From Mesodorylaimus sp. YZB2_4 (taxonomy: Eukaryota; Nematoda; Enoplea; Dorylaimida; Dorylaimidae), in contig JASANH010001278.1 in NCBI GenBank assembly GCA_030248295.1, forward strand, positions 613,501-677,500: a stretch of DNA of 64,000 nucleotides. The letters run 5' to 3'. The notes below the pieces were generated by a model. The model saw nothing but the letters and a program-made list of their open reading frames with translations. It was not told where the DNA came from and did no database searches. Shown here piece by piece: positions 1 through 64,000 of the stretch (positions are counted from its first letter, which is position 1; the number at the start of each line of letters is the position of its first letter). A program made the translations under genes and the position numbers.

Positions 1-407
1 ACACGCATAATGGTACCTGAATTTTTGTGAAGCCGTCTCATACAATCTCACAAAAAACACCTTCCTTGGCTGCTCCCGAGCTGGTGCATAGACTCCTAAC
101 AAGAAAAAGACCTTAGTCTCATATTTGGCATTCAATACTTTGGCTCGACCTGGCACGCTTGTGATTCGAGTTATATCCGGAAACAACGCTCTCCGATTCA
201 TCAGAATACACACACCTGCACTATGCTCATCTGAGAAGGAATGAGAGATTCTAAATTTAGATTCAAAAACACTGTCAAATAAGGCGGGCTTCTTAGCATT
301 GCGAAAATGATTATCTTGTACACACAAAATATCAAAATTATTCAATTGTGCAAACATTGAAAATATTTTCGGAATTTTATCCCGTAACCCAGCCGCGTTA
401 TACTGTA
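1..407 (-). pseudogene. LINE endonuclease (EEP/APE-like) domain fragment
   Basis: On the minus strand from 407 to 1 there is one open frame with the N-terminal half of an exonuclease-endonuclease-phosphatase fold: HIQYNAAGLRDK, FDILCVQDNHF, SAGVCILMN and FLLGVYAP. These match in order the N-x-(R/N)G, Q-E-T-H, G-V-x-I-L and Y-A-P blocks of LINE endonucleases. The metal-binding QETH block reads QDNH here, so the catalytic Glu is not conserved as written. The domain is cut by the start of the window and no start codon lies in frame, as expected for the 5' part of ORF2 in a decayed copy. Confidence 0.75.
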
Positions 408-1478
408 TGTGGCAAAAATTACTTTAGGCCCTTATTGTTATAAGTGAGAAAAAAAGAAAATGTGCCGATGCTCAGAAGCTACACAACTTACGGTGCTTTT
501 GGTGTCGCCTGACGTTTGGTCAAATCATTTCTTACGAGGGTTTGGAACTTCTAATTCATTGTCTGAGTCCGACTGGCTTGACGAGCTGCTATGCTTTCGT
601 TTTTTGGCCTCCATTTCTTGGCGCTCTCGAACCTCCTGCGCTTCCCTCTCGAAATCATTCGACTCCATCATCTCGTTCCGTAAATTGGTCAAGAGCTTAC
701 CGAAAACATTCTTCCCACGCCATTTCGATGCATCGTAGACGTTTGGGTCGTTTATTTTGATTCCTACTCCCCAATAGGTGTGTCAGTCGGACTGGCCTTA
801 ACTAACGGCATTGGTGACGTTTCGAATAGGATACGTCGAAGATGTTGATTCTGACCGAATTTCGCCATGTTTGCTGTGTATAGCTTTTCTTTTGCAAAAG
901 TCACCCTTGCCCATGTTTGGCCTCGTCGCATTCAACAGTTTCGCCTTATTTTTTCGCATTGGCGCCCGTTTTCGAGTTCATAATCTTCTATGCTGCCTTC
1001 TCGTATCCAGCCTCCATTGCCCTCTCTTTGAAAAGATATTATTTAATCGTATTGTACACTCGGCCTTCTACCGTAAAAGAGCATTGATGATAATTCGATA
1101 AGGGTGATTCTTTGGCTTAGAATGGGTAGACTCCTAGAGTTGCCGTTTCAATCCTCGTGTGCAGTGCTCGTGTGTTCTTGGACTTATGATGGCCGTGCCA
1201 AAATTGGGAGCTGGCTCGTCAAGGGTGCCAAAGGTGGGAGATTTTCATTGTCTATTTGGTTTCGAATTCGAGTTTCACGTCACTTGTTCTGCCGTTTTGG
1301 TCATTGGCCAAAAAACTCCATAGTCGCCTCGGGCACGAGCCGCATACGATGTCGGATCATGTTCTTTCAGCAGAGTACAGTCTCATGCTAAATGGCCGCT
1401 CTCTTTGCATCTTCGGCAGTATATGGGCATACCATGGTACCAAATCGTAACAGGGATCATGCGCTTTTGGCCTATGGA

Positions 1479-2008
1479 TTAGAAACTAGCGAAAACAGGA
1501 ATTTCCTTATTGCCAAATACCGACACGACAAGCGATCGTCCACCATTCCATATATCTGTATTTGCCCAAGTCTTCCATCTGAGGCCAGAAACCACCGTGA
1601 TTCCTTGCTCCTTCAGCCAAGCTTCAACGTCGCTTTGATTTTCTTCAACTGGCAACCCATACAAATGGATCGTCTTTTTCTTATGTCGTATCGCTGGCCC
1701 TTGTATCTCTGATTGGACACGGAGATAAAAAATCGATAAGTTTTCTTTCACAGCTTCGTCGCGGCTTTCTTTCGACTCGAATACTAGCTTGATAGATCTT
1801 TGATGTCGAAAAGCAAAAATTGGTTGTCTTTCTTTTGGGTTGTCCTTGTACATCGAGACAATGATATTTGATATTTGATATTACGATCAGAAAGGTGGTT
1901 CAAGTCCAATGGTATAAAGCCAATTTTCGATAAGACGTTTTCATTGTTTTCAATACTTTCAGGATAATCGATTCCGTTAGTGATTGTGATCGCTTCGGCT
2001 GAACTCAT
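1479..2008 (-). pseudogene. LINE ORF1-like nucleic-acid-binding protein, frameshifted
   Basis: Two open segments lie in different frames: 2008-1784 starts MSSAEAITITNG, and 1853-1479 continues with YKDNPKERQPIF. The switch falls near 1860-1880, where a TATTTGATATT repeat invites slippage. The second segment has an RRM-like stretch (IHLYGLPVEENQSDVEAWL). After a stop TAA, the same frame goes on to a CCHC zinc knuckle (C-RR-C-KESG-H, about 1378-1423) interrupted by a TGA before the last Cys. An RRM-like domain followed by a knuckle is the usual build of ORF1 proteins of L1/Tx1-type LINEs. The assignment rests on this order plus the endonuclease downstream; the exact clade is not resolved. Confidence 0.65.
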
Positions 2009-2345
2009 TCTTGCTTGCTGCGTCTTCAGCCGTACGTTAGCAAGGCGGGAGAGAAATCGTCAGCAATCGATTGGTCAAGGACAAACAGATATAGAAAAAT
2101 TTCTGTCTCTAAGGAAAAACAATAGAATCAAACAGGTTTTTCAATGTTCTGGTACATGATGAGAAAACCAGAAGAGCTGAGCTTACGATTAGACCCGAAC
2201 GACTCTCAGGCCGCGGTCGCAGGAGGTCCGAGAGCGGTTCTAGAACTGCTCTCGATATATTGCCCCTCGGTCGCACTACTGGTCGAGAATCGTTCTCAAT
2301 CTAGTACGACTTTGCATCTCTTCTCGCGAGAATCGTTCTAGAATT

Positions 2346-2705
2346 GATCTCACCCCCACTCCGAGATCAATTCCCACTCCGAGATCATCCGAGATCAATT
2401 CCCACTCCGAGATCAATTTCCACTCCGAGATCATCCGAGATCAATTCCCACTCCGAGATCAATTCCCACTCCGAGACCAATTCCCACTCCGAGATCTATT
2501 CCCACTCCGAGATCAATTCCCACTCCGAGATCAATTCCCACTCCGAGATCAATTCCCACTCCGAGATCAATTCCCACTCCGAGATCAATTCCCACTCCGA
2601 GATCAATTCCCACTCCGAGATCAATTCCCACTCCGAGATCAATTCCCACTCCGAGATCAATTCCCACTCCGAGATCAATTCCCACTCCGAGATCAATTCT
2701 CACCT
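2346..2705. repeat. 18-bp tandem repeat (minisatellite)
   Basis: The unit GAGATCAATTCCCACTCC is repeated about 15 times without change of phase from about 2440. Before that lie a few units broken by short insertions (for example CATCC) and single-base variants. Because the unit is divisible by three it keeps frames open on both strands (EINSHS on plus), but there is no start context, splice site or unique flank that makes a gene likely. The flanks contain looser versions of GAGAACGATTC/GAGAATCGTTC. It lies just beyond the 5' end of the LINE. Confidence 0.95.
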
Positions 2706-4095
2706 GAGAACGATTCCCCATTCTGGTGCGACCAGGAGATTAGTTCTCGCTCGATTCTCGATGCTTAGTTTTCAAATGGCGAAGCCTTTTTGCCATCTTC
2801 GTCATATTGCATGAAAATCCCACACAGGTATTCTCCACTTGTATGTCTGCGCCTGAGGGGAAGGTCTGGAAATCCAGCAAACATTGAAGATGTTTTCGAG
2901 CAAGATGACCTTGTCCTTCGCAAGATCCAAAATCCTAAAGTATTCACAATGACCACGCGTATCCACTAGCACCTTCTGTTATGAAAAGTTGTCATATCCA
3001 ATAAAGCGTGTCAAAAAGTTCAATAAAGTCAAAATGTCATGAAACTTGTAATACGGTAGGCTTTATCCTCAATAGCCTAGCTTATTGAACTTAGCGCTTG
3101 GCATCTGAAAAGCTATTCTTCGCAGCTAACGCAAGTTCATTGACACAGGGTAGCTGTCTTGTACGAGCCTCCTGATTATGGTCCTACTTGCAATGCTTGC
3201 AATAACGAGAGGTCGTGCTGCCTGCTGAATGGGAAGAGGAGTCCCGACTACGAGATAAGAAGCCATGCTAATCGTAAGAAACACGCCCAATGAAAGAGAG
3301 CATTTGCGTGCAGAGGCGTTTCCTATAGTAATACATGCCCCTGAGACTGCAACCTGCAACTGCAGATAGCACACGCGCCGCTATTCGAGGTTTCATAGCA
3401 GATCAGACGGGTTAATTATGTTCGGTGATACTGCTCCGCTTCTGCTGGTTTCTGCCCTATGTAACATGAGTCCGTTGCTTATGGAGTTTATATATTGAAT
3501 ATCCTCTTTTTTGTTTCCTTTCTGAGCAGTCTCCCTGCTAGGACACATTATATTTAGGCAAGGGGCAAACAGCGTGAGGCACCCCAGTGCATGTGATGAC
3601 GCCTGTCATGATGTTTGATTTGATATGATTTCATCTTAAATCGTTTTCCCGCCTCAGCCGAATTCGAAAGAACAATATCCTTGGCATATTGCATGTGCAC
3701 ATTTACCAAATATTGGGTGCTAGTACGGGTATCGGTTGCTGATTTCCTGCTTAACATGTTGGGTGCATGCTGGCGGGCGTACACTGCCTTCTGTAACTGC
3801 TGCAATTCTATACGTGCCCTAGTGTCAACTTTAACACCTTAGGGCACTTCATTTGTACAGTAAGTTGGAGTGCAGTCGCTTCAGTGCGTTACCTGTGCTG
3901 TATAGCTACTACGCTTGGCAAATGAGTTTTTGTGGATGAAAACCAAATTCACGCGTATTTTACTACAAGCCGTTGTCACGCTAAGTGATTACCATTCAAG
4001 ATATCACGAAGATAAAATGCAGGACAATCTGCGCTGAGGGTGGGAGAAAATGATAGAGCCAGTAGCTATCAACGAGGGGAGGCGTAAGCGGATAT
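2706..4095. other. Intergenic, no gene supported
   Basis: Only short frames of up to about 80 codons without splice or family support are seen. A minus frame at 3374-3126 has two hydrophobic stretches but no recognisable motif. The region is the 3' flank of the collagen gene. Confidence 0.6.
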
Positions 4096-5053
4096 TTAGT
4101 GCTTAGCACTACGACGTGGGCATGGACAGTACTGGGCGTCCGGGCCGCGCACTCCAGGTGGACCAGGTGGGCCGGTTGGTCCTAGAAAGGTAATGCTAGG
4201 TGAGTGATGGGAATCATCAAGGGTCCAATGCACTTACCTCTCTCTCCATTGCCACCAGGCTGTCCAGCTGGGCCGGGTGGGCCAGCTGCTCCAGGTGCAC
4301 CAGGGTTACCAGCGGGGCCACGGTCTCCAGGAGCGCCAGCTGGTCCAGGTTCTCCACGACCACCAGCCGCGCCAGGGTCTCCCTTAGTGCCAGAAGTGGC
4401 GTCGGCACCCTTGTCTCCAGCTGGTCCAGGAGCACCATCTCTGCCTCTTTCTCCGGTGGGCCCAGTGGGTCCGGGTGGTCCAGCACCGCCGGGTCTGCCG
4501 GAACCTCCTGGAGCACCAGCGGCTCCCTTGACGCCTGCAGCACCAGCTGGTCCGGGTGGTCCAGGTGGTCCAGGCGGGCCAGGTGGGCACCCTGAAACGA
4601 AGATACTATGACTGACCGTCATACATGCTGGAACAAACTGGGCCACTTACACAAGCATTGGCCGTTCGGGTGCAAGTGGACAGGTGCGTAGTTGCCGGGC
4701 AGACCTGGGAAACCAGCAACGCCTGGTTCGCCGGGAATACCGTCTGAACCTGGCTCGCCAGGAGCGCCAGCGGGGCCTGGTGGGCAGGCGTTGTTAGCAT
4801 TGCAGTTGCATACCCCAGCTTGACGGGCCTTCCTAGCCAGTGGGACTTGAAGTTGGGCCTTTTGCTTGAGCGATGAGATGTCGTTCCAAGCTTCGTTGGC
4901 CAGTACATTGAACTCGTCCATGTCGTTCTCGACCATCATGCGCACAGTGGTGATCTTCTGGTAGACCATGGGCACCATGACGATGCATGACATGAGCGTG
5001 ATCACACTTAAGGCCGAAGAGGCCAAGGCAGCAATGTAGGCGGAGGTCGTCAT
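4096..5053 (-). CDS. Nematode cuticle collagen
   Basis: Structural protein of the nematode cuticle, secreted by hypodermis. Exons are 5053-4651, 4591-4238 and 4181-4096; the two introns (59 and 56 nt) have GTAAGT donors and TTTCAG/TTTCTAG acceptors. They join in frame to a 280-residue protein, a usual length for the family. Residues about 8-30 form the membrane-like anchor of the cuticle collagen N-terminal domain. RKAR at about 74-77 is a furin-type cleavage site, followed by a Cys cluster (82, 84, 90), a short Gly-X-Y block, a second Cys pair (133, 136), a long Gly-X-Y block with few breaks, and a tail [14 protein letters not shown] with the paired Cys typical of this family. The start MTTSAYIAA is the only ATG that puts the anchor at the N terminus, and a TATA box lies upstream. 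Which named collagen it corresponds to cannot be told. Confidence 0.95.
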
Positions 5054-5123
5054 GATGATCCAAACCTGACTTTCTTCACTTGGGGCACCTAGCCACTGAC
5101 TCTGCTCCGCAGCGGGTTCCTGG

Positions 5124-5130
5124 TTTTATA
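5124..5130 (-). promoter_or_regulatory. TATA box of the collagen gene
   Basis: TATAAAA on the minus strand, in the context GCAGTATAAAACCAGG, 71 bases before the ATG. This predicts a transcription start around 5095-5100 and a short leader. No splice acceptor is needed between it and the ATG. Confidence 0.6.
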
Positions 5131-8098
5131 CTGCGCCTATTACGCCTGAGCATTGTTCCAGTTCATTGGTGAGGCCGTTTTAGCAACAGCCAAGCGCAAG
5201 GTGTCATCGCAACTGTAATCTGGCACCTTAATGCATTCCACAGGTCAATCGTGCGAGTTAGTGCTACTTCTTTTACACGTTTGTAACAGTTGATCTACAC
5301 GCAAGTTCTTTCTCCCTGCCCACTCATCTATAACCTACTTTTTGTTTCACTTGATTGATCCTGATTCCGGTTTTTCACAACTTGGAAGGTGTGTTACATG
5401 AGTTCGGGTGGGCGTAACCTAGTCATTAGTTATGTACTGTGAGTACCCTTCGTATGCAATTTACAAATGCAGATCTCCTGCTCGAAAATTTGCGCAAAGT
5501 CCCCGTCGCATATATAAACTGGTTTAGTAGAATATTGTGCGAGTGCGAGACATGTAGTCCCACCTCTCGGCAAAACTGTACTGGTAAATGAGCGCGCAGA
5601 ATAGCAGAGCCATGTGCTGATGATGTTCGCGGTACAACTGAGTCTGTATTACTGAAGGGGGTGGCCGAAAACCCAGGGCAACCAATCAAGTCTTTCTGAC
5701 CTAGTCCGTGGATGAAACATCACCTTGACGGGTGACGCACCCAACTGCGAGCTCCGTGCAAAGGATCGTTGCCATTCGAGCCTCTGCAATAGGGCTGACA
5801 CAAACAAATGTGTACGCTAAAAGCCTTGCAAAAAAACTGAATAAAAAACCTCGCAAAACTTATGATCAAAAAATTCCGGATGCCCGAAATCCTTTCACGA
5901 TGAAAAGGTAGCCTACGATTTTTCTAACGGAAAGTCCTTGATTTTTTTAGCACTTGAACGAAAAGCTCAAGATACAGTACATAAATAAAGACAATCACTT
6001 TAGTAAGTACTTCCGGTAATATAACTATTCAAAAGTTGAAAATTTTGTTTGACCAGGCTTGCGTTTGATGTTTCAGATACCTTTCAGAAAGCGACAGTAA
6101 AAGGCTATGAAAACTTGAACAGTGATCACCCTGCCACGAACAGAAATCACCTGTGCAGAATTCCGCAGCTGGGACATGTGAGGGGGGCTTTTTGCCTCAG
6201 CGTCAGTACCAGGCGCACTAATGTTCACGTGAGCTGGTTCTCTATCTGACACCCCAGATCCGTACATATCAATCCGTCCACCATCCCAAGTTTTCACATC
6301 TTCGCATTCTGGAGGCCAGAACTGATGCATGTTTGCATGGAATAATATCTTTTCGAGCTTCCCAAACGCCAAGCGAATCAGGGTTGGACGGAATTGAATT
6401 CCTCGAGTGTGGCATTCTGTGGTTGGCCAGGCTGCGCTTTGACAGTCGAGCAAACATTTAGCCGTCCTAGAAGAAGGAAGATCGAGTATTGAGCTCACTG
6501 TGGATAAATGCCAAATGCTAGGACAAATCTATCCAGTAACTGCGTGCAGGAGGTCGTGTAGACACACCTAGGAACTTCCAAGAGGTAAAATGTATAGTAT
6601 GTATGATGTTGTACAGTATGTAAAGTGTCATATAAGAGTCACAGAGGTGATGAGAGGCACAAGTCTTTGCATACGTACAGCATGTAACATAGCCGTATAT
6701 CACGTGTGCAGTTATGGCAGCGAAAAGCTTATTTTGTAAGGAGTCAGTCACCTATCGGGAGGCCCTACCTTCGAAGCCTGAGCACCCTGTTTTCTCTATC
6801 CCTGAGCTCACTGATAGTGAGTCGCGCATGCCAGCCGCTACTGACTGACAGACTGATTTTACATCACCAAAATGACTTTGCAACCCATTCGAAGGGGCAC
6901 AGGCTGCTGTCAACCCTAACAGTTCAGAAGTTTGAGAAAGCAACTAAGGTGTGTAGTGAGCGTGTGTAGTCCTCGATTTGAATGTGGCGCCATTGCTATC
7001 CTGCGCATCAAGCTTGTCTGCTTGTGCGCGGGCTGCGTGAGGATAAGAAAGTGTGGATGGAGCTGAATTGCAGGAAAAGTGGAGCAGCGTTGCCAACGTA
7101 GTGGAATTCCACTACTTTGGCGGATTTGGGGTGTCCGTAGTGGCGTAGTGGCCACTATGGTGGTTTTCCATGTGTGATGACCACGCAGTGAATCGTAGTG
7201 GGAAGGGTAGAGTGCCAAAATCCGGAGCTCCTAACACCTAAGTCCTCGTATTGCCCAAAAATTAATAGAGCCTAAGAGAGCGATGTCTTCTTTTTTGGCC
7301 AAAACCGAGTTTAACATCGTTTATTTTGTAAAATTAAACCCTCTTCTACGCCTTCACCTTTTCTGTGCAAAAATAAGAATCAGGTTGCCAGGACCGACCA
7401 GATCACATTGCCGTTGCCGTATATGGCAATTTTTTTGCCATGAACACGTATGCTCGCCTGCTGCGCCAGCCGAAAAGCCTCGTCAAAAACAGTAGGGCAT
7501 CGGATCAGATGGGCAATCGAGGTGTTCCGGTTTAGGAACCGTTCCGGATTAGGGCATTTTACCCTACTTATTATTTGGAGATTGCTTTGGGAAGATTTGC
7601 TCAGTTATGATCAGATTCATGAGTTATGATCATGATTAGGTATTTCCCTTGCCATAAATCGAAACGTCCGAAGCAGAACTTCCAAAACGTGCCAAATATC
7701 TGCGAGGCGTCATGGGCTGTATCTACTGGCTGGGCTGCTGCGCGGCATCACGTACATACGCCGATCGATTTATCAATCCGCCCACCTAAACTCTAAATTT
7801 TGATAGATTGAAAGCTATTTCTTATCCAGGTTGAACCAAAAATGTTGCATTATCGCTCTGTTGCAACGAAAGTTTTTAGTGGCTGTTGTAGTGGATTTTG
7901 GAAAGATGTGTAGTGGCTGGTAGTGGATTTCAGGTGTCCTGCCAGTGGAACTCTTTTTCCGCATCTTCCAGCGGAGTTGAGGCAGTTGCCTCGCTCTCAC
8001 AATCAGTGGTGACCTAGGTGTCGCCTAGGTTGGGTTTCCGTACTTGGTCCAGGGCCTATGAGCTGGGAGCCCATCCTTAGAGAATAGAAGGGGCGTCG
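5131..8098. other. Intergenic; one dispersed repeat copy, otherwise no gene supported
   Basis: No frame here has both length and motif support. The 141-codon minus frame at 6498-6073 shows no known domain. Repeats of a GTAGTGG-type motif occur at about 7095-7165 and 7870-7950. A dispersed repeat copy lies at about 5635-5795 (listed separately). Confidence 0.5.
5635..5795 (+). repeat. Dispersed repeat R1, copy 1
   Basis: Shares blocks GTATTACTG, CAGGGCA.CCAA and GGATGAAACATCACC.TGACGGG.GACGC with 17990-18200 and 22040-22215. The blocks are in the same order in all three places, with divergence between them, so this is an old interspersed repeat and not a local duplication. Confidence 0.6.
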
Positions 8099-8945
8099 TT
8101 ACAGGTCCACTTCGGTGGGAGCTTGGAGATGCACGCGTGCCTTGACCCTGATTGGGATTGGACAAGTGCAAAAGATAAAACGAAAATCGTAACTTCCACC
8201 AGCAACCTTCAACCTAAATTCAACAGCACACAGCAAGACATTCCTACTTTCTTACCAGCAAGCTCCTTTTGTAGACACATAATTTTCCATCGCATTTTCT
8301 GAAGTGGCCAAATCGATCAACAATTCTAATCTCTCATTCACCCCATCCTCGTCGCTAGGCAAGCATTCTTGACAGTGGCTTGATAATGCTGCTGACAAAT
8401 CAGTCAAACACCCTTCATATTCTATGAAACCTAAAATCCAAATTTAAGCATTTGCCCTTAGATAATTTTTGTGGCACTCTCTGCAGGGTACTTACGATCA
8501 TAGGCATCATAGCAACTGTACAGCATAGTTGTCACCTCTGCATTAATCATTTGACGAATTTCTGGATTTATACATGTTTTTGTGCAATGTGCACTTTTGG
8601 GGTTAAACGATTTTCTAAATTGAAAAGCGTTTTGTTAAAATAAGAATATTTTGAAGATTTTAAAACTTTACTCGCAAATTTCTTCATAAACTTTCGGATG
8701 CGTAGAATTTTTGATACTTGCCATCGAGATTATATCTTGTACTGAAGCATTTTTTAACATTGTAACATTAAGATGAAATATTTCGGGCATAAAATGTTGA
8801 ATGCCACTTGATAGACTTCGAATGCACGATGAGGTACAATTGATTGACCTGTTCCCCATCAGTTCTTCTTGTGTTCTAAGAACATACTTTATGAACTGTG
8901 AGGATATATTCAGACGCCGCAGGGAAAACCCATCTTTCTGTATCT
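8099..8945 (-). CDS. Cysteine-rich, probably secreted protein, 3' exons (5' end not found)
   Basis: At least four minus-strand exons join in frame: about 8945-8672 (acceptor uncertain, either about 8935 or 8876), 8614-8496, 8430-8256 and probably 8213-8099. Donors are GTAAAG, GTAAGT and GTAAGA; acceptors end TTTAG or TTTTAG. The frame only works with these phases (2, 1, 2), which argues for real splicing. The product has regularly spaced cysteines: INCTSSC, EEICE, CTKTC, MLYSCYDAYDRFIEYEGCL, HCQECLP and GACW. This spacing resembles small secreted nematode Cys domains (CPG4-like or DUF19/T20D4.11-like), but I cannot decide between them. The last exon (FCTCPIPIRVKAR to a TAA at 8099) follows a 42-nt intron and is the weakest part. 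No signal peptide exon was identified; an open stretch at 9362-9150 ending in ATGCAG before GTGCGA may be an upstream exon. Confidence 0.55.
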
Positions 8946-9888
8946 TTTAGTTATTGTATACAAGGACTGCTTTTATGTATATTTTCTGCAAATTAAAAAA
9001 CTTTCTGAAGTGAAAGCCCACAAAGAAAGCTCCGAAAAATTTACCGAATATACGCGAAAAAGGGGTAATCAAATTACAGTACACCCGTGATCACCAATTT
9101 TAGCTGTGCGATTAAAGGTACTGACAAATGACTGTCAGGTTGGGTTTAGGTTTTGAATGCTACCTTGGATAGAAACTCGCACCTGCATTTCTATTCGCCG
9201 CAGCATTGTAAAACAGGAAATTATTGGCGGAGAGAAATTTTTGTGGATAAAACTGGAAGATTTTGATGAAAGATAAAACTGTGGAAGATTTTTATGCATT
9301 ATTCCTTCACACTCTGCATGAATATCTTTCCCTATTATTTTAACATCATCCATCCCTATCACACCACATATAAGTCATATATCATATTTTGAAAAGCCCA
9401 CTAACCCGTTGATCAGTGCTGCCAAATGTGACTGAACTGGGAGCGCCTCTCCAAAATTCAGTAGTGCCACTGAAAAAAATTGTCATGGACTGCCAGTCTT
9501 TTACAAAACGATTACAAAAATCTTACCAAATGAAAAGAGAAACCAAACGTGTGATACCATTTTGGTGGAATGTCAGAATATCATTCGGAAATGTAAAACT
9601 AAGTGAATATGAGTTATTTGACAAACTGACTTGGTTATCGAATTCGTATAGCCTGATAGGGTTATATGTACATGAAAACTTGGGCTCAGCTAGAAAACCA
9701 GCTTTAGCTCTAATCGTGAACCTTAATGGGGTAGGGTAAAGGCTTAGCCCGTGTTTGTGATGGGAGTTGTTGCGTGTCTTTCATCTGTTTCCTAGGTGCA
9801 CTGGTTATCTGTGCTACGAGCGTGGTAGTGACGCAATTATAGTTAATTACATTATGGTCACAGTCCTTATGGCGAGGGACAAAACACA
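8946..9888. other. Region upstream of the Cys-rich gene; possible exon, otherwise nothing firm
   Basis: Minus frame 9362-9150 (DVKIIGKDIHAECEG, then HKNFSPPIISCF) could be a further exon of the Cys-rich gene. Plus frame 9416-9739 (107 codons) has no recognised motif. Neither has decisive support. Confidence 0.3.
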
Positions 9889-9894
9889 ACTTGA
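9889..9894. other. Target-site duplication, left (ACTTGA)
   Basis: ACTTGA immediately precedes the first base of the inverted terminus and recurs immediately after its last base at 14797-14802. Extending the inverted repeat from the inside stops exactly at these hexamers. Confidence 0.8.
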
Positions 9895-10089
9895 AGTAGT
9901 ATATGTGTGCGTCGTGCTCCTGCAGCTAGCTGCGGGCGAAGCCCCCCAGCTTATCATACCAGCTTATTATCACCCCTAAGCCACTGACCACTAGCTGAAA
10001 GCCCAAGCCCCGCAGGGCCTTAATTAGCTTACCACCCTAATAATCGTCAGTCCTTAGAGACCCTTCTTATCACTGTGAGCCCCCTTATC

Positions 10090-10170
10090 AGTCATTAGCT
10101 GAACCTTATCAATATCTAGTCATTAGCTGAACCTTATCACTATCTAGTCATTAGCTGAACCACATCATCG
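10090..10170. repeat. 28-bp tandem repeats, left arm (about 3 copies)
   Basis: CTTATCACTATCTAGTCATT-type units; reverse complement of the eight-copy array at 14385-14600. Confidence 0.85.
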
Positions 10171-10257
10171 ACTAGTCAGCAAGTCAAGCTCCAATCGCCT
10201 TATCATATCACAATAGCGATGATCCATAATCAGTATTTCTGGAAAAGTGAAAATTTT

Positions 10258-10330
10258 TGCGCCCGTCAAGATTCGAACCCGCCTTACCCGGGTGGAAGTC
10301 GAAAGTTCTACCAGGTTGCGCCACGGGGGC
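10258..10330 (-). other. tRNA-like sequence in left arm (pol III A and B boxes)
   Basis: On the minus strand GTGGCGCAACCTGGTAGA resembles an A box and GGTTCGAATCT a B box. The ends can pair at six of seven acceptor positions. Against the right-arm copy, changes cluster in the anticodon and T-arm region, and the stem is weaker here. It is probably a tRNA-derived promoter and not a working tRNA. Confidence 0.5.
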
Positions 10331-10436
10331 CGTTTAGAGAGAGGGTCGAGTGTGCACAGTGAAGACAATGGATTATTTACACGCGCAGACATACATGTCA
10401 TCGAAACCTACAGCGGAGCATTCAGAGCCGCTCGTT

Positions 10437-11700
10437 TAGTGGCAGGAGCAGCTCCTCCTTGGTGAGGAGCAGCTCGGAGCTGCTCATTTTGTTGCAGGAG
10501 CAGCTCCTCCTTGGTGGGGAGCAGCTCGGAGCTGCTTATTTTGTGGCAGGAGCAGTTCCTCCTTTGTGGGGAGCAGCTCGGAGCTGCCCATTTTGTTGCA
10601 GGAGCAGCTCCTCCTTGGTGAGGAGCAGCTCGGAGCTGCCCATTTTGTTGCAGGAGCAGCTCCTCCTTGGTGAGGAGCAGCTCGGGGCTGCCCATTTTGT
10701 TGCAGGAGCAGCTCCTCCTTGGTGAGGAGCAGCTCGGAGCTGCTCATTTTGTTGCAGGAGCAGCTCCTCCTTGGTGGGGAGCAGCTCGGAGCTGCTTATT
10801 TTGTGGCAGGAGCAGTTCCTCCTGGGGGGAGCAGCCGACCCCATTGCAGGAGCAGGTCCTCCTTGGTGGGGAGCAGCTCGGAGCTGCCCATTTTGTTGCA
10901 GGAGCAGCTCCTCCTTGGTGAGGAGCAGCTCGGAGCTGCCCATTTTGTTGCAGGAGCAGCTCCTCCTTGGTGAGGAGCAGCTCGGAGCTGCCCATTTTGT
11001 TGCAGGAGCAGCTCCTCCTTGGTGAGGAGCAGCTCGGAGCTGCTCATTTTGTGGCAGGAGCAGCTCCTCCTTGGTGGGGAGCAGCTCGGAGCTGCTCATT
11101 TAGTGACAAGAGCAGCTCCTCCTTGGTGAGGAGCAGCTCGGAGCTGCCCATTTTGTTGCAGGAGCAGCTCCTCCTTGGTGAGGAGCAGCTCGGAGCTGCC
11201 CATTTTGTTGCAGGAGCAGCTCCTCCTTGGTGAGGAGCAGCTCGGAGCTGCTCATTTTGTTGCAGGAGCAGCTCCTCCTTGGTGGGGAGCAGCTCGGAGC
11301 TGCTCGTTTTGTGGCAGGAGCAGCTCCTCCTTGGTGAGGAGCAGCTCGGAGCTGCCCATTTTGTTGCAGGAGCAGCTCCTCCTTGGTGAGGAGCAGCTCG
11401 GAGCTGCCCATTTTGTTGCAGGAGCAGCTCCTCCTTGGTGAGGAGCAGCTCGGAGCTGCTCATTTTGTTGCAGGAGCAGCTCCTCCTTGGTGAGGAGCAG
11501 CTCGGAGCTGCTCATTTTGTGGCAGGAGCAGCTCCTCCTTGGTGGGGAGCAGCTCGGAGCTGCTCATTTAGTGACAAGAGCAGCTCCTTCTTTATGGGAA
11601 GCAGCTCGGAGCTGCTCATTTTGTTGCAGGAGCAGTTCCTCCTTGGTGGAGAGCTGCTCAGAGGTGCTCATTTCTTGGCAAGAGCAGGTCCTCCTTGGTG
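10437..11700. repeat. 52-bp palindromic tandem repeats, left arm
   Basis: The unit begins GGAGCAGCTCGGAGCTGCTC and continues ATTTTGTTGCAGGAGCAGCT then CCTCCTTGGTGA. Each unit contains two perfect palindromes: GAGCAGCTC-G-GAGCTGCTC and GGAGCAGCTCC. About 24 units are seen, with small variants (GTTGCA/GTGGCA; GTGAGG/GTGGGG). One unit near 10820-10850 is broken. The outermost inner units near 11640-11700 are degenerate. Open frames through these repeats are by-products of the repeat. Confidence 0.95.
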
Positions 11701-11904
11701 GGAACTGTTTGGATCTGCTCATTTTATGGCAGAGCAGCACTTTGGTAGCAGGAGTAGCTCCTACTTTGTGGGGACCTTTCCATTTTATCAGGTGAGCGGC
11801 AAATGTGAGAGCATACACCATGCCAGTTTCCTACAAATCCAGTCAGGGCGTTCACTTTGTACCTTAGGGGGCTTTACTTCATGGTCCATGTTGCACTTAT
11901 AAGC

Positions 11905-12230
11905 CTACAACCCCGCTCATGTTAGCGGGGTAGCTGCTCATGTTAGCGGGGGAGCTGCTCATGTTAGCGGGGGAGCTGCTCATGTTAGCGGGGAGCTGCT
12001 CATGTTAGCGGGGAAGCTGCTCATGTTAGCGGGGGAGCTGCTCATGTTAGCGGGGGAGCTGCTCATGTTAGCGGGGAGCAGCTCATGTTAGCGGGGGAGC
12101 TGCTCATGTTAGCGGGGGGAGCAGCTCATGTTAGCGGGGGGAGCTGCTCATGTTAGCGGGGAGCAGCTCATGTTAGCGGGGGAGCTGCTCATGTTAGCGG
12201 GGGGAGCAGCTCATGTTAGCGGTGGAGCAA
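11905..12230. repeat. 21-bp tandem repeats, left arm
   Basis: GCTGCTCATGTTAGCGGGGGA-type units, about 15 copies, with G-run length varying from four to six and occasional inversion of the GCAGCT/AGCTGC core. They form the inner boundary of the arm next to the gene. Confidence 0.9.
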
Positions 12231-12356
12231 TCACTGCCCTGATGCTTCCTTATATTCTTCCTCATATGAATGTGAAGAGAGGGCTAACTGCCAAGTGACG
12301 ATAAAAGGCAACAGTTTTGTTGCATCTGCCAGTTTCATATTTTTTCGAGTTGGCGA

Positions 12357-12998
12357 ATGGTTCGGTTTGGATTACTCTCGAAAATGGTCAACGATAACGG
12401 TAGCTCGTCTGGCGAAAATGGCGACGATGAATGCACAAAATGTGACAAGACATTTTGTTCGAAATATTCATTGAGGCGTCACATGAAATCTGTTCATGGA
12501 AAGCGAGCGCGGACCAGTACTGTTGATGGTAGCAAGGATGGTGATAGCGAAGAAGCGGATGGCGGCGGAGACAATGACGATGACGATGAAATAGAACCAT
12601 CCAATAAAATTTGGCGGACATTCTTGAAACGGATCTTGCGTAATTGGAGGGAAGATGATGATTTTCAAATGCCAGAAACGGAAGATGATTTTCTAAACCT
12701 CAAAGATCAAGTCCGAGAGGAGTTGTACAGTCAAACGGTCAAACTTTTGAACGACTACAATGCACTGGTCGATTCCCCAATATATAAAAAGATTCGAGTC
12801 ACTGAAGATCGCCTACTACAATTGATGGATGACGAAGATAGTGATGATCAGCAAGAAGCCTTCCAAACGGCCTTCGATCAGAGGAAAACATTGCTATTGA
12901 ATTTTTTGAATGACAACCTAGATGTAGTTGAAAATTATGCGGAAACATCAGACAGTGGAGAGGAAGATGGAGAAGAAGAAGAAGAGGACAGTGATTAA
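12357..12998 (+). CDS. Acidic C2H2 zinc-finger protein carried by the foldback element
   Basis: A 213-residue intronless protein in the unique centre of the element. One C2H2 finger lies near residues 26-47 (CTKCDKTFC, then LRRHMKSVH; C-x2-C-x12-H-x4-H). A basic patch KRAR follows, then an Asp/Glu-rich linker, a central part without recognised domain (RTFLKRILRNW to RLLQLMDDE) that looks helical, and a very acidic tail ending EEDGEEEEEDSD. The ATG at 12357 follows a possible TATA-like GATAAAAG about 55 bases upstream; a second ATG at 12384 also precedes the finger. A polyadenylation signal lies at 13083. No transposase motif (DDE, RNase H) is seen. It could bind the element's own repeats or be a captured host gene; both are inference. 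The intact frame suggests selection or recent origin. Confidence 0.8.
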   Translation: MVRFGLLSKMVNDNGSSSGENGDDECTKCDKTFCSKYSLRRHMKSVHGKRARTSTVDGSKDGDSEEADGGGDNDDDDEIEPSNKIWRTFLKRILRNWREDDDFQMPETEDDFLNLKDQVREELYSQTVKLLNDYNALVDSPIYKKIRVTEDRLLQLMDDEDSDDQQEAFQTAFDQRKTLLLNFLNDNLDVVENYAETSDSGEEDGEEEEEDSD

Positions 12999-13082
12999 TC
13001 CACCCAACTGATTTTATAAAACTACTGTGCACAAACATTAATACCTTGATATTCAATCATGATCAATATTTATGTTTCTTTT

Positions 13083-13088
13083 AATAAA
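13083..13088 (+). terminator. Polyadenylation signal AATAAA of the element's gene
   Basis: AATAAA 85 bases after the stop codon at 12998 and just before the right-arm repeats. Confidence 0.5.
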
Positions 13089-13097
13089 TAGCTACTC

Positions 13098-13305
13098 ACC
13101 TGCTAACATGAGCAGCTCCCCCGCTAACATGAGCAGCTCCCCCGCTAACATGAGCAGCTCCCCCGCTACCATGAGCTGCTCCCCCGCTAACATGAGCAGC
13201 TCCCCCGCTAACATGAGCAGCTCCCCCGCTAACATGAGCAGCTCCCCGCTAACATGAGCAGCTCCCCCGCTAACATGAGCAGCTACCCCGCTAACATGAG
13301 CGGGG
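13098..13305. repeat. 21-bp tandem repeats, right arm
   Basis: TAACATGAGCAGCTCCCCCGC units, about 10 copies, inverted relative to 11905-12230. They begin 9 bases after the AATAAA of the central gene, so the transcript probably ends at the edge of the arm. Confidence 0.9.
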
Positions 13306-13529
13306 TTGTAGGCTTATAAGTGCAACATGGACCATGAAGTAAAGCCCCCTAAGGTACAAAGTGAACGCCCTGACTGGATTTGTAGGAAACTGGCATGGTG
13401 TATGCTCTCACATTTGCCGCTCACCTGATAAAATGGAAAGGTCCCCACAAAGTAGGAGCTACTCCTGCTACCAAAGTGCTGCTCTGCCATAAAATGAGCA
13501 GATCCAAACAGTTCCCACCAAGGAGGACC

Positions 13530-14125
13530 TGCTCTTGCCAAGAAATGAGCACCTCTGAGCAGCTCTCCACCAAGGAGGAACTGCTCCTGCAACAAAATGA
13601 GCAGCTCCGAGCTGCTTCCCACCAAGAAGGAGCTGCTCTTGTCACTAAATGAGCAGCTCCGAGCTGCTCCCCACCAAGGAGGAGCTGCTCCTGCCACAAA
13701 ATGAGCAGCTCCGAGCTGCTCCCCACCAAGGAGGAGCTGCTCCTGCAACAAAATGAGCAGCTCCGAGCTGCTCCTCACCAAGGAGGAGCTGCTCCTGCAA
13801 CAAAATGAGCAGCTCCGAGCTGCTCCTCACCAAGGAGGAGCTGCTCCTGCCACAAAACGAGCAGCTCCGAGCTGCTCCCCACCAAGGAGGAGCTGCTCCT
13901 GCCACAAAATGAGCAGCTCCGAGCTGCTCCCCACCAAGGAGGAACTGCTCCTGCCACAAAATGAGCAGCTCCGAGCTGCTCCCCACCAAGGAGGAGCTGC
14001 TCCTGCCACAAAATGAGCAGCTCCGAGCTGCTCCCCACCAAGGAGGAGCTGCTCCTGCAACAAAATGAGCAGCTCCGAGCTGCTCCTCACCAAGGAGGAG
14101 CTGCTCCTGCCACTAAACGAGCAGC
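13530..14125. repeat. 52-bp palindromic tandem repeats, right arm
   Basis: About 12 units of the same 52-bp repeat in reverse orientation to the left-arm array, with the degenerate end towards the centre of the element, mirroring the left arm. Confidence 0.95.
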
Positions 14126-14221
14126 TCTGAATGCTCCGCTGTAGGTTTCGATGACATGTATGTCTGCGCGTTCAAATAATCCATTGTCTTCACTGTGCAC
14201 ACTCGACCCTCTCTCTAAACT

Positions 14222-14292
14222 GCCCCCGTGGCGCAACTGGTAGAACTTTCGGCTTCCAATCGGGCGAGATGGGTTCGAATCTTGCCGGGCGC
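14222..14292 (+). other. tRNA-like sequence in right arm (pol III A and B boxes)
   Basis: GTGGCGCAACTGGTAGA (A box) and GGGTTCGAATCTT (B box). The ends GCCCCCG and CGGGCGC pair at six of seven positions. A stem TTCGG/TCGGG (with wobbles) closes a loop CTTCCAA, which would give anticodon TCC. T runs follow within 15 bases. The D and T stems are poor, so a tRNA-derived pol III promoter is more likely than a functional tRNA. Confidence 0.5.
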
Positions 14293-14384
14293 TAAACTTT
14301 TCACTTTTCCAGAAATACTGATTATGGATCATCGCTATTGTGATATGATAAGACGATTGGAGCTTGACTTGCTGACTAGTCGAT

Positions 14385-14600
14385 GATATGGTTCAGCTAA
14401 TGACTAGATAGTGATAAGGTTCAGCTAATGACTAGATAGTGATAAGGTTCAGCTAATGACTAGATAGTGATAAGGTTCAGCTAATGACTAGATAGTGATA
14501 AGGTTCAGCTAATGACTAGATAGTGATAAGGTTCAGCTAATGACTAGATAGTGATAAGGTTCAGCTAATGACTAGATAGTGATAAGGTTCAGCTAATGAC
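14385..14600. repeat. 28-bp tandem repeats, right arm (about 8 copies)
   Basis: The 28-bp unit starts GGTTCAGCTAATGACTAGAT and ends AGTGATAA. It is repeated with almost no variation. Confidence 0.9.
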
Positions 14601-14796
14601 TGATAAGGGGGCTCACAGTGATAAGAAGGGTCTCAAAGGACTGACGATTATTAGGGTGGTAAGCTAATTAAGGCCCTGCGGGGCTTGGGCTTTCAGCTAG
14701 TGGTCAGTGGCTTAGGGGTGATAATAAGCTGGTATGATAAGCTGGGGGGCTTCGCCCGCAGCTAGCTGCAGGAGCACGACGCACACATATACTACT

Positions 14797-14802
14797 ACTT
14801 GA
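14797..14802. other. Target-site duplication, right (ACTTGA)
   Basis: Exact repeat of 9889-9894, directly after the terminal ATACTACT of the element. Confidence 0.8.
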
Positions 14803-16309
14803 ACCTGCTCCGAGAGAAGATTTAGGGGCCATCCATCAATTAAACGTCACCAAAAAAATTTCTCGAATTCCCTGCCCCCGGCGAGGCCAAAATCAAAGCA
14901 TTATTTCAGAGGTGATCTTCAGGCAACTACAATCTATTGCGTAAGCGTGAGCGTGATTATTTCAGAGGCACTAGCAACACAAAATCATTGAGCGAATGGT
15001 CGCTCTTGTAAACTGACCCTAGAAAAATTTTCTGATCCTAACCTATGGTGCATTTGAGTGCGCATATCTGGTTGATTTTCAGCCTCTTCAGGAAGCTACC
15101 CACACGTAACGTTTCACGGAACAGTCAAGTGTGAGCCAGACCAGAGAAGAGGAGTTAATGGGATCGGAAGCTAGTTGGTATGCAACAGGAGCAACTCACA
15201 ACCATCTAGGACATGTCCTAAATTTAGGACGGCAATCTCAGTTTGATGCAGTCTTATTGTTAGGCACCATTTTTTGCAATTTTTGTGGCAATTTTCAAGT
15301 TTATAACTGGCACTGTTTTGCTTTGTGCAAACGGTCTGCTAATTGTCGATCCATTAAAACATTGCCAATAACGCGAATGAAATAACCATAGTTTGAGTAT
15401 TCATAACGGCAGCAGCTTGTACAGTCTTTGCGTTGTTCACCAGGAATTAAGCTTAATGAATGACAAAAAACTTTGGCATAGAACATTCTATAGTATTTTT
15501 GTGATAGACACGCACGGAGAATATCGTGGAAAGACAGGCACGATAAAAAAATATTTTCTCAAAAGTTGCATCGACGGACGAGAAAGGATGTCTTAGCGGG
15601 AAACTCACATAAAACAATGACAAAATCGAAAATCTGCCCCGAGTGCTGCCTCTCCTATTCTGATGAATCACCATTTCAAAAATTTTCCATCAGAGAATGT
15701 ATACTTTTTTCACGAAATCATGACTAATGCATTTAAAAAAACCAAGAAAAATGAACAAATACATGTCTGTTTTTTTCCGCATGCAACACGCAACATTTTA
15801 TCCTTTGTGCCTACGAAACGCAATATCAAATTCTTTTAAAAACTGGGAGAAACGATCACAAAAACTGTTCGCCTTTGATGCGATCGACGAACAACGACGG
15901 GAGTCATTTACCAGTAAACTTAAAAAAAAATAACAGAAATAATGCCCTAATGATGCTTATCCGTTTTATTTTGTCGACTATTGAAAAAAAGGCCATTTGT
16001 CATCAAACGTTTGCTATCCAAGAAGTCAAACCTGAGCCAGGTTTTCAACACATTCAAAGGAAAATCAAGGTCAGTGTTGTACGAGTGGGCAGTCTGCCGG
16101 TCATCAACATCTCTTTACGCCACACAGCCTTAAAATCTCGAACCAAGTTGGGCTTTGCGCAAAAAAATTCTAGTCAGGTCTCTTTCGGCTATTATCTTAA
16201 GCCCCAAAAAGCCCAATTTTACAATACAACCAGTTTATCCAATCCAGCAAAGAAACTACCCCAACTTTTGTGCCAAATTCAACAACTCAACTATGCAGTG
16301 AATCTTTAT
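14803..16309. other. Intergenic; no gene supported before the receptor pseudogene
   Basis: Short frames only. The plus frame open from 15875 runs into the receptor pseudogene, but its first 140 codons show no membrane segment or motif. Confidence 0.5.
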
Positions 16310-17290
16310 TTCGAGACGGGGGTGCACTACTGGGTGTTCTTCGTAGTTGTGCTGCTCTCCCTCTTCAGCTGTATGCCAGCCCTTTTCGTCTTATCTGAAG
16401 GCAGATTAAACGACGTCGGGTGTTTAGTGCATAAGGCCATCAACTTGGCCGAACTGGTTCACACTGGTTTCATGATCTTGAATCTTGGGGCCCGTTATAT
16501 GGCCGATTCGGCCAATAGCTACTTGTTCTGGAGCTATTAAGTGGCGCATTTCTACGAAAAGCAGGAACAGTGTTGGCCATTTTAGGTTGACTGCCTTGTT
16601 CTTTGGGCTTATCTGCAAACAAGCGTCTTCTTAAATTTCCAATCGGCAGTTCACCAAGTCAGGCGCCCTAAACTTGCATGCACCGTTCTGTGCGCCTTGG
16701 CCATTTTCTCGACTATAATCTATCTTCCAGCGGCCTTCACCTACAGTGTCTCCTACAAGGCCTGGTTGGGGGCGTACGTCTTCAGCACGACGTGGGTTGG
16801 ATCGACTGAAATTGTCCAATTGTTTTTTAAAGTTGTTAGTCTCGCAATTTTCCTGGAAGCAGCCCTTGTGCTAATGTTTTCAGCGGTTGCCGTGCATGGA
16901 TATCTGAAAGTGAGATGGAGGCTGCGCAGATTCTTGGTGCCTGGGAGCGGGGCTCCAAAACGAGCTCGGGTAGCGGCTCGGCGTGACATTCGCACCATCA
17001 AGCAAATCATTATGCTTCAGTTTTCAGAGTAGATCCCGCTTTTCATCAACTACTCGCTCCTGGCTGCCCTGAGATTGATTCAAGTCGAGAAGAATGCTGG
17101 TCGGCTGGTTCAACTGGCATACAATGAGGCAACTGACTATCTTCACTGGGCCAAGGTCTAATTGAGGCTGTCCGCCGCCCATAATTTCTTCTTCTTGCTT
17201 TTTCATGTCACACATTTTTACAGATATGTCGCCTTTTCTAAGGAATTCAGAAAGACTATAATTAAGAAAATTAGAGCTTGGATGCGCTGA
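16310..17290 (+). pseudogene. Serpentine (7TM) receptor pseudogene
   Basis: One reading frame from about 16310 to the TGA at 17288 encodes a rhodopsin-type receptor layout: TM1 (VHYWVFFVVVLLSLFSCMPA), TM2 with ILNLGARYMAD, TM3, TM4 (AIFSTIIYLPAAFTYSV), TM5 (FLEAALVLMFSAVAVHGYL), a basic loop RRFLVPGSGAPKRARVAARR, TM6, and TM7 ending FFLLFHVTHFYRYVAFSKEF. The frame is broken only by four nonsense codons: TAA 16538, TAG 16583, TAG 17030 and TAA 17159. No frameshift is needed. No GT-AG intron removes the first stop. The start is unclear, as the frame is open back to 15875. It is a recently silenced receptor gene of nematode type; the subfamily is not assigned. Confidence 0.7.
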
Positions 17291-18593
17291 GAGCCATATG
17301 CCGTTCTGTATGCTACTGTTCAGCAATTCGGTTGGTTACTCATTGTAAAGTGATGCTCTCTGCTAAAAAGCAGTAAAAAGTTTTTCAAATGCTCATGTAA
17401 TAATTCTCTGATTCTTTATGTTTTATTTTTAGTGGACCTAACAGCTGACAGTGAGTGATTTTAAGAAAGCTTTTTAAACCTATTAATGCGCTGAGCTTTT
17501 CGCAGCACTGATTGTAGCAAAATTAAACACTAAGAGTCCGCAACATTTTGAACTGAGATGACTTTTTTGTGTTTATTATATACATTGTGTAACATGTTTG
17601 GTGAATGGGATGGCAACATTAAATAAAATGTGGCCTGTTTTCCTGGGGAATATACACGCCCGCACCGTTGCCGTATATGCCGCGTGTTATAGCGACATCT
17701 CCAAAGGAACAGGAAGACCAATAAATTACTCAAATACGACATTATTTATATTTTAATTTTCGACGTTTCGTCTTATCTTTAGATACCATCAGGAACTGAT
17801 AAAAACACATCGTAAGGCGAGCAACGCATTTTTTTCGTTGATTCCACCAGTTCGTGCGACGACGGCCATCACGTGTTGACATTCTTGTTCTCTGCCAGTG
17901 CAATCGATGGAGCACATGAAAAATTCGACTGGCCAGCCCTCAGTCGAGTCTCTCTTGGAAAAGCAACTAGAAAAGTGGCATTGTTTTATTGCAGACCTTG
18001 TACCCCTTTTTTCCCACCTCCTGTAATACGTCTGCGTCCGTCTGCAAAGAAGCTTTTGCACCACGCCAAAACCAAGGGCAGCTTACCAAGTCTTCCGACA
18101 TGCTGCATGGATGAAACATCACCCTGACGGGCGACGCTGTTAGCTGCAGACCGCGCAAATCTTCATTTTCATAGTCGAACCTCTTGGCAAAGCTCTTGGC
18201 AGTGCTTTATTTCGAGATGGTGTCTTCGATTGCTTCTTCCGTGCAGCTGTGCAGGACGAACTGTACACAGGGATATAAATAGGCACAGGCAGCGCATGCA
18301 TAAATCTACAAGAGATCAAAATGCAGGATCCATGTCAGCCATTCAATTGGGAGTTTCCATGCTGTTTATCTTGCTGGCTAAAATTCATCAAAAAGCACGC
18401 TCTTCTTGATCCCGAATCGTGGTTGACGCAAGTGATCAATCATTTTATCAACGCGCTTGTTTATCGAAGTAGATTTGTGTGATCGTTGCGGCAACGGATA
18501 TCCTTTGCGTGCGGCGGCGCGCAATGCTGATTCGTATATCTATGATAAACCACTCTGCTGACGGAAAAATCAGAAAGCTTTAAGCGCGCCTAC
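17291..18593. other. Intergenic with dispersed repeat R1
   Basis: No gene supported. Repeat R1 copy 2 occupies about 17990-18200. The rest shows only short frames. Confidence 0.5.
17990..18200 (+). repeat. Dispersed repeat R1, copy 2
   Basis: Contains CACCACGCCAAAACCAAGGG and GATGAAACATCACCCTGACG in the same order as copy 1 (5635) and, for the first block, copy 3 (22040). Confidence 0.6.
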
Positions 18594-19008
18594 CTGAACG
18601 CCATTGGTCGCTTTTATATTAAAGGTTCGTTTGCCGCTCGTACTTCGTTCTCGATCGCCCGCTGCATAGATAGCGAATGGAGATCGACTTCTTCGACCAC
18701 GTTTATGTCGCGGTGCAGCATCGATAAATCCAAGGTGCGATTTTTCCGCACTTCGAGTTCGACGATGCTCTCTTGGTCGTGGCGAATCCTCAAACTCAAC
18801 CCGCACTGCACGTTCTGATGTTTGAGTTGCTTGGGACTGAGAGCGAGTGGCTGGCTTCAGAGGCGGTTCTGTAGTTTGCGTCATGCGGTCGATTGGAGTT
18901 TCATCCATTTCATCGCTGCCAAGGCCACTGCTTGGTGTTGTGTCCTCTGCCCGCGGGGTTGGGCTTGGTGTGGGGCGCAGGTCCAGAGTGGGAATGTAGG
19001 GAGGTGGT
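18594..19008 (-). CDS. Isolated internal exon, Pro/Ser/Thr/Arg-rich protein
   Basis: A 415-nt open segment on the minus strand lies between a strong acceptor (TTTTTTTCAG at 19018-19009) and a CAG|GTAGG donor at 18593. It encodes a proline-rich start (PPPYIPTLDLRPTPSPTP), MDETPIDRMTQTTEPPLKP, an Arg/Ser-rich middle (RPREHRRTRSAEKS, KRGRRSRSPFAIYA) and ends IKATNGVQ. The composition suits a disordered linker or cytoplasmic tail. Entry phase is 2, so it is not a first exon. No partner exon was found: SINE-B lies on the upstream side and repeat R1 downstream, so the rest may be far away or lost. The family is not recognised. Confidence 0.45.
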
Positions 19009-19099
19009 CTGAAAAAAACGACTGGGAAGATAAACTATCTGCTGTATAAGTGGATAATCAAAAAGCGCTTTTTAATAGAGGGTGTCAGATTATTCTGAC

Positions 19100-19580
19100 C
19101 TAAGAGCCGCGGTGGCTCAGTTGGTCAAGGGCGTTGGTCCTGCATTAGGTGGGCCAGCAACCCTGACCAGGAGGCCGCAGTTCTGCTCTGGCAGAGGATG
19201 GCAGTTTAGTACGCCGGTTCTGAGAGTGGGAACTGGCCTTCGACGGCAATTTAGTGAGTCTGTCGCTGGCCTGGCACACCCTGCTCATGGCGACTGAGGT
19301 GCCGTCAAGTGGCAGACGCCAAACGAATAGAGAATCAGGAAACTGGTTCTCGAACACCAGTGGGAAGGTCCCGTCCCTTCCTTCTCACCAATATCATCCT
19401 GGGTGGCTGGTGCTGGCACAGAATGCCCTCATTTGGAGGTGCTTCTAGTGCAAACACACAGAGGGAAGCTGCCGTGACAGATGGTTACCTCACGGCCTCG
19501 CTTATCATATCATGACTGCTGGCCGACTATAGGCATAACGGGCTGGAAGTCCTGAGGGGAGCTACGATGGCATGGGACAC
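19100..19580 (+). mobile_element. tRNA-derived SINE, family B, copy 1
   Basis: The head GCCGCGGTGGCTCAGTTGGT is an A box; a degenerate B box follows. The body includes CTTCGACGGCAATTTAGTGA, TCAGGAAACTGGTTCTCGAA and the 3' core GGAGGTGCTTCTAGTGCAAA ... GAAGTCCTGAGGGGAG. The whole length aligns with 61855-62312 in reverse. The head differs from family A, but the 3' core is shared. Confidence 0.75.
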
Positions 19581-21373
19581 AACCCAGAAAGTTTTTTTAA
19601 TATGTTCAGATTTTGGTGAGGGGTAAACATGGTCGTTCATTACCAAACTCTCTCAGATACTCGCAACGTTATACTCACCCGCCAGCTAAAACAGGAGCGC
19701 GAACCTCAGCTGTAATCGTTTCCTTTTTTGGCCTCTCATCGATACCGACACTTATTGGGTAATGTTCATTTTCTTTTCGACGTCTCTCTTTCCGATATTC
19801 AACCTAGAATGTCGCTAATATTGCAATGGGATTCCAAAAGACATAAATATAGTAGCGATCAGTTTATCATTGGATTAAGTAATTTTTTAATCTCCTGGAT
19901 CAGGGTTAACTGATTGACTAAAGACCATCTGCGTCAGGCCCGCCAATCTACCTGAGCCGCTTCAAAAAAACACCAATGGAGTTTTTGGCACGTGCTTTGT
20001 TTCCTCGCTGTCACCGTCCAACAGACCACTCTAAAGGACACGCAGGAGAGCTATGCAGGGACCATACCACCAAAAGAAAACCCCAGTGCTTTCTCATAGC
20101 ATGCCACAGATTTTTATTTCCCAGCTGATGAAGCGCAGAATAATTCAATTGCTGATCCACTGATCGGATCCGATCAGGGACCGATCAGCTCCTTCCCTCG
20201 CTATGCTCGCTACGCAAGAAATTAAAACAGCTTTCGTGATCAACCTTTAATAAAACAACAGGAATAAACTTCAAACTTTTAAAAAATTCAATGAAATAAC
20301 AGGAATAAATCTGAATCTGAAGTGAATCAACCAGGTGAGTTAAGGCTTCAGGGTACAGGTGATTACAATCGACCTTGGATAATTGCACCTCAGGTAATTG
20401 CAACAAGTCCCCATTCCCCGATTGTTAAGCTATAGTATGTTTTACGTGTATTTAAACCTCGGATGATTGCAAAATTGTCTGATTGCAACTTATTTTGGCG
20501 TCCGGAGCGGTAGCAATTATCCGAGGTCGACTGTAAACACTCTAACATTAATCCTAGAGGAGCGAGTTCGACTCCCAGTCAAGGCTCATCTTTTTGAATG
20601 TATCGACTCAAAAACATGAGCCGTATGTCTATTCTAGGTAATTTAGCTACTTATTCCGATTTAAATTCAAACAATTAAATTGCATTACAGTATGTCACAC
20701 AAGTTTTAAACCCGTCGCGGTCTTCATCGCCTAAGTCTGCATCTAGGCGCCAGGGCATTTACGTACATATTAACCCGATTTTTCAGTGCGAGATTAAATT
20801 TGCGTGAAGAATTTACTGAAAAAATTATCGCATTCCGCACAATATTTTATGAAAAACTCTTACTTTATCTCGAAACGACTTGCGAAGTGTGTCGGATAAA
20901 AAAATGCGTTTGAATTTTGACATGTATTCGCTCTCCATTTCTCGGAGGAATCCTCCTCAAAGATCTAAATTAGTAGCCTTGAAAAAAATTAGGCCTATAA
21001 GAAAGACACCGAAAAATAAATTATCGCAGATTGACCAGCAGTCTCTGACTGAAAAATAGAAACAGGGTAGTTTCCCTCGGAAGCAGACATTCTAACAGAT
21101 CGCAAGTATTCACCACTCGTTGAATTAGTGATTCAGGTATGCAACTTGAAGGTACTTCATATAAGTGACTTCTTTCTTACGTTTGAATCGACATCATTGT
21201 AATAAATATAATTTTTGCGTGAAAGCGATTTCTGATGCGATGCATGAAACTAGTGAGAAATACTGCGAAAGTTCGAAGCAGCTGGCTGGACCAGATGGCT
21301 GGCTGACACGTGGTTTCGGGAAACAGGCCTAAATCTTTCCGTGCCTTACCGTATCTTGTCTTTGTTTTTTTCA
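19581..21373. other. Intergenic upstream of DHTKD1, with one MITE
   Basis: No gene supported. A 168-bp MITE lies at 20366-20533. No clear core promoter for DHTKD1 was found between 21000 and 21340. Confidence 0.5.
20366..20533. mobile_element. Short MITE, Tc1/mariner-pogo type, TA target site
   Basis: Inverted ends CAATCGACCTTGGATAATTG and CAATTATCCGAGGTCGACTG are flanked by TA on both sides. The same termini bound the 1-kb element at 50699-51721. There is no coding capacity. Confidence 0.75.
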
Positions 21374-24300
21374 ATGGCCTCGTTGAATTTGTTTTCTGGA
21401 CGATTAGATCGACTTCGCGAAATAAAATGGGTGCTTCGCGCCTGTTATCATTCGGGTCATGGAGTATACGGCCACAAGCCCAGTCCCATCTACGATCCTT
21501 CAGGTACAGACAACATCGTTGCATTGGAATTGTGGCAATACTGGATTTATTTTTTTAGCCAACAATATCAAGAGACCGCGTGCAGATCCAGTGTTATATC
21601 GAATATTGGATGCATATCGCGCATTTGGTCATCGAAAAGCAAATTTGGACCCCTTGCAGCGAAATGAGACCTCGAAAAGGTAGGGAAAGGGGTCATTAAA
21701 ACACAGTTGAAATGCTGTTTTACAAAAATATGATTGATCTCTTTGTGTGATCTTTTCCGGATACCCATTTATTTTAATCCAGTGCACTTGACCCTTGGAA
21801 AGCCAGGTCAAAAGATTCCGTCAGTAGGGTTCCAAGCCCACCGACCCTGCATGCGGGCTGGCTTTGCCAGGCCAGGCTTAATACTGTTTCAGTTTTGAAA
21901 TATAAAAATTATGGTATTTTCTGATCGATCATATCTTATAAGCCTGATGTTATGCGAGAACAAAGATTCTGCGGTGGAATCTCGAATTTTCGAAGACGGT
22001 AAAATCATGCATTTTGAGTCGGGTCGAGCCCGCTAATCATGGCGCTGTAATACGACTGGGTCCGTATTACTGCAGGGAGTGGAGCTGTGGTACCACGCCA
22101 AAAACCAGGGCAGCCAACCAGCATTGACGCTCCACCCACCCACCCCTAACGCTCCCAGCTGCTGGCGCCGTGCAGAGTATCGATTGCCAGTCGAGCCTGT
22201 ACAGCGCCTTACATTAGCCTGGTTCCTTCAAGTCGCAGTGCAGCAGGTGCGCGTGCATGAAATTTCTGCGATCGCAGCTATCGGATGACCTTTCTCAGAA
22301 TTTTCATCAAAATGAACAGATGTCAACTAAGTTTTGCTGGCCGCAGTGGTGCAGCGGTTCGGCATTCGTCTCTCCGTATTGCTTGGGGGGAAGCGAGTGG
22401 CTGGACTCGTCCCGGGTTCAATCCCTGGTGAGGGAGGTTTGAGAACCAAAAACCCCCGATGACCTTGCACGCCAGGCCTTTGGTGACTCACCCTGTACCC
22501 AGAGGTGCTCCAAGTGGGGAGACGGAAGCCAAACAAGGAGACATTTGAAGATCGACAGGGTTCAAAGCCCTCCCGCCATCGTCTGAGAAAGTCGGTGTCC
22601 AGTCCAGGATGCCTGCGTGTGGAGGTGCTCCTAGTGAAGACTCACAGGGGGAGCCTTGCTTGAAAGGTTTCACTGTTGGCTGGCTTGAGGCAAACCGGGT
22701 TGGAAGTCCCGTGGGGAGCAGCCCAGCCCGCAAAAACAAGTTCTGTTGTATGAGTCCCCAGAATGCTACTTTTATGGAGCTGAATCGGACACGATCGATC
22801 ACACTCAATCGCTGTGCCCAGCTCGTGGCCTAGCAGTTGTTAAGGCGTCTGCCTGTCACTCTGGGGGCGTGGGTTCGACTCCCGCCCGGGTAAAAAATTA
22901 TTGTCAAATATGTGTTCCGCAGCCTTCAAGTGCGCTCTATCTGTGGTGCTTGGCTAAGGATAAAGTATGACATGATGTTAGTGTCATGTCCGAGATCAAG
23001 GACATTTTGGACTGGGTTATGCAAGGCTATAAGAGACCTGAATTGGCGAATCTGGTGTGGACAACTGACTACCTGGTGATCGTACTCGTAACTTGGGAAA
23101 TCCCACATGCGGTTAGGAAAAGTCCATGTCATTGTCCTGGCGAAGTATTATAATTACTCCCAAAACCCATTTCTATGTTCTCGCCCTCCCCATTCCCACT
23201 TGTGATAAGCACTTTCTCCTATCAATGGAATGCTGCTCGATCCTTTGGGCAGCTGCAACAACTTCGAGAAGTGTGGAAATCGTATTTTGTAGAGCGTGCA
23301 TTTGTGCATCCCGTCTTTCTTCTTCTCTCTCCCCTACTCTCTACTCTCTCAAAGGTGTCAATGTCTATGGTCTGTATTTCCCTGCTACAGTAACTCGTGA
23401 CAGTAAATAAAGTTTATACAAAATAAAAAGAACCAGTTCTGTGAAAAAAGGCCATCAATCACAATTTTTCGCAAATATTTTGAGATAAGACCCGAATAAA
23501 AAATTGTGAGTTGATGGCGCACGTTCGAACTGATGAACAATTCAAAATAGTTTGAATAATTTGGCAAAAAGGAAAAGCAAAAGAAAGATATTCGAGCGGC
23601 AGAGCATGAATTTTTTTGTAATGCTGCTGAAAGTTGCGAGAAAACTGTTTATTGCGAGTGCAGCAACCTTCGCAAGCAGCTGACTAATCGGTCCATAGAA
23701 ACCTGGCTTATTGAGTCAGTTTTTATGAATTCTTTCAGCTCACAGTCACTGTATCGGCGTTGATGTTCATGTCTTACTGCACCACAAAATTCTGGTTTGA
23801 TAGCTCATTTGAATACGATTTTGCGCAAAATAATTGCCCTAGCCCTTTTTTTACTTTTCCTGGCCGGTCCAGAGGCGGGTCGATTTTTGGCCCTTCACCC
23901 GCGGGCTAGCTGGCTTGGTAGTTGACCCCATCTTGCCATCGACTAGGGTCCATCCGGGATGCATGCCGGGCTAGGGCACGTGTTGGTCGCTACCCCGCGA
24001 TGTCGGTGGTTACCCCGTGGGGCAACCATGCCCAGTTCATGCCCCGTTAGGGGGCCAGATTCGAGAGCCTCCTGCCCCATAAGTCCTCTCCTCGCTTTTG
24101 GACCCCAGGGGGATGAAGGGTGAGCCAGCCTCCACCAGGTAAGGCGAAGAGAGAACTTCTCACAGTCAGACGGCCAGAGTTGAACTCAGGGCCGACTGGC
24201 TTCCAGCTCTGCCAAGCAAACTGTGACATTCGCCTTTCACCGCTACACCACGCAGGCGGCTGCCCCCGCCAGTTGAACACACGCTGCTCTTATGGGTTTC

Positions 24301-27300
24301 TGAACCTCACCTACTCGCCATCCACAGCTTATCGATCAATCGACTTTTCATATTTTCAGAGATATTCTCGAACTTAATCCGCTCCTTTACAACATCGATC
24401 CTGCTCAGACTTACGATGCTAATGGATTGATTCACGGCTGGCAGCCATCGAGCGATCGCGTTCCAGTCAATAGCATTGTTCAGGAACTTAATAGATTGTA
24501 TTGTGGACCAATCGCTGCTGAATTTCTTCATCTCGAGGTTTGCTATTTTATATTTTTAAACTTGGAATTTTTGTCTACTTCAAATTTATATATGTACTGT
24601 ACATTATTTTCTGATATTCTTAGTCTTTGATCCTTGATTTTGAAGATTTCTTTAGACATGGAAAGAACGGGAATGGTTCGCGGAAAAATACGAAACTTTG
24701 ACTCAATCGTATAAAATATCAAATGAAGAACGGCGTCTTTACGCCAAAATCATGCTTGAATGCCAAGTAAGATAGTTGACATCAAATTCTTTCGAAATGC
24801 ATCTAGGATTAGGCGTTAGCTTATGGTCCAGTCTTCTGGCGGTAGCTTAAAAGCAGAACGGTTTAAATTTTTAAAAAACGCGGGAAAAGCGGCGGTAATT
24901 CGCGGGAAGATTCTGGCGTTATACAGCTTAGGTCATGTCGAGATTGGCATATGTATGTACTGCAATCAAGCGGAACAAGCGTTTATAATTACGTAACAAT
25001 TTAAGAGCAAAAAAACATTAAAAACGTTTGTGCACTTGAAACGTTTAGTTGTGCTTAAATTCGCGTGGGTTTGCTTGATAAGCAATTATAGAATGATGTA
25101 AGCGGCTGAACATCGAATTGTACCTACCGATCAGAGCTTCTTCGCGCGCTTTTCAAAATTCAATCTGTCGCAAACTTTTCTGTATGTTTTCTGCATGCTT
25201 TTCTGTATGCAGGACCGCTGGGAGGACCAGCGCCATAGATCACATTTTTGTTGAAATTTCAGGTTTCTACTGTAGTTGCCTTCGTGTTAAAGTGCCCATT
25301 TGCTGCAGGTTTATTCAAATGGATGACCTTATCGTATTTTAGAATTTTGATCATTTTCTTGCAACTAAATTCGGTACAGTGAAACGATACGGTGGGGAGG
25401 GAGCGGAGAGCATGATGCCATATTTCTACGAAACGTTTCGCCATTCGACCAAATTAGGTATCAAGGAAATTATTGCATGCATGCCGCATCGAGGACGGTT
25501 GAATTTGTTGACAACATTGCTGGATTTCCCCGCAGTCATTATGTTTCGTAAAGTAAGGTGACCTTTCTGGTTTATCTCTGGAAGTATGCTATAGCAAAAC
25601 TTTCCTTTTGTAGCTTTTGTCGATTTTTCATTTTTTTTCATGTCATTTAATCTTAGTCTTCATATTTTTTCAAAGACATCTAGGAATATACAATACACTC
25701 AAGTGTTGAGCGGGATTCGAACCCGCGCATCTTTGGTGTTCCAGTCCTGCGTGCTTAACCACACACCATAACACTGACCAAGTGACCTAGAGCTATAGTA
25801 GCACGCAGGGGGGGGGGCTCCTTGAAGAAGGGGAGTATGCTGTGATATGTGGTCCCCATGTAAAATGAGGTTCGCATACTTCGTTTTGCTCAGATCCGGA
25901 TCCCTGTTTTTCAAAATATGAAAATCAAATTTTTGGAGATAGTTATATTGCACGCACTTCGCGCGCTTTTGCCTGTGATGCGCAGGATAGCAGAGTACTG
26001 TAACCGCAAAGGATTTTCAGTAGCATTAGTGAAAACTAGGTGGGAACTATTTTTTCCTCAGTTTCTTTGAGATTCAACGACTTCTTTGATCTTATTCGTG
26101 ATTTTTGAAATAAAACAGTGCTTCTGCCATATCAATGTCATGTCAACAATAACGTGGCTATGTTTACATTTGTATGCTCCCATTTTGGTGCTGAAAGTGC
26201 AAACGACTCAATGGCAAGAGTTTTTCACTCAAAAATGAGGGGCGCGATAATTTTTTATTTATGTCTTGAAATTAATAGATAGGCTAGGCTACAAATATTT
26301 CATGAAAATTTTTTGTAAAGCAGAAAAATCAAAGCAGATGTATTCCTGTGCTGAAGCATATAAGTATTCTTGTCGAAATTGTCCTGCGCAGCTATCACTA
26401 AAAATTTCGAGCAAAAAAATCATACTCCACTATTTAAAATACCCCTAGAACGAAGAGTTGAGTTTTAGAGACCTAAAAATGGCTCTTTTTTGGAACACTT
26501 TTCACAATTTTGGCGGCAATCCATCACACTTAAATTAAAAAAATACGGAGAAACACTTGAACCCGTGATTAAGAAAAAAACCAGCTGGTACAGTATGGCC
26601 TGCTGCCTGCGCATCACAGGTAAAAAGGCGCGAAGTGCGTGCAATTCAATTCTTTAGAATTCGATTTTCGCATTTTAATGAACGTGGACATGGATCTGAG
26701 CAAAACGAAGTATGCCAACCTTATTTTACATGGAGACCACATATCACATCATACTCCCCTTCGTCATGGTTAGCCCCCCCCCCCGTGCCACTATAGGTTC
26801 AAAAGGCGGGATTTCGAATCCCGCTAGAATGCAGGGTTTGAATATTGTGTTGTATTTTTTCATTCTTGTTTCTTTTACGAACTGATTATGCTGTCTTTTA
26901 GTCAACTTCGTGAATTTATACGAAAGTCTAGTATTTTCTCATTTTTTAGATGCGTGGTAAAATCGAATTCCCGCCGAATGTAAAAGGTCTAGGCGACGTC
27001 CTGTCCCATTTGAGTAAGTCTGACTTTTTTCATTTTCCGATTCGCATAACTTTTGTGATTTAGCAACTTCGATGGATTTAAAATTCGATGAAGGCAAAGT
27101 CCATTTTACAATGTTACCAAATCCGTCGCATTTGGAGGTAAGCACGTGAATGGATGGGAGGTTGATTGAGATTCAGGCTGAAATGTTTTTTTCTCATAAA
27201 TTCCAAACGGCGGATTTCATGCGGGAAACTTAAATTTTAAATTTTCAGGCAAGTTCTTGACTGAAGTTGAAATACTTATTTTTTCAGGCCAACAATCCGG

Positions 27301-30300
27301 TCACAGTGGGCAAAGCACGCGGTCGCATGCAATCGTTGAAGTTGGGTGATTACGCAGGCGAAGAGACGAAGAGCAAGCACGGGGATGGTGTGTTGTGTTT
27401 GCAAGTGCACGGCGATGCCTCGTTCACTGGCCAGGGCGTGGTGGCCGAGACGTTCACTCTCTCTCGCTCTCCCCATTTCACAGTTGGCGGATCGGTGCAT
27501 TTGATCGTCAATAATCAAATCGGGTTTACCACCGAGGCCGAGCGAGGTCGATCGTCCGAGTATTGTAGCGACATCGGCAAGACGGCGGGATGTCCTATTT
27601 TGCACGTGAATGGTGATCACCCCGAGGTAAGATTTTTTCGACATAGACGAATTTGGCGAGTAAATGTGTGAAATTTTAGGAAGTGGCTCGAGCTGCTCGG
27701 CTGGCCTTGGAATATCGAGATACATTCCGGAAGGACGTGCTGGTCGATTTGGTGTGCTTCCGCCGATGGGGTCACAACGAGATGGACGACCCAACGTTCA
27801 CGCAGCCTTTGATGTACGAACGTATCGAGACGAGGAAAAGCATACCCGACTCGTATGCGAATATGTTGGAGGTATGAGACGCTGGTGTCCGTGCACCCGC
27901 ATTTCGTGTTTCGTAAGTCTACCCTGGCCAGGGCGAGAGAGATGAGCTCGCGACACGTAATCGACTGTTTGCGACCGCAACGACAGCGAGCGCGAGGACC
28001 CGCGTCGCAGACCGTGAAAGTGATCGCCACCTATGTGCATTGGAATAATCAATGAAATAGACTCAGACCCCGCTCTTTGCGACAAAGAACCAAATTTTTC
28101 CAAGAAGTGTCCACTCCAATATCAAAAATTCACATCAAGTAAACGATATCTTTGAAGACTAATGGCCGCTTTCACGTAATTATTCGTGTGTGATCCTTGA
28201 ATGACAGCGGCTTTTAGGATAAACAAGACAATGTGGTTCAGGCACCATGGCCACAGCGAAGAAGGCACGCGAATACGTGCAGACGCTCACTTTCAGCGGT
28301 CTGCGATCTCGCACATGCTACGTTTTGGTCCCAAGCAGTCGCGAACGAGTCCTGAGGTCCATCCGCTCTGGCCATGGCGGACTTCCGGAATACGCGATTT
28401 TGTGTGTTTGTTCCCGCACAGGACGACGGGGAGAAGGATTATCGTGCTATAGACTGCTCTAGCGACGCCCGCGGGAAATGTTTAAAAGTTCATGTTGCCA
28501 GAAACGTTGCATTATTTTAGGCTGAAGGCGTTCTATCGAAAGAGGAACGTCAGAAATGGATTAGCGAGCATACGTCTAAAATGAATGACCAATTGAAACA
28601 AGTGGATTCTTATCCGCCGATTGTAAGAATAGTCCTTCGAGTTTGTTCCAGATCACTTTTGGAGACTTTCTTTAGGCTCATCACTTGGAAGGACGATTCT
28701 GGACGGGATTATCTCAGCCGCCCTCCACTATCGACGTGTGGGATACTGGAGTCGATACGGAATTGCTCAAATATGTTGGTGCGAAATCGGTGCAGATTCC
28801 TGAAAAATTTGTTAGTATACACTTTTCTGATCAATATTTTTCAGTGACTGAGTGCGAATTTTTTGTAGGCGGTCCATTCGCACTTGAAAAAGACTCATTG
28901 TGATGCTAGGCTCAAGAAGGTAACGGAGGGTGCAAACTTGGATTGGGCCACTGCGGAGGCTTTAGCGTTTGGTTCGTTGCTATATCAAGGTAAGTACTGC
29001 GTACTGATATTAGCACATGACTATTTTTGAGTCATTCAGTCTGTGGTCACTAGATGCTCTTTCTGTCACATTGACCGTGTTTCATTGTCGGATGAGCTCA
29101 TCCGCTAAATGATTCTCTTTCTGGGGAGTTGGGGTGGGGCGGATATGGAGCAAGAGCAAGGCTGCCGCTGAACCCGACTTTGTTGAGAGTTTTTCTCCTG
29201 TTTACCTGTGCAGGGCACATTTGACTTGGCGACCCCTACTCTCCCCCTCCATTAGCCGAACTACAGTTGCACACTAAATTGCGCATAGTCAAAGAGCGAT
29301 TATAGGATACAAAGCTTTTTCAGCTTGTGAGGCATTTCATTCAAACGAAGTTAATTGGCTGAAACCACGATAGGGAAGCAACAAAGCGCAGAAACGCGCT
29401 TGCTTAGGTGCACAAGCTGACGCACATGCCCGACCCAAACCGACCCGATCCACCCGACCCAACGTTGTATTGCGCCCACTCATTTGTTTTCTGACATGAT
29501 GCATTGTTTATTCGATCGATAACCATCGATAACAGACACCCGCAGTCAAGGAGGAAGAGGCTGAAGGATTCCCGGCAAAAACGGACAGGGGAGGAGAACT
29601 TTAGGACTAAGTTAACGTGCTCGTCCCTTGCCCCATGCTGTCTGAGGCGACAGCGTAGAATTTCACAAATTTTTGCTGTCTAACTGCACCTGCAATATCC
29701 CGTTTCTCTTCTAGACTCGCCCTCTTAGAGTGGGAGGTGGCCGGTATGAAGACAGCTTTTAAATGTTTTTGGGCTGGGCCCCCACTTACCCCAATTTCCT
29801 ATGGGTTTTGCCAGTTGCCAGCCAACAGTCATGATGACGGGTGCGGCAGTGTTTGAGGCTATTAACTCTCATGACAGGCTCCCTCTGACGGCCTCACTTG
29901 GAGCTGCTCCGCTGGAGAATCGCCGCCGAGGGCATCCTGCGCCGTAATCAGCGTTTCCGGATGATAGAGGGCAAGAACGGAGGGCCCCGACTGGTAAGTA
30001 GGGCCAGTTTTCTCAATCGAGGTCACCACTTCCACCTCCAATTGAATTCCTGGTGAATCGCCCACAGCCAGTTCTCTGAGAACGGGTTTCCTAAACTGAC
30101 ATCTTCAGCCAGAATAGAACTGAGGCGTTTCAGTCAGGGTTGCCTCCAATCAACCTCTCACAAGCCAAATCAGCCCCCGCGCTCCTATGTGGACAGAAGA
30201 TGGATGGGGTCGAAACTTGCAGGAAACGTCGATGTCATGCATGGGCGGCCAGTCCAGTGGGTTGAAGCGTCGATCCTAGCTGCCGGCATCAAGACATGAC

Positions 30301-33300
30301 TGAAGTCAGAGAAGATATTTTGGCGGGAGTTCAAAGTTCCGATCCGGCCGACCCGCAGCTTGGGTCGGTTCCCCCAAACCGATCCGGCCCGGATCGGTGG
30401 GTCGTTTCGGCCGTGTCGGTGGGCCGGTCGATGCTGGCCAGGCAGTGGGTATGCCAGCCACACACACATTGCATCTTATCACACACAAGTCAGAGAGGCA
30501 GATAGCACCTAATAACGCTTCAGAAGTGCTACATAGTCCTCTCAAGAGATCGGTCGACATCCTTTGTATAGCGAAAATCAAATTCAATGCCTGAAAAAAA
30601 AGGACTGAACTCTTCCTTGAATCTTGGATCTGTTTTTTATTTTGTCTATCGCTCACAAACTGCCTTGTCACACACGCCCGTGGGTTAGTGGCGTCTAGTG
30701 TAGTCTTTGCCACTCCGGGTAACCTGGCCGGCCTCACGTACACATATGTGTCCGCTTACCTCTGTTGGAGGCGACCAACACCAAACACGATTGGGGAGCT
30801 AAAGTTAAGTTCGATTTGATGACGACCGAACTGGCTAAATATAGCGGCAGGGAAATCGTGCGGGTTTTTATCGCACGATTAATAGAAACCGCCTCTAGCT
30901 TGGTCTCTCTTCTGTCCTGATTGAGAGCGCGCAAATGCTCCAGTCAAGTCCAGGGCAATGAATATTTTCAGTGCGAGTGGAGTGCATTGGGCCCTAAGGC
31001 ACCTGGCAAAGTTTATGCTGGGTCAACGTCGCTGACTGGGTATTCAAGGTAGTGTACAGTAGACCCCCTCCTAAAAAATTTCGGAAAAATTTTGCAAAGG
31101 GGGCCCTTCTCATGTTTTAGACCCTCCTGTCCCACCCGGCAAGGGTGTGCAGGTCACGCAGTCTGTGCCCTCTACCTTTACTGTGTTTGACCCCCTACTT
31201 TTTTTGTACATAGCGAAGACCCCCCTTCAAAGTTTTTAAAAAATTTTGTAAAGGAGGACCCTTCTCATGTTTTAGACCCTCCTGTCCCGCCCGGCGAGGG
31301 TGTGCAGGTACCTTTGCTATTTTTTACCCCCCCCCCCCCCCCACTCCCACTCCCAAAAAAAATTCATTTTTTTTAGTAAAAAAGACCCAATGCTTTGCCT
31401 TGGAAGGCCCAAACTAACTTAAAATTTTCGCGGAAAAAATTTAAATTTAAAAACTCCATTTGTACAAGCAGCCAAAATGGGCCGCCATGTCGCCGACCCC
31501 CGACCCCCCCCCCCCCCCCGGAAGAAGATCAAGATCAGAGCCCCCTCCCCGCAGACGAAGTCAGCGATGTTGTGCTGGGTGGTAAATTTGTCAATTTCTG
31601 TACTTTTTTCCAGGCATTCCAGTGCGAATCAGTGGCCAGGACGTGGGACGGGGCACATTCTCCAATCGTCATGTCATGCTGACTGATCAGAGCAACGATA
31701 ATATCTATATACCGCTCAACGAGATGGTGCCTGGACAAAAAGCTTTTCTGGAGGTAAGAGGGAGTGTGTCTTGATTAGCTGTGTCCTTCAACGAGGCAAC
31801 CTCATGCAAATGTGTTTTTTACTTTAATGTTAAAATAACTATTAGATCGGAACTTTTTAAAATTAGCGGCATCTGGCCATGTGTTCAGCAATTTGAAGTT
31901 ACTTTGGGAGTCAACTGACGAACCCATCAAGTGAAATTTTAAAGTTGACTTGACAGCCAATCGTTCCTTCTGGTCCATTTAATCGGAGAACATTTTAAAC
32001 ACAGTGGTAGAATGTCCTCCCCATGATTGGAGATAGGAACTGCTTGTTGAACCGGCTAACGAGCGTTGCACATTAACATAGAATTTGAACAGTTTGATCG
32101 CTGACCTTGGCTGACTAGTTGACCAGAAGCTAGAATGCGTTTGATTTTCGGCCCATAACTTGGCATTTATTTTGATATCAAATTTAAATGCGCACATCTC
32201 TGGTTCTGCATAGGCGGATGTGAGCGATGGGTGCGACCGACCGAAGTCGGCAAGACAGAAACTCCGACCGGAGCAAGGCTTGCGACTATACCTGCTGCTG
32301 AAACATCAACCTGAATAGTTGTTGTCCCCCATCCAGGGTGGGGGATCAATAATCCTCTAACACTCGCCGTGGCGCAAACCTGATGAGGATAGCTCCCTCG
32401 CAGGGCCAGCGAGAGAATTTTTTCAGAAATGCAGGAACGACTCTATTGGCTTTTTGCACTTATTTATTGTCGCGTAGGCGAGCTAAGGTCAAGGACACGC
32501 GCTCGCTAGTCAAATAGTAATGATACGGCATGCTAGGCATGGGAGTAGTGTTGAGTGAAATTGTGAAGATGGTGATTGAAGAGAGATCAGAGCACACATG
32601 TTGTTTTCTGTAAATGAACGGACGAGCCATACACTCGATTCACAGAAAACCACCGTATGCCGTGCGTCTCTAGAAATTTTATATCACCTCCTTAATACTT
32701 TCACTTCACACTACTCCCATGCCTGGCCTACCATGCCATTACTTTTTGGCTAGCAGGCGCGTCTCCTTGATCTTAGCTCGAGCTCGCGACATTTATATCT
32801 TTCCCGCAATCAGCTAAAGGAGGCGGGAATTGTGCTGTAGTGTGTTTGGAGATATTGTTTCTCACATGCAGTCTACACTTCCACAGTCTTACTTGCAGGT
32901 GGCCAACAGCATTTTGTCGGAGGAGGCTGTTCTTGGATTCGAGTATGGTATGGCAATAGAAAATCCCAGCCGACTGGTCATCTGGGAAGCTCAATTTGGT
33001 GATTTCTTCAATGCTGCTCAGGTCATTATTGATACTTATTTGTCTTCGGGAGAAAGTAAGTCGAAGAGTGCAGTTTTTGGTGGTTTGACTAGTAGGTGAG
33101 CCAGTTTTAGGCAAGTGGCTGCTGCAGAACGGTTTGGTTACATTGTTGCCACATGGTTTTGACGGGGCTGGCCCTGAACATTCGTCGGCCAGAATTGAAC
33201 GATTCTTGCAGGTGAGTCAGTGAAGAATGTGATTTTATTCTCATTGGGTTGTCCTTGGATGTGACTTTGGACTGACAATGAGTTTAGTCTCTGCATGTTG

Positions 33301-34963
33301 CTATGGTCCCAAGGTGGTAACTCTGGCATGGCCTGTAGGATTCGCCTGGACGCTTTCGCGTACTGGAGCTCGTTGAGGTCGAAGCCAAGCGAGTATGTAG
33401 GAGCTGATCGTAAGTTATAAGCTTCCAGTGGTACTACATAGATTTTGCATAACTACGTCCATGTACGTCCCAGTTGGTGATATGGCCACCTCATCGTCAA
33501 GGTCAGGGTCAGTGTCTCTGACTGTTCTTGCCAGCTTTTCCCAGGGCACTGTCATGTCATGCATTGTCATACTTTATCCATAGCTAAGCACTTTACAACG
33601 CACTCGAGGGCTGAGGAACACATCAATTGGTAATCATTCTTTGCCCAGGCAGGAGTCGAACCCTCGCCTGCAGCACCTTAGCCGCTAAGCCACCACCTGC
33701 TGTGAGACTTCACGGTGACTCACTCTGACAGCGACGTCTTCCTGACTTTAGCTTACGGACAGCAAAGAAGATGGTATCGACGGGGAGGATGTGAATATGC
33801 ACATTGTTCACCCGACCACATCGGCCCAGTATTTCCATTTACTACGACGACAAGTGATGCGCAACTATCGAAAACCATTGATCGTAGCTTCGCCCAAGAT
33901 TCTTCTCCGCCTGCCGGCCGCCTCGTCTAGCCTGCACGAACTGAGCCCTGGCACGTATTTCCAACCAGTCCTGACAGATCAAGCGGTGGCTTTGGATCTA
34001 GGTAGAGTTTCTAAGGTGAGCAGGAATTGAGCAGTTTTGCAATTTCATTTGGTAACTGGCCGTTTTCTGGTTTTAGGTTGTTTTCTGCTCAGGGAAGCAC
34101 TACTACGCGTTGGCTAGGCATAGGGAGGCCAATAATATCAGGGACGTGGCTATTGTTCGCTTAGAGGTGAGAACACCCCGCAGAGTACGCAGTGCTGTGA
34201 ATAATGGCGTGATGGTGCTGATAGATTACTTGGGAATGTTAAACAAACCTGAACCCTAGGTCCCGCATGAGAGCCCCTGCCATAACCTACTCGGTACGGG
34301 TACAAACTGACAGTTGTGGGTGTAGAAATCGCGGAGGGGATAATTTGCATTCCATTGCAGAAGCGTCCGGCGGTGTTAAAAGTTTGCTGTGTCGTGAGAA
34401 CTTTTAGAGTGGCGTTTTGTCTGTTTTAGGCCTTGTGCCCGTTCCCAGCTTCGGAATTGCAGCAAGAATTGCGTAAATACACGAATGCCGCGTGTAAGTG
34501 TGATTTCCGCTGATTGGCGGCAAAATATGACAGTCATTTTGTGTTGTAGCCTTCGTGTGGTCGCAAGAAGAGCCTAGGAACGCTGGCCCGTGGTCGTTTG
34601 TGCGTCCTCGATTCCAAAATTTGGTTGGATGTCAGGTGAGTGGGTCTGGGATCGGTTATCGATGTTCCTGGGATATCTCCCGTCCACCACAGGGGATCGT
34701 AAAGTTCGGGGGTGTGGTCAGTCCTTCCTAACACCCTTAGTCGGATGGTGGAGTAGACCGAGGCCTATCGTGGTTGTTGAAGGGGCTGAGGGGAAGATCT
34801 AGGAGGCAGCCCAGCATACAGTACGTAATTGTGGACTCATCATGTCTGCTTTGCACTTTAGTTGCGCTACGCTGGTCGTCCAGAGTTGCCCATCGTGGCT
34901 GTTGCCATTGGTGAACTGCACCAGCGTGAGCACGAGAAGGTTATTCAAGACACGTTTAGTTGA
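21374..34963 (+). CDS. DHTKD1: 2-oxoadipate dehydrogenase E1 subunit (DHTKD1)
   Basis: Thiamine-diphosphate E1 of the mitochondrial 2-oxoadipate dehydrogenase complex, which converts 2-oxoadipate to glutaryl-CoA in lysine, hydroxylysine and tryptophan breakdown. Twenty exons: 21374-21503, 21559-21679, 24360-24537, 24656-24766, 25343-25552, 26950-27013, 27064-27137, 27288-27626, 27680-27871, 28521-28622, 28676-28810, 28869-28989, 31614-31753, 32899-33055, 33111-33211, 33752-34015, 34077-34166, 34430-34493, 34550-34635, 34862-34963. All introns are GT-AG and phases agree, giving 926 aa, close to the human protein. Blocks in order: [22 protein letters not shown] (about 228-237), [22 protein letters not shown] (ThDP site, about 336-347), [74 protein letters not shown]1 is favoured over OGDH by its shorter length and these exact blocks. 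The start [18 protein letters not shown] is Arg-rich like a mitochondrial presequence; an in-frame ATG lies 33 bases earlier. Confidence 0.97.
22040..22215 (+). repeat. Dispersed repeat R1, copy 3 (DHTKD1 intron 2)
   Basis: GTATTACTGCAGGGAGTGGA and CACCACGCCAAAAACCAGGG match copies 1 and 2; the GATGAAACATC block is missing here. Confidence 0.55.
22338..22742 (+). mobile_element. tRNA-derived SINE, family A, copy 1 (DHTKD1 intron 2)
   Basis: The head GCCGCAGTGGTGCAGCGGTT (A box) and GGGTTCAATCCCTGG (B box) is followed by a body with CTTGCACGCCAGGCCTTTGG, GACGGAAGCCAAACAAGGAG and GTCGGTGTCCAGT, and the 3' core GGAGGTGCTCCTAGTGAAGA ... GGTTGGAAGTCCCGTGGGGA. It aligns along its length with 43955-44325 in reverse. 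Confidence 0.8.
22805..22985 (+). mobile_element. tRNA-derived SINE, family C, copy 1 (DHTKD1 intron 2)
   Basis: A tRNA-like head with GTGGCCTAGCAGTTGTTAAG, CTGCCTGTCAC (compare tRNA-Asp anticodon arm) and GGTTCGACTCCCGC is followed by a tail ATTGTCAAATATGTGTTCC, then GGATAAAGTATGACATGA. The tail is shared with 33545-33715 and 42270-42450. Confidence 0.75.
23880..24270 (-). mobile_element. tRNA-derived SINE-like element, family D (DHTKD1 intron 2)
   Basis: On the minus strand GCGTGGTGTAGCGGTGAAAG (A box) and GAGTTCAACTCTGGCC (B box) form a tRNA-like head of about 85 bases. The body is GC-rich, with GGGGCATGAACTGGGCATGG further down. Only one copy is in the window, so the far boundary is a guess. 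Confidence 0.55.
25695..26845. mobile_element. Inverted-repeat element with tRNA-like ends (DHTKD1 intron 5)
   Basis: Left arm 25695-25985 and right arm about 26600-26845 are inverted copies: CACATATCACA/TGTGATATGTGG, AGCAAAACGAAGTATGC/GCATACTTCGTTTTGCT and CCTGTGATGCGCAGG/CCTGCGCATCACAGG. Each arm contains a poly(G)/poly(C) run and a B-box-like motif GGATTCGAACCCGC or GGATTTCGAATCCCGC near its tip. The left tip, on minus, also carries an A box TGGTGTGTGGTTAAG. The middle (25986-26600) has no gene. The element nearly fills intron 5. Confidence 0.65.
27872..28520. other. DHTKD1 intron 9, no separate gene
   Basis: A GC-rich intron with two short open stretches (27900-28055 and 28201-28462). 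They lack motif support and are not needed for the DHTKD1 frame. Confidence 0.5.
29810..30130 (-). mobile_element. Degenerate SINE, family A/B core (DHTKD1 intron 12)
   Basis: On the minus strand the order CTGAGAACGGGTTTCC ... GAGGGCATCCTGCG ... GGAGC.GCTC ... GTGAGGCCGTCAGAGGGAGC follows the A/B family 3' half. The head is diverged. Confidence 0.45.
31068..31320. repeat. Two-copy tandem repeat with poly(C) (DHTKD1 intron 12)
   Basis: The block CCTTCTCATGTTTTAGACCC then TCCTGTCCC.CCCGGC.AGGGTGTGCAGGT occurs at about 31100-31160 and again at about 31258-31312, each preceded by AAAATTTTG.AAAGG. A pure C run follows at about 31327-31341. Confidence 0.75.
32467..32795. mobile_element. MITE with about 95-bp inverted termini (DHTKD1 intron 13)
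   Basis: Left 32467-32562 and right about 32695-32795 are inverted copies: GAGCTAAGGTCAAGGA / TCCTTGATCTTAGCTC, and GGCATGGGAGTAGTGT/ACACTACTCCCATGCC. Ends read TGTCGCG inward and are flanked by TTTAT on both sides, a likely duplication. There is no coding capacity. Confidence 0.7.
33545..33715 (-). mobile_element. tRNA-derived SINE, family C, copy 2 (DHTKD1 intron 15)
   Basis: On minus: GTGGCTTAGCGGCTAAGGTG (A box), GGTTCGACTCCTGCC (B box), then TGTGTTCCTCAGCCCTCGAG and GGATAAAGTATGACAATGCA as in the other family C copies. Confidence 0.75.
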
Positions 34964-37434
34964 CTGATTCGGCTGTGATTGAATTGTGTGTTAAATGAGA
35001 GATGCTATGCCAGATTCTTCTTGCCTTATCACTTTGGTGCTAGTGAATGCTGTCGTGTAGTTTAGAATGAGAGAATTAGGAGTGCCTAGGTGCCTGAAAT
35101 GGTCGAGATAATTGTGATATTGCTACGGTTTTTTAGTTAACCTGATTTTGATCGATTTGTTGTTACAGTTGGAACTGGAGAAAATGAATTTAACATCGTT
35201 GGAGGGGGGATACAACTCAAACATTTTCCAGATGGCAGAAAGAAACTATTCTTCGCATAGACATCAGTTAGAAAGATAGACAGTCCAAAGCTTGCCAGCA
35301 AATACTGCTCTTCCCATATTCATCTCCATAATTATATATTTTTATATTCATGCTGCCCATAACCGAATTCAATCAATATGCACGATATCTTCGTCTTCAA
35401 CATCATTTTTATCGTCTGACTCTGCAAGGAAAACATTTTCTATCACGCCAACACTTATGTCCTTCACATTTTCCACACCCGCCCCCCCCCCCCGCATGCA
35501 TATTTCAAATATGTACATACTCTGCTAGGCAGACACGCGTCAAAACCGGCAGCAGCGTTTGTTTGGGACTGCAAAGAGAGCGTGTGCGTGGTTGCAGAGC
35601 ATCGGCCGTGCGTAGGAGCTCGCGCGCTTATTGTTGGAAAACACGCTGAGGGCGAAAGTCCAAGTCTAAGGACGAATTAGTCTAAGCCAAGGGCGAAAGA
35701 AACTGATAAGACATGAAAGAAACCAGGGACCGCGATATTCGCTAGAAATAAAACCCTTTTCACCTACTTAGAATTATTGACTGTCTGCATCCAATTCACG
35801 TATGCGAATGCTTAGGGATCATTAATACAGAACACGCTTCGTGACTCCCCATGGGAAAACATTTCCCCATAACTGATTTAGAATCCAAGATTTTAAAATT
35901 ACTTTTTCGGCGGGTATGTTTCCTATGGTCCAATACTCGCAATCAGGAGCGAGGGCAGTAAACAGTGAGTCGGAGTGTCAGCTAGAAGGGAAGACGGTGA
36001 CGAAAGAGAGCCTATGCCAGTCGAAGCATACAAACGCATGGCAATGTATTTAGACTGGTATGCTTGGCAGGAAAACCTCCATACCATACGAGCACGAACA
36101 CCATTTCCCCCACATATTGTGTTCTAGGTTGGAGGTCGGAGGGGTCTGACCTAATAAAAGAAGCATAAAAGAACTTTGATGTTCGCTTCAAGTCCTACAA
36201 ACTTTTATCTACTTATGAGCAAACGGTCCCTGTGCTTGCTACGTTTGTTAAGGCTAGATGAAGATAGATCGTTAGCAAGGCAACTACTGGTGCCACTGCT
36301 ACAAAACCTACTATTAACTCTGCTAGTTTCAATGTGTATGTACACCCGTCACTCGGCATACCCTGTTTAATTATCCCGCCTCTCATGCAGAGCCTGCGCG
36401 AGTGGCACACGCTAATCCACCGAGTCGCTGGCTTGTGCACTCACAGACTGATGGGCCGCCAAGAAACTTTTCCAGAAGAGGAGCCTTTTTTTAAATGGCT
36501 GCTGCAAAATAATTATAGCACAAAACTTAGAAGATTTTCCTCATTCGTGTGACGACAAAAGCAGCAAACAATACCACGAATTTAAAGTTTTTTTTCTAAA
36601 ACTCAAATCACGAGGTTTTGAACAAGCAGCGTTGATTCATGATTCATGAACTACCCGCACAGAAACGAACATACAGCACTTACTCAAAATGGCGCAAGCA
36701 TCATGGATCTGATTCTCGAAGCTCTGTGGATTGGGTACTGCTGGCCCACTGGTCAAGGGACTCCCAAGCCACATTTGCCTTAGTCGGGTAGCAGCCATGA
36801 TGACAGCTACTAACCACGAGGCATGATCCCTCTGACGGCTTCGCTAGGAGCACCTTCGTCGAGAGCATCCTGTCTCCTAATCTAATGACAGGTCAGAAAA
36901 TAAGGATCCCACCGAATGATGTCTCCCGATTCTGTGTGCATTCAGTGCCAGCTGAATGACCAGCAAAGAACTCACTGAATCGCCGTTTAGAACAGCAAAG
37001 GCACTAGGTCTCTAGGCCAGAACTGCTCGTCCAAGATCGCTTTCTCAACCATCTTTTAGCTAGCGGAGATCAAAAAACCCGGTTTTTTATCCCATATCCT
37101 TAAAATTTAGGCATTCTAGCTCGCCGCTTTACGAGGATAATTTGATTATTACCTGCGATCACCAACGACTGATCACCTACCTGATGATAATCATGCATGA
37201 GCCCTTCGGACGATCGGGAGCTGAGGTCCGAAAGCCACACCCATCCCCCGCCACTTGGACCATCGAACACTCTCGCGCCGCCTCTTCTGCCAGCTGGCAC
37301 AACAGGGAGTATCAACGACACAAATTGAGGCATGGTTACTTTCGCAGCAATCGTAGTTCAAATATAAGAGCAGTAAGGTTCGAGCCCTTTTGTGCACGAA
37401 GCACTGATAGGTCGAAGAGCCGACCGTTTTTCAA
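34178..37434 (+). repeat. Segmental duplication, copy 1 (inverted relative to the others)
   Basis: Reverse complement matches 40108-46136. From 34178 to about 35470 the partners obey x + y = 80314; from about 35480 to 37434 they obey x + y = 77549. The difference of 2765 bp is the extra block 42073-44866 in copy 2. The left breakpoint is in DHTKD1 intron 17, 11 bases after exon 17. Between 34964 and 37434 no gene is supported. A SINE A/B core remnant lies at about 36760-36900 (minus). Confidence 0.9.
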
Positions 37435-37640
37435 CTCAGGGGGCGGGAGATATGAGAGACCGAAGTCTCTGGGACAAAAAACTCCGACTGGAGGTAAGGC
37501 AAGTCTCTCGAATATTCCAGACGCTGAAAAATCAACTGGAGTAATTGACCTCACCAAGCAAGCCAGGAGTTCCATCTCCCGACCGTCAAGAATGCTTGTA
37601 CCTGCAGATCAGATCAAAGTGGTTCAATCATGCCAGATCC
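37434..37640 (-). repeat. Duplicated 207-bp block, partner of 51785-51990
   Basis: Reverse complement of 51785-51990, including CTCCCGACCGTCAAGAATGC and ACTCCGACTGGAGGTAAGGC. It lies between the end of duplication copy 1 and the protease fragment. Confidence 0.8.
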
Positions 37641-37670
37641 GAAGTGTGCATCAACTATCCACTCTGACCC

Positions 37671-37693
37671 GGGGGGGGGGGGGGGGGGGGGGG
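37671..37693. repeat. Poly(G) run (about 23)
   Basis: An uninterrupted G run. The orthologous place in the protease intron at 48857-48874 reads mixed C/A/T runs. Similar long G or C runs lie near 35485, 42056, 47438, 48760 and 59517. Confidence 0.9.
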
Positions 37694-37898
37694 CCTTACT
37701 TTAGTGCATGCATAGCCCATTTTAATGCTACTCCCATTCATTAAACCGCATGTTGGATCGCTGAAAAACATCTCAGCCCCCCCCCAGTTACTAGCATAAA
37801 TTTAAAAAATTTAGCTGTGATTGAACATCATTTCCAATATCATGAAATAGCCCAATCAAAAATGAATAATGGCGAAGGCGACAGTGTGCATTTTTAGT

Positions 37899-38364
37899 GT
37901 TCGGTCATCCCGTCGAGCCAAAAAATTTGAGCATGACTGTACGCCATGCTCGCCACTATATTCGATCGAAAGCGTCCTGCGTGAATGAAAGTTATTATCT
38001 CGTGCACAGGCTGTTCGGATTGTCCTACACGTGGAGCAGGAATTATTTCAGCACAATGATTTGTACTCATCCACTAAACGGCATCAGCCACACGGCTCAT
38101 TGAAATTATAATAATTAGCACCCAATCCTTTAAGTTAGTTTCGTTTAGGGCGACTCTGGTGGACTGCTCATGTGCAAAGATCACGCGACTATGCAGTGGA
38201 TACTGTACGGCATCATATGCGAAGGTTACTTCCGAGATGGAGTACCAGCTATCGATGTGCACACTTCCGTGTTGGCTATCGATCGTTGGATAAGAGACAT
38301 TGTTAACAGCCGTAAACTCGGTTCGGCTCAATGTAATCGATGCGGAAGAGCTAGGACTTGCGGG
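37899..38364 (+). pseudogene. Truncated copy of the chymotrypsin-like protease (exons 3 and 4)
   Basis: Identical in protein sequence to exons 3 and 4 of the minus-strand gene at 48022-49588, in opposite orientation: MFGHPVEPKNLSMTV ... MICTHPLNG and, after the same intron, GDSGGLLMCKDH ... to TAA. The duplicated segment (37644-38410, partner 47979-48902) begins inside intron 3, so exons 1 and 2, with the signal peptide and the catalytic His and Asp, are absent. It cannot make a whole protease. The intron here is shorter because a 213-bp block present in the full gene is missing. Confidence 0.85.
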
Positions 38365-38410
38365 TAAAATGTAGAAATGTGTCCTGGATTCGCGAAATGA
38401 GCTGTTGTTC

Positions 38411-39208
38411 TACAGGTGGTCAAGATTCAGGCCATAGAGGGGAGAAAAACACGAACGAATGGAATTTCAGCTCGTTTGTGGTGAAGGAATTTTGATTGTG
38501 TTGCTGGTGTTCCTTGCATCAGGTGTTCCATTTTCATGGTCATGCGCTACCATTAAGTCAACCAAACTTGTCTACTGAGCACTATGTATTTCTGAGAATG
38601 ATGTACATTCTCCAGTGTATTAGATCAACAAATAGACATTTTCAGTGTACGCCAAGCATTTTGAGTTTTGAATTCCCGCCAGGCTGTTTATGACAGATCT
38701 GCGCGCGATATTAAGCAAATTTTGGTTGACAGAAAAATCTATATTCATAACCGAATTTATCGTCGATGAAAACCCGAGGAGGAATTGCCATAGAAATTAC
38801 ATCGCCCGCGATTGTGATCGCATTGTATATTGATCAATCAATAGCAAAAACATCTGCTCATCCAATGTCAAATTGTCGTTACCGGTTAAGCTAATAATAG
38901 CGGGAATTCAAATTTTTAAAACGCTGATTGAAAAGATTTATTAAGCAGGTCATATCGGGTTTTGGTACCTACTTGCAGTAGACAGCTGGTACCTGAACAT
39001 CATCATTGCGAGAACGAGGCTTTGTTTGTCCCCTGCGAGGGGGGCATATTTCAAATGTGTACCCTGCTTGGCAGGGCAGACACGCGTCAAGCCCGGCGGC
39101 AGCGTTTGTTTGGGACTGCAGCGAAAGCGTGTGCGTGGTTGCAGAGCATTAGCCGTGTCCAGGAGCTCGCGCGCCTATTGTTAGAAAACACGCTTCGTGC
39201 TTCTCGTT
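38411..39208. other. Intergenic; short extra copy of a duplicated block
   Basis: No gene. About 39040-39210 repeats, in direct orientation and with divergence, the stretch 35505-35660 (CAGACACGCGTCAA ... CAGCGTTTGTTTGGGACTGC). Confidence 0.55.
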
Positions 39209-39338
39209 AAAACGGGCTTCTCGTTGAACTCATTTCCTGTAATTGCCCATTATTCATCTTTAAATAACCAACAAAGGGAACTCCATGGTGCCCATCCCTT
39301 GCATTTAACAGTGAGTGCGAATTGAAAGATTCAGCTTG

Positions 39339-39345
39339 TATAAAT
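39339..39345 (+). promoter_or_regulatory. TATA box before the small ORF, copy 1
   Basis: TATAAAT 44 bases before the ATG at 39389, in context GCTTGTATAAATGCACC. Conserved at 55530-55536 in the duplicate. Confidence 0.4.
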
Positions 39346-39388
39346 GCACCGATAAGACCCTTCTTGTGATTAATTCTTTTCGAGTCGA

Positions 39389-39661
39389 ATGATAAAATTG
39401 ATCATATTTTTACTATGGGTATTACGGGTTAGCCGACTCTTTCCTCTCGACTGCGGAGAATTTTGTACCGCTTTGAATCTCCTAGCGACTTGGGAGTTCT
39501 ATTTTCAATTGAGTCGAGCTCTCGGCGGTCTCATTTCTAGCTTCTCATCTGGTGAAGAGTACATACAGGTCTGCGCTACCGCAACACGAACAATCACGTC
39601 GCCTGAAACCAAAAAAAGGTTACAGAGACTGCTTTGCCGCGAAATCGAGCCAAGAACATGA
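39389..39661 (+). CDS. Small protein with N-terminal hydrophobic segment, copy 1
   Basis: A 90-residue open frame starting MIKLIIFLLWVLRVSRLFPL, which reads as a signal peptide or single membrane anchor, followed by two or three Cys (DCGEFC, QVCATA) and a basic C terminus (KKRLQRLLCREIEPRT). A TATA box lies 44 bases upstream. The same frame is kept in the duplicate at 55579 with four amino-acid changes, but the two copies are so similar that conservation of the frame proves little. The stop lies 3 bases before a fragment of the foldback-element terminus. No family is recognised; it may be a real secreted peptide gene or chance. Confidence 0.4.
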   Translation: MIKLIIFLLWVLRVSRLFPLDCGEFCTALNLLATWEFYFQLSRALGGLISSFSSGEEYIQVCATATRTITSPETKKRLQRLLCREIEPRT

Positions 39662-39870
39662 TGACTAGATAATGATAAGGTTCAGCTAATGACTACATAC
39701 TGATAAGGGGGTGATAACGGGCTTACAGATAGTGATAAGAAGGGTGTCAAAGGACTGACGAATGAGTACTTCTTAGGGTGATAAGCTAATAAAGGCCCTG
39801 CGGGGCTTGGCTTGCGGCTAGTGGTCAGTGGCTGAGGGGTGATGATAAGCTGCTATGCTAGCTGCGCCAG
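39658..39870 (+). repeat. Fragment of a foldback-element terminus
   Basis: TGATGACTAGATAATGATAA, then GGTTCAGCTAATGACTA, GTGATAAGAAGGGTGTCAAA, GGCCCTGCGGGGCTTGG and GGCTAGTGGTCAGTGGCT align in order with 14560-14740, the tip of the right arm of the element at 9895-14796. The extreme tip, the second terminus and the gene are absent. Confidence 0.8.
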
Positions 39871-42269
39871 CGCGAGTGGCGCTAACTACTGGTGAGCAAT
39901 AAATTTGACTGAGGAATGGCCGTAGGATTCTATGGAATGTTACAAACCATGACGGACACCCATGGGACTGAAAGTGTACAGTGCCTGATAAACGGGCCCT
40001 AGGTAATCAGCCAGCAGGCGGAATAAACGCGAGATATCCGTGCATCATATCGATACAGAATACACGATGAGCCTCTCGAACGGACGGCGAACACCTGAGC
40101 TAGGCTGTTGAAAAACGGTCGGCTCTTCGACCTATCAGTGCTTCGTGCACAAAAGGGCTCGAACCTTACTGCTCTTATATTTGAACTACGATTGCTGCGA
40201 AAGTAACCATGCCTCAATTTGTGTCGTTGATACTCCCTGTTGTGCCAGCTGGCAGAAGAGGCGGCGCGAGAGTGTTCGATGGTCCAAGTGGCGGGGGATG
40301 GGTGTGGCTTTCGGACCTCAGCTCCCGATCGTCCGAAGGGCTGATAGCCTCATGCATGATTATCATCAGGTAGGTGATCAGTCATTGGTGATCGCAGGTA
40401 ATAATCAAATTATCCTCGTAAAGCGGCGAACTAGAATGCCTAAATTTTAAGGATATGGGATAAAAAACCGGGTTTTTTGATCTCCGCTAGCTAAAAGATG
40501 GTTGAGAAAGCGATCTTGGACGAGCAGTTCTGGCCTAGAGACCTAGTGCCTTTGCTGTTCTAAACGGCGATTCAGTGAGTTCTTTGCTGGTCATTCAGCT
40601 GGCACTGAATGCACACAGAATCGGGAGACATCATTCGGTGGGATCCTTATTTTCTGACCTGTCATTAGATTAGGAGACAGGATGCTCTCGACGAAGGTGC
40701 TCCTAGCGAAGCCGTCAGAGGGATCATGCCTTGTGGTTAGTAGCTGTCATCATGGCTGCTACCCGACTAAGGCAAATGTGGCTTGGGAGTCCCTTGACCA
40801 TTGGGCCAGCAGGACCCAATCCACAGAGCTTCGAGAATCAGATCCATGATGCTTGCGCCATTTTGAGTAAGTGCTGTATGTTCCTTTCTGTGCGGGTAGT
40901 TCATGAATCATGAATCGACGCTGCTTGTTCAAAACCTCGTGATTTGAGTTTTAGAAAAAAAACTTTGAATTCGTGGTTTTGTTTGCTGCTTTTTGCGTCA
41001 CACGAATGAGGAAAATCTTCTAAGTTTTGTGCTATAATTATTTTGCAGCAGCCATTTAAAAAAGGCTCCTCTTCTGGAAAAGTTTCTTGGCGGCCCATCA
41101 GTCTGTGAGTGCACAAGCCAGCGACTCGGTGGATGAGCATGTGCCACTCGCGCAGGCTCTGCATGAGAGGCGGGATAATTAAACAGGGTATGCCGAGTGA
41201 CGGGTGTACATACACATTGAAACTAGCAGAGTTAATAGTAGGTTTTGTAGCAGTGGCACCAGTAGTTGCCTTGCTAACGATCTATCTTCATCTAGCCTCA
41301 ACAAACGTGGCAAGCACAGGGACCGTTTGCTCATAAGTAGATAAAAGTTTGTAGGACTTGAAGCGAACATCAAAGTTCTTTTATGCTTCTTTTATTAGGT
41401 CAGACCCCTCCGACCTCCAACCTAGAACACAATATGTGGGGGAAATGGTGTTCGTGCTCGTATGGTATGGAGGTTTTCCTGCCAAGCATACCAGTCTAAA
41501 TACATTGCCATGCGTTTGTATGCTTCGACTGGCATAGGCTCTCTTTCGTCACCGTCTTCCCTTCTAGCTGACACTCCGACTCACTGTTTACTGCCCTCGC
41601 TCCTGATTGCGAGTATTGGACCATAGGAAACATACCCGCCGAAAAAGTAATTTTAAAATCTTGGATTCTAAATCAGTTATGGGGAAATGTTTTCCCATGG
41701 GGAGTCACGAAGCGTGTTCTGTATTAATGATCCCTAAGCATTCGCATACGTGAATTGGATGCAGACAGTCAATAATTCTAAGTAGGTGAAAAGGGTTTTA
41801 TTTCTAGCGAATATCGCGGTCCCTGGTTTCTTTCATGTCTTATCAGTTTCTTTCGCCCTTGGCTTAGACTAATTCGTCCTTAGACTTGGACTTTCGCCCT
41901 CAGCGTGTTTTCCAACAATAAGCGCGCGAGCTCCTACGCACGGCCGATGCTCTGCAACCACGCACACGCTCTCTTTGCAGTCCCAAACAAACGCTGCCGC
42001 CAGTTTTGATGCGTGTCTGCCTAGCAGAGTATGTACATATTTGAAATATGCATGCGGGGGGGGGGGGGGCGGGATATCGAATGACGCATCATTTGCGAAC
42101 AAGTTCAATTTTGCGAAGCAACAATTTCGTTGCTATGGAGTGTCATCTCGGAAAGACTGCCTGTTTCCGATGTTTTGTGAAGCGTTTTGTGGATGCCAGG
42201 AGCGACCGCTCGATCTTGCAGTTTTCTTGGCACTACGATGCTGCTCATGGGAAGTAAGGAGCGCGCTCT

Positions 42270-42450
42270 GCGGAAAGACGATGGGTGAGTCTGCCTCTCA
42301 CGCTGGGTGCGCACTTACAGGGGAGGGTTCGACTCCCGCTTCGGTACAAAATGATTGTCAATTATGTGTTCCTTAGCCCTCGAGTGCGCCTTATGGTGCT
42401 TGGCTATGGATAAAGTATGACATGACATGATATGACATGACATGAGTCAT
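42270..42450 (+). mobile_element. tRNA-derived SINE, family C, copy 3
   Basis: Head with GGTTCGACTCCCGCTTCGG, then ATTGTCAATTATGTGTTCCT, CCCTCGAGTGCGCC and GGATAAAGTATGACATGACA with a repeated ATGACATGACATG 3' tail. Confidence 0.75.
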
Positions 42451-42701
42451 AGTCAGAGCTACTGTACTTTATCATAAATGTTGCTTCGATAAGGCATCTT
42501 CTCTCGATAAACAAAATTGAAGAGCGGCAATGATTGCTTCTTTTCCTTTCAGCAGTTTAGTTAAAAATTTCACATTTGGCCATCAACTCAACTTCACTGA
42601 ATCGGCCATGATGAATAGTGACATATATTCAAACACCAACAACTTTTTTGCTGCAGAGTCTGGAGAAGATGCCAGTTCCTAGGGTGATGGTCAGGCGTTC
42701 G

Positions 42702-42783
42702 CATGGGTGAGCGGCAACATGAGTGAGCGACAACATGAGTGAGCGACAACATGAGTGAGCGACAACATGAGTGAGCGACAATG
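42702..42783. repeat. 16-bp tandem repeat
   Basis: ATGAGTGAGCGACAAC repeated about five times with one variant first unit. Confidence 0.9.
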
Positions 42784-43562
42784 TACATATATGGGATGAC
42801 TCAGGTCCACGTGGTTGGAATGAGCGACAACGAGTACCATGCCTGCAATACCCGTATATAGTCGATAGTCGAGGCTAGAGACTGACGCTCAATGCAGCCA
42901 TTGCTTTTTATATTATCAGAAACTTGTAGCCTGTGCCATTCCCGTGACTGAATGAAGGACCCCTGTGCGTATGTTCTGTCTCGCGATCATCGCGACAAAT
43001 GTGCGACTGAACAAAGATGGTTGGTGTTTTGTGACTATTTCCAACTTCTTTCAGAAAAGATCTAAAAATTTAGGATCCCCTCTCCCCTACAGGAGACTTG
43101 GGCTCCTTCTTTTTCCATATTTTACGATTACTCAGCCTGATCTGAAAACTCGTTTTTTAATCTTATTTTTCTCTTCCCTTGCGACAATAACCTGAATCAG
43201 CGTCATAATCAGTTTAAGGCGTCCAGAATCCTAAGACATGTCCCGTGTCAAAGACCTAAGTCAGATGGGTCTAAAAAATTAGCGCCTTCGGAGATTTTCT
43301 ACATTTGCGTGATTCTTTCAGCCCACGCCGTGCACCCGATGTAATAAAATCCTCCAATTTTAATCTTTAAGCTGTCATGGAAACTCTATCAGACCTCTCA
43401 AGCTTTTTCGCACAAAAGATTTTCTTTCTGTGCCATATACCTGAAGTGGATCCTTCACAAGGTTTTCGAACTCTGGCTTCAGTGAGAGCGGATAAAGTGG
43501 GGCTGATATCTAACCCTAGCTCGCCAAGAGAGACTCCTGGCATGATGTCGCCAGGGTAACAG

Positions 43563-43892
43563 ATGGCATGCCTGGAACTGTCCAAATCCTGCCACATAAA
43601 AGCGTCGTTCGCAGCGTTTGACGCATCTTCTGCTTCATATTCTGAAATAGCTTCGTCAGAGGATGCTAGAGTTGCCATCTATTCGGGAGAAATCGTGGCG
43701 ACTGATCTATATTGCCTTGCTGCTGGAATCAGTGGAGTCTGTATGAATACCCTGACAGTATTGGCTATCTTGAAAAATAAGAAGTTGCACACACCCTGCT
43801 TCATAGTTTCTGATGGCTCATTCCATTTGCAACTGGATTTTAGCCACAGGCTACATCAACGATTTTTAACTCTATACAATAGCTCTATATGA
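43563..43892 (+). pseudogene. Serpentine receptor fragment (TM1-TM2)
   Basis: The open frame contains GISGVCMNTLTVLAILKNKK then LHTPCFIVS, a good TM1 with the conserved Asn and the short basic first loop of rhodopsin-type receptors. The next segment is in another frame (LMAHSICNWILATGYIND) and looks like TM2, so a small frameshift lies near 43812. Nothing beyond TM2 is found; SINE A follows. The preceding 60 codons (MACLELSKSCHIKAS) may be the extracellular N terminus. The fragment lies in the 2.8-kb block that only duplication copy 2 carries. Confidence 0.6.
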
Positions 43893-43954
43893 TAGAGCAC
43901 ATTTTTCTCCATCAAACTGTAACTTTTTGCTTTCAAAAAATTTTTTGGGCCGAA

Positions 43955-44325
43955 GCCCGTTTTCGCCTCTAGCCGGCCAGCAGTTAAACCTTCTAAGCGA
44001 AGCTGTGCGGGAACCAGCTCACACACCAGCATCCCTCTGCGTGTCTCCAATAGGAGCACCTGCACGCGAGGGCATCCCGCACTGGACACCGACTTCTTCC
44101 CCGATGGCGGGTTGGCTGTGAACGCTGTCGGTGTTGGACAGCCGAGACTGTCTCCTCGTTTGGCTTCCGTCTCTTCACTCGGAACACCTCAACAGCACCC
44201 GATGAAGCCTGGCGTGCAAGGTCAGCTAGGGTTTATGGTTCGCAAGCCGACCTCCATCACCGGGGATCGAACCCGGGGCGAGTGCATCACCGCGGCCGCT
44301 TCCAATAACAAACTCTGTCTGGCCA
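43955..44325 (-). mobile_element. tRNA-derived SINE, family A, copy 2
   Basis: On minus: GCGGCCGCGGTGATGCACTC (A box), GGGTTCGATCCCCGG (B box), CTTGCACGCCAGGCTTCATC, GACGGAAGCCAAACGAGGAG, GTCGGTGTCCAGT and GCAGGTGCTCCTATTGGAGA; it aligns with 22338-22742. Confidence 0.8.
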
Positions 44326-45350
44326 ATTAACATTATTATGACCAAAAAGATCATGGATAGGTAACCCAAACGTGGCGGACCTGTGCTCATCTGACTGTAA
44401 TTTGGTTCTAGCAGAAGAGTTCGAAAGGGAGGAAAATATATTTAGTGTAAAAACGACTTTGGCTTACCTTTGACCCCCCTCCCCCCTGGCGTATGACGTC
44501 GTTTTGAACGGCCTTACTCCATGTGAACGGGTTTTTAAACACCTGTAACATTTATATTTAGCCATTTTTACAATTTCGCGATGATCGAAATTTACTGTCT
44601 TCTGTGAAGTGCCAATATATTTTTTGGAGCACACGCTGCGAAGTGTTGCTAGTTCTCAGCTCGTTTCGCAATTACAGAGCTGCCAGTACCGAGTTACCTC
44701 GGAAAAGTCCACATTTTCGTTGGACCTGGACCGTTTGGAAAAATGGGGGATCTTTTGGCGCGACTGTGAGCCTTCTCGGGACCAGGCCCAAGCCCTAGGG
44801 GCCTCCCCGAGGGCTAAAAATCTTCCCCCGGGGACGAATTTGAATTACCCACAGTATCATCTGGTGTGGAAAATGTGAAGGACATAAGTGTTGGCGTGAT
44901 AGAAAATGTTTTCCTTGCAGAGTCAGACGATAAAAATGATGTTGAAGACGAAGATATCGTGCATATTGATTGAATTCGGTTATGGGCAGCATGAATATGG
45001 GAAGAGCAGTATTTGCTGGCAAGCTTTGGACTGTCTATCTTTCTAACTGATGTCTATGCGAAGAATAGTTTCTTTCTGCCATCTGGAAAATGTTTGAGTT
45101 GTATCCCCCCTCCAACGATGTTAAATTCATTTTCTCCAGTTCCAACTGTAACAACAAATCGATCAAAATCAGGTTAACTAAAAAACCGTAGCAATATCAC
45201 AATTATCTCGACCATTTCAGGCACCTAGGCACTCCTAATTCTCTCATTCTAAACTACACGACAGCATTCACTAGCACCAAAGTGATAAGGCAAGAAGAAT
45301 CTGGCATAGCATCTCTCATTTAACACACAATTCAATCACAGCCGAATCAG

Positions 45351-45884
45351 TCAACTAAACGTGTCTTGAATAACCTTCTCGTGCTCACGCTGGTGCAGTT
45401 CACCAATGGCAACAGCCACGATGGGCAACTCTGGACGACCAGCGTAGCGCAACTAAAGTGCAAAGCAGACATGATGAGTCCACAATTACGTACTGTATGC
45501 TGGGCTGCCTCCTAGATCTTCCCCTCAGCCCCTTCAACAACCACGATAGGCCTCGGTCTACTCCACCATCCGACTAAGGGTGTTAGGAAGGACTGACCAC
45601 ACCCCCGAACTTTACGATCCCCTGTGGTGGACGGGAGATATCCCAGGAACATCGATAACCGATCCCAGACCCACTCACCTGACATCCAACCAAATTTTGG
45701 AATCGAGGACGCACAAACGACCACGGGCCAGCGTTCCTAGGCTCTTCTTGCGACCACACGAAGGCTACAACACAAAATGACTGTCATATTTTGCCGCCAA
45801 TCAGCGGAAATCACACTTACACGCGGCATTCGTGTATTTACGCAATTCTTGCTGCAATTCCGAAGCTGGGAACGGGCACAAGGC
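45351..45884 (-). pseudogene. Inverted duplicate of DHTKD1 exons 18-20
   Basis: Exon equivalents on minus: 45884-45821 (exon 18), 45764-45679 (exon 19) and 45452-45351 (exon 20 with stop). Exon sequence, splice sites and the stop are kept, with only scattered changes in introns. The duplicated segment begins inside intron 17 so the first 17 exons are missing, and no start or promoter is evident. It could make at most a C-terminal fragment if fused to other exons. Antisense pairing with the DHTKD1 3' end is possible if it is transcribed. Confidence 0.9.
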
Positions 45885-46136
45885 CTAAAACAGACAAAAC
45901 GCCACTCGAACAGTTCTCACGACACAGCAAACTTTTAACACCGCCGGACGCTTCTGCAATGGAATGCAAATTATCCCCTCCGCGATTTCTACACCCACAA
46001 CTGTCAGTTTGTACCCATACCGAGTAGGTTATGGCAGGGGCTCTCATGCGGGACCTAGGGTTCAGTTTTGTTTAACATTCCCAAGTAATCTATCAGCACC
46101 ATCACGCCATTATTCACAGCACTGCGTACTATTCCG

Positions 46137-47690
46137 CCAAATAAGAAGTATCTGGTAAAAAAACTACCGAAATTGTGGTAGAGATTATGACTAGGGAAAC
46201 GAGCTTTTCTGTGAGTCAAACGATTCACGCTCTTGCTGAGAACAGAAGGGCAAGCAACCGAGGCATTGTCACTCTTATTATCAGTCAGTCACCATTTTGT
46301 TATAAAGGTGTGCCCATCCCAATAGGTCTTGGCTAGAAGGCTTGGCCCTATTGTGCTTTGACGAAAAACTCTTTCCGGGACACTGAATGGCATCGAAGGG
46401 CACCAGATACAGCACCCTAGAATCGAGAGGCGGACGTCAAACCAACAGCAGACTGGCTCCAAAAAACTGTTTTCAAAAAATCCTTTTTCTGACTTCGCCA
46501 CGTGGCAAAGAATCTCCTAGCGGAGACGTCAGTGTGAAGATGCTGTGTGGGTTTGACGCTGTTATCGTGACTGCGGCCAAACAAGTTCACACTGGTTTAG
46601 CATATAGCTTGGCCTACCGCTTTTGTTAGACAAGGTACAAGATTTGGGCAGGCATTCATAAGGCAGGCATCAAATCACATCCGCTGCGCCTTATTGAGTA
46701 TACTCGCAGAGGCAAAGAACAACAGCCCCGTGAAAACAATGGCCAGGTACACTAAATTATCAACCTTGGCGGCCACACAATTTGTTCGAACCTTGTGTGT
46801 GTGTGTTCGAGCCCGACTTATGTCTTTTTATGATGTCTTAAAGCCCCATCTTTACAAAATTGGTTTTCATACATATATTTCTTTTTTTGAAAATCATCTT
46901 TTTTGGGGAGAAAAAAGGAGGAAAGAAAAAAAGAGAGAGGAGGAGGAGACTACATATACGCATTCCATAATGATTCGAATTGGCACGCACTCCAAAAAGA
47001 TTGAGCCATGTGCCATGCACGCAAAAGATATTGCTTTAGCACAAACTCAATTGCGATAGCGGTGAGTTCGCGCCGGCTTGAGTGTATGTAATACTTGGCA
47101 AGCAGTACAACGGTGTTAAGTCGTTTACGAGCGTCGGAGAGCTGTGGCTGAACGAGCTCGAACGTTTTTGGCTACAAGTGCTTCATGTTTTTGCAAATAT
47201 GGTTCTTATAGATTGAGAAAGTCATCAGTTCTTATCATCGGATGGTCTGTCGGGATCTCAGTGCGAAATCTCAGTGTGTCAGGCTTCTATGAATTGTTAT
47301 CGATGTTTTTATTGTCCAGGTTTTGCCATTGATTTTGTGTTGATTCATGTGAACTTTAAATTCTGATTCGCTTTTCTTTCGTTTTCGATACATTGCGCCT
47401 GTCCGTGCTTGCCGTACATGAGCCACCAACCACCTCACCCCCCCCCCCCCCCGCAGGTGCAGGTAGCAAAAACGTGAGTGTTACGATGAGTGACTGGACG
47501 AATACACAAGGATGCAAATGGGACTGCATTTGCTCTGACGCTGGGAAGCCCCTGCAACATGAAAATCACCTACAACTGCACCACGCATGAGTAAAAGTTA
47601 TTTCCAAGCATACAGTTAAAGGCGGGAACTTCTTCTGTACGGAGCTTGCGTCAACCGAGGGACTAGACGATAAATTCGTTTTTTTTGGTT
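46137..47690 (+). repeat. Segmental duplication, copy 2, right flank
   Basis: Direct repeat of 58190-59762 (offset 12063-12071). It includes an 80-codon frame at 46387 (MASKGTRYSTLESRGGR) and a possible exon at about 47460-47590 after an acceptor CCCCCGCAG, ending in CKWDCICSDAGKPLQ then HLQLHHA, a degenerate Cys/His finger. Neither is a supported gene alone. A purine-rich tract lies at 46905-46950. Confidence 0.85.
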
Positions 47691-48021
47691 CTCCAACCCA
47701 ACCACAGGTGCGAAAAAGTATTGGTATTTCTAAACAAAATCTGTCATCAGACAAAGAAAAGGTTAGCCCAGCCAAATTGTGGAAAGATTTAGATTGGAAT
47801 GCGCAATTGAGTTTCATGACCTTGCATCCTTGGAAGAGTGAATCTTTTGTGCAGGCCTTAAATGCATTTCAACGATGTTGGGCAAAAGCAAATGGCATCA
47901 TGACTTATGCTCAGCGACATCATCAAAATACAGCACAGTAATTGGAAATGCAGAAAACGTTGTTGCACAAACATGCACGAACAACAGCTCATTTCGCGAA
48001 TCCAGGACACATTTCTACATT
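47691..48021. other. Spacer 3' of the protease gene
   Basis: A 77-codon plus frame (47708-47941, MRKSIGISKQNLSS) follows a CCACAG acceptor-like site. It has no motif and is not supported as a gene. Confidence 0.4.
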
Positions 48022-49588
48022 TTACCCGCAAGTCCTAGCTCTTCCGCATCGATTACATTGAGCCGAACCGAGTTTACGGCTGTTAACAATGTCTCTTATC
48101 CAACGATCGATAGCCAACACGGAAGTGTGCACATCGATAGCTGGTACTCCATCTCGGAAGTAACCTTCGCATATGATGCCGTACAGTATCCACTGCATAG
48201 TCGCGTGATCTTTGCACATGAGCAGTCCACCAGAGTCGCCCTAAACGAAACTAACTTAAAGGATTGGGTGCTAATTATTATAATTTCAATGAGCCGTGTG
48301 GCTGATGCCGTTTAGTGGATGAGTACAAATCATTGTGCTGAAATAATTCCTGCTCCACGTGTAGGACAATCCGAACAGCCTGTGCACGAGATAATAACTT
48401 TCATTCACGCAGGACGCTTTCGATCGAATATAGTGGCGAGCATGGCGTACAGTCATGCTCAAATTTTTTGGCTCGACGGGATGACCGAACACTAAAAATG
48501 CACACTGTCGCCTTCGCCATTATTCATTTTTGATTGGGCTATTCGGTCTCTCATATCTCCCGCCCCCTGAGTGAGCTGGTTACTCACTCTGCGGTTATTA
48601 ATTTTCACGCTGGGCCCACAAAAACCATTGGAAACAGATTATTGTTCTGTACAGCTCGTCCTGCAGTGTTCGAAAACAGTAAAGTTAATAATTATGTCAA
48701 CAATACACGTCGAGGACTATTGATATCCAGAAATTACGAAATCTGCTTAGAAAAATTGGGGGGGGGGGGGGCTGAGATGTTTTTGAGCGATCCAACATGC
48801 GGTTTAATGAAGGGGAGTAGCATTAAAATGGGCTATGCATGCACTAAAGTAGTGCCCCCACCCCCCCCCTCCCCGGGTCAGAGTGGACAGTTGATGCACA
48901 CTGTTTGGTATAACATTAAGCAACTTACTGTAACCCCATCCGGCCACATAGCACTGATCCGTTCGTTGATCGGGAAGAAATTTTTTGCCAACCGGCAAGC
49001 AAATAGGCCCCATTTGCTTGCTGATTCGCACAAGCGGAAACACTCTCATTAGTGCAACGTCATATCCTGCAGGATATTGGATGTTATAAATATTAGGTTG
49101 CAAAAATCTGATTCTGTAATTCGGATGCACGGTGATGCTTTGAGGGAACAGACTAATGATTTCTCTCGGCAGGTAGTCAGTGATGGCACGAGTGTCGTGA
49201 ACACCAGCGTACAGTTTCAAATTGTGATTAGGCACCTCGTAGGTCGTGTTGGTCACGTTGTTGTACCTGAAGACACAATGTGCTGCGGTCAGGACGATAT
49301 CGCTGAGTTGGGACGAATTGCACACTTCCACCAAGACTGCCCCGCATTCGTGCGAACCAGGAACGATCAACTTAATCATCCAAGGCCATTCATGAGCTTC
49401 AGTCGGTTCACGGGGATCGTGGATGTGTCCTCTTTGCGTTGGATAAAACATGTTCTTAATTTTGTGACCACAAGTGCCTACTTCCCGAGTTTCCTTAAAA
49501 ATTGGCGTGTCATCGTTGGTTTGTACATCTTCCATGACTTTGATACCTGAACTAGACAAAGGAGTAGAAGACATTTTAAAAACCACAT
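48022..49588 (-). CDS. Secreted chymotrypsin-like serine protease, atypical
   Basis: Exons 49588-49547, 49493-48929, 48491-48295 (3' end uncertain) and 48240-48022 give 340 aa. Exon 1 is a signal peptide, MWFLKCLLLLCLVQ, spliced in phase 0 over a 53-nt intron. Catalytic His lies in LTAAHC (about 86), Asp in YDVALMRV (about 159) and Ser in GDSGGLL (about 271). VGTCGH, WPWMIKL, GPICLPV, CYVAGWGY and the final helix AIDRWIRDIV also fit S1 proteases. Odd points: the IVGG activation site reads HIHDPREP after a possible RG cleavage; Cys191 and Cys220 both appear to be missing; and no GT donor follows exon 3, so a GC donor (ACG|GCTCAT, 54-nt intron) must be assumed to avoid stops. Intron 3 holds duplicated blocks. 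Exons 3-4 are copied at 37899-38364. Activity is uncertain; the fold assignment is firm. Confidence 0.85.
48545..48757 (+). repeat. 213-bp duplicated block inside protease intron 3
   Basis: Direct copy of 51964-52177 (GGTCTCTCATATCTCCCGCC ... GAAATCTGCTTAGAAAAATT) with about three substitutions. Absent from the truncated protease copy at 37.6-38.4 kb. Confidence 0.85.
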
Positions 49589-50698
49589 CGCTAGAGGAAC
49601 GCGGAAGGTCAGCAGGGCATGCAGTTCAACCTGACGGCTTGGGATCACTGAAGCTGAAATGAAAAATTTTTGTATAATCAAGTCAGAGACGTTATGTCTG
49701 CTTTCTTGCTCACTGCGCTTTTAAGACATGACATTGCAATTCATTCAGTATGGCATGCGACCATGCAAATAGTAGTTGCGAGCATGAAAACAATATTGGT
49801 TCACGCTCTTGGTGATGTTCCTGATGTGTAAACGACACTGGTACATTCTGGGGGGGGGAGGGGGTTATGGTTTTGTGACTCCCTGTTTGCCACATTTTTC
49901 GCAAATATACAGTAGCTGGCATCAGCGCGCTAAGTTAGGACAAGTTTGTAGATAAAAGAAGATGCATATCTATCCGACAAACACGAAAATTAAGACAGGT
50001 TTTCTGGTAGATTCGACCCAATCGGCTGAAAAGTAGAAAAGTGAAAAATGTGATTTTCCCAATTCGGGGTCTCATTATATGGGCTAATCGAGGTCCTATT
50101 GAAGGTCTTCTGACTGAAATTCGATCGGCTCAAAGACACTTTCTTCATGAGATATCAAATTTATATGGTTTTAAAGCGACCAAAAATGGGGCTTCAGCGA
50201 TATTGATCATCAAAAATCAACTCAAGTTAGACTGAGCCAGCTTTTGTAGCCAAACCAGAACCCAAACCAGACCAGGTGGCTGTTTTCGGTATTGGCTGCT
50301 TTTAGATGAAAATCATCTCTCTTCCGCTCGATTTACTATGGTTTCTCCTGATTTTTCCAAAAATTCGAATTTCGCGGTCTTTTTTGTTTTAAAAGTCGGG
50401 TATAAGGAATTAGCAGACGCCGTTGGGAACATTGAAAATTATATTCATTTTCGCGTCGAATGATGCGTCGTAGGCCGATCTAGCTTTCAAAGTTGATGTT
50501 CCCCCATCGACCCACAGGGTCGACTGGAAAAGTCACATTTTTCACTTCGCCGACTCCAGGTCGTTTGTACCGCAAACCCAGTCTCAAAGACGGCAGAATA
50601 GAGAAACAATTAATGGTATTAAGATTGCTGTAGATGATCTAATTGTCTTTTCGCAGCTCGAGGTCGTGGTAGAAAGATGTGGCTCGGCTTTTTACATA
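49589..50698. other. Intergenic, nothing recognised
   Basis: Promoter side of the protease. No TATA box is evident near 49620-49660 and there are only short frames. Confidence 0.5.
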
Positions 50699-51721
50699 CA
50701 GTCGACCTCGGATAATTGCAACCTCTCGGGACGCCAAAAAGAGTTTCAGTTACCCGATATTGCAATTACGCGAAGTTTTCTATGCTTTCCGCACATAAGT
50801 CACTACCAATCTTTATCAATGCTTTAAAAAATGTTTTTTTCTTCAGGGAAACAACATTTTCTTGGTCACATTAGTTTTGACTAATCAAGTACAACCGGAA
50901 TCTCTCCCTCACCAATCTTACAGCAAAAAACAGCAATTTTGCGCTGTCGATGATGAATGACAAAGCTTTTTTCATCCAAACAGTCGAGTCCACTTATAGT
51001 CACACCGGATAAGGTCACACTCCGGTCATTATCACAGGTTTTGAATGTCCTAAATTTTCCGCTCAATTTTGCCCAGTCCGCTTACTGTCACAAATTTCTG
51101 TACTAGGGAAATTGGGATCAGAAAAGTGCCACATTTACACCCTTGGCAGACTAAAAGAAGCGCAACATCGTCAAAAACTAGGATTTTTACAATACAACGC
51201 GCAAACTTTGTGGCATGGCACCTTGTGCTTCAGCTTTGATTTGCCTGACTCGCATAATTTAACCTTCCTTAACTACAAAAGCTGTTTGAAAAAGCGCCTA
51301 AGCGTCTTTAAAATGGTTAGGACAACACGAAAATGGTATGATTTAGCGAGAAAAAGGCGAAAAATTCAGTTTTTACGATTTTAGAGGGTATTTAGGTTTA
51401 GTCACAGCCCGGATATTACCACATTTTCTTCCCGTCCAGGCGGACTCGACTGTATCCTCGATTTCATGAAAAGCAGTATAGCAAACACCTAACCGCCTAG
51501 GCCAAATTGCGGGAAGTCAATTGCAAGAGAAAAATTGCAAATATGCGTTTAGTAAAATGCACCTAGGGTGTAAAGAAGCGTTGCAATTAAGCGAAGTTGC
51601 AAATATCCGAGGTGTAGTTATCCGAGGCTGACATACTGCACATTAAAATCATAGGACAAAAAATCGCGGAATGAGAACTTGTTGCAATTATGCGGACTTT
51701 GCAATTATCTGAGGTCGACTG
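50699..51721. mobile_element. Tc1/mariner-pogo-type non-autonomous element, TA target site
   Basis: Ends CAGTCGACCTCGGATAATTG and CAATTATCTGAGGTCGACTG, flanked by TA at 50697-50698 and 51722-51723. Subterminal GCAATTA.GCG repeats occur (50760, 51580-51600, 51680). There is no transposase. Another element is nested at 50981-51452. Confidence 0.8.
50981..51452. mobile_element. Second MITE nested in the first
   Basis: Ends CAGTCGAGTCCACTTATAGT and GGCGGACTCGACTG, with internal TC.ACA(C/T).CC..TTA repeats near 51015 and 51080. TA follows the right end; the left flank is AA, so the duplication is imperfect. The 90-codon frame inside (51112-51384) has no motif. Confidence 0.6.
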
Positions 51722-51784
51722 TACCTCCAACTTTGCGATGTCTTGGACTAAACAAAACTTGCGAGCGCTTTTACCCGTGGTCTT

Positions 51785-52177
51785 CGGATCTGGCATGATT
51801 GAACCACTTTGATCTGATCTGCAGGTACAAGCATTCTTGACGGTCGGGAGATGGAACTCCTGGCTTGCTTGGTGAGGTCAATTACTTCAGTTGATTTTTC
51901 AGCGTCTGGAATATTAGAGAGACTTGCCTTACCTCCAGTCGGAGTTTTTTGTCCCAGAGACTTCGGTCTCTCATATCTCCCGCCCCCTGAGTGAGCTGGT
52001 TACTCACTCTGCGGTTATGAATTTTCACGCTGGGCCTACAAAAACCATTGGAAGCAGATTATTGTTCTGTACAGCTCGTCCTGCAGTGTTCGAAAACAGT
52101 AAAGTTAATAATTATGTCAACAATACACGTCGAGGACTATTGATATCCAGAAATTACGAAATCTGCTTAGAAAAATT
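51785..52177 (+). repeat. Source-like copy of the duplicated blocks of the protease region
   Basis: 51785-51990 is the inverted partner of 37434-37640 and 51964-52177 the direct partner of 48545-48757. Here the two blocks are contiguous, so this is the likely ancestral arrangement. The frame 51924-52187 is open but unsupported. Confidence 0.75.
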
Positions 52178-53084
52178 CGGTATTTAACCAACTGAACTGT
52201 ATCTTTCTTGCATTTTCGGACGTGTTATTTACGTGTGCCCTGCAAAAATTTTGCTTATTTTGCTACTGTACATGAACTCCGTGAGCGCGGATTCTTCTTT
52301 CCCTCCTCCTACATCGTGACAATGCGCATGCAGTGCGACACGTCACAGCTGTCGCACACTACTACTTGGTGGAGCTGTGCGTTAGGTGCTTGGTGTTTTT
52401 CTTGGGCTTACGCAGCAAGCACAAACACAACGCAGTTTGTGAGGTTCGACCCAGATTTACGAAAATGAGTGAGTCCTGTTTATATACTGTAGCCAAGACC
52501 CTCTTAAAGAGTCGAAGTTATTTAAAAGTGTGAGAATCAGTGTTACTGCGATCAATATCATGCCTTCTAGAACCAGCATCGCTAACTATTTATTTCAGCA
52601 GAAGCTAGATATATTGCTATTGTTACAGAAGAGATGAAAAACTAGCCTCGAGCATGTCCAACATACAGTGCACGATATGGTTTCCGTTGTGCAGCGAAGT
52701 AGTTCAAAGATTTCTTGGCAGGAAAGAGCCTTTGGCAAAACCTTGATTCAATCTCTCCATCAGAGAAATCATTACTGCTGGCTATTTGGCACAAGATGGT
52801 GAGCAGCGACGTCTGAAACGGCGGTGCAAAATGAAAATTGCCTGTCTTATGTCCAGAAAGTGAGTGAGTTTAGAATAAGTTCGATCCTGGAAAAGAGCTC
52901 GCTTCGGATCTGGTGCAGTTTTGTCTGAGAACTTTATAACTCACCATCTGTCCGCCTGATTTGACTCGGCTCTCTATTTTCTGAAAAAATCTTGTCAAGT
53001 ACTGTAAGTCCACTAGGGTGTCTTTTAGGCCCATTCACTAATTTTTCTGTAGATAAAATTTGTCCGCTTGTTTTGTGCATAACT
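52178..53084. other. Upstream region of the serpentine receptor
   Basis: No gene supported. An acceptor-like TTTTTCTGTAG lies at 53042-53052, about 30 bases before the receptor ATG, possibly for a 5' UTR intron or trans-splicing. Confidence 0.4.
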
Positions 53085-54065
53085 ATGAACAACTCGACCC
53101 AAATCCTGGACCAAATCTCTCTCTTATCATTATCTCAGCAGGCATCCAACAATTTAGTGATGATCCTAGCATATCCTCTCGTATTCACAACAAACTTCTT
53201 TCTCATTATTACAATCCTCTGCACAAAATCTTTGAGGACAAATAAAAGCCAGCTTATGATAATGAGCCACGGTATCGTTGAGATCCTGCAATATACTACA
53301 TTTTTTGGTGTCAGTTTGAAAAGATATTTGCTTTTTTTGTATAACATTCCCGAAACTACAACACAAAAAATCTGCTTTTTCAACCAAGGCCCTCAACATT
53401 TTGGCGGTACTCTCACAGAAATAATAGTTTTAAATTTAGCCATTGATCGAGTTTTGTGCGTAGTTCTGCCACTTTATTATAAATCTTGCAAAACATCAAG
53501 ATATGTGGGCTTATTTAATATAATTCCCTGGTGTATTTGTTCGGCACAAATCACAGTCGCCTACTGGACGCTCGACCACGACCTTGTTGTCCCAGTTTGT
53601 ACTCGTGCCACTAGTTTTAATCAGAATTATATCCGTTTCCACACAGTCGAATTGAACCTTATCCTTGCCATGATAACAACCATGTACCTAAGCTTAGTTA
53701 CGATCATGTATCTTCGGTACAGAAAGGCGGACCTGAACACTGAAACACAGAAAAGTTTGTGGAGACGTCAGATGGATTTCGATATTTTTATCGCCACAGT
53801 AGTTGTAGGCGTTATTTGCGTATTTTTTTATGGTTCTAATATTGTTATGATATCAGCCATATCAAATCTCAGTCTTGTAGCAAAACTTTCAGTTTTAACG
53901 AGCGTTTTTAATTGTATCAATTCATCCTCGCATTTCTTTGTTTATCTGAAAGTAAATCGAAAATTTCGATCAGCTTTCAGAAAAGTGGTTTGTAGAAGGG
54001 ATAAGAACAAGGTGATCGGAGTGAATATCAGTTCGAACAGAAGTGGACGAAGTGATAAAGCTTGA
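53085..54065 (+). CDS. Serpentine (7TM) G-protein-coupled receptor
   Basis: A single-exon receptor of 326 aa from the ATG at 53085. The frame is open to an ATG at 52992, but that extension reads across an acceptor-like site and adds a non-membrane leader, and MNNSTQ puts a glycosylation site at the N terminus. TM1 about 24-46, TM2 about 57-78, a Cys at 97 before TM3, TM3 ending LNLAIDRVLCVVLPLYY (IDR in place of DRY, about 120-122), TM4 with Trp, a Cys in the second outer loop (VPVCTRAT), TM5, a basic third loop KSLWRRQMD, TM6, and TM7 with SSSHFFVYLKVNRKF leading into helix 8. The IDR and P-L-Y-Y pattern fits nematode chemoreceptors of the srsx or related type. Probably a chemosensory neuron receptor with unknown ligand; expression is inference. 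Confidence 0.85.
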   Translation: MNNSTQILDQISLLSLSQQASNNLVMILAYPLVFTTNFFLIITILCTKSLRTNKSQLMIMSHGIVEILQYTTFFGVSLKRYLLFLYNIPETTTQKICFFNQGPQHFGGTLTEIIVLNLAIDRVLCVVLPLYYKSCKTSRYVGLFNIIPWCICSAQITVAYWTLDHDLVVPVCTRATSFNQNYIRFHTVELNLILAMITTMYLSLVTIMYLRYRKADLNTETQKSLWRRQMDFDIFIATVVVGVICVFFYGSNIVMISAISNLSLVAKLSVLTSVFNCINSSSHFFVYLKVNRKFRSAFRKVVCRRDKNKVIGVNISSNRSGRSDKA

Positions 54066-55407
54066 GTGCGTGGTCATGCATCACCGTGTATCAAAATATC
54101 TGTGCTGTTACAAAAAAGTTTTGTAGTAAGTATATTTGATGTTTTTTCTGCGATCTGCTTTTTCCATGCAAATGTTATTTGTGTAAGATAAATGATACAC
54201 TTTTGCATCGCGTACAAAGTTAATGAATCATACCCTTGCAAGAGCCCGTGATTTGCTGTTTGAACATGCTGACAATCAGATGGATTCTCATTTCATTACC
54301 GCCAGACCCCAGTCGTTCAGCAAAATTACTGGTGCAAAGGGGAGGCGAGTTAATGTACAAATAAAGACGCTAGGCCGCAATACATTAGGACGCGGACAGT
54401 GGCCGCAGGGTGAATTCATTATTCCAGAAGCCAATGGCTCAGTTGTGCGGGGACAGTCAACGAGAACATCACCCATTTTCACACCAGCGACGGCTGCCTA
54501 TATGTAATCAGATGAGAACCCGAGGAGCAAAAGAGGGGAACAACGTTTTCTTCCACGATTCACAAGCCAAGCGGCTGCTTTTCAGTTTGGCTCAAAGCAT
54601 GTGGCGGAGAGTCCAAGACGACGGATCGACTGAGCTACAGAACGTTGAATCTAGAAATGGGGATTTGCCGTGTGACCCTCAGCAGCTGGAGCGCACTTAC
54701 TTACGATTAGACAGACACCAATAAAAGCAATGGCCAGCAAAGGACGAACACCAACGCTAAGGGCAGTGAATCTGGATGAATCCATGGCATCGGGTCTTTT
54801 AGGTATGGCGGCCTCATTGACCGTTTCAAGCTGGTTGATGTCAACTATGGTTCTGTACTCTAGTTAGAATACGCGTGGCCTCCAGCTCTCACCATTTATT
54901 GGGTGGTCGACGCCTGATATTCGAACAATCGTTTGGAAACGAGATGTCAGAGGCTCATCGTGAGCGTGAGCGAATGAAATTTCCATAAGATGCTCATATA
55001 AATTTTAATTTACGATATTTATTGGCTCTTAAACATCGATTTTCTTTTATTCCATGCACGTATACTGGACTGTATGTGCCTATTCATCTCATCTGATGGG
55101 CCTCGTAGTTACAAACATGATTGTAAGTTTTAGAGTTTTAGAACATTCTTTGACAGCGACGAAAAAGTGGATGGAAAACCATTACTTGACTAGGTCCTAC
55201 AGTCTACGTCCTAATGTTGGTTCACCGTATCATACAGCAGTGCACTCTCTGTAGAACCAGCTTCCAGCAATATGCAGCATCTGATACTTGGGCATTTTTG
55301 TCATCGGTCCATATAGGCTGGGTAGCGAGTGGAAATTTCGTGTCCAACAAATAATGACGACGCTTACAATTCGAGTGAGGTTACAAGACGCGCATATCTT
55401 ACACGGG
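54066..55407. other. Region with overlapping unassigned frames
   Basis: A plus frame at 54223-54507 (MNHTLARARDLLFEHADNQM, later GRRVNVQIKTLGRN) overlaps one at 54410-54724 (ending LERTYLRLDRHQ) in another frame. Together they could be one gene with an intron or frameshift, but no domain is recognised. The rest to 55407 shows nothing. Confidence 0.3.
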
Positions 55408-55529
55408 CTTCTTGTTAAACTCATTTCCTGTAATTGCCAATTATTCATCTTCAAATAACCAACAAAGGGAACTCCATGGTGCCCATCCCTTGCATTTAAC
55501 AGTGAGTGCGAATCGAAAGATTCAGCTTG

Positions 55530-55536
55530 TATAAAT
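55530..55536 (+). promoter_or_regulatory. TATA box before the small ORF, copy 2
   Basis: TATAAAT 43 bases before the ATG at 55579, identical context to 39339-39345. Confidence 0.4.
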
Positions 55537-55578
55537 GCACCGATGAGACCCTTCTTGTGATTAATTCTTTCAAGTCGA

Positions 55579-55851
55579 ATGATAAAATTGATCATATTTT
55601 TACTATGGGTATTACGGGTTAGCCGACTCTTTCCTCTCGACTGCGGAGAATGTCGTACCGCTTTGAATCTCCTAGCGACTTGGGAGGTCTATTTTCAATT
55701 GAGTCGAGCTCTCGGCGGTCTCATTTCTAGCTTCTCATCTGGTGAAGAGTACACACAGGTCTGCGCTACCGCAACACGAACAATCACGTCGCCTGAAACC
55801 AAAAAAAGGTTACAGAGACTGCTTTGCCGCGAAATCGAGCCAAGAACATGA
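55579..55851 (+). CDS. Small protein with N-terminal hydrophobic segment, copy 2
   Basis: 90 aa, paralogue of 39389-39661. By eye the coding stretches differ at four nucleotides, and all four change the amino acid: Phe-Cys to Cys-Arg after DCGE, Phe to Val after TWE, Ile to Thr before QVC. The first 24 residues, with the hydrophobic start, are unchanged. Four changes are too few to tell selection from drift. No known family. Confidence 0.4.
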   Translation: MIKLIIFLLWVLRVSRLFPLDCGECRTALNLLATWEVYFQLSRALGGLISSFSSGEEYTQVCATATRTITSPETKKRLQRLLCREIEPRT

Positions 55852-56062
55852 TGACTAGATAATGATAAGGTTCAGCTAATGACTACATACTGATAAGGGG
55901 GTGATAACGGGCTTACAGATAGTGATAAGAAGGGTGTCAAAGGACTGACGAATGAGTACTTCTTAGGGTGATAAGCTAATAAAGGCCCTGCGGGGCTTCG
56001 CTTGCGGCTAGTGGTCAGTGGCTGAGGGGTGATAATAAGCTGCTATGCTAGCTGCGCCAGCG
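55848..56062 (+). repeat. Fragment of a foldback-element terminus, second copy
   Basis: Duplicate of 39658-39870, carried along with the segmental duplication; aligns with 14560-14740. Confidence 0.8.
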
Positions 56063-57832
56063 CGAGTGGCGCTAACTACTGGTGAGCAATAAATTTGACT
56101 GAGGAATGGCCGTAGGATTCTATGGAATGTTACAAACCATGACGGACACCCATAGGGCTAAAAGTGTACAGTGCCTGATAAACGGGCCCTAGGTAATCAG
56201 CCAGCAGGCGGAATAAACGCGAGATATCCGTGCATCATATCGATACAGAATACACGATGAGCCTCTCGAACGGACGGCGAACACCTGAGCGAGGCTATTG
56301 AAAAACGGTCGGATCTTCGACCTATCAGTGCTTCGTGCACAAAAGGGCTCAAACCTTACTGCTCTTATATTTGAACTACGATTGCTGCGAAAGTAACCAT
56401 GCCTCAATTTGTGTCGTTGATACTCCCTGTTGTGCCAGCTGGCAGAAGAGGCGGCGCGAGAGTGTTCGATGGTCCAAGTGGCGGGGGATGGGTGTGGCTT
56501 TCGGACCTCAGCTCCCGATCGTCCGAAGGGCTGATAGCCTCATGCATGATTATCATCAGGTAGGTGATCAGTCATTGGTGATCGCAGGTAATAATCAAAT
56601 TATCCTCGTAAAGCGGCGAGCTAGAATGCCTAAATTTTAAGGATATGGGATAAAAAACCGGGTTTTTTGATCTCCGCTAGCTAAAAGATGGTTGAGAAAG
56701 CGATCTTGGACGAGCAGTTCTGGCCTAGAGACCTAGTGCCTTTGCTGTTCTAAACGGCGATTCAGTGAGTTCTTTGCTGGTCATTCAGCTGGCACTGAAT
56801 GCACACAGAATCGGGAGACATCATTCGGTGGGATCTTTATTTTCTGACCTGTCATTAGATTATGAGACAGGATGCTCTCGACGAAGGTGCTCCTAGCGAA
56901 GCAGTCAGAGGGATCATGCCTTGTGGTTAGTAGCTGTCATCATGGCTGCTACCCGACTAAGGCAAATGTGGCTTGGGAGTCCCTTGACCAGTGGGCCAGC
57001 AGTACCCAATCCACAGAGCTTCGAGAATCAGATCCATGATGCTTGCGCCATTTTGAGTAAGTGCTGTATGTTCGTTTCTGTGCGAATAGTTCATGAATCA
57101 TGAATCAACGCTGCTTGTTCAAAACCTCGTGATTTGAGTTTTAGAAAAAAAACTTTAAATTCGTGGTATTGTTTGCTGCTTTTTGCGTCACACGAATGAG
57201 GAAAATCTTCTAAGTTTTGTGCTATAATTATTTTGCAGCAGCCATTTAAAAAAAGGCTCCTCTTCTGGAAAAGTTTCTTGGCGGCCCATCAGTCTGTGAG
57301 TGCACAAGCCAGCGACTCGGTGGATTAGCGTGTGCCACTCGCGCAGGCTCTGCATGAGAGGCGGGATAATTAAACAGGGTATGCCGAGTGACGGGTGTAC
57401 ATACACATTGAAACTAGCAGAGTTAATAGTAGGTTTTGTAGCAGTGGCACCAGTAGTTGCCTTGCTAACGATCTATCTTCATCTAGCCTTAACAAACGTG
57501 GCAAGCACAGGGGCCGTTTGCTCATAAGTAGATAAAAGTTTGTAGGACTTGAAGCGAACATCAAAGTTCTTTTATGCTTCTTTTATTAGGTCAGACCCCT
57601 CCGACCTCCAACCTAGAACACAATATGTGGGGGAAATGGTGTTCGTGCTCGTATGGTATGGAGGTTTTCCTGCCAAGCATACCAGTCTAAATACATTGCC
57701 ATGCGTTTGTATGCTTCGACTGGCATAGGCTCTTTTTCGTCGCCGTCTTCCCTTCTAGCTGACACTCCGACTCACTGTTTACTGCCCTCGCTCCTGATTG
57801 CGAGTATTGGACCATAGGAAACATACCCGCGG

Positions 57833-58189
57833 GTTATAATTTAGCTTTTCCCTCCAGCTCACGCAGCGCTCCCATCTCCAACCACTCGCGCTCATGCACG
57901 CAGGCAAGGCTCTTTTCATACGTCATCGTGTGAAAATACGTTATTTTGTAATTTGTAGGAAAGAAATCGTATAACGGTCCAATATCCCAATGGCCGTGGC
58001 ATTTGGACCCCATCTCTCAATCGCTGGAATGGTTGAAGCGCTCATAAATATTAATTAGAAGATAAGATGACCACGCTTTGGTGAGTTTATATCCTGCTCG
58101 TCAGCCATAGTAAGGATGTTAGCGACACACAACAGATACTGTAGGGAGCGAATAAACTGCTCCCATGTGTCTATATCGGGTCGTTGTTT
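57833..58189 (+). pseudogene. Decayed zinc-finger exon and unique linker in duplication copy 3
   Basis: 57833-57960 aligns with 63160-63290, the intron before the zinc-finger exon at 63288 (TTATAATTTAG, CAGGCAAGGCTCTT, GTGAAAATA.GTT). After an acceptor-like TTTGTAG the frame reads KKSYNGPISQWPW, which lines up with EKSYECPVPWCG of that gene but has lost its Cys and His residues, and ends in TAA near 58047. It looks like a dead paralogue of the zinc-finger exon. 58050-58189 shows nothing. Confidence 0.4.
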
Positions 58190-59762
58190 GAATATTCCGC
58201 CAAATAAGAAGTATCTGGTAAAAAAACTACCGAAATTGTGGTAAAGATTATGACTAGGGGAACGAGCCTTTCTGTGAGTCAAACGATTCACGCTCTTGCT
58301 GAGAACAGAAGGGCAAGCAACCGAGGCATTGTCACTCTTATTATCAGTCAGTCACCAATTTGTTATAAAGGTGTGCCCATCCCAATAGGTCTTGGCTAGA
58401 AGGCTTGGCCCTATTGTGCTTTGACGAAAAACTCTTTTTGGGACACTGAATGGCATCTAAGGGCACCAGATACAGCACCCTAGAATCGAGAGGCGGACGT
58501 CAAACCAACAGCAGACTGGCTCCAAAAAACTGTTTTCCAAAAATCCTTTTTCTGACTGCGCCACGTGGCAAAGAATCTCCTAGCGGAGACGTCAGTGTGA
58601 AGATGCTGTGTGGGTTTGACGCTGTTATCGTGACTGCGGCCAAACAAGTTCACACTGGTTTAGCATACAGCTTGGCCTACCGCTTTTGTTAGACAAGGTA
58701 CAAGATTTGGGCAGGCATTCATAAGGCAGGCATCAAATCACATCCGCTGCGCCTTATTGAGTATACTCGCAGAGGCAGAGAACAACAGCCCCGTGAAAAC
58801 AATGGCCAGGTACACTAAATTATCAACCTTGGCGGCCACACAATTTGTTCGAACCTTGTGTGTGTGTGTTCGAGCCCGACTTATGTCTTTTTATGATGTC
58901 TTAAAGCCCCATCTTTACAAAATTGGTTTTCATACATATATTCCTTTTTTTGAAAATCATCTTTTTTGGGGAGAAAAAAAGAAAAAAGGAGGAAAGAAAA
59001 AAGGAGAAAGGAGAAGGAGACTACATATACGCATTCCATAATGATTCGAATCGGCACGCACTCCCTAAAGATTGAGCCATGTGCCATGCACGCAAAAGAT
59101 ATTGCTTTAGCACAAACTCAATTGCGATAGCGGTGAGTTCGCGCCGGCTTGAGTGTATGTAATACTTGGCAAGCAGTACAACGGTGTTAAGTCGTTTACG
59201 AGCGTCGGAGAGCTGTGGCTGAACGAGCTCGAACGTTTTTGGCTACAAGTGCTTCATGTTTTTGCAAATATGGTTCTTATAGATTGAGAAAGTCATCAGT
59301 TCTTATCATCGGATGGTCTGTCGGGATCTCAGTGCGAAATCTCAGTGTGTCAGGCTTCTATGAATTGTTATCGATGTTTTTATTGTCCAGGTTTTGCCAT
59401 TGATTTTGTGTTGATTCATGTGAACTTTAAATTCTGATTCGCTTTTCTTTCGTTTTCGATACATTGCGCCTGTCCGTGCTTGCCGTACATGAGCCACCAA
59501 CCACCTCACCCCCTGCCCCCCCCCCCCCCGCAGGTGCAGGTAGCAATAACGTGAGTGTTACGATGAGTGATTGGACGAATACACAAGGATGCAAATGGGA
59601 CTGCATTTGCTCTGACGCTGGGAAGCCCCTGCAACATGAAAATCACCTACAACTGCACCACGCATGAGTAAAAGTTATGTCCAAGCATACAGTTAAAGGC
59701 GGGGAACTTCTTCTGTACGGAGCTTGCGTCAACCGAGGGACTAGACGATAAATTCGTTTTTT
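58190..59762 (+). repeat. Segmental duplication, copy 3, right flank
   Basis: Direct repeat of 46137-47690, including the 80-codon frame (58450), purine tract (58973-59020) and the degenerate Cys/His finger after CCCCCGCAG (about 59530-59667). Confidence 0.9.
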
Positions 59763-61149
59763 TTTGCACAACCACAGGCGAGTTTTCAAGCCTATAGGAA
59801 GACAGCCGTTAAAAACTAGAAAGAGTTCACGTTTCAAAATTTATTATACAACCGCAGTCAGCTTTATGATGAGCTTTCCCGCCAAAGTTTTTGAAAGTTG
59901 GCGTTGCGCATGCTCACTGCACATGTGCTCGTGTCTAATCGCGAATTAATAGTGCTCCAGCGGCCTGTGCTCGCTTCTCAACAAGAAGGGTTGCGCAGAT
60001 AATGTCCTGCCAGACTTGGAAGCTCACTAAGGATGAGCAAAGCAATCTTCTTCGAGACTTGATGCTTCATAAAGTTTTAAGCTTCTCGCTACCTCCCTAT
60101 TCACGGGGATAGAGGATTTTCGACACGTTCATGATTGTGGGTGCGCTGTGCCTTCGATACTAGAACTTACGAAAGCTTCTACGTCCGCTGGTAACACTTT
60201 GCTCAAACTCGGCACATGGCTTGAGCGAGCAGCTAATAAGCACGAGCGTCAACCCTCTTCGTTTGCAGGATATCTCTGACGGTGAGTCAAATTAGACTCC
60301 GACATCGTCGTATTTGTGTCGACAATGACGCGTGACTTCGGGTTATCCGAGATCTGGTACAACAGGGTAACATTCAGTAGCAACGAATGAGTCCAAGCAT
60401 TGGAAGAGGAAATATTGGCGGTCATACAGTGCGCCAGCCGCTTTGACAAAGTGCCTAAACGACCAAAAAAAATTTCCATGGAGCGAAATATTTTGTGATG
60501 ATGTTGGATCAGGCAGGAGCAAATCCTTGATCTCACACTTCACCAACATACCCCAGCCAGGCCGAACTAGCACAGCCTTTGACTGCAGTCAGCAAATCGG
60601 TAGTTTCAGTATAGCTATAGCGCATATGAAAGCGAGAGCGTGTACAATGAAAGCATTGCTCAGCCAGCTCGCAAGGATAGGAGTCTAGCAAAACTGAAAT
60701 CAGGTCACACCTGATTTTGATTAAATTAGGGAGATCTTAACTAAGTAATAGTTCGTCAGAATAGTAACCAAGCTGTCTTTGATCTTGGTGGGAAGCATTG
60801 GCCGACCAGCCTTGTCCATCCAGTCGATGGTAGGCAGCATGTTTGCCAGGTCTTGCCCCTTCCGTCAGTCTGATCATGGGTCGCTTATGCTGCCTCGCGG
60901 GGCTCCTACTTCTACTACTGTAGAGAGGTCCGAGAGAAGCTGCCATGTGGGTGAGGCCTCACAACCGCGTAATCATGAAGACTCCAAAAAGGGTTGCAAT
61001 GCTGGTCAAAAGTACCATGGATAAACAAATGAGAACAAAACGGACCAATTGAATCAAAATGTGACTTTATGATTGACCAGAAACTCTATACCGAGAACAA
61101 AAGTTTCCTTAACGTGGTACTTTTAAAAATGAGCTGTGAGCGAGCATGC
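59763..61149. other. Intergenic, nothing recognised
   Basis: Only short frames. A minus pair at 60573-60250 is open over 230-290 bases without domain or splice support. Confidence 0.5.
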
Positions 61150-63287
61150 CCGACTATCAGGAATGGCCGTATAAGGATCATATGCAATGTTATAAACCAT
61201 GACGGACACCTACAGGACTATAGTGTACACTGTATCTGACTAATCGGTCCTAAGTAATCAGCCTACAGCCCGTAACAAACAAGAGAGATCCGCGCCCAAT
61301 ATCAATCCACGACGAGCCTCTCCACTCGACAGCGAGCACCTGAGCGAGGTTGTTGAAAAACGGCTAGCTTTTCGACCTATCAGTGCTTTGTGCACATTAG
61401 TGTTATTCTTACTGCTCTTATATTTGAACTATTGCTGCTGCGAAAGTAACTATGTCTACATTGGTGTCATTGAGACCCCCTGTTGTGCCAGCTGGCAGAA
61501 TGTTGCGACGCTCCAGTGCTAAATGGTCCCATTACTCGATGGGCGTGGCTTTCGGACCTAAACTCCCGATCGTTCAGATTGCTGATCGCCTCAGGGGCTA
61601 TCCCAGGGTAAGTGGCCATGCTTTGGTGAGCACAGGCACGACCTGCACAGCCTGTAGGCTAACACCCATTGGGAACTAGAAAGGGTTGACGTTTTAAAAT
61701 GTCCGCTTGATAAAGAGTCAGAGAGGGCTAGCTTGGACGATCAGTCCTGGCCTGGACGCATTGATCTATGAGGTGGACTCATCGGTTTAGTGAGTTCCTT
61801 GCTGGTCATGCACCGGGCGTCTTTTTTTCTTTTGTTTTAAATTTTGGGGCTTATGCCCCGTGCGGGACTCCTCGCGGGACTTCCAACCCGTTTCGTCTAT
61901 TGCCGGCTAGCAGTCGTGATGTACGATAAGCGAGGCCGTGGGGTGACCAGCTCTCACGGCAGCTTTCCTCTGTGTGATGCCCTCGTGCGAAGGTGCCCCT
62001 TCTGAAGACCAGGAGGATACTGGGCGAGAAGAGAGGGACCTTCCCACTGGTGTTCGTGAACCAGTTTCCTGATTCTCCTCGTTCGGCGTCCGCCGCTTGA
62101 CGGTACCGGTACCGGGTGAGTCGCTGGAGCCAGGTGTGCCAGGCCAGCGACGGGCTTACTGAACTGCCGTCGAAGACCGGTTCCCTCTCTGAGAATGGGC
62201 TTACCTATTTCTGTCCTCAGCCAGGACAGAAATGCGACCTCACGGTCAGGGCAGGCTTGCAGGCCCAAACAATGCGGGACCAAAGCCCACCAGCTGAGCC
62301 ACCGTGGCTCCTAAAGTCTTACCCGTTGCTGTCAAAAGGCTGATGCCACAAAAACAGAGTCAGACGATTGGTTTTCGAACAATCAGTCGGCTAGGTCCAT
62401 ATTTCCTGACTCGTTATTAGACTAGGAGACATGACGCCGTGGACGGATGTGCTCCTAGTTGAGACGTCATAGTCCCCATGCCTTGTGGGGCAGTGGGTCT
62501 CGTAATGGCTAAGGCAAATATGGCTTGGGAGTAACTTGGGCAGCCGAGCAACAGAATTGAGGCCACAAAAATTCAAGAATACGATCCATGATGTTTTCGC
62601 CGTGTGGAATAAGCAAGTTTATTGTACATATGTGTGCGCTTATATGCCGCTCTATTTCTGAATCAACGCTGCCTGATTGAGAAGCTCGCGAGTTAGGTTC
62701 AAGTAAAAATTTAAGTTTGCGGACTGTTTCCTGCTCTGCTAAGTTTTCGCGCTATAATTATTTCGTAAAAGCCATGCGTTATTTTTTTTTATCAGACAAG
62801 GTTTTTTGGTCAATAGGCACATAAAACTGGAATGAGAGCACGAACCAGGGACTTGGCGGACGAGCATGTGCCAGTCGCGCAGGCTCTGCGTGAGAGGCGG
62901 GAGAATTAAACAGTGAGTGACGGGTGACGGGTGTATACACTAGCAAAGTTGATAGTAGGTTTCGTCGCAGCGCCATCAGTACAGTATGTAATTGTTTCGT
63001 TAGCGATCCGTCTTCATGTAGCCTGATACCCTAACAAATATAGCAAGCAGATCAGCGAGTGAAGGGGCCGTATCTCAGGTGTAGCTCGGTTTGTGGCATT
63101 TGAAAGCGAACAACGAAGCTCCTTTACCGTCATGAGACCATAGGAAACATATAGCCTGCAGATTATAATTTAGTTTTCACCTTTCAGTTGACGCAACGAT
63201 TTCATCTCCAGCCACTTGTGGGCGTGCACACAGGCAAGGCTCTTGTCATATGTTATCGAGTGAAAATAAGTTGTTTTTTATTTTCAG
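61150..63287 (+). repeat. Divergent fourth copy of the duplicated segment
   Basis: Blocks in the order of 56100-57960: AACCATGACGGACACC, TTGAAAAACGG, TTCGACCTATCAGTGCTT, CTGTTGTGCCAGCTGGCAGA, CTAGGAGACA.GA, GCGCAGGCTCTGC.TGAGAGG, GACCATAGGAAACATA. It is much more diverged than copies 1-3 and is interrupted by a family B SINE. It leads straight into the zinc-finger exon at 63288. Confidence 0.75.
61855..62312 (-). mobile_element. tRNA-derived SINE, family B, copy 2
   Basis: On minus: GGAGCCACGGTGGCTCAGCT (A box), CTTCGACGGCAGTTCAGTAA, TCAGGAAACTGGTTCACGAA, GAGGGCATCACACAGAGGAA and GGGTTGGAAGTCCCGCGAGG. Full-length match to 19100-19580, but not present in the other copies of the duplicated segment, so inserted after they split. 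Confidence 0.8.
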
Positions 63288-63863
63288 AAGAGAAGTCGTA
63301 TGAATGCCCTGTTCCTTGGTGCGGTACAGTTTTCAAACGACTTTCCAGCTTGAGAATGCACTCGCTAAATCACGATACAAATAAGCGTCTTTAGTGCAAC
63401 AGGTGCGTTGCTCACGATCAGACGATATTATAAAGTTAAAAAAACAGAGACGTTCAAAAAGGGAGAACCCGTTTATATGACTTTTCCAAGATTTTTCTCC
63501 CATTTAGCTGCTTCAAAAGCTTCCCCCACGAGAAAAAACTCAGAAAGCATATCTTGGCTCACAAGAAATCGGAAGAAAAGTCAAAGAAAAAAAAGTGTCC
63601 TTGTTGCGGCAAGTTATACAGATCGTCGAGAACTTTAAGAAGACATGCAGCTAAGCTCAAGAAACGCCAATTCGACCAGCAGGAACCTGACGCCGCCGCC
63701 GCCAATTCAACCAGTAACGTACGGGTCAAGCAGAAATTTATTGGTGCGGTGGGCATGAGTTGCAACTGGTCAAGTATGGTTGTGGCTCAAAACCACGAAT
63801 TTCCGCTTGACGTGAACCCAAGACAAGAAAGCTCTTTTTCGTCTGCCTGCTTCACCTCTAGAA
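63288..63863 (+). pseudogene. C2H2 zinc-finger gene, internal exons, with an in-frame TAG
   Basis: Exons 63288-63402 and 63508-63863 (donors AG|GTGCGT and AA|GTAAGT; acceptors TTTTCAG and CATTTAG) join in frame. Finger 1 is CPVPWCGTVFKRLSSLRMHS then LNH; finger 2, split by the intron after CNS, is CNSCFKSFPHEKKLRKHILA then H (C-x2-C-x12-H-x3-H); finger 3, CPCCGKLYRSSRTLRRH, lacks the second His. A basic linker (KKSEEKSKKKK) lies between fingers 2 and 3. The linker between fingers 1 and 2 reads DTNKRL, then TAG (63392-63394), then CNSC, where a residue such as Lys or Gln is expected. The gene is either a pseudogene or needs read-through or a base error. It continues beyond the window; upstream exons were not found. 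Confidence 0.65.
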
Positions 63864-64000
63864 GTAAGTACTTTCGTTTTTTCTCAGGTGAGGCTGTATT
63901 TCGCTAGGTTATACCTCCGACTAAGTTCGTCCTGTGATTTCGCCAAGCTGGGCTAATCACGAGGACCCACGATCAGAAGAAAGTCCTAGATCTTTGATCA

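Follow-up and report, generated by a model that had tools for sequence, protein, structure and literature searches.

Polintons (Mavericks) are mostly 15-20 kb long, and the foldback architecture is known from relatives of the P and Mutator transposons. In vertebrates, Mavericks are recognised by (AGT)2//(ACT)2 ends and a perfect 6-bp target-site duplication (TSD), as stated in the cited part of PMC8097293. The nematode element described here displays the same ends and duplication length, and its inverted termini with subterminal tandem repeats are also Polinton-like. It is, however, only 4.9 kb long, compared with 18.7 kb between the ends of a Polinton on contig C311 of the same genome, and differs by its arms, by the absence of a polymerase or integrase match among those listed and by the presence of one private C2H2 gene. 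Galileo, a Drosophila foldback element of the P superfamily, has similarly long, internally repetitive ends and exchanges centres between ends: according to the cited passages of PMC3573991, some chimeric copies have divergent ends without identical TSDs and others have matching ends around a centre from another subfamily. Galileo nevertheless uses a P-type transposase and makes 7-bp duplications, whereas the present element has 6-bp duplications and Polinton-type ends. Tetris, a foldback element of Drosophila virilis, is likewise non-autonomous with layered ends containing a tandem-repeat domain, but it has an 8-10 bp TSD, repeats of about 220 bp and no apparent protein-coding capacity. Tm1 of the root-knot nematode resembles our element in its nematode host, foldback ends, variable numbers of short repeats and non-autonomous forms; it differs in being of Mutator type, with a TSD most commonly of 9 bp, repeats of about 14 bp and asymmetric 7-bp end motifs (PMC3169594, cited part). 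No Maverick satellite with a gene of its own was found in the literature searched, of which open-access coverage is incomplete.

Structure of the element

The window is a 64,000-nt stretch of contig C12 of a nematode genome, and all coordinates are positions within it. The element spans 9895-14796 and is flanked by two identical copies of ACTTGA (9889-9894 and 14797-14802). On the plus strand, the left side is composed of an outer arm with the terminus AGTAGTATATGTGTGCG and a subterminal region (9895-10085), 2.8 units of a 28-bp tandem repeat (10086-10161), 25.5 units of a 52-bp repeat with GAGCWGCTC cores (10425-11738), a unique inner arm (11739-11914) and 15 units of a 21-bp repeat (11915-12228). 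The unique loop with the gene (12229-13094, plus strand) is conserved in copies and contains a possible poly(A) signal, AATAAA (13083-13088, plus strand), immediately left of the right 21-bp array. The right side follows in mirror order on the minus strand, with 9.9 units of the 21-bp repeat (13095-13301), the inner unique arm (13302-13477), 12.5 units of the 52-bp repeat (13478-14127), 8 units of the 28-bp repeat (14384-14605) and the outer arm with the terminus CGCACACATATACTACT (14606-14796). Arrays were delimited with Tandem Repeats Finder. The arms are inverted copies of each other with unequal repeat numbers (longest reported pair 887 nt, 98%), the right tip differs from the left by 1 substitution in 195, and such long inverted arms made of tandem repeats place the element in the foldback structural class. 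Both termini, the hexamer and the mirror order of repeats, as originally predicted, are directly visible in the sequence.

A 9-bp core, GAGCWGCTC, is common to the 52-bp and 21-bp repeats (102 copies). Neither this core, nor the tRNA-like segments, nor the agreement with the published Maverick end motif figured in the original prediction. Each arm also carries an outward-facing tRNA-Gly-like segment (TCC) detected by ARAGORN, at 10258-10330 on the minus strand, with similar segments in other copies, and at 14222-14293 on the plus strand. No Rfam match was obtained for the left one at the gathering threshold, and a Pol III function was rejected since conservation of the boxes does not exceed that of the neighbouring sequence (box B rank 137/245).

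Copies, target-site duplications and empty site

Searches of the assembly with the tip and the protein yielded a dispersed family, with 40 scored tip matches and 55 protein matches. Exact 6-bp duplications flank 8 of the 10 paired copies, including that of the window; in the remaining two (C397 and C141) the ends are discordant or damaged and there is no TSD. As each exact duplication has a chance expectation of about 1/4096, the element goes beyond chance and an assembly artefact is unlikely. The original prediction had staked itself on a second copy with the same tips and a 6-bp duplication, and such copies are present. A paralogous empty site was detected for the C37 copy, at C162, where all 274 bases of the joined flanks were matched (93%); none was found for the window copy. 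These results speak for a foldback element that is mobile, ends like a Maverick and carries an intact gene of its own.

Terminal sequences and search for an autonomous partner

The ends of the element are AGTAGT...ACTACT. The first 6 bases are invariant in 25 of 26 tips, all 25 starting with AGTAGT, and the next 45 or so are hypervariable between copies. Among 16 elements represented by one tip each, the form AGTAGTATAT was found in 9 and AGTAGTTAT in 6. The exact 6-bp TSD, the AG..CT ends and the (AGT)2//(ACT)2 motif all agree with the Polinton/Maverick definition quoted above (PMC8097293, cited part). Furthermore, two Polinton families of this genome start with AGTAGTTATCC and AGTAGTATATCC, so that 9-10 terminal bases are common to them and to the two main tip forms of the element; beyond these bases, no match was found between the element and the Polinton stretches compared. 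The tip of Polinton B, AGTAGTATATCCCCCCC, is identical in 10/10 matches; a PF03175 match is found about 1.5 kb away from five of these, and an rve integrase match without stops 6.2 kb away from three others, one of the three (C268) having PF03175 matches 13.4-14.1 kb inside as well. The tip of Polinton A, AGTAGTTATCCAGG, gave 14 matches against 0 for the reversed control. Two Polinton A tips 18.7 kb apart on C311 flank PF03175 matches; there, no rve was present among the matches listed (150 scored of 526 candidates), and no matching TSD was seen by eye, while the C72 pair showed a TSD agreement of 5/6 by eye.

The original prediction that no standard superfamily fits holds for the arms; the ends do match Polinton/Maverick. 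Transposases of another superfamily, either GingerRoot/IS3EU or a Mutator-type foldback transposase, are very unlikely to move the element. GingerRoot also makes 6-bp TSDs, but its termini are mostly TA..TA and occasionally TG..CA in the cited part of PMC10045372, against AG..CT here; foldback arms do occur in Mutator relatives such as Tm1, with TSDs of 8-10 bp in the cited part of PMC3169594 instead of exactly 6 bp. The 9-10 end bases shared with Polinton A and Polinton B also count against both.

The element was predicted to carry no enzyme. In agreement, contig C12 is absent from the 62 PF03175 matches of the genome and from the rve matches listed (150 scored of 526 candidates), so the element is not an autonomous Polinton/Maverick member. 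In the ends compared, both Polinton families possess a 17-bp subterminal repeat like ATACCCCTGTACAAAAC, which the element lacks; given this and the lack of a match past the tips, the helper could be an unseen Polinton family. When tip matches were compared by eye with the PF03175 matches and the 150 scored rve matches (526 candidates), none of the 62 PF03175 and the listed rve matches revealed a Polinton bearing the arms of the present element. Two tips have such a match within 20 kb inward. C269 was discarded as a partner, its PF03175 match, 7 kb inward, lying behind a separate Polinton B tip. At C158, a tip of the foldback family has an rve match 4.5 kb inward, which may belong to an autonomous partner or to another element next to it. 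C216, C109 and C607 carry diverged arms (74-75% over about 430 bp) that stop inside the tRNA-like segment and share their outside flanks; no clear element was recovered from them.

The zinc-finger gene

The intact gene for an acidic C2H2 protein that had been predicted in the loop was confirmed. Its open frame (12357-12998, plus strand) encodes 213 residues, 57 of them D/E and 27 K/R, with a single finger at residues 25-47 that exceeds the Pfam cut-off (27.0 versus 25.2 bits), followed on its C-terminal side by a basic tract. The C-terminal region is predicted, with low confidence, to be helical; the structure model (mean pLDDT 45.6) was too poor for a structure search. The other frames of the element lie in repeats or arms, apart from an 85-aa frame antisense to the gene. 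A 1,107-aa polB frame at C216, which matches C2H2 weakly in its N-terminal part, was weighed as a conceivable origin of the finger.

In 18 stop-free copies, 31 of 67 changes are silent (null 0.246-0.268, p 0.0001-0.0005), compared with 12 of 44 in four stop-bearing copies (p 0.40-0.53). L029, whose frame is open, was counted among the former; left out were L030, which aligned partially, the fragmentary or broken L032-L038, and protein matches without a cut locus. The gene is thus under selection in the stop-free copies and not in the four with stops, as expected from selection on transmitted copies. This depletion of replacement changes in one group and not in the other goes against a passive, captured cargo that is open merely because the copies are young. 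Such a cargo is an unlikely reading, although the gene has no known transposition function and 19 of the 40 tip matches, some of them near contig ends, lack a protein match within about 6 kb. Searches beyond this genome also found no relative; some of the 55 matches within it may be separate host genes. Most likely, the protein would be a factor specific to the element that binds DNA or chromatin and acts on the arms. The hypothesis, already part of the original prediction, that it may bind the arm repeats is sharpened by the 9-bp core that the 52-bp and 21-bp repeats share.

Divergence of centres and ends

Mean divergence among eight core copies is 0.46% in the loop and 0.45% in the inner arm, 4.8% at tip bases 53-195 and 20.8% in the first 52 bases; it is 8.9% around the tRNA-like segment (21 pairs, seven core copies). 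The left and right ends of one core copy nevertheless differ by only 0-4 substitutions in 176-195, counting substitutions alone, as gaps inflate the values of C37, C48, C141 and others. For instance, C11 and C37 are 0.12% apart in the loop and 38% apart in the first 52 bases, while their own ends differ by 0/195 and 3/187, respectively. End matching is not uniform, since around the tRNA-like segment the left and right sides of the same copy are not always alike (C11 11/254, C37 5/254, C413 20/251, C250 2/253). In 16 tips, 254 of 435 informative site pairs failed the four-gamete test, revealing the ends as mosaics. The young, nearly identical centres and the strongly shuffled ends therefore have separate histories.

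These data could also be read as ectopic gene conversion between chromosomal copies, which alone would match and shuffle the ends, the Polinton integrase serving for insertion only and replication having no role. We give this possibility slightly less than an even chance. Galileo displays both signs in the cited part of PMC3573991, the ends here are mosaic, and C397 and C141 have discordant ends without TSD; on the other hand, conversion would need to extend to the terminal base on either side and still spare the flanks and TSDs, as in C11 versus C37. The predicted FB/Galileo-like behaviour is supported only through this analogy (PMC3573991, cited part).

Discussion

We consider it probable that these copies form a non-autonomous foldback family mobilised in trans by a Polinton/Maverick integrase, with a selected gene and with centres and ends shuffled between copies. 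The original reading as a mobile foldback element with Maverick-type ends is supported by the copies, the TSDs, the empty site and the terminal sequences of Polintons in this genome. The integrase of a helper, of the Maverick type originally suggested, would accept AGTAGT...ACTACT ends and leave 6-bp duplications. The family may also use the protein-primed Polinton polymerase, one end templating the other, which would fit the invariant (AGT)2 reiteration followed by variable bases. The element-borne protein, selected in transmitted copies, would act on the arms with their GAGCWGCTC cores. Centres and outer ends are freely exchanged from one copy to another, probably by recombination inside the tandem arrays, and a copy's two ends stay or become alike when it transposes or later. 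A bolder version, which we hold to be rather doubtful, is that the element parasitises a virus-like transposon in both integration and replication: Polinton-type copying would rewrite both ends jointly at each round, and a young gene-bearing centre would sweep through the end pool by array recombination, helped by a GAGCWGCTC-binding zinc-finger protein.

With this family, the idea of an element hitchhiking on a virus-like transposon can be tested, and its natural end variants could map the sequence needs of the Polinton integrase. It is also a clear example of separate centre and end histories inside one transposon family, and the foldback architecture would become tied to integrase-based machinery.

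Structure of the foldback element and its surroundings

The original prediction of a 4.9-kb foldback transposon at window positions 9895-14796 was borne out. The element has inverted termini and is flanked on both sides by the hexamer ACTTGA; its arrays of 28, 52 and 21 bp are mirror-ordered, with repeat numbers unequal between the two arms, and its unique loop carries one open frame of 213 codons, with an 85-aa frame antisense to it. A 9-bp core, GAGCWGCTC, is common to the 52-bp and 21-bp units. It occurs 102 times in the element, where the 52-bp arrays account for 82 occurrences and the 21-bp arrays for 20, leaving the loop and the outer arms without any; the remaining 59 kb have two. One outward-pointing tRNA-Gly-like segment was detected in each arm with ARAGORN, and no tRNA-like segment of the window reached the Rfam threshold. 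The segment was present in 8 of 22 loci scanned, several of which stop short of it, and three of these eight are the window's own copy.

Elsewhere in the window, an array at 2355-2718 repeats the 18-bp unit CCCACTCCGAGATCAATT about 21 times. A 357-aa open frame at 52992-54065 (+) matches the Srsx chemoreceptor family. By eye, one ORF resembles a nematode cuticle collagen and another, near the window end at 63440-63907 (+), a two-finger C2H2 protein. The receptor frame and the collagen-like ORF assign the window to a nematode. The ORFs at 37064-37744 (+) and 48804-49625 (-) have in common, again by eye, a short stretch VHQLSTLTRGGGG...FSACIAHFNATP beside G runs, apparently a dispersed repeat that both read through.

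Copies, target-site duplications and empty site

Further copies with the same tips and a 6-bp duplication were implied by the prediction, and many family members were recovered when the assembly (145 Mb, 1,067 contigs) was searched with the 201-bp tip (best 40 scored matches of 120 candidates) and with the protein (55 matches of 67 candidates). A protein match lies within about 6 kb of 21 of the 40 scored tip matches and is missing from the other 19, some of which adjoin contig ends; it therefore looks as though only some family members carry the gene. Ten end pairs were read, and an exact 6-bp target-site duplication (TSD) was seen in eight: the window copy (C12) and those on contigs C104, C11, C127, C196, C48, C250 and C37. 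None was seen at C141, where one end is damaged, or at C397, where the two ends are different tip forms; recombinant or decayed copies would be expected to look like this. The empty-site test succeeded for the C37 copy, whose joined flanks are matched over all 274 bases at 93% by a paralogous empty site at C162:205762-206032; for the window copy no such site was found in the assembly.

Diverged single arms, matching at 74-75% over about 430 bp from tip to tRNA-like segment, were observed at loci L089, L090 and L091 (C216, C109 and C607), and their outside flanks are also common to all three places.

Polinton-type ends and the candidate helper

The criterion set out for vertebrate Mavericks in PMC8097293 combines ends (AG)3//(CT)3 or (AGT)2//(ACT)2 with perfect 6-bp duplications, and the element has the second of these end forms. 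Different termini are described in PMC10045372 for GingerRoot, a further eukaryotic group that leaves 6-bp duplications. AGTAGT starts 25 of 26 tips, which were gathered by similarity to the 201-bp tip and not by the hexamer. When one tip was taken from each of 16 foldback elements, nine started AGTAGTATAT, like family B of the genome's own Polintons (Mavericks), and six AGTAGTTAT, like family A.

Pieces of Polinton-type polymerase gave 62 PF03175 rows in this genome and none in 14 control genomes. Family A was traced from a degraded copy on C59; its tip, AGTAGTTATCCAGGTCTCTTTGGGG, has 14 matches with at most 3 mismatches (reversed control, 0), and on C311 two such ends lie 18.7 kb apart with PF03175 matches between them. 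Family B starts AGTAGTATATCCCCCCC, and its 26-base tip has ten matches, all identical (C48, C108, C268, C269, C381 (two), C448, C707, C851 and C1059). Five of them are 1.5-1.6 kb from a PF03175 match; three others are 6.2 kb from an rve integrase match, with open frames of 319, 319 and 249 aa, and one of these, on C268, also has PF03175 matches 13.4-14.1 kb inside. The last two have neither profile among the matches listed, and one runs into a contig end. Since all ten tips are identical and some integrase frames are open, Polinton B was probably recently active. Several of its copies are near contig ends.

Past the terminal 9-10 bases, no similarity between the element and either Polinton was found in the stretches compared, and the 17-bp subterminal repeat that both Polintons have is missing from the element. 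The matching ends thus make Polinton-type mobilisation, as first proposed, likely, whereas Polinton A or B as the actual helper is a tentative assignment. On C158 (G000:C158:247756-252504), a family tip at 252504 (-) has an rve match in a 393-aa open frame 4.5 kb inward, possibly a partner or a neighbouring element. Locus L097 (G000:C216:60001-70000) holds at 2812-6132 (-) a PF03175 polymerase frame of 1,107 aa whose N-terminus weakly matches C2H2; retroelement-like frames lie a few kb away.

Separate histories of centres and ends

Pairs among the eight TSD copies diverge on average by 0.46% (loop) and 0.45% (inner arm), as against 8.9% around the tRNA-like segment (21 pairs from the seven copies with this stretch). 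By tip-alignment columns the average is 4.8% for bases 53-195 and 20.8% for the first 52; for arms, the closest pair was always taken. As the inner arm is noncoding, selection on the gene does not explain this contrast. The loops of C11 and C37 are 0.12% divergent, their first 52 bases 38%. Of 435 informative tip-site pairs in 16 elements, 254 are incompatible with a tree, so the ends are mosaics. Yet within a copy, when 176-195 bases are compared and gaps omitted, the left and right tips differ by only 0, 0, 0, 0, 1, 2, 3 and 4 substitutions; in C48 one side additionally shows a gap of about 24 bases. Ends and centres therefore recombine, and the two ends of a copy are kept or made alike. A related pattern of ends and centres is described for Galileo in PMC3573991. 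Around the tRNA-like segment the sides differ at 11/254 positions in C11, 5/254 in C37, 20/251 in C413 and 2/253 in C250, so that in C11 the two ends agree best at the tip.

In protein-primed replication (adenovirus, phi29) the ends are reiterated and a terminus can be rebuilt from its counterpart. The (AGT)2 reiteration recalls this mode, and one end of the element may likewise be restored from the other; such restoration would account for the invariance of AGTAGT next to hypervariable sequence.

The loop gene and its selection

The one C2H2 finger of the 213-aa protein scores 27.0 bits in Pfam (cut-off 25.2). The protein has 57 acidic versus 27 basic residues, the finger stretch being basic and the rest acidic. 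No relative was found at E<=0.001 among 5.8 billion predicted proteins, nor at E<=10 for residues 78-200, in a search that detects only via shared 5-residue words, and none in IMG/VR contigs. Matches in the PDB were weak and nearly all zinc fingers; the structure model was too poor for use.

Distinct changes in 22 alignable copies were scored against the majority sequence, with the transition bias of the noncoding portion of the loop (22 transitions, 17 transversions), and 1.5 times that bias, as null. Silent changes make up 31 of 67 in the 18 stop-free copies, versus 25-27% expected (p 0.0001-0.0005; scaled N/S 0.38-0.42), although choosing stop-free copies excludes nonsense changes by construction and biases in the direction of the result. 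The four stop-bearing copies gave 12 of 44 (p 0.40-0.53; scaled N/S 0.87-0.98).

The family is real and recently active, with Maverick-type ends, foldback arms and its own selected gene. By content the element is no Polinton; it probably works like a Polinton satellite.
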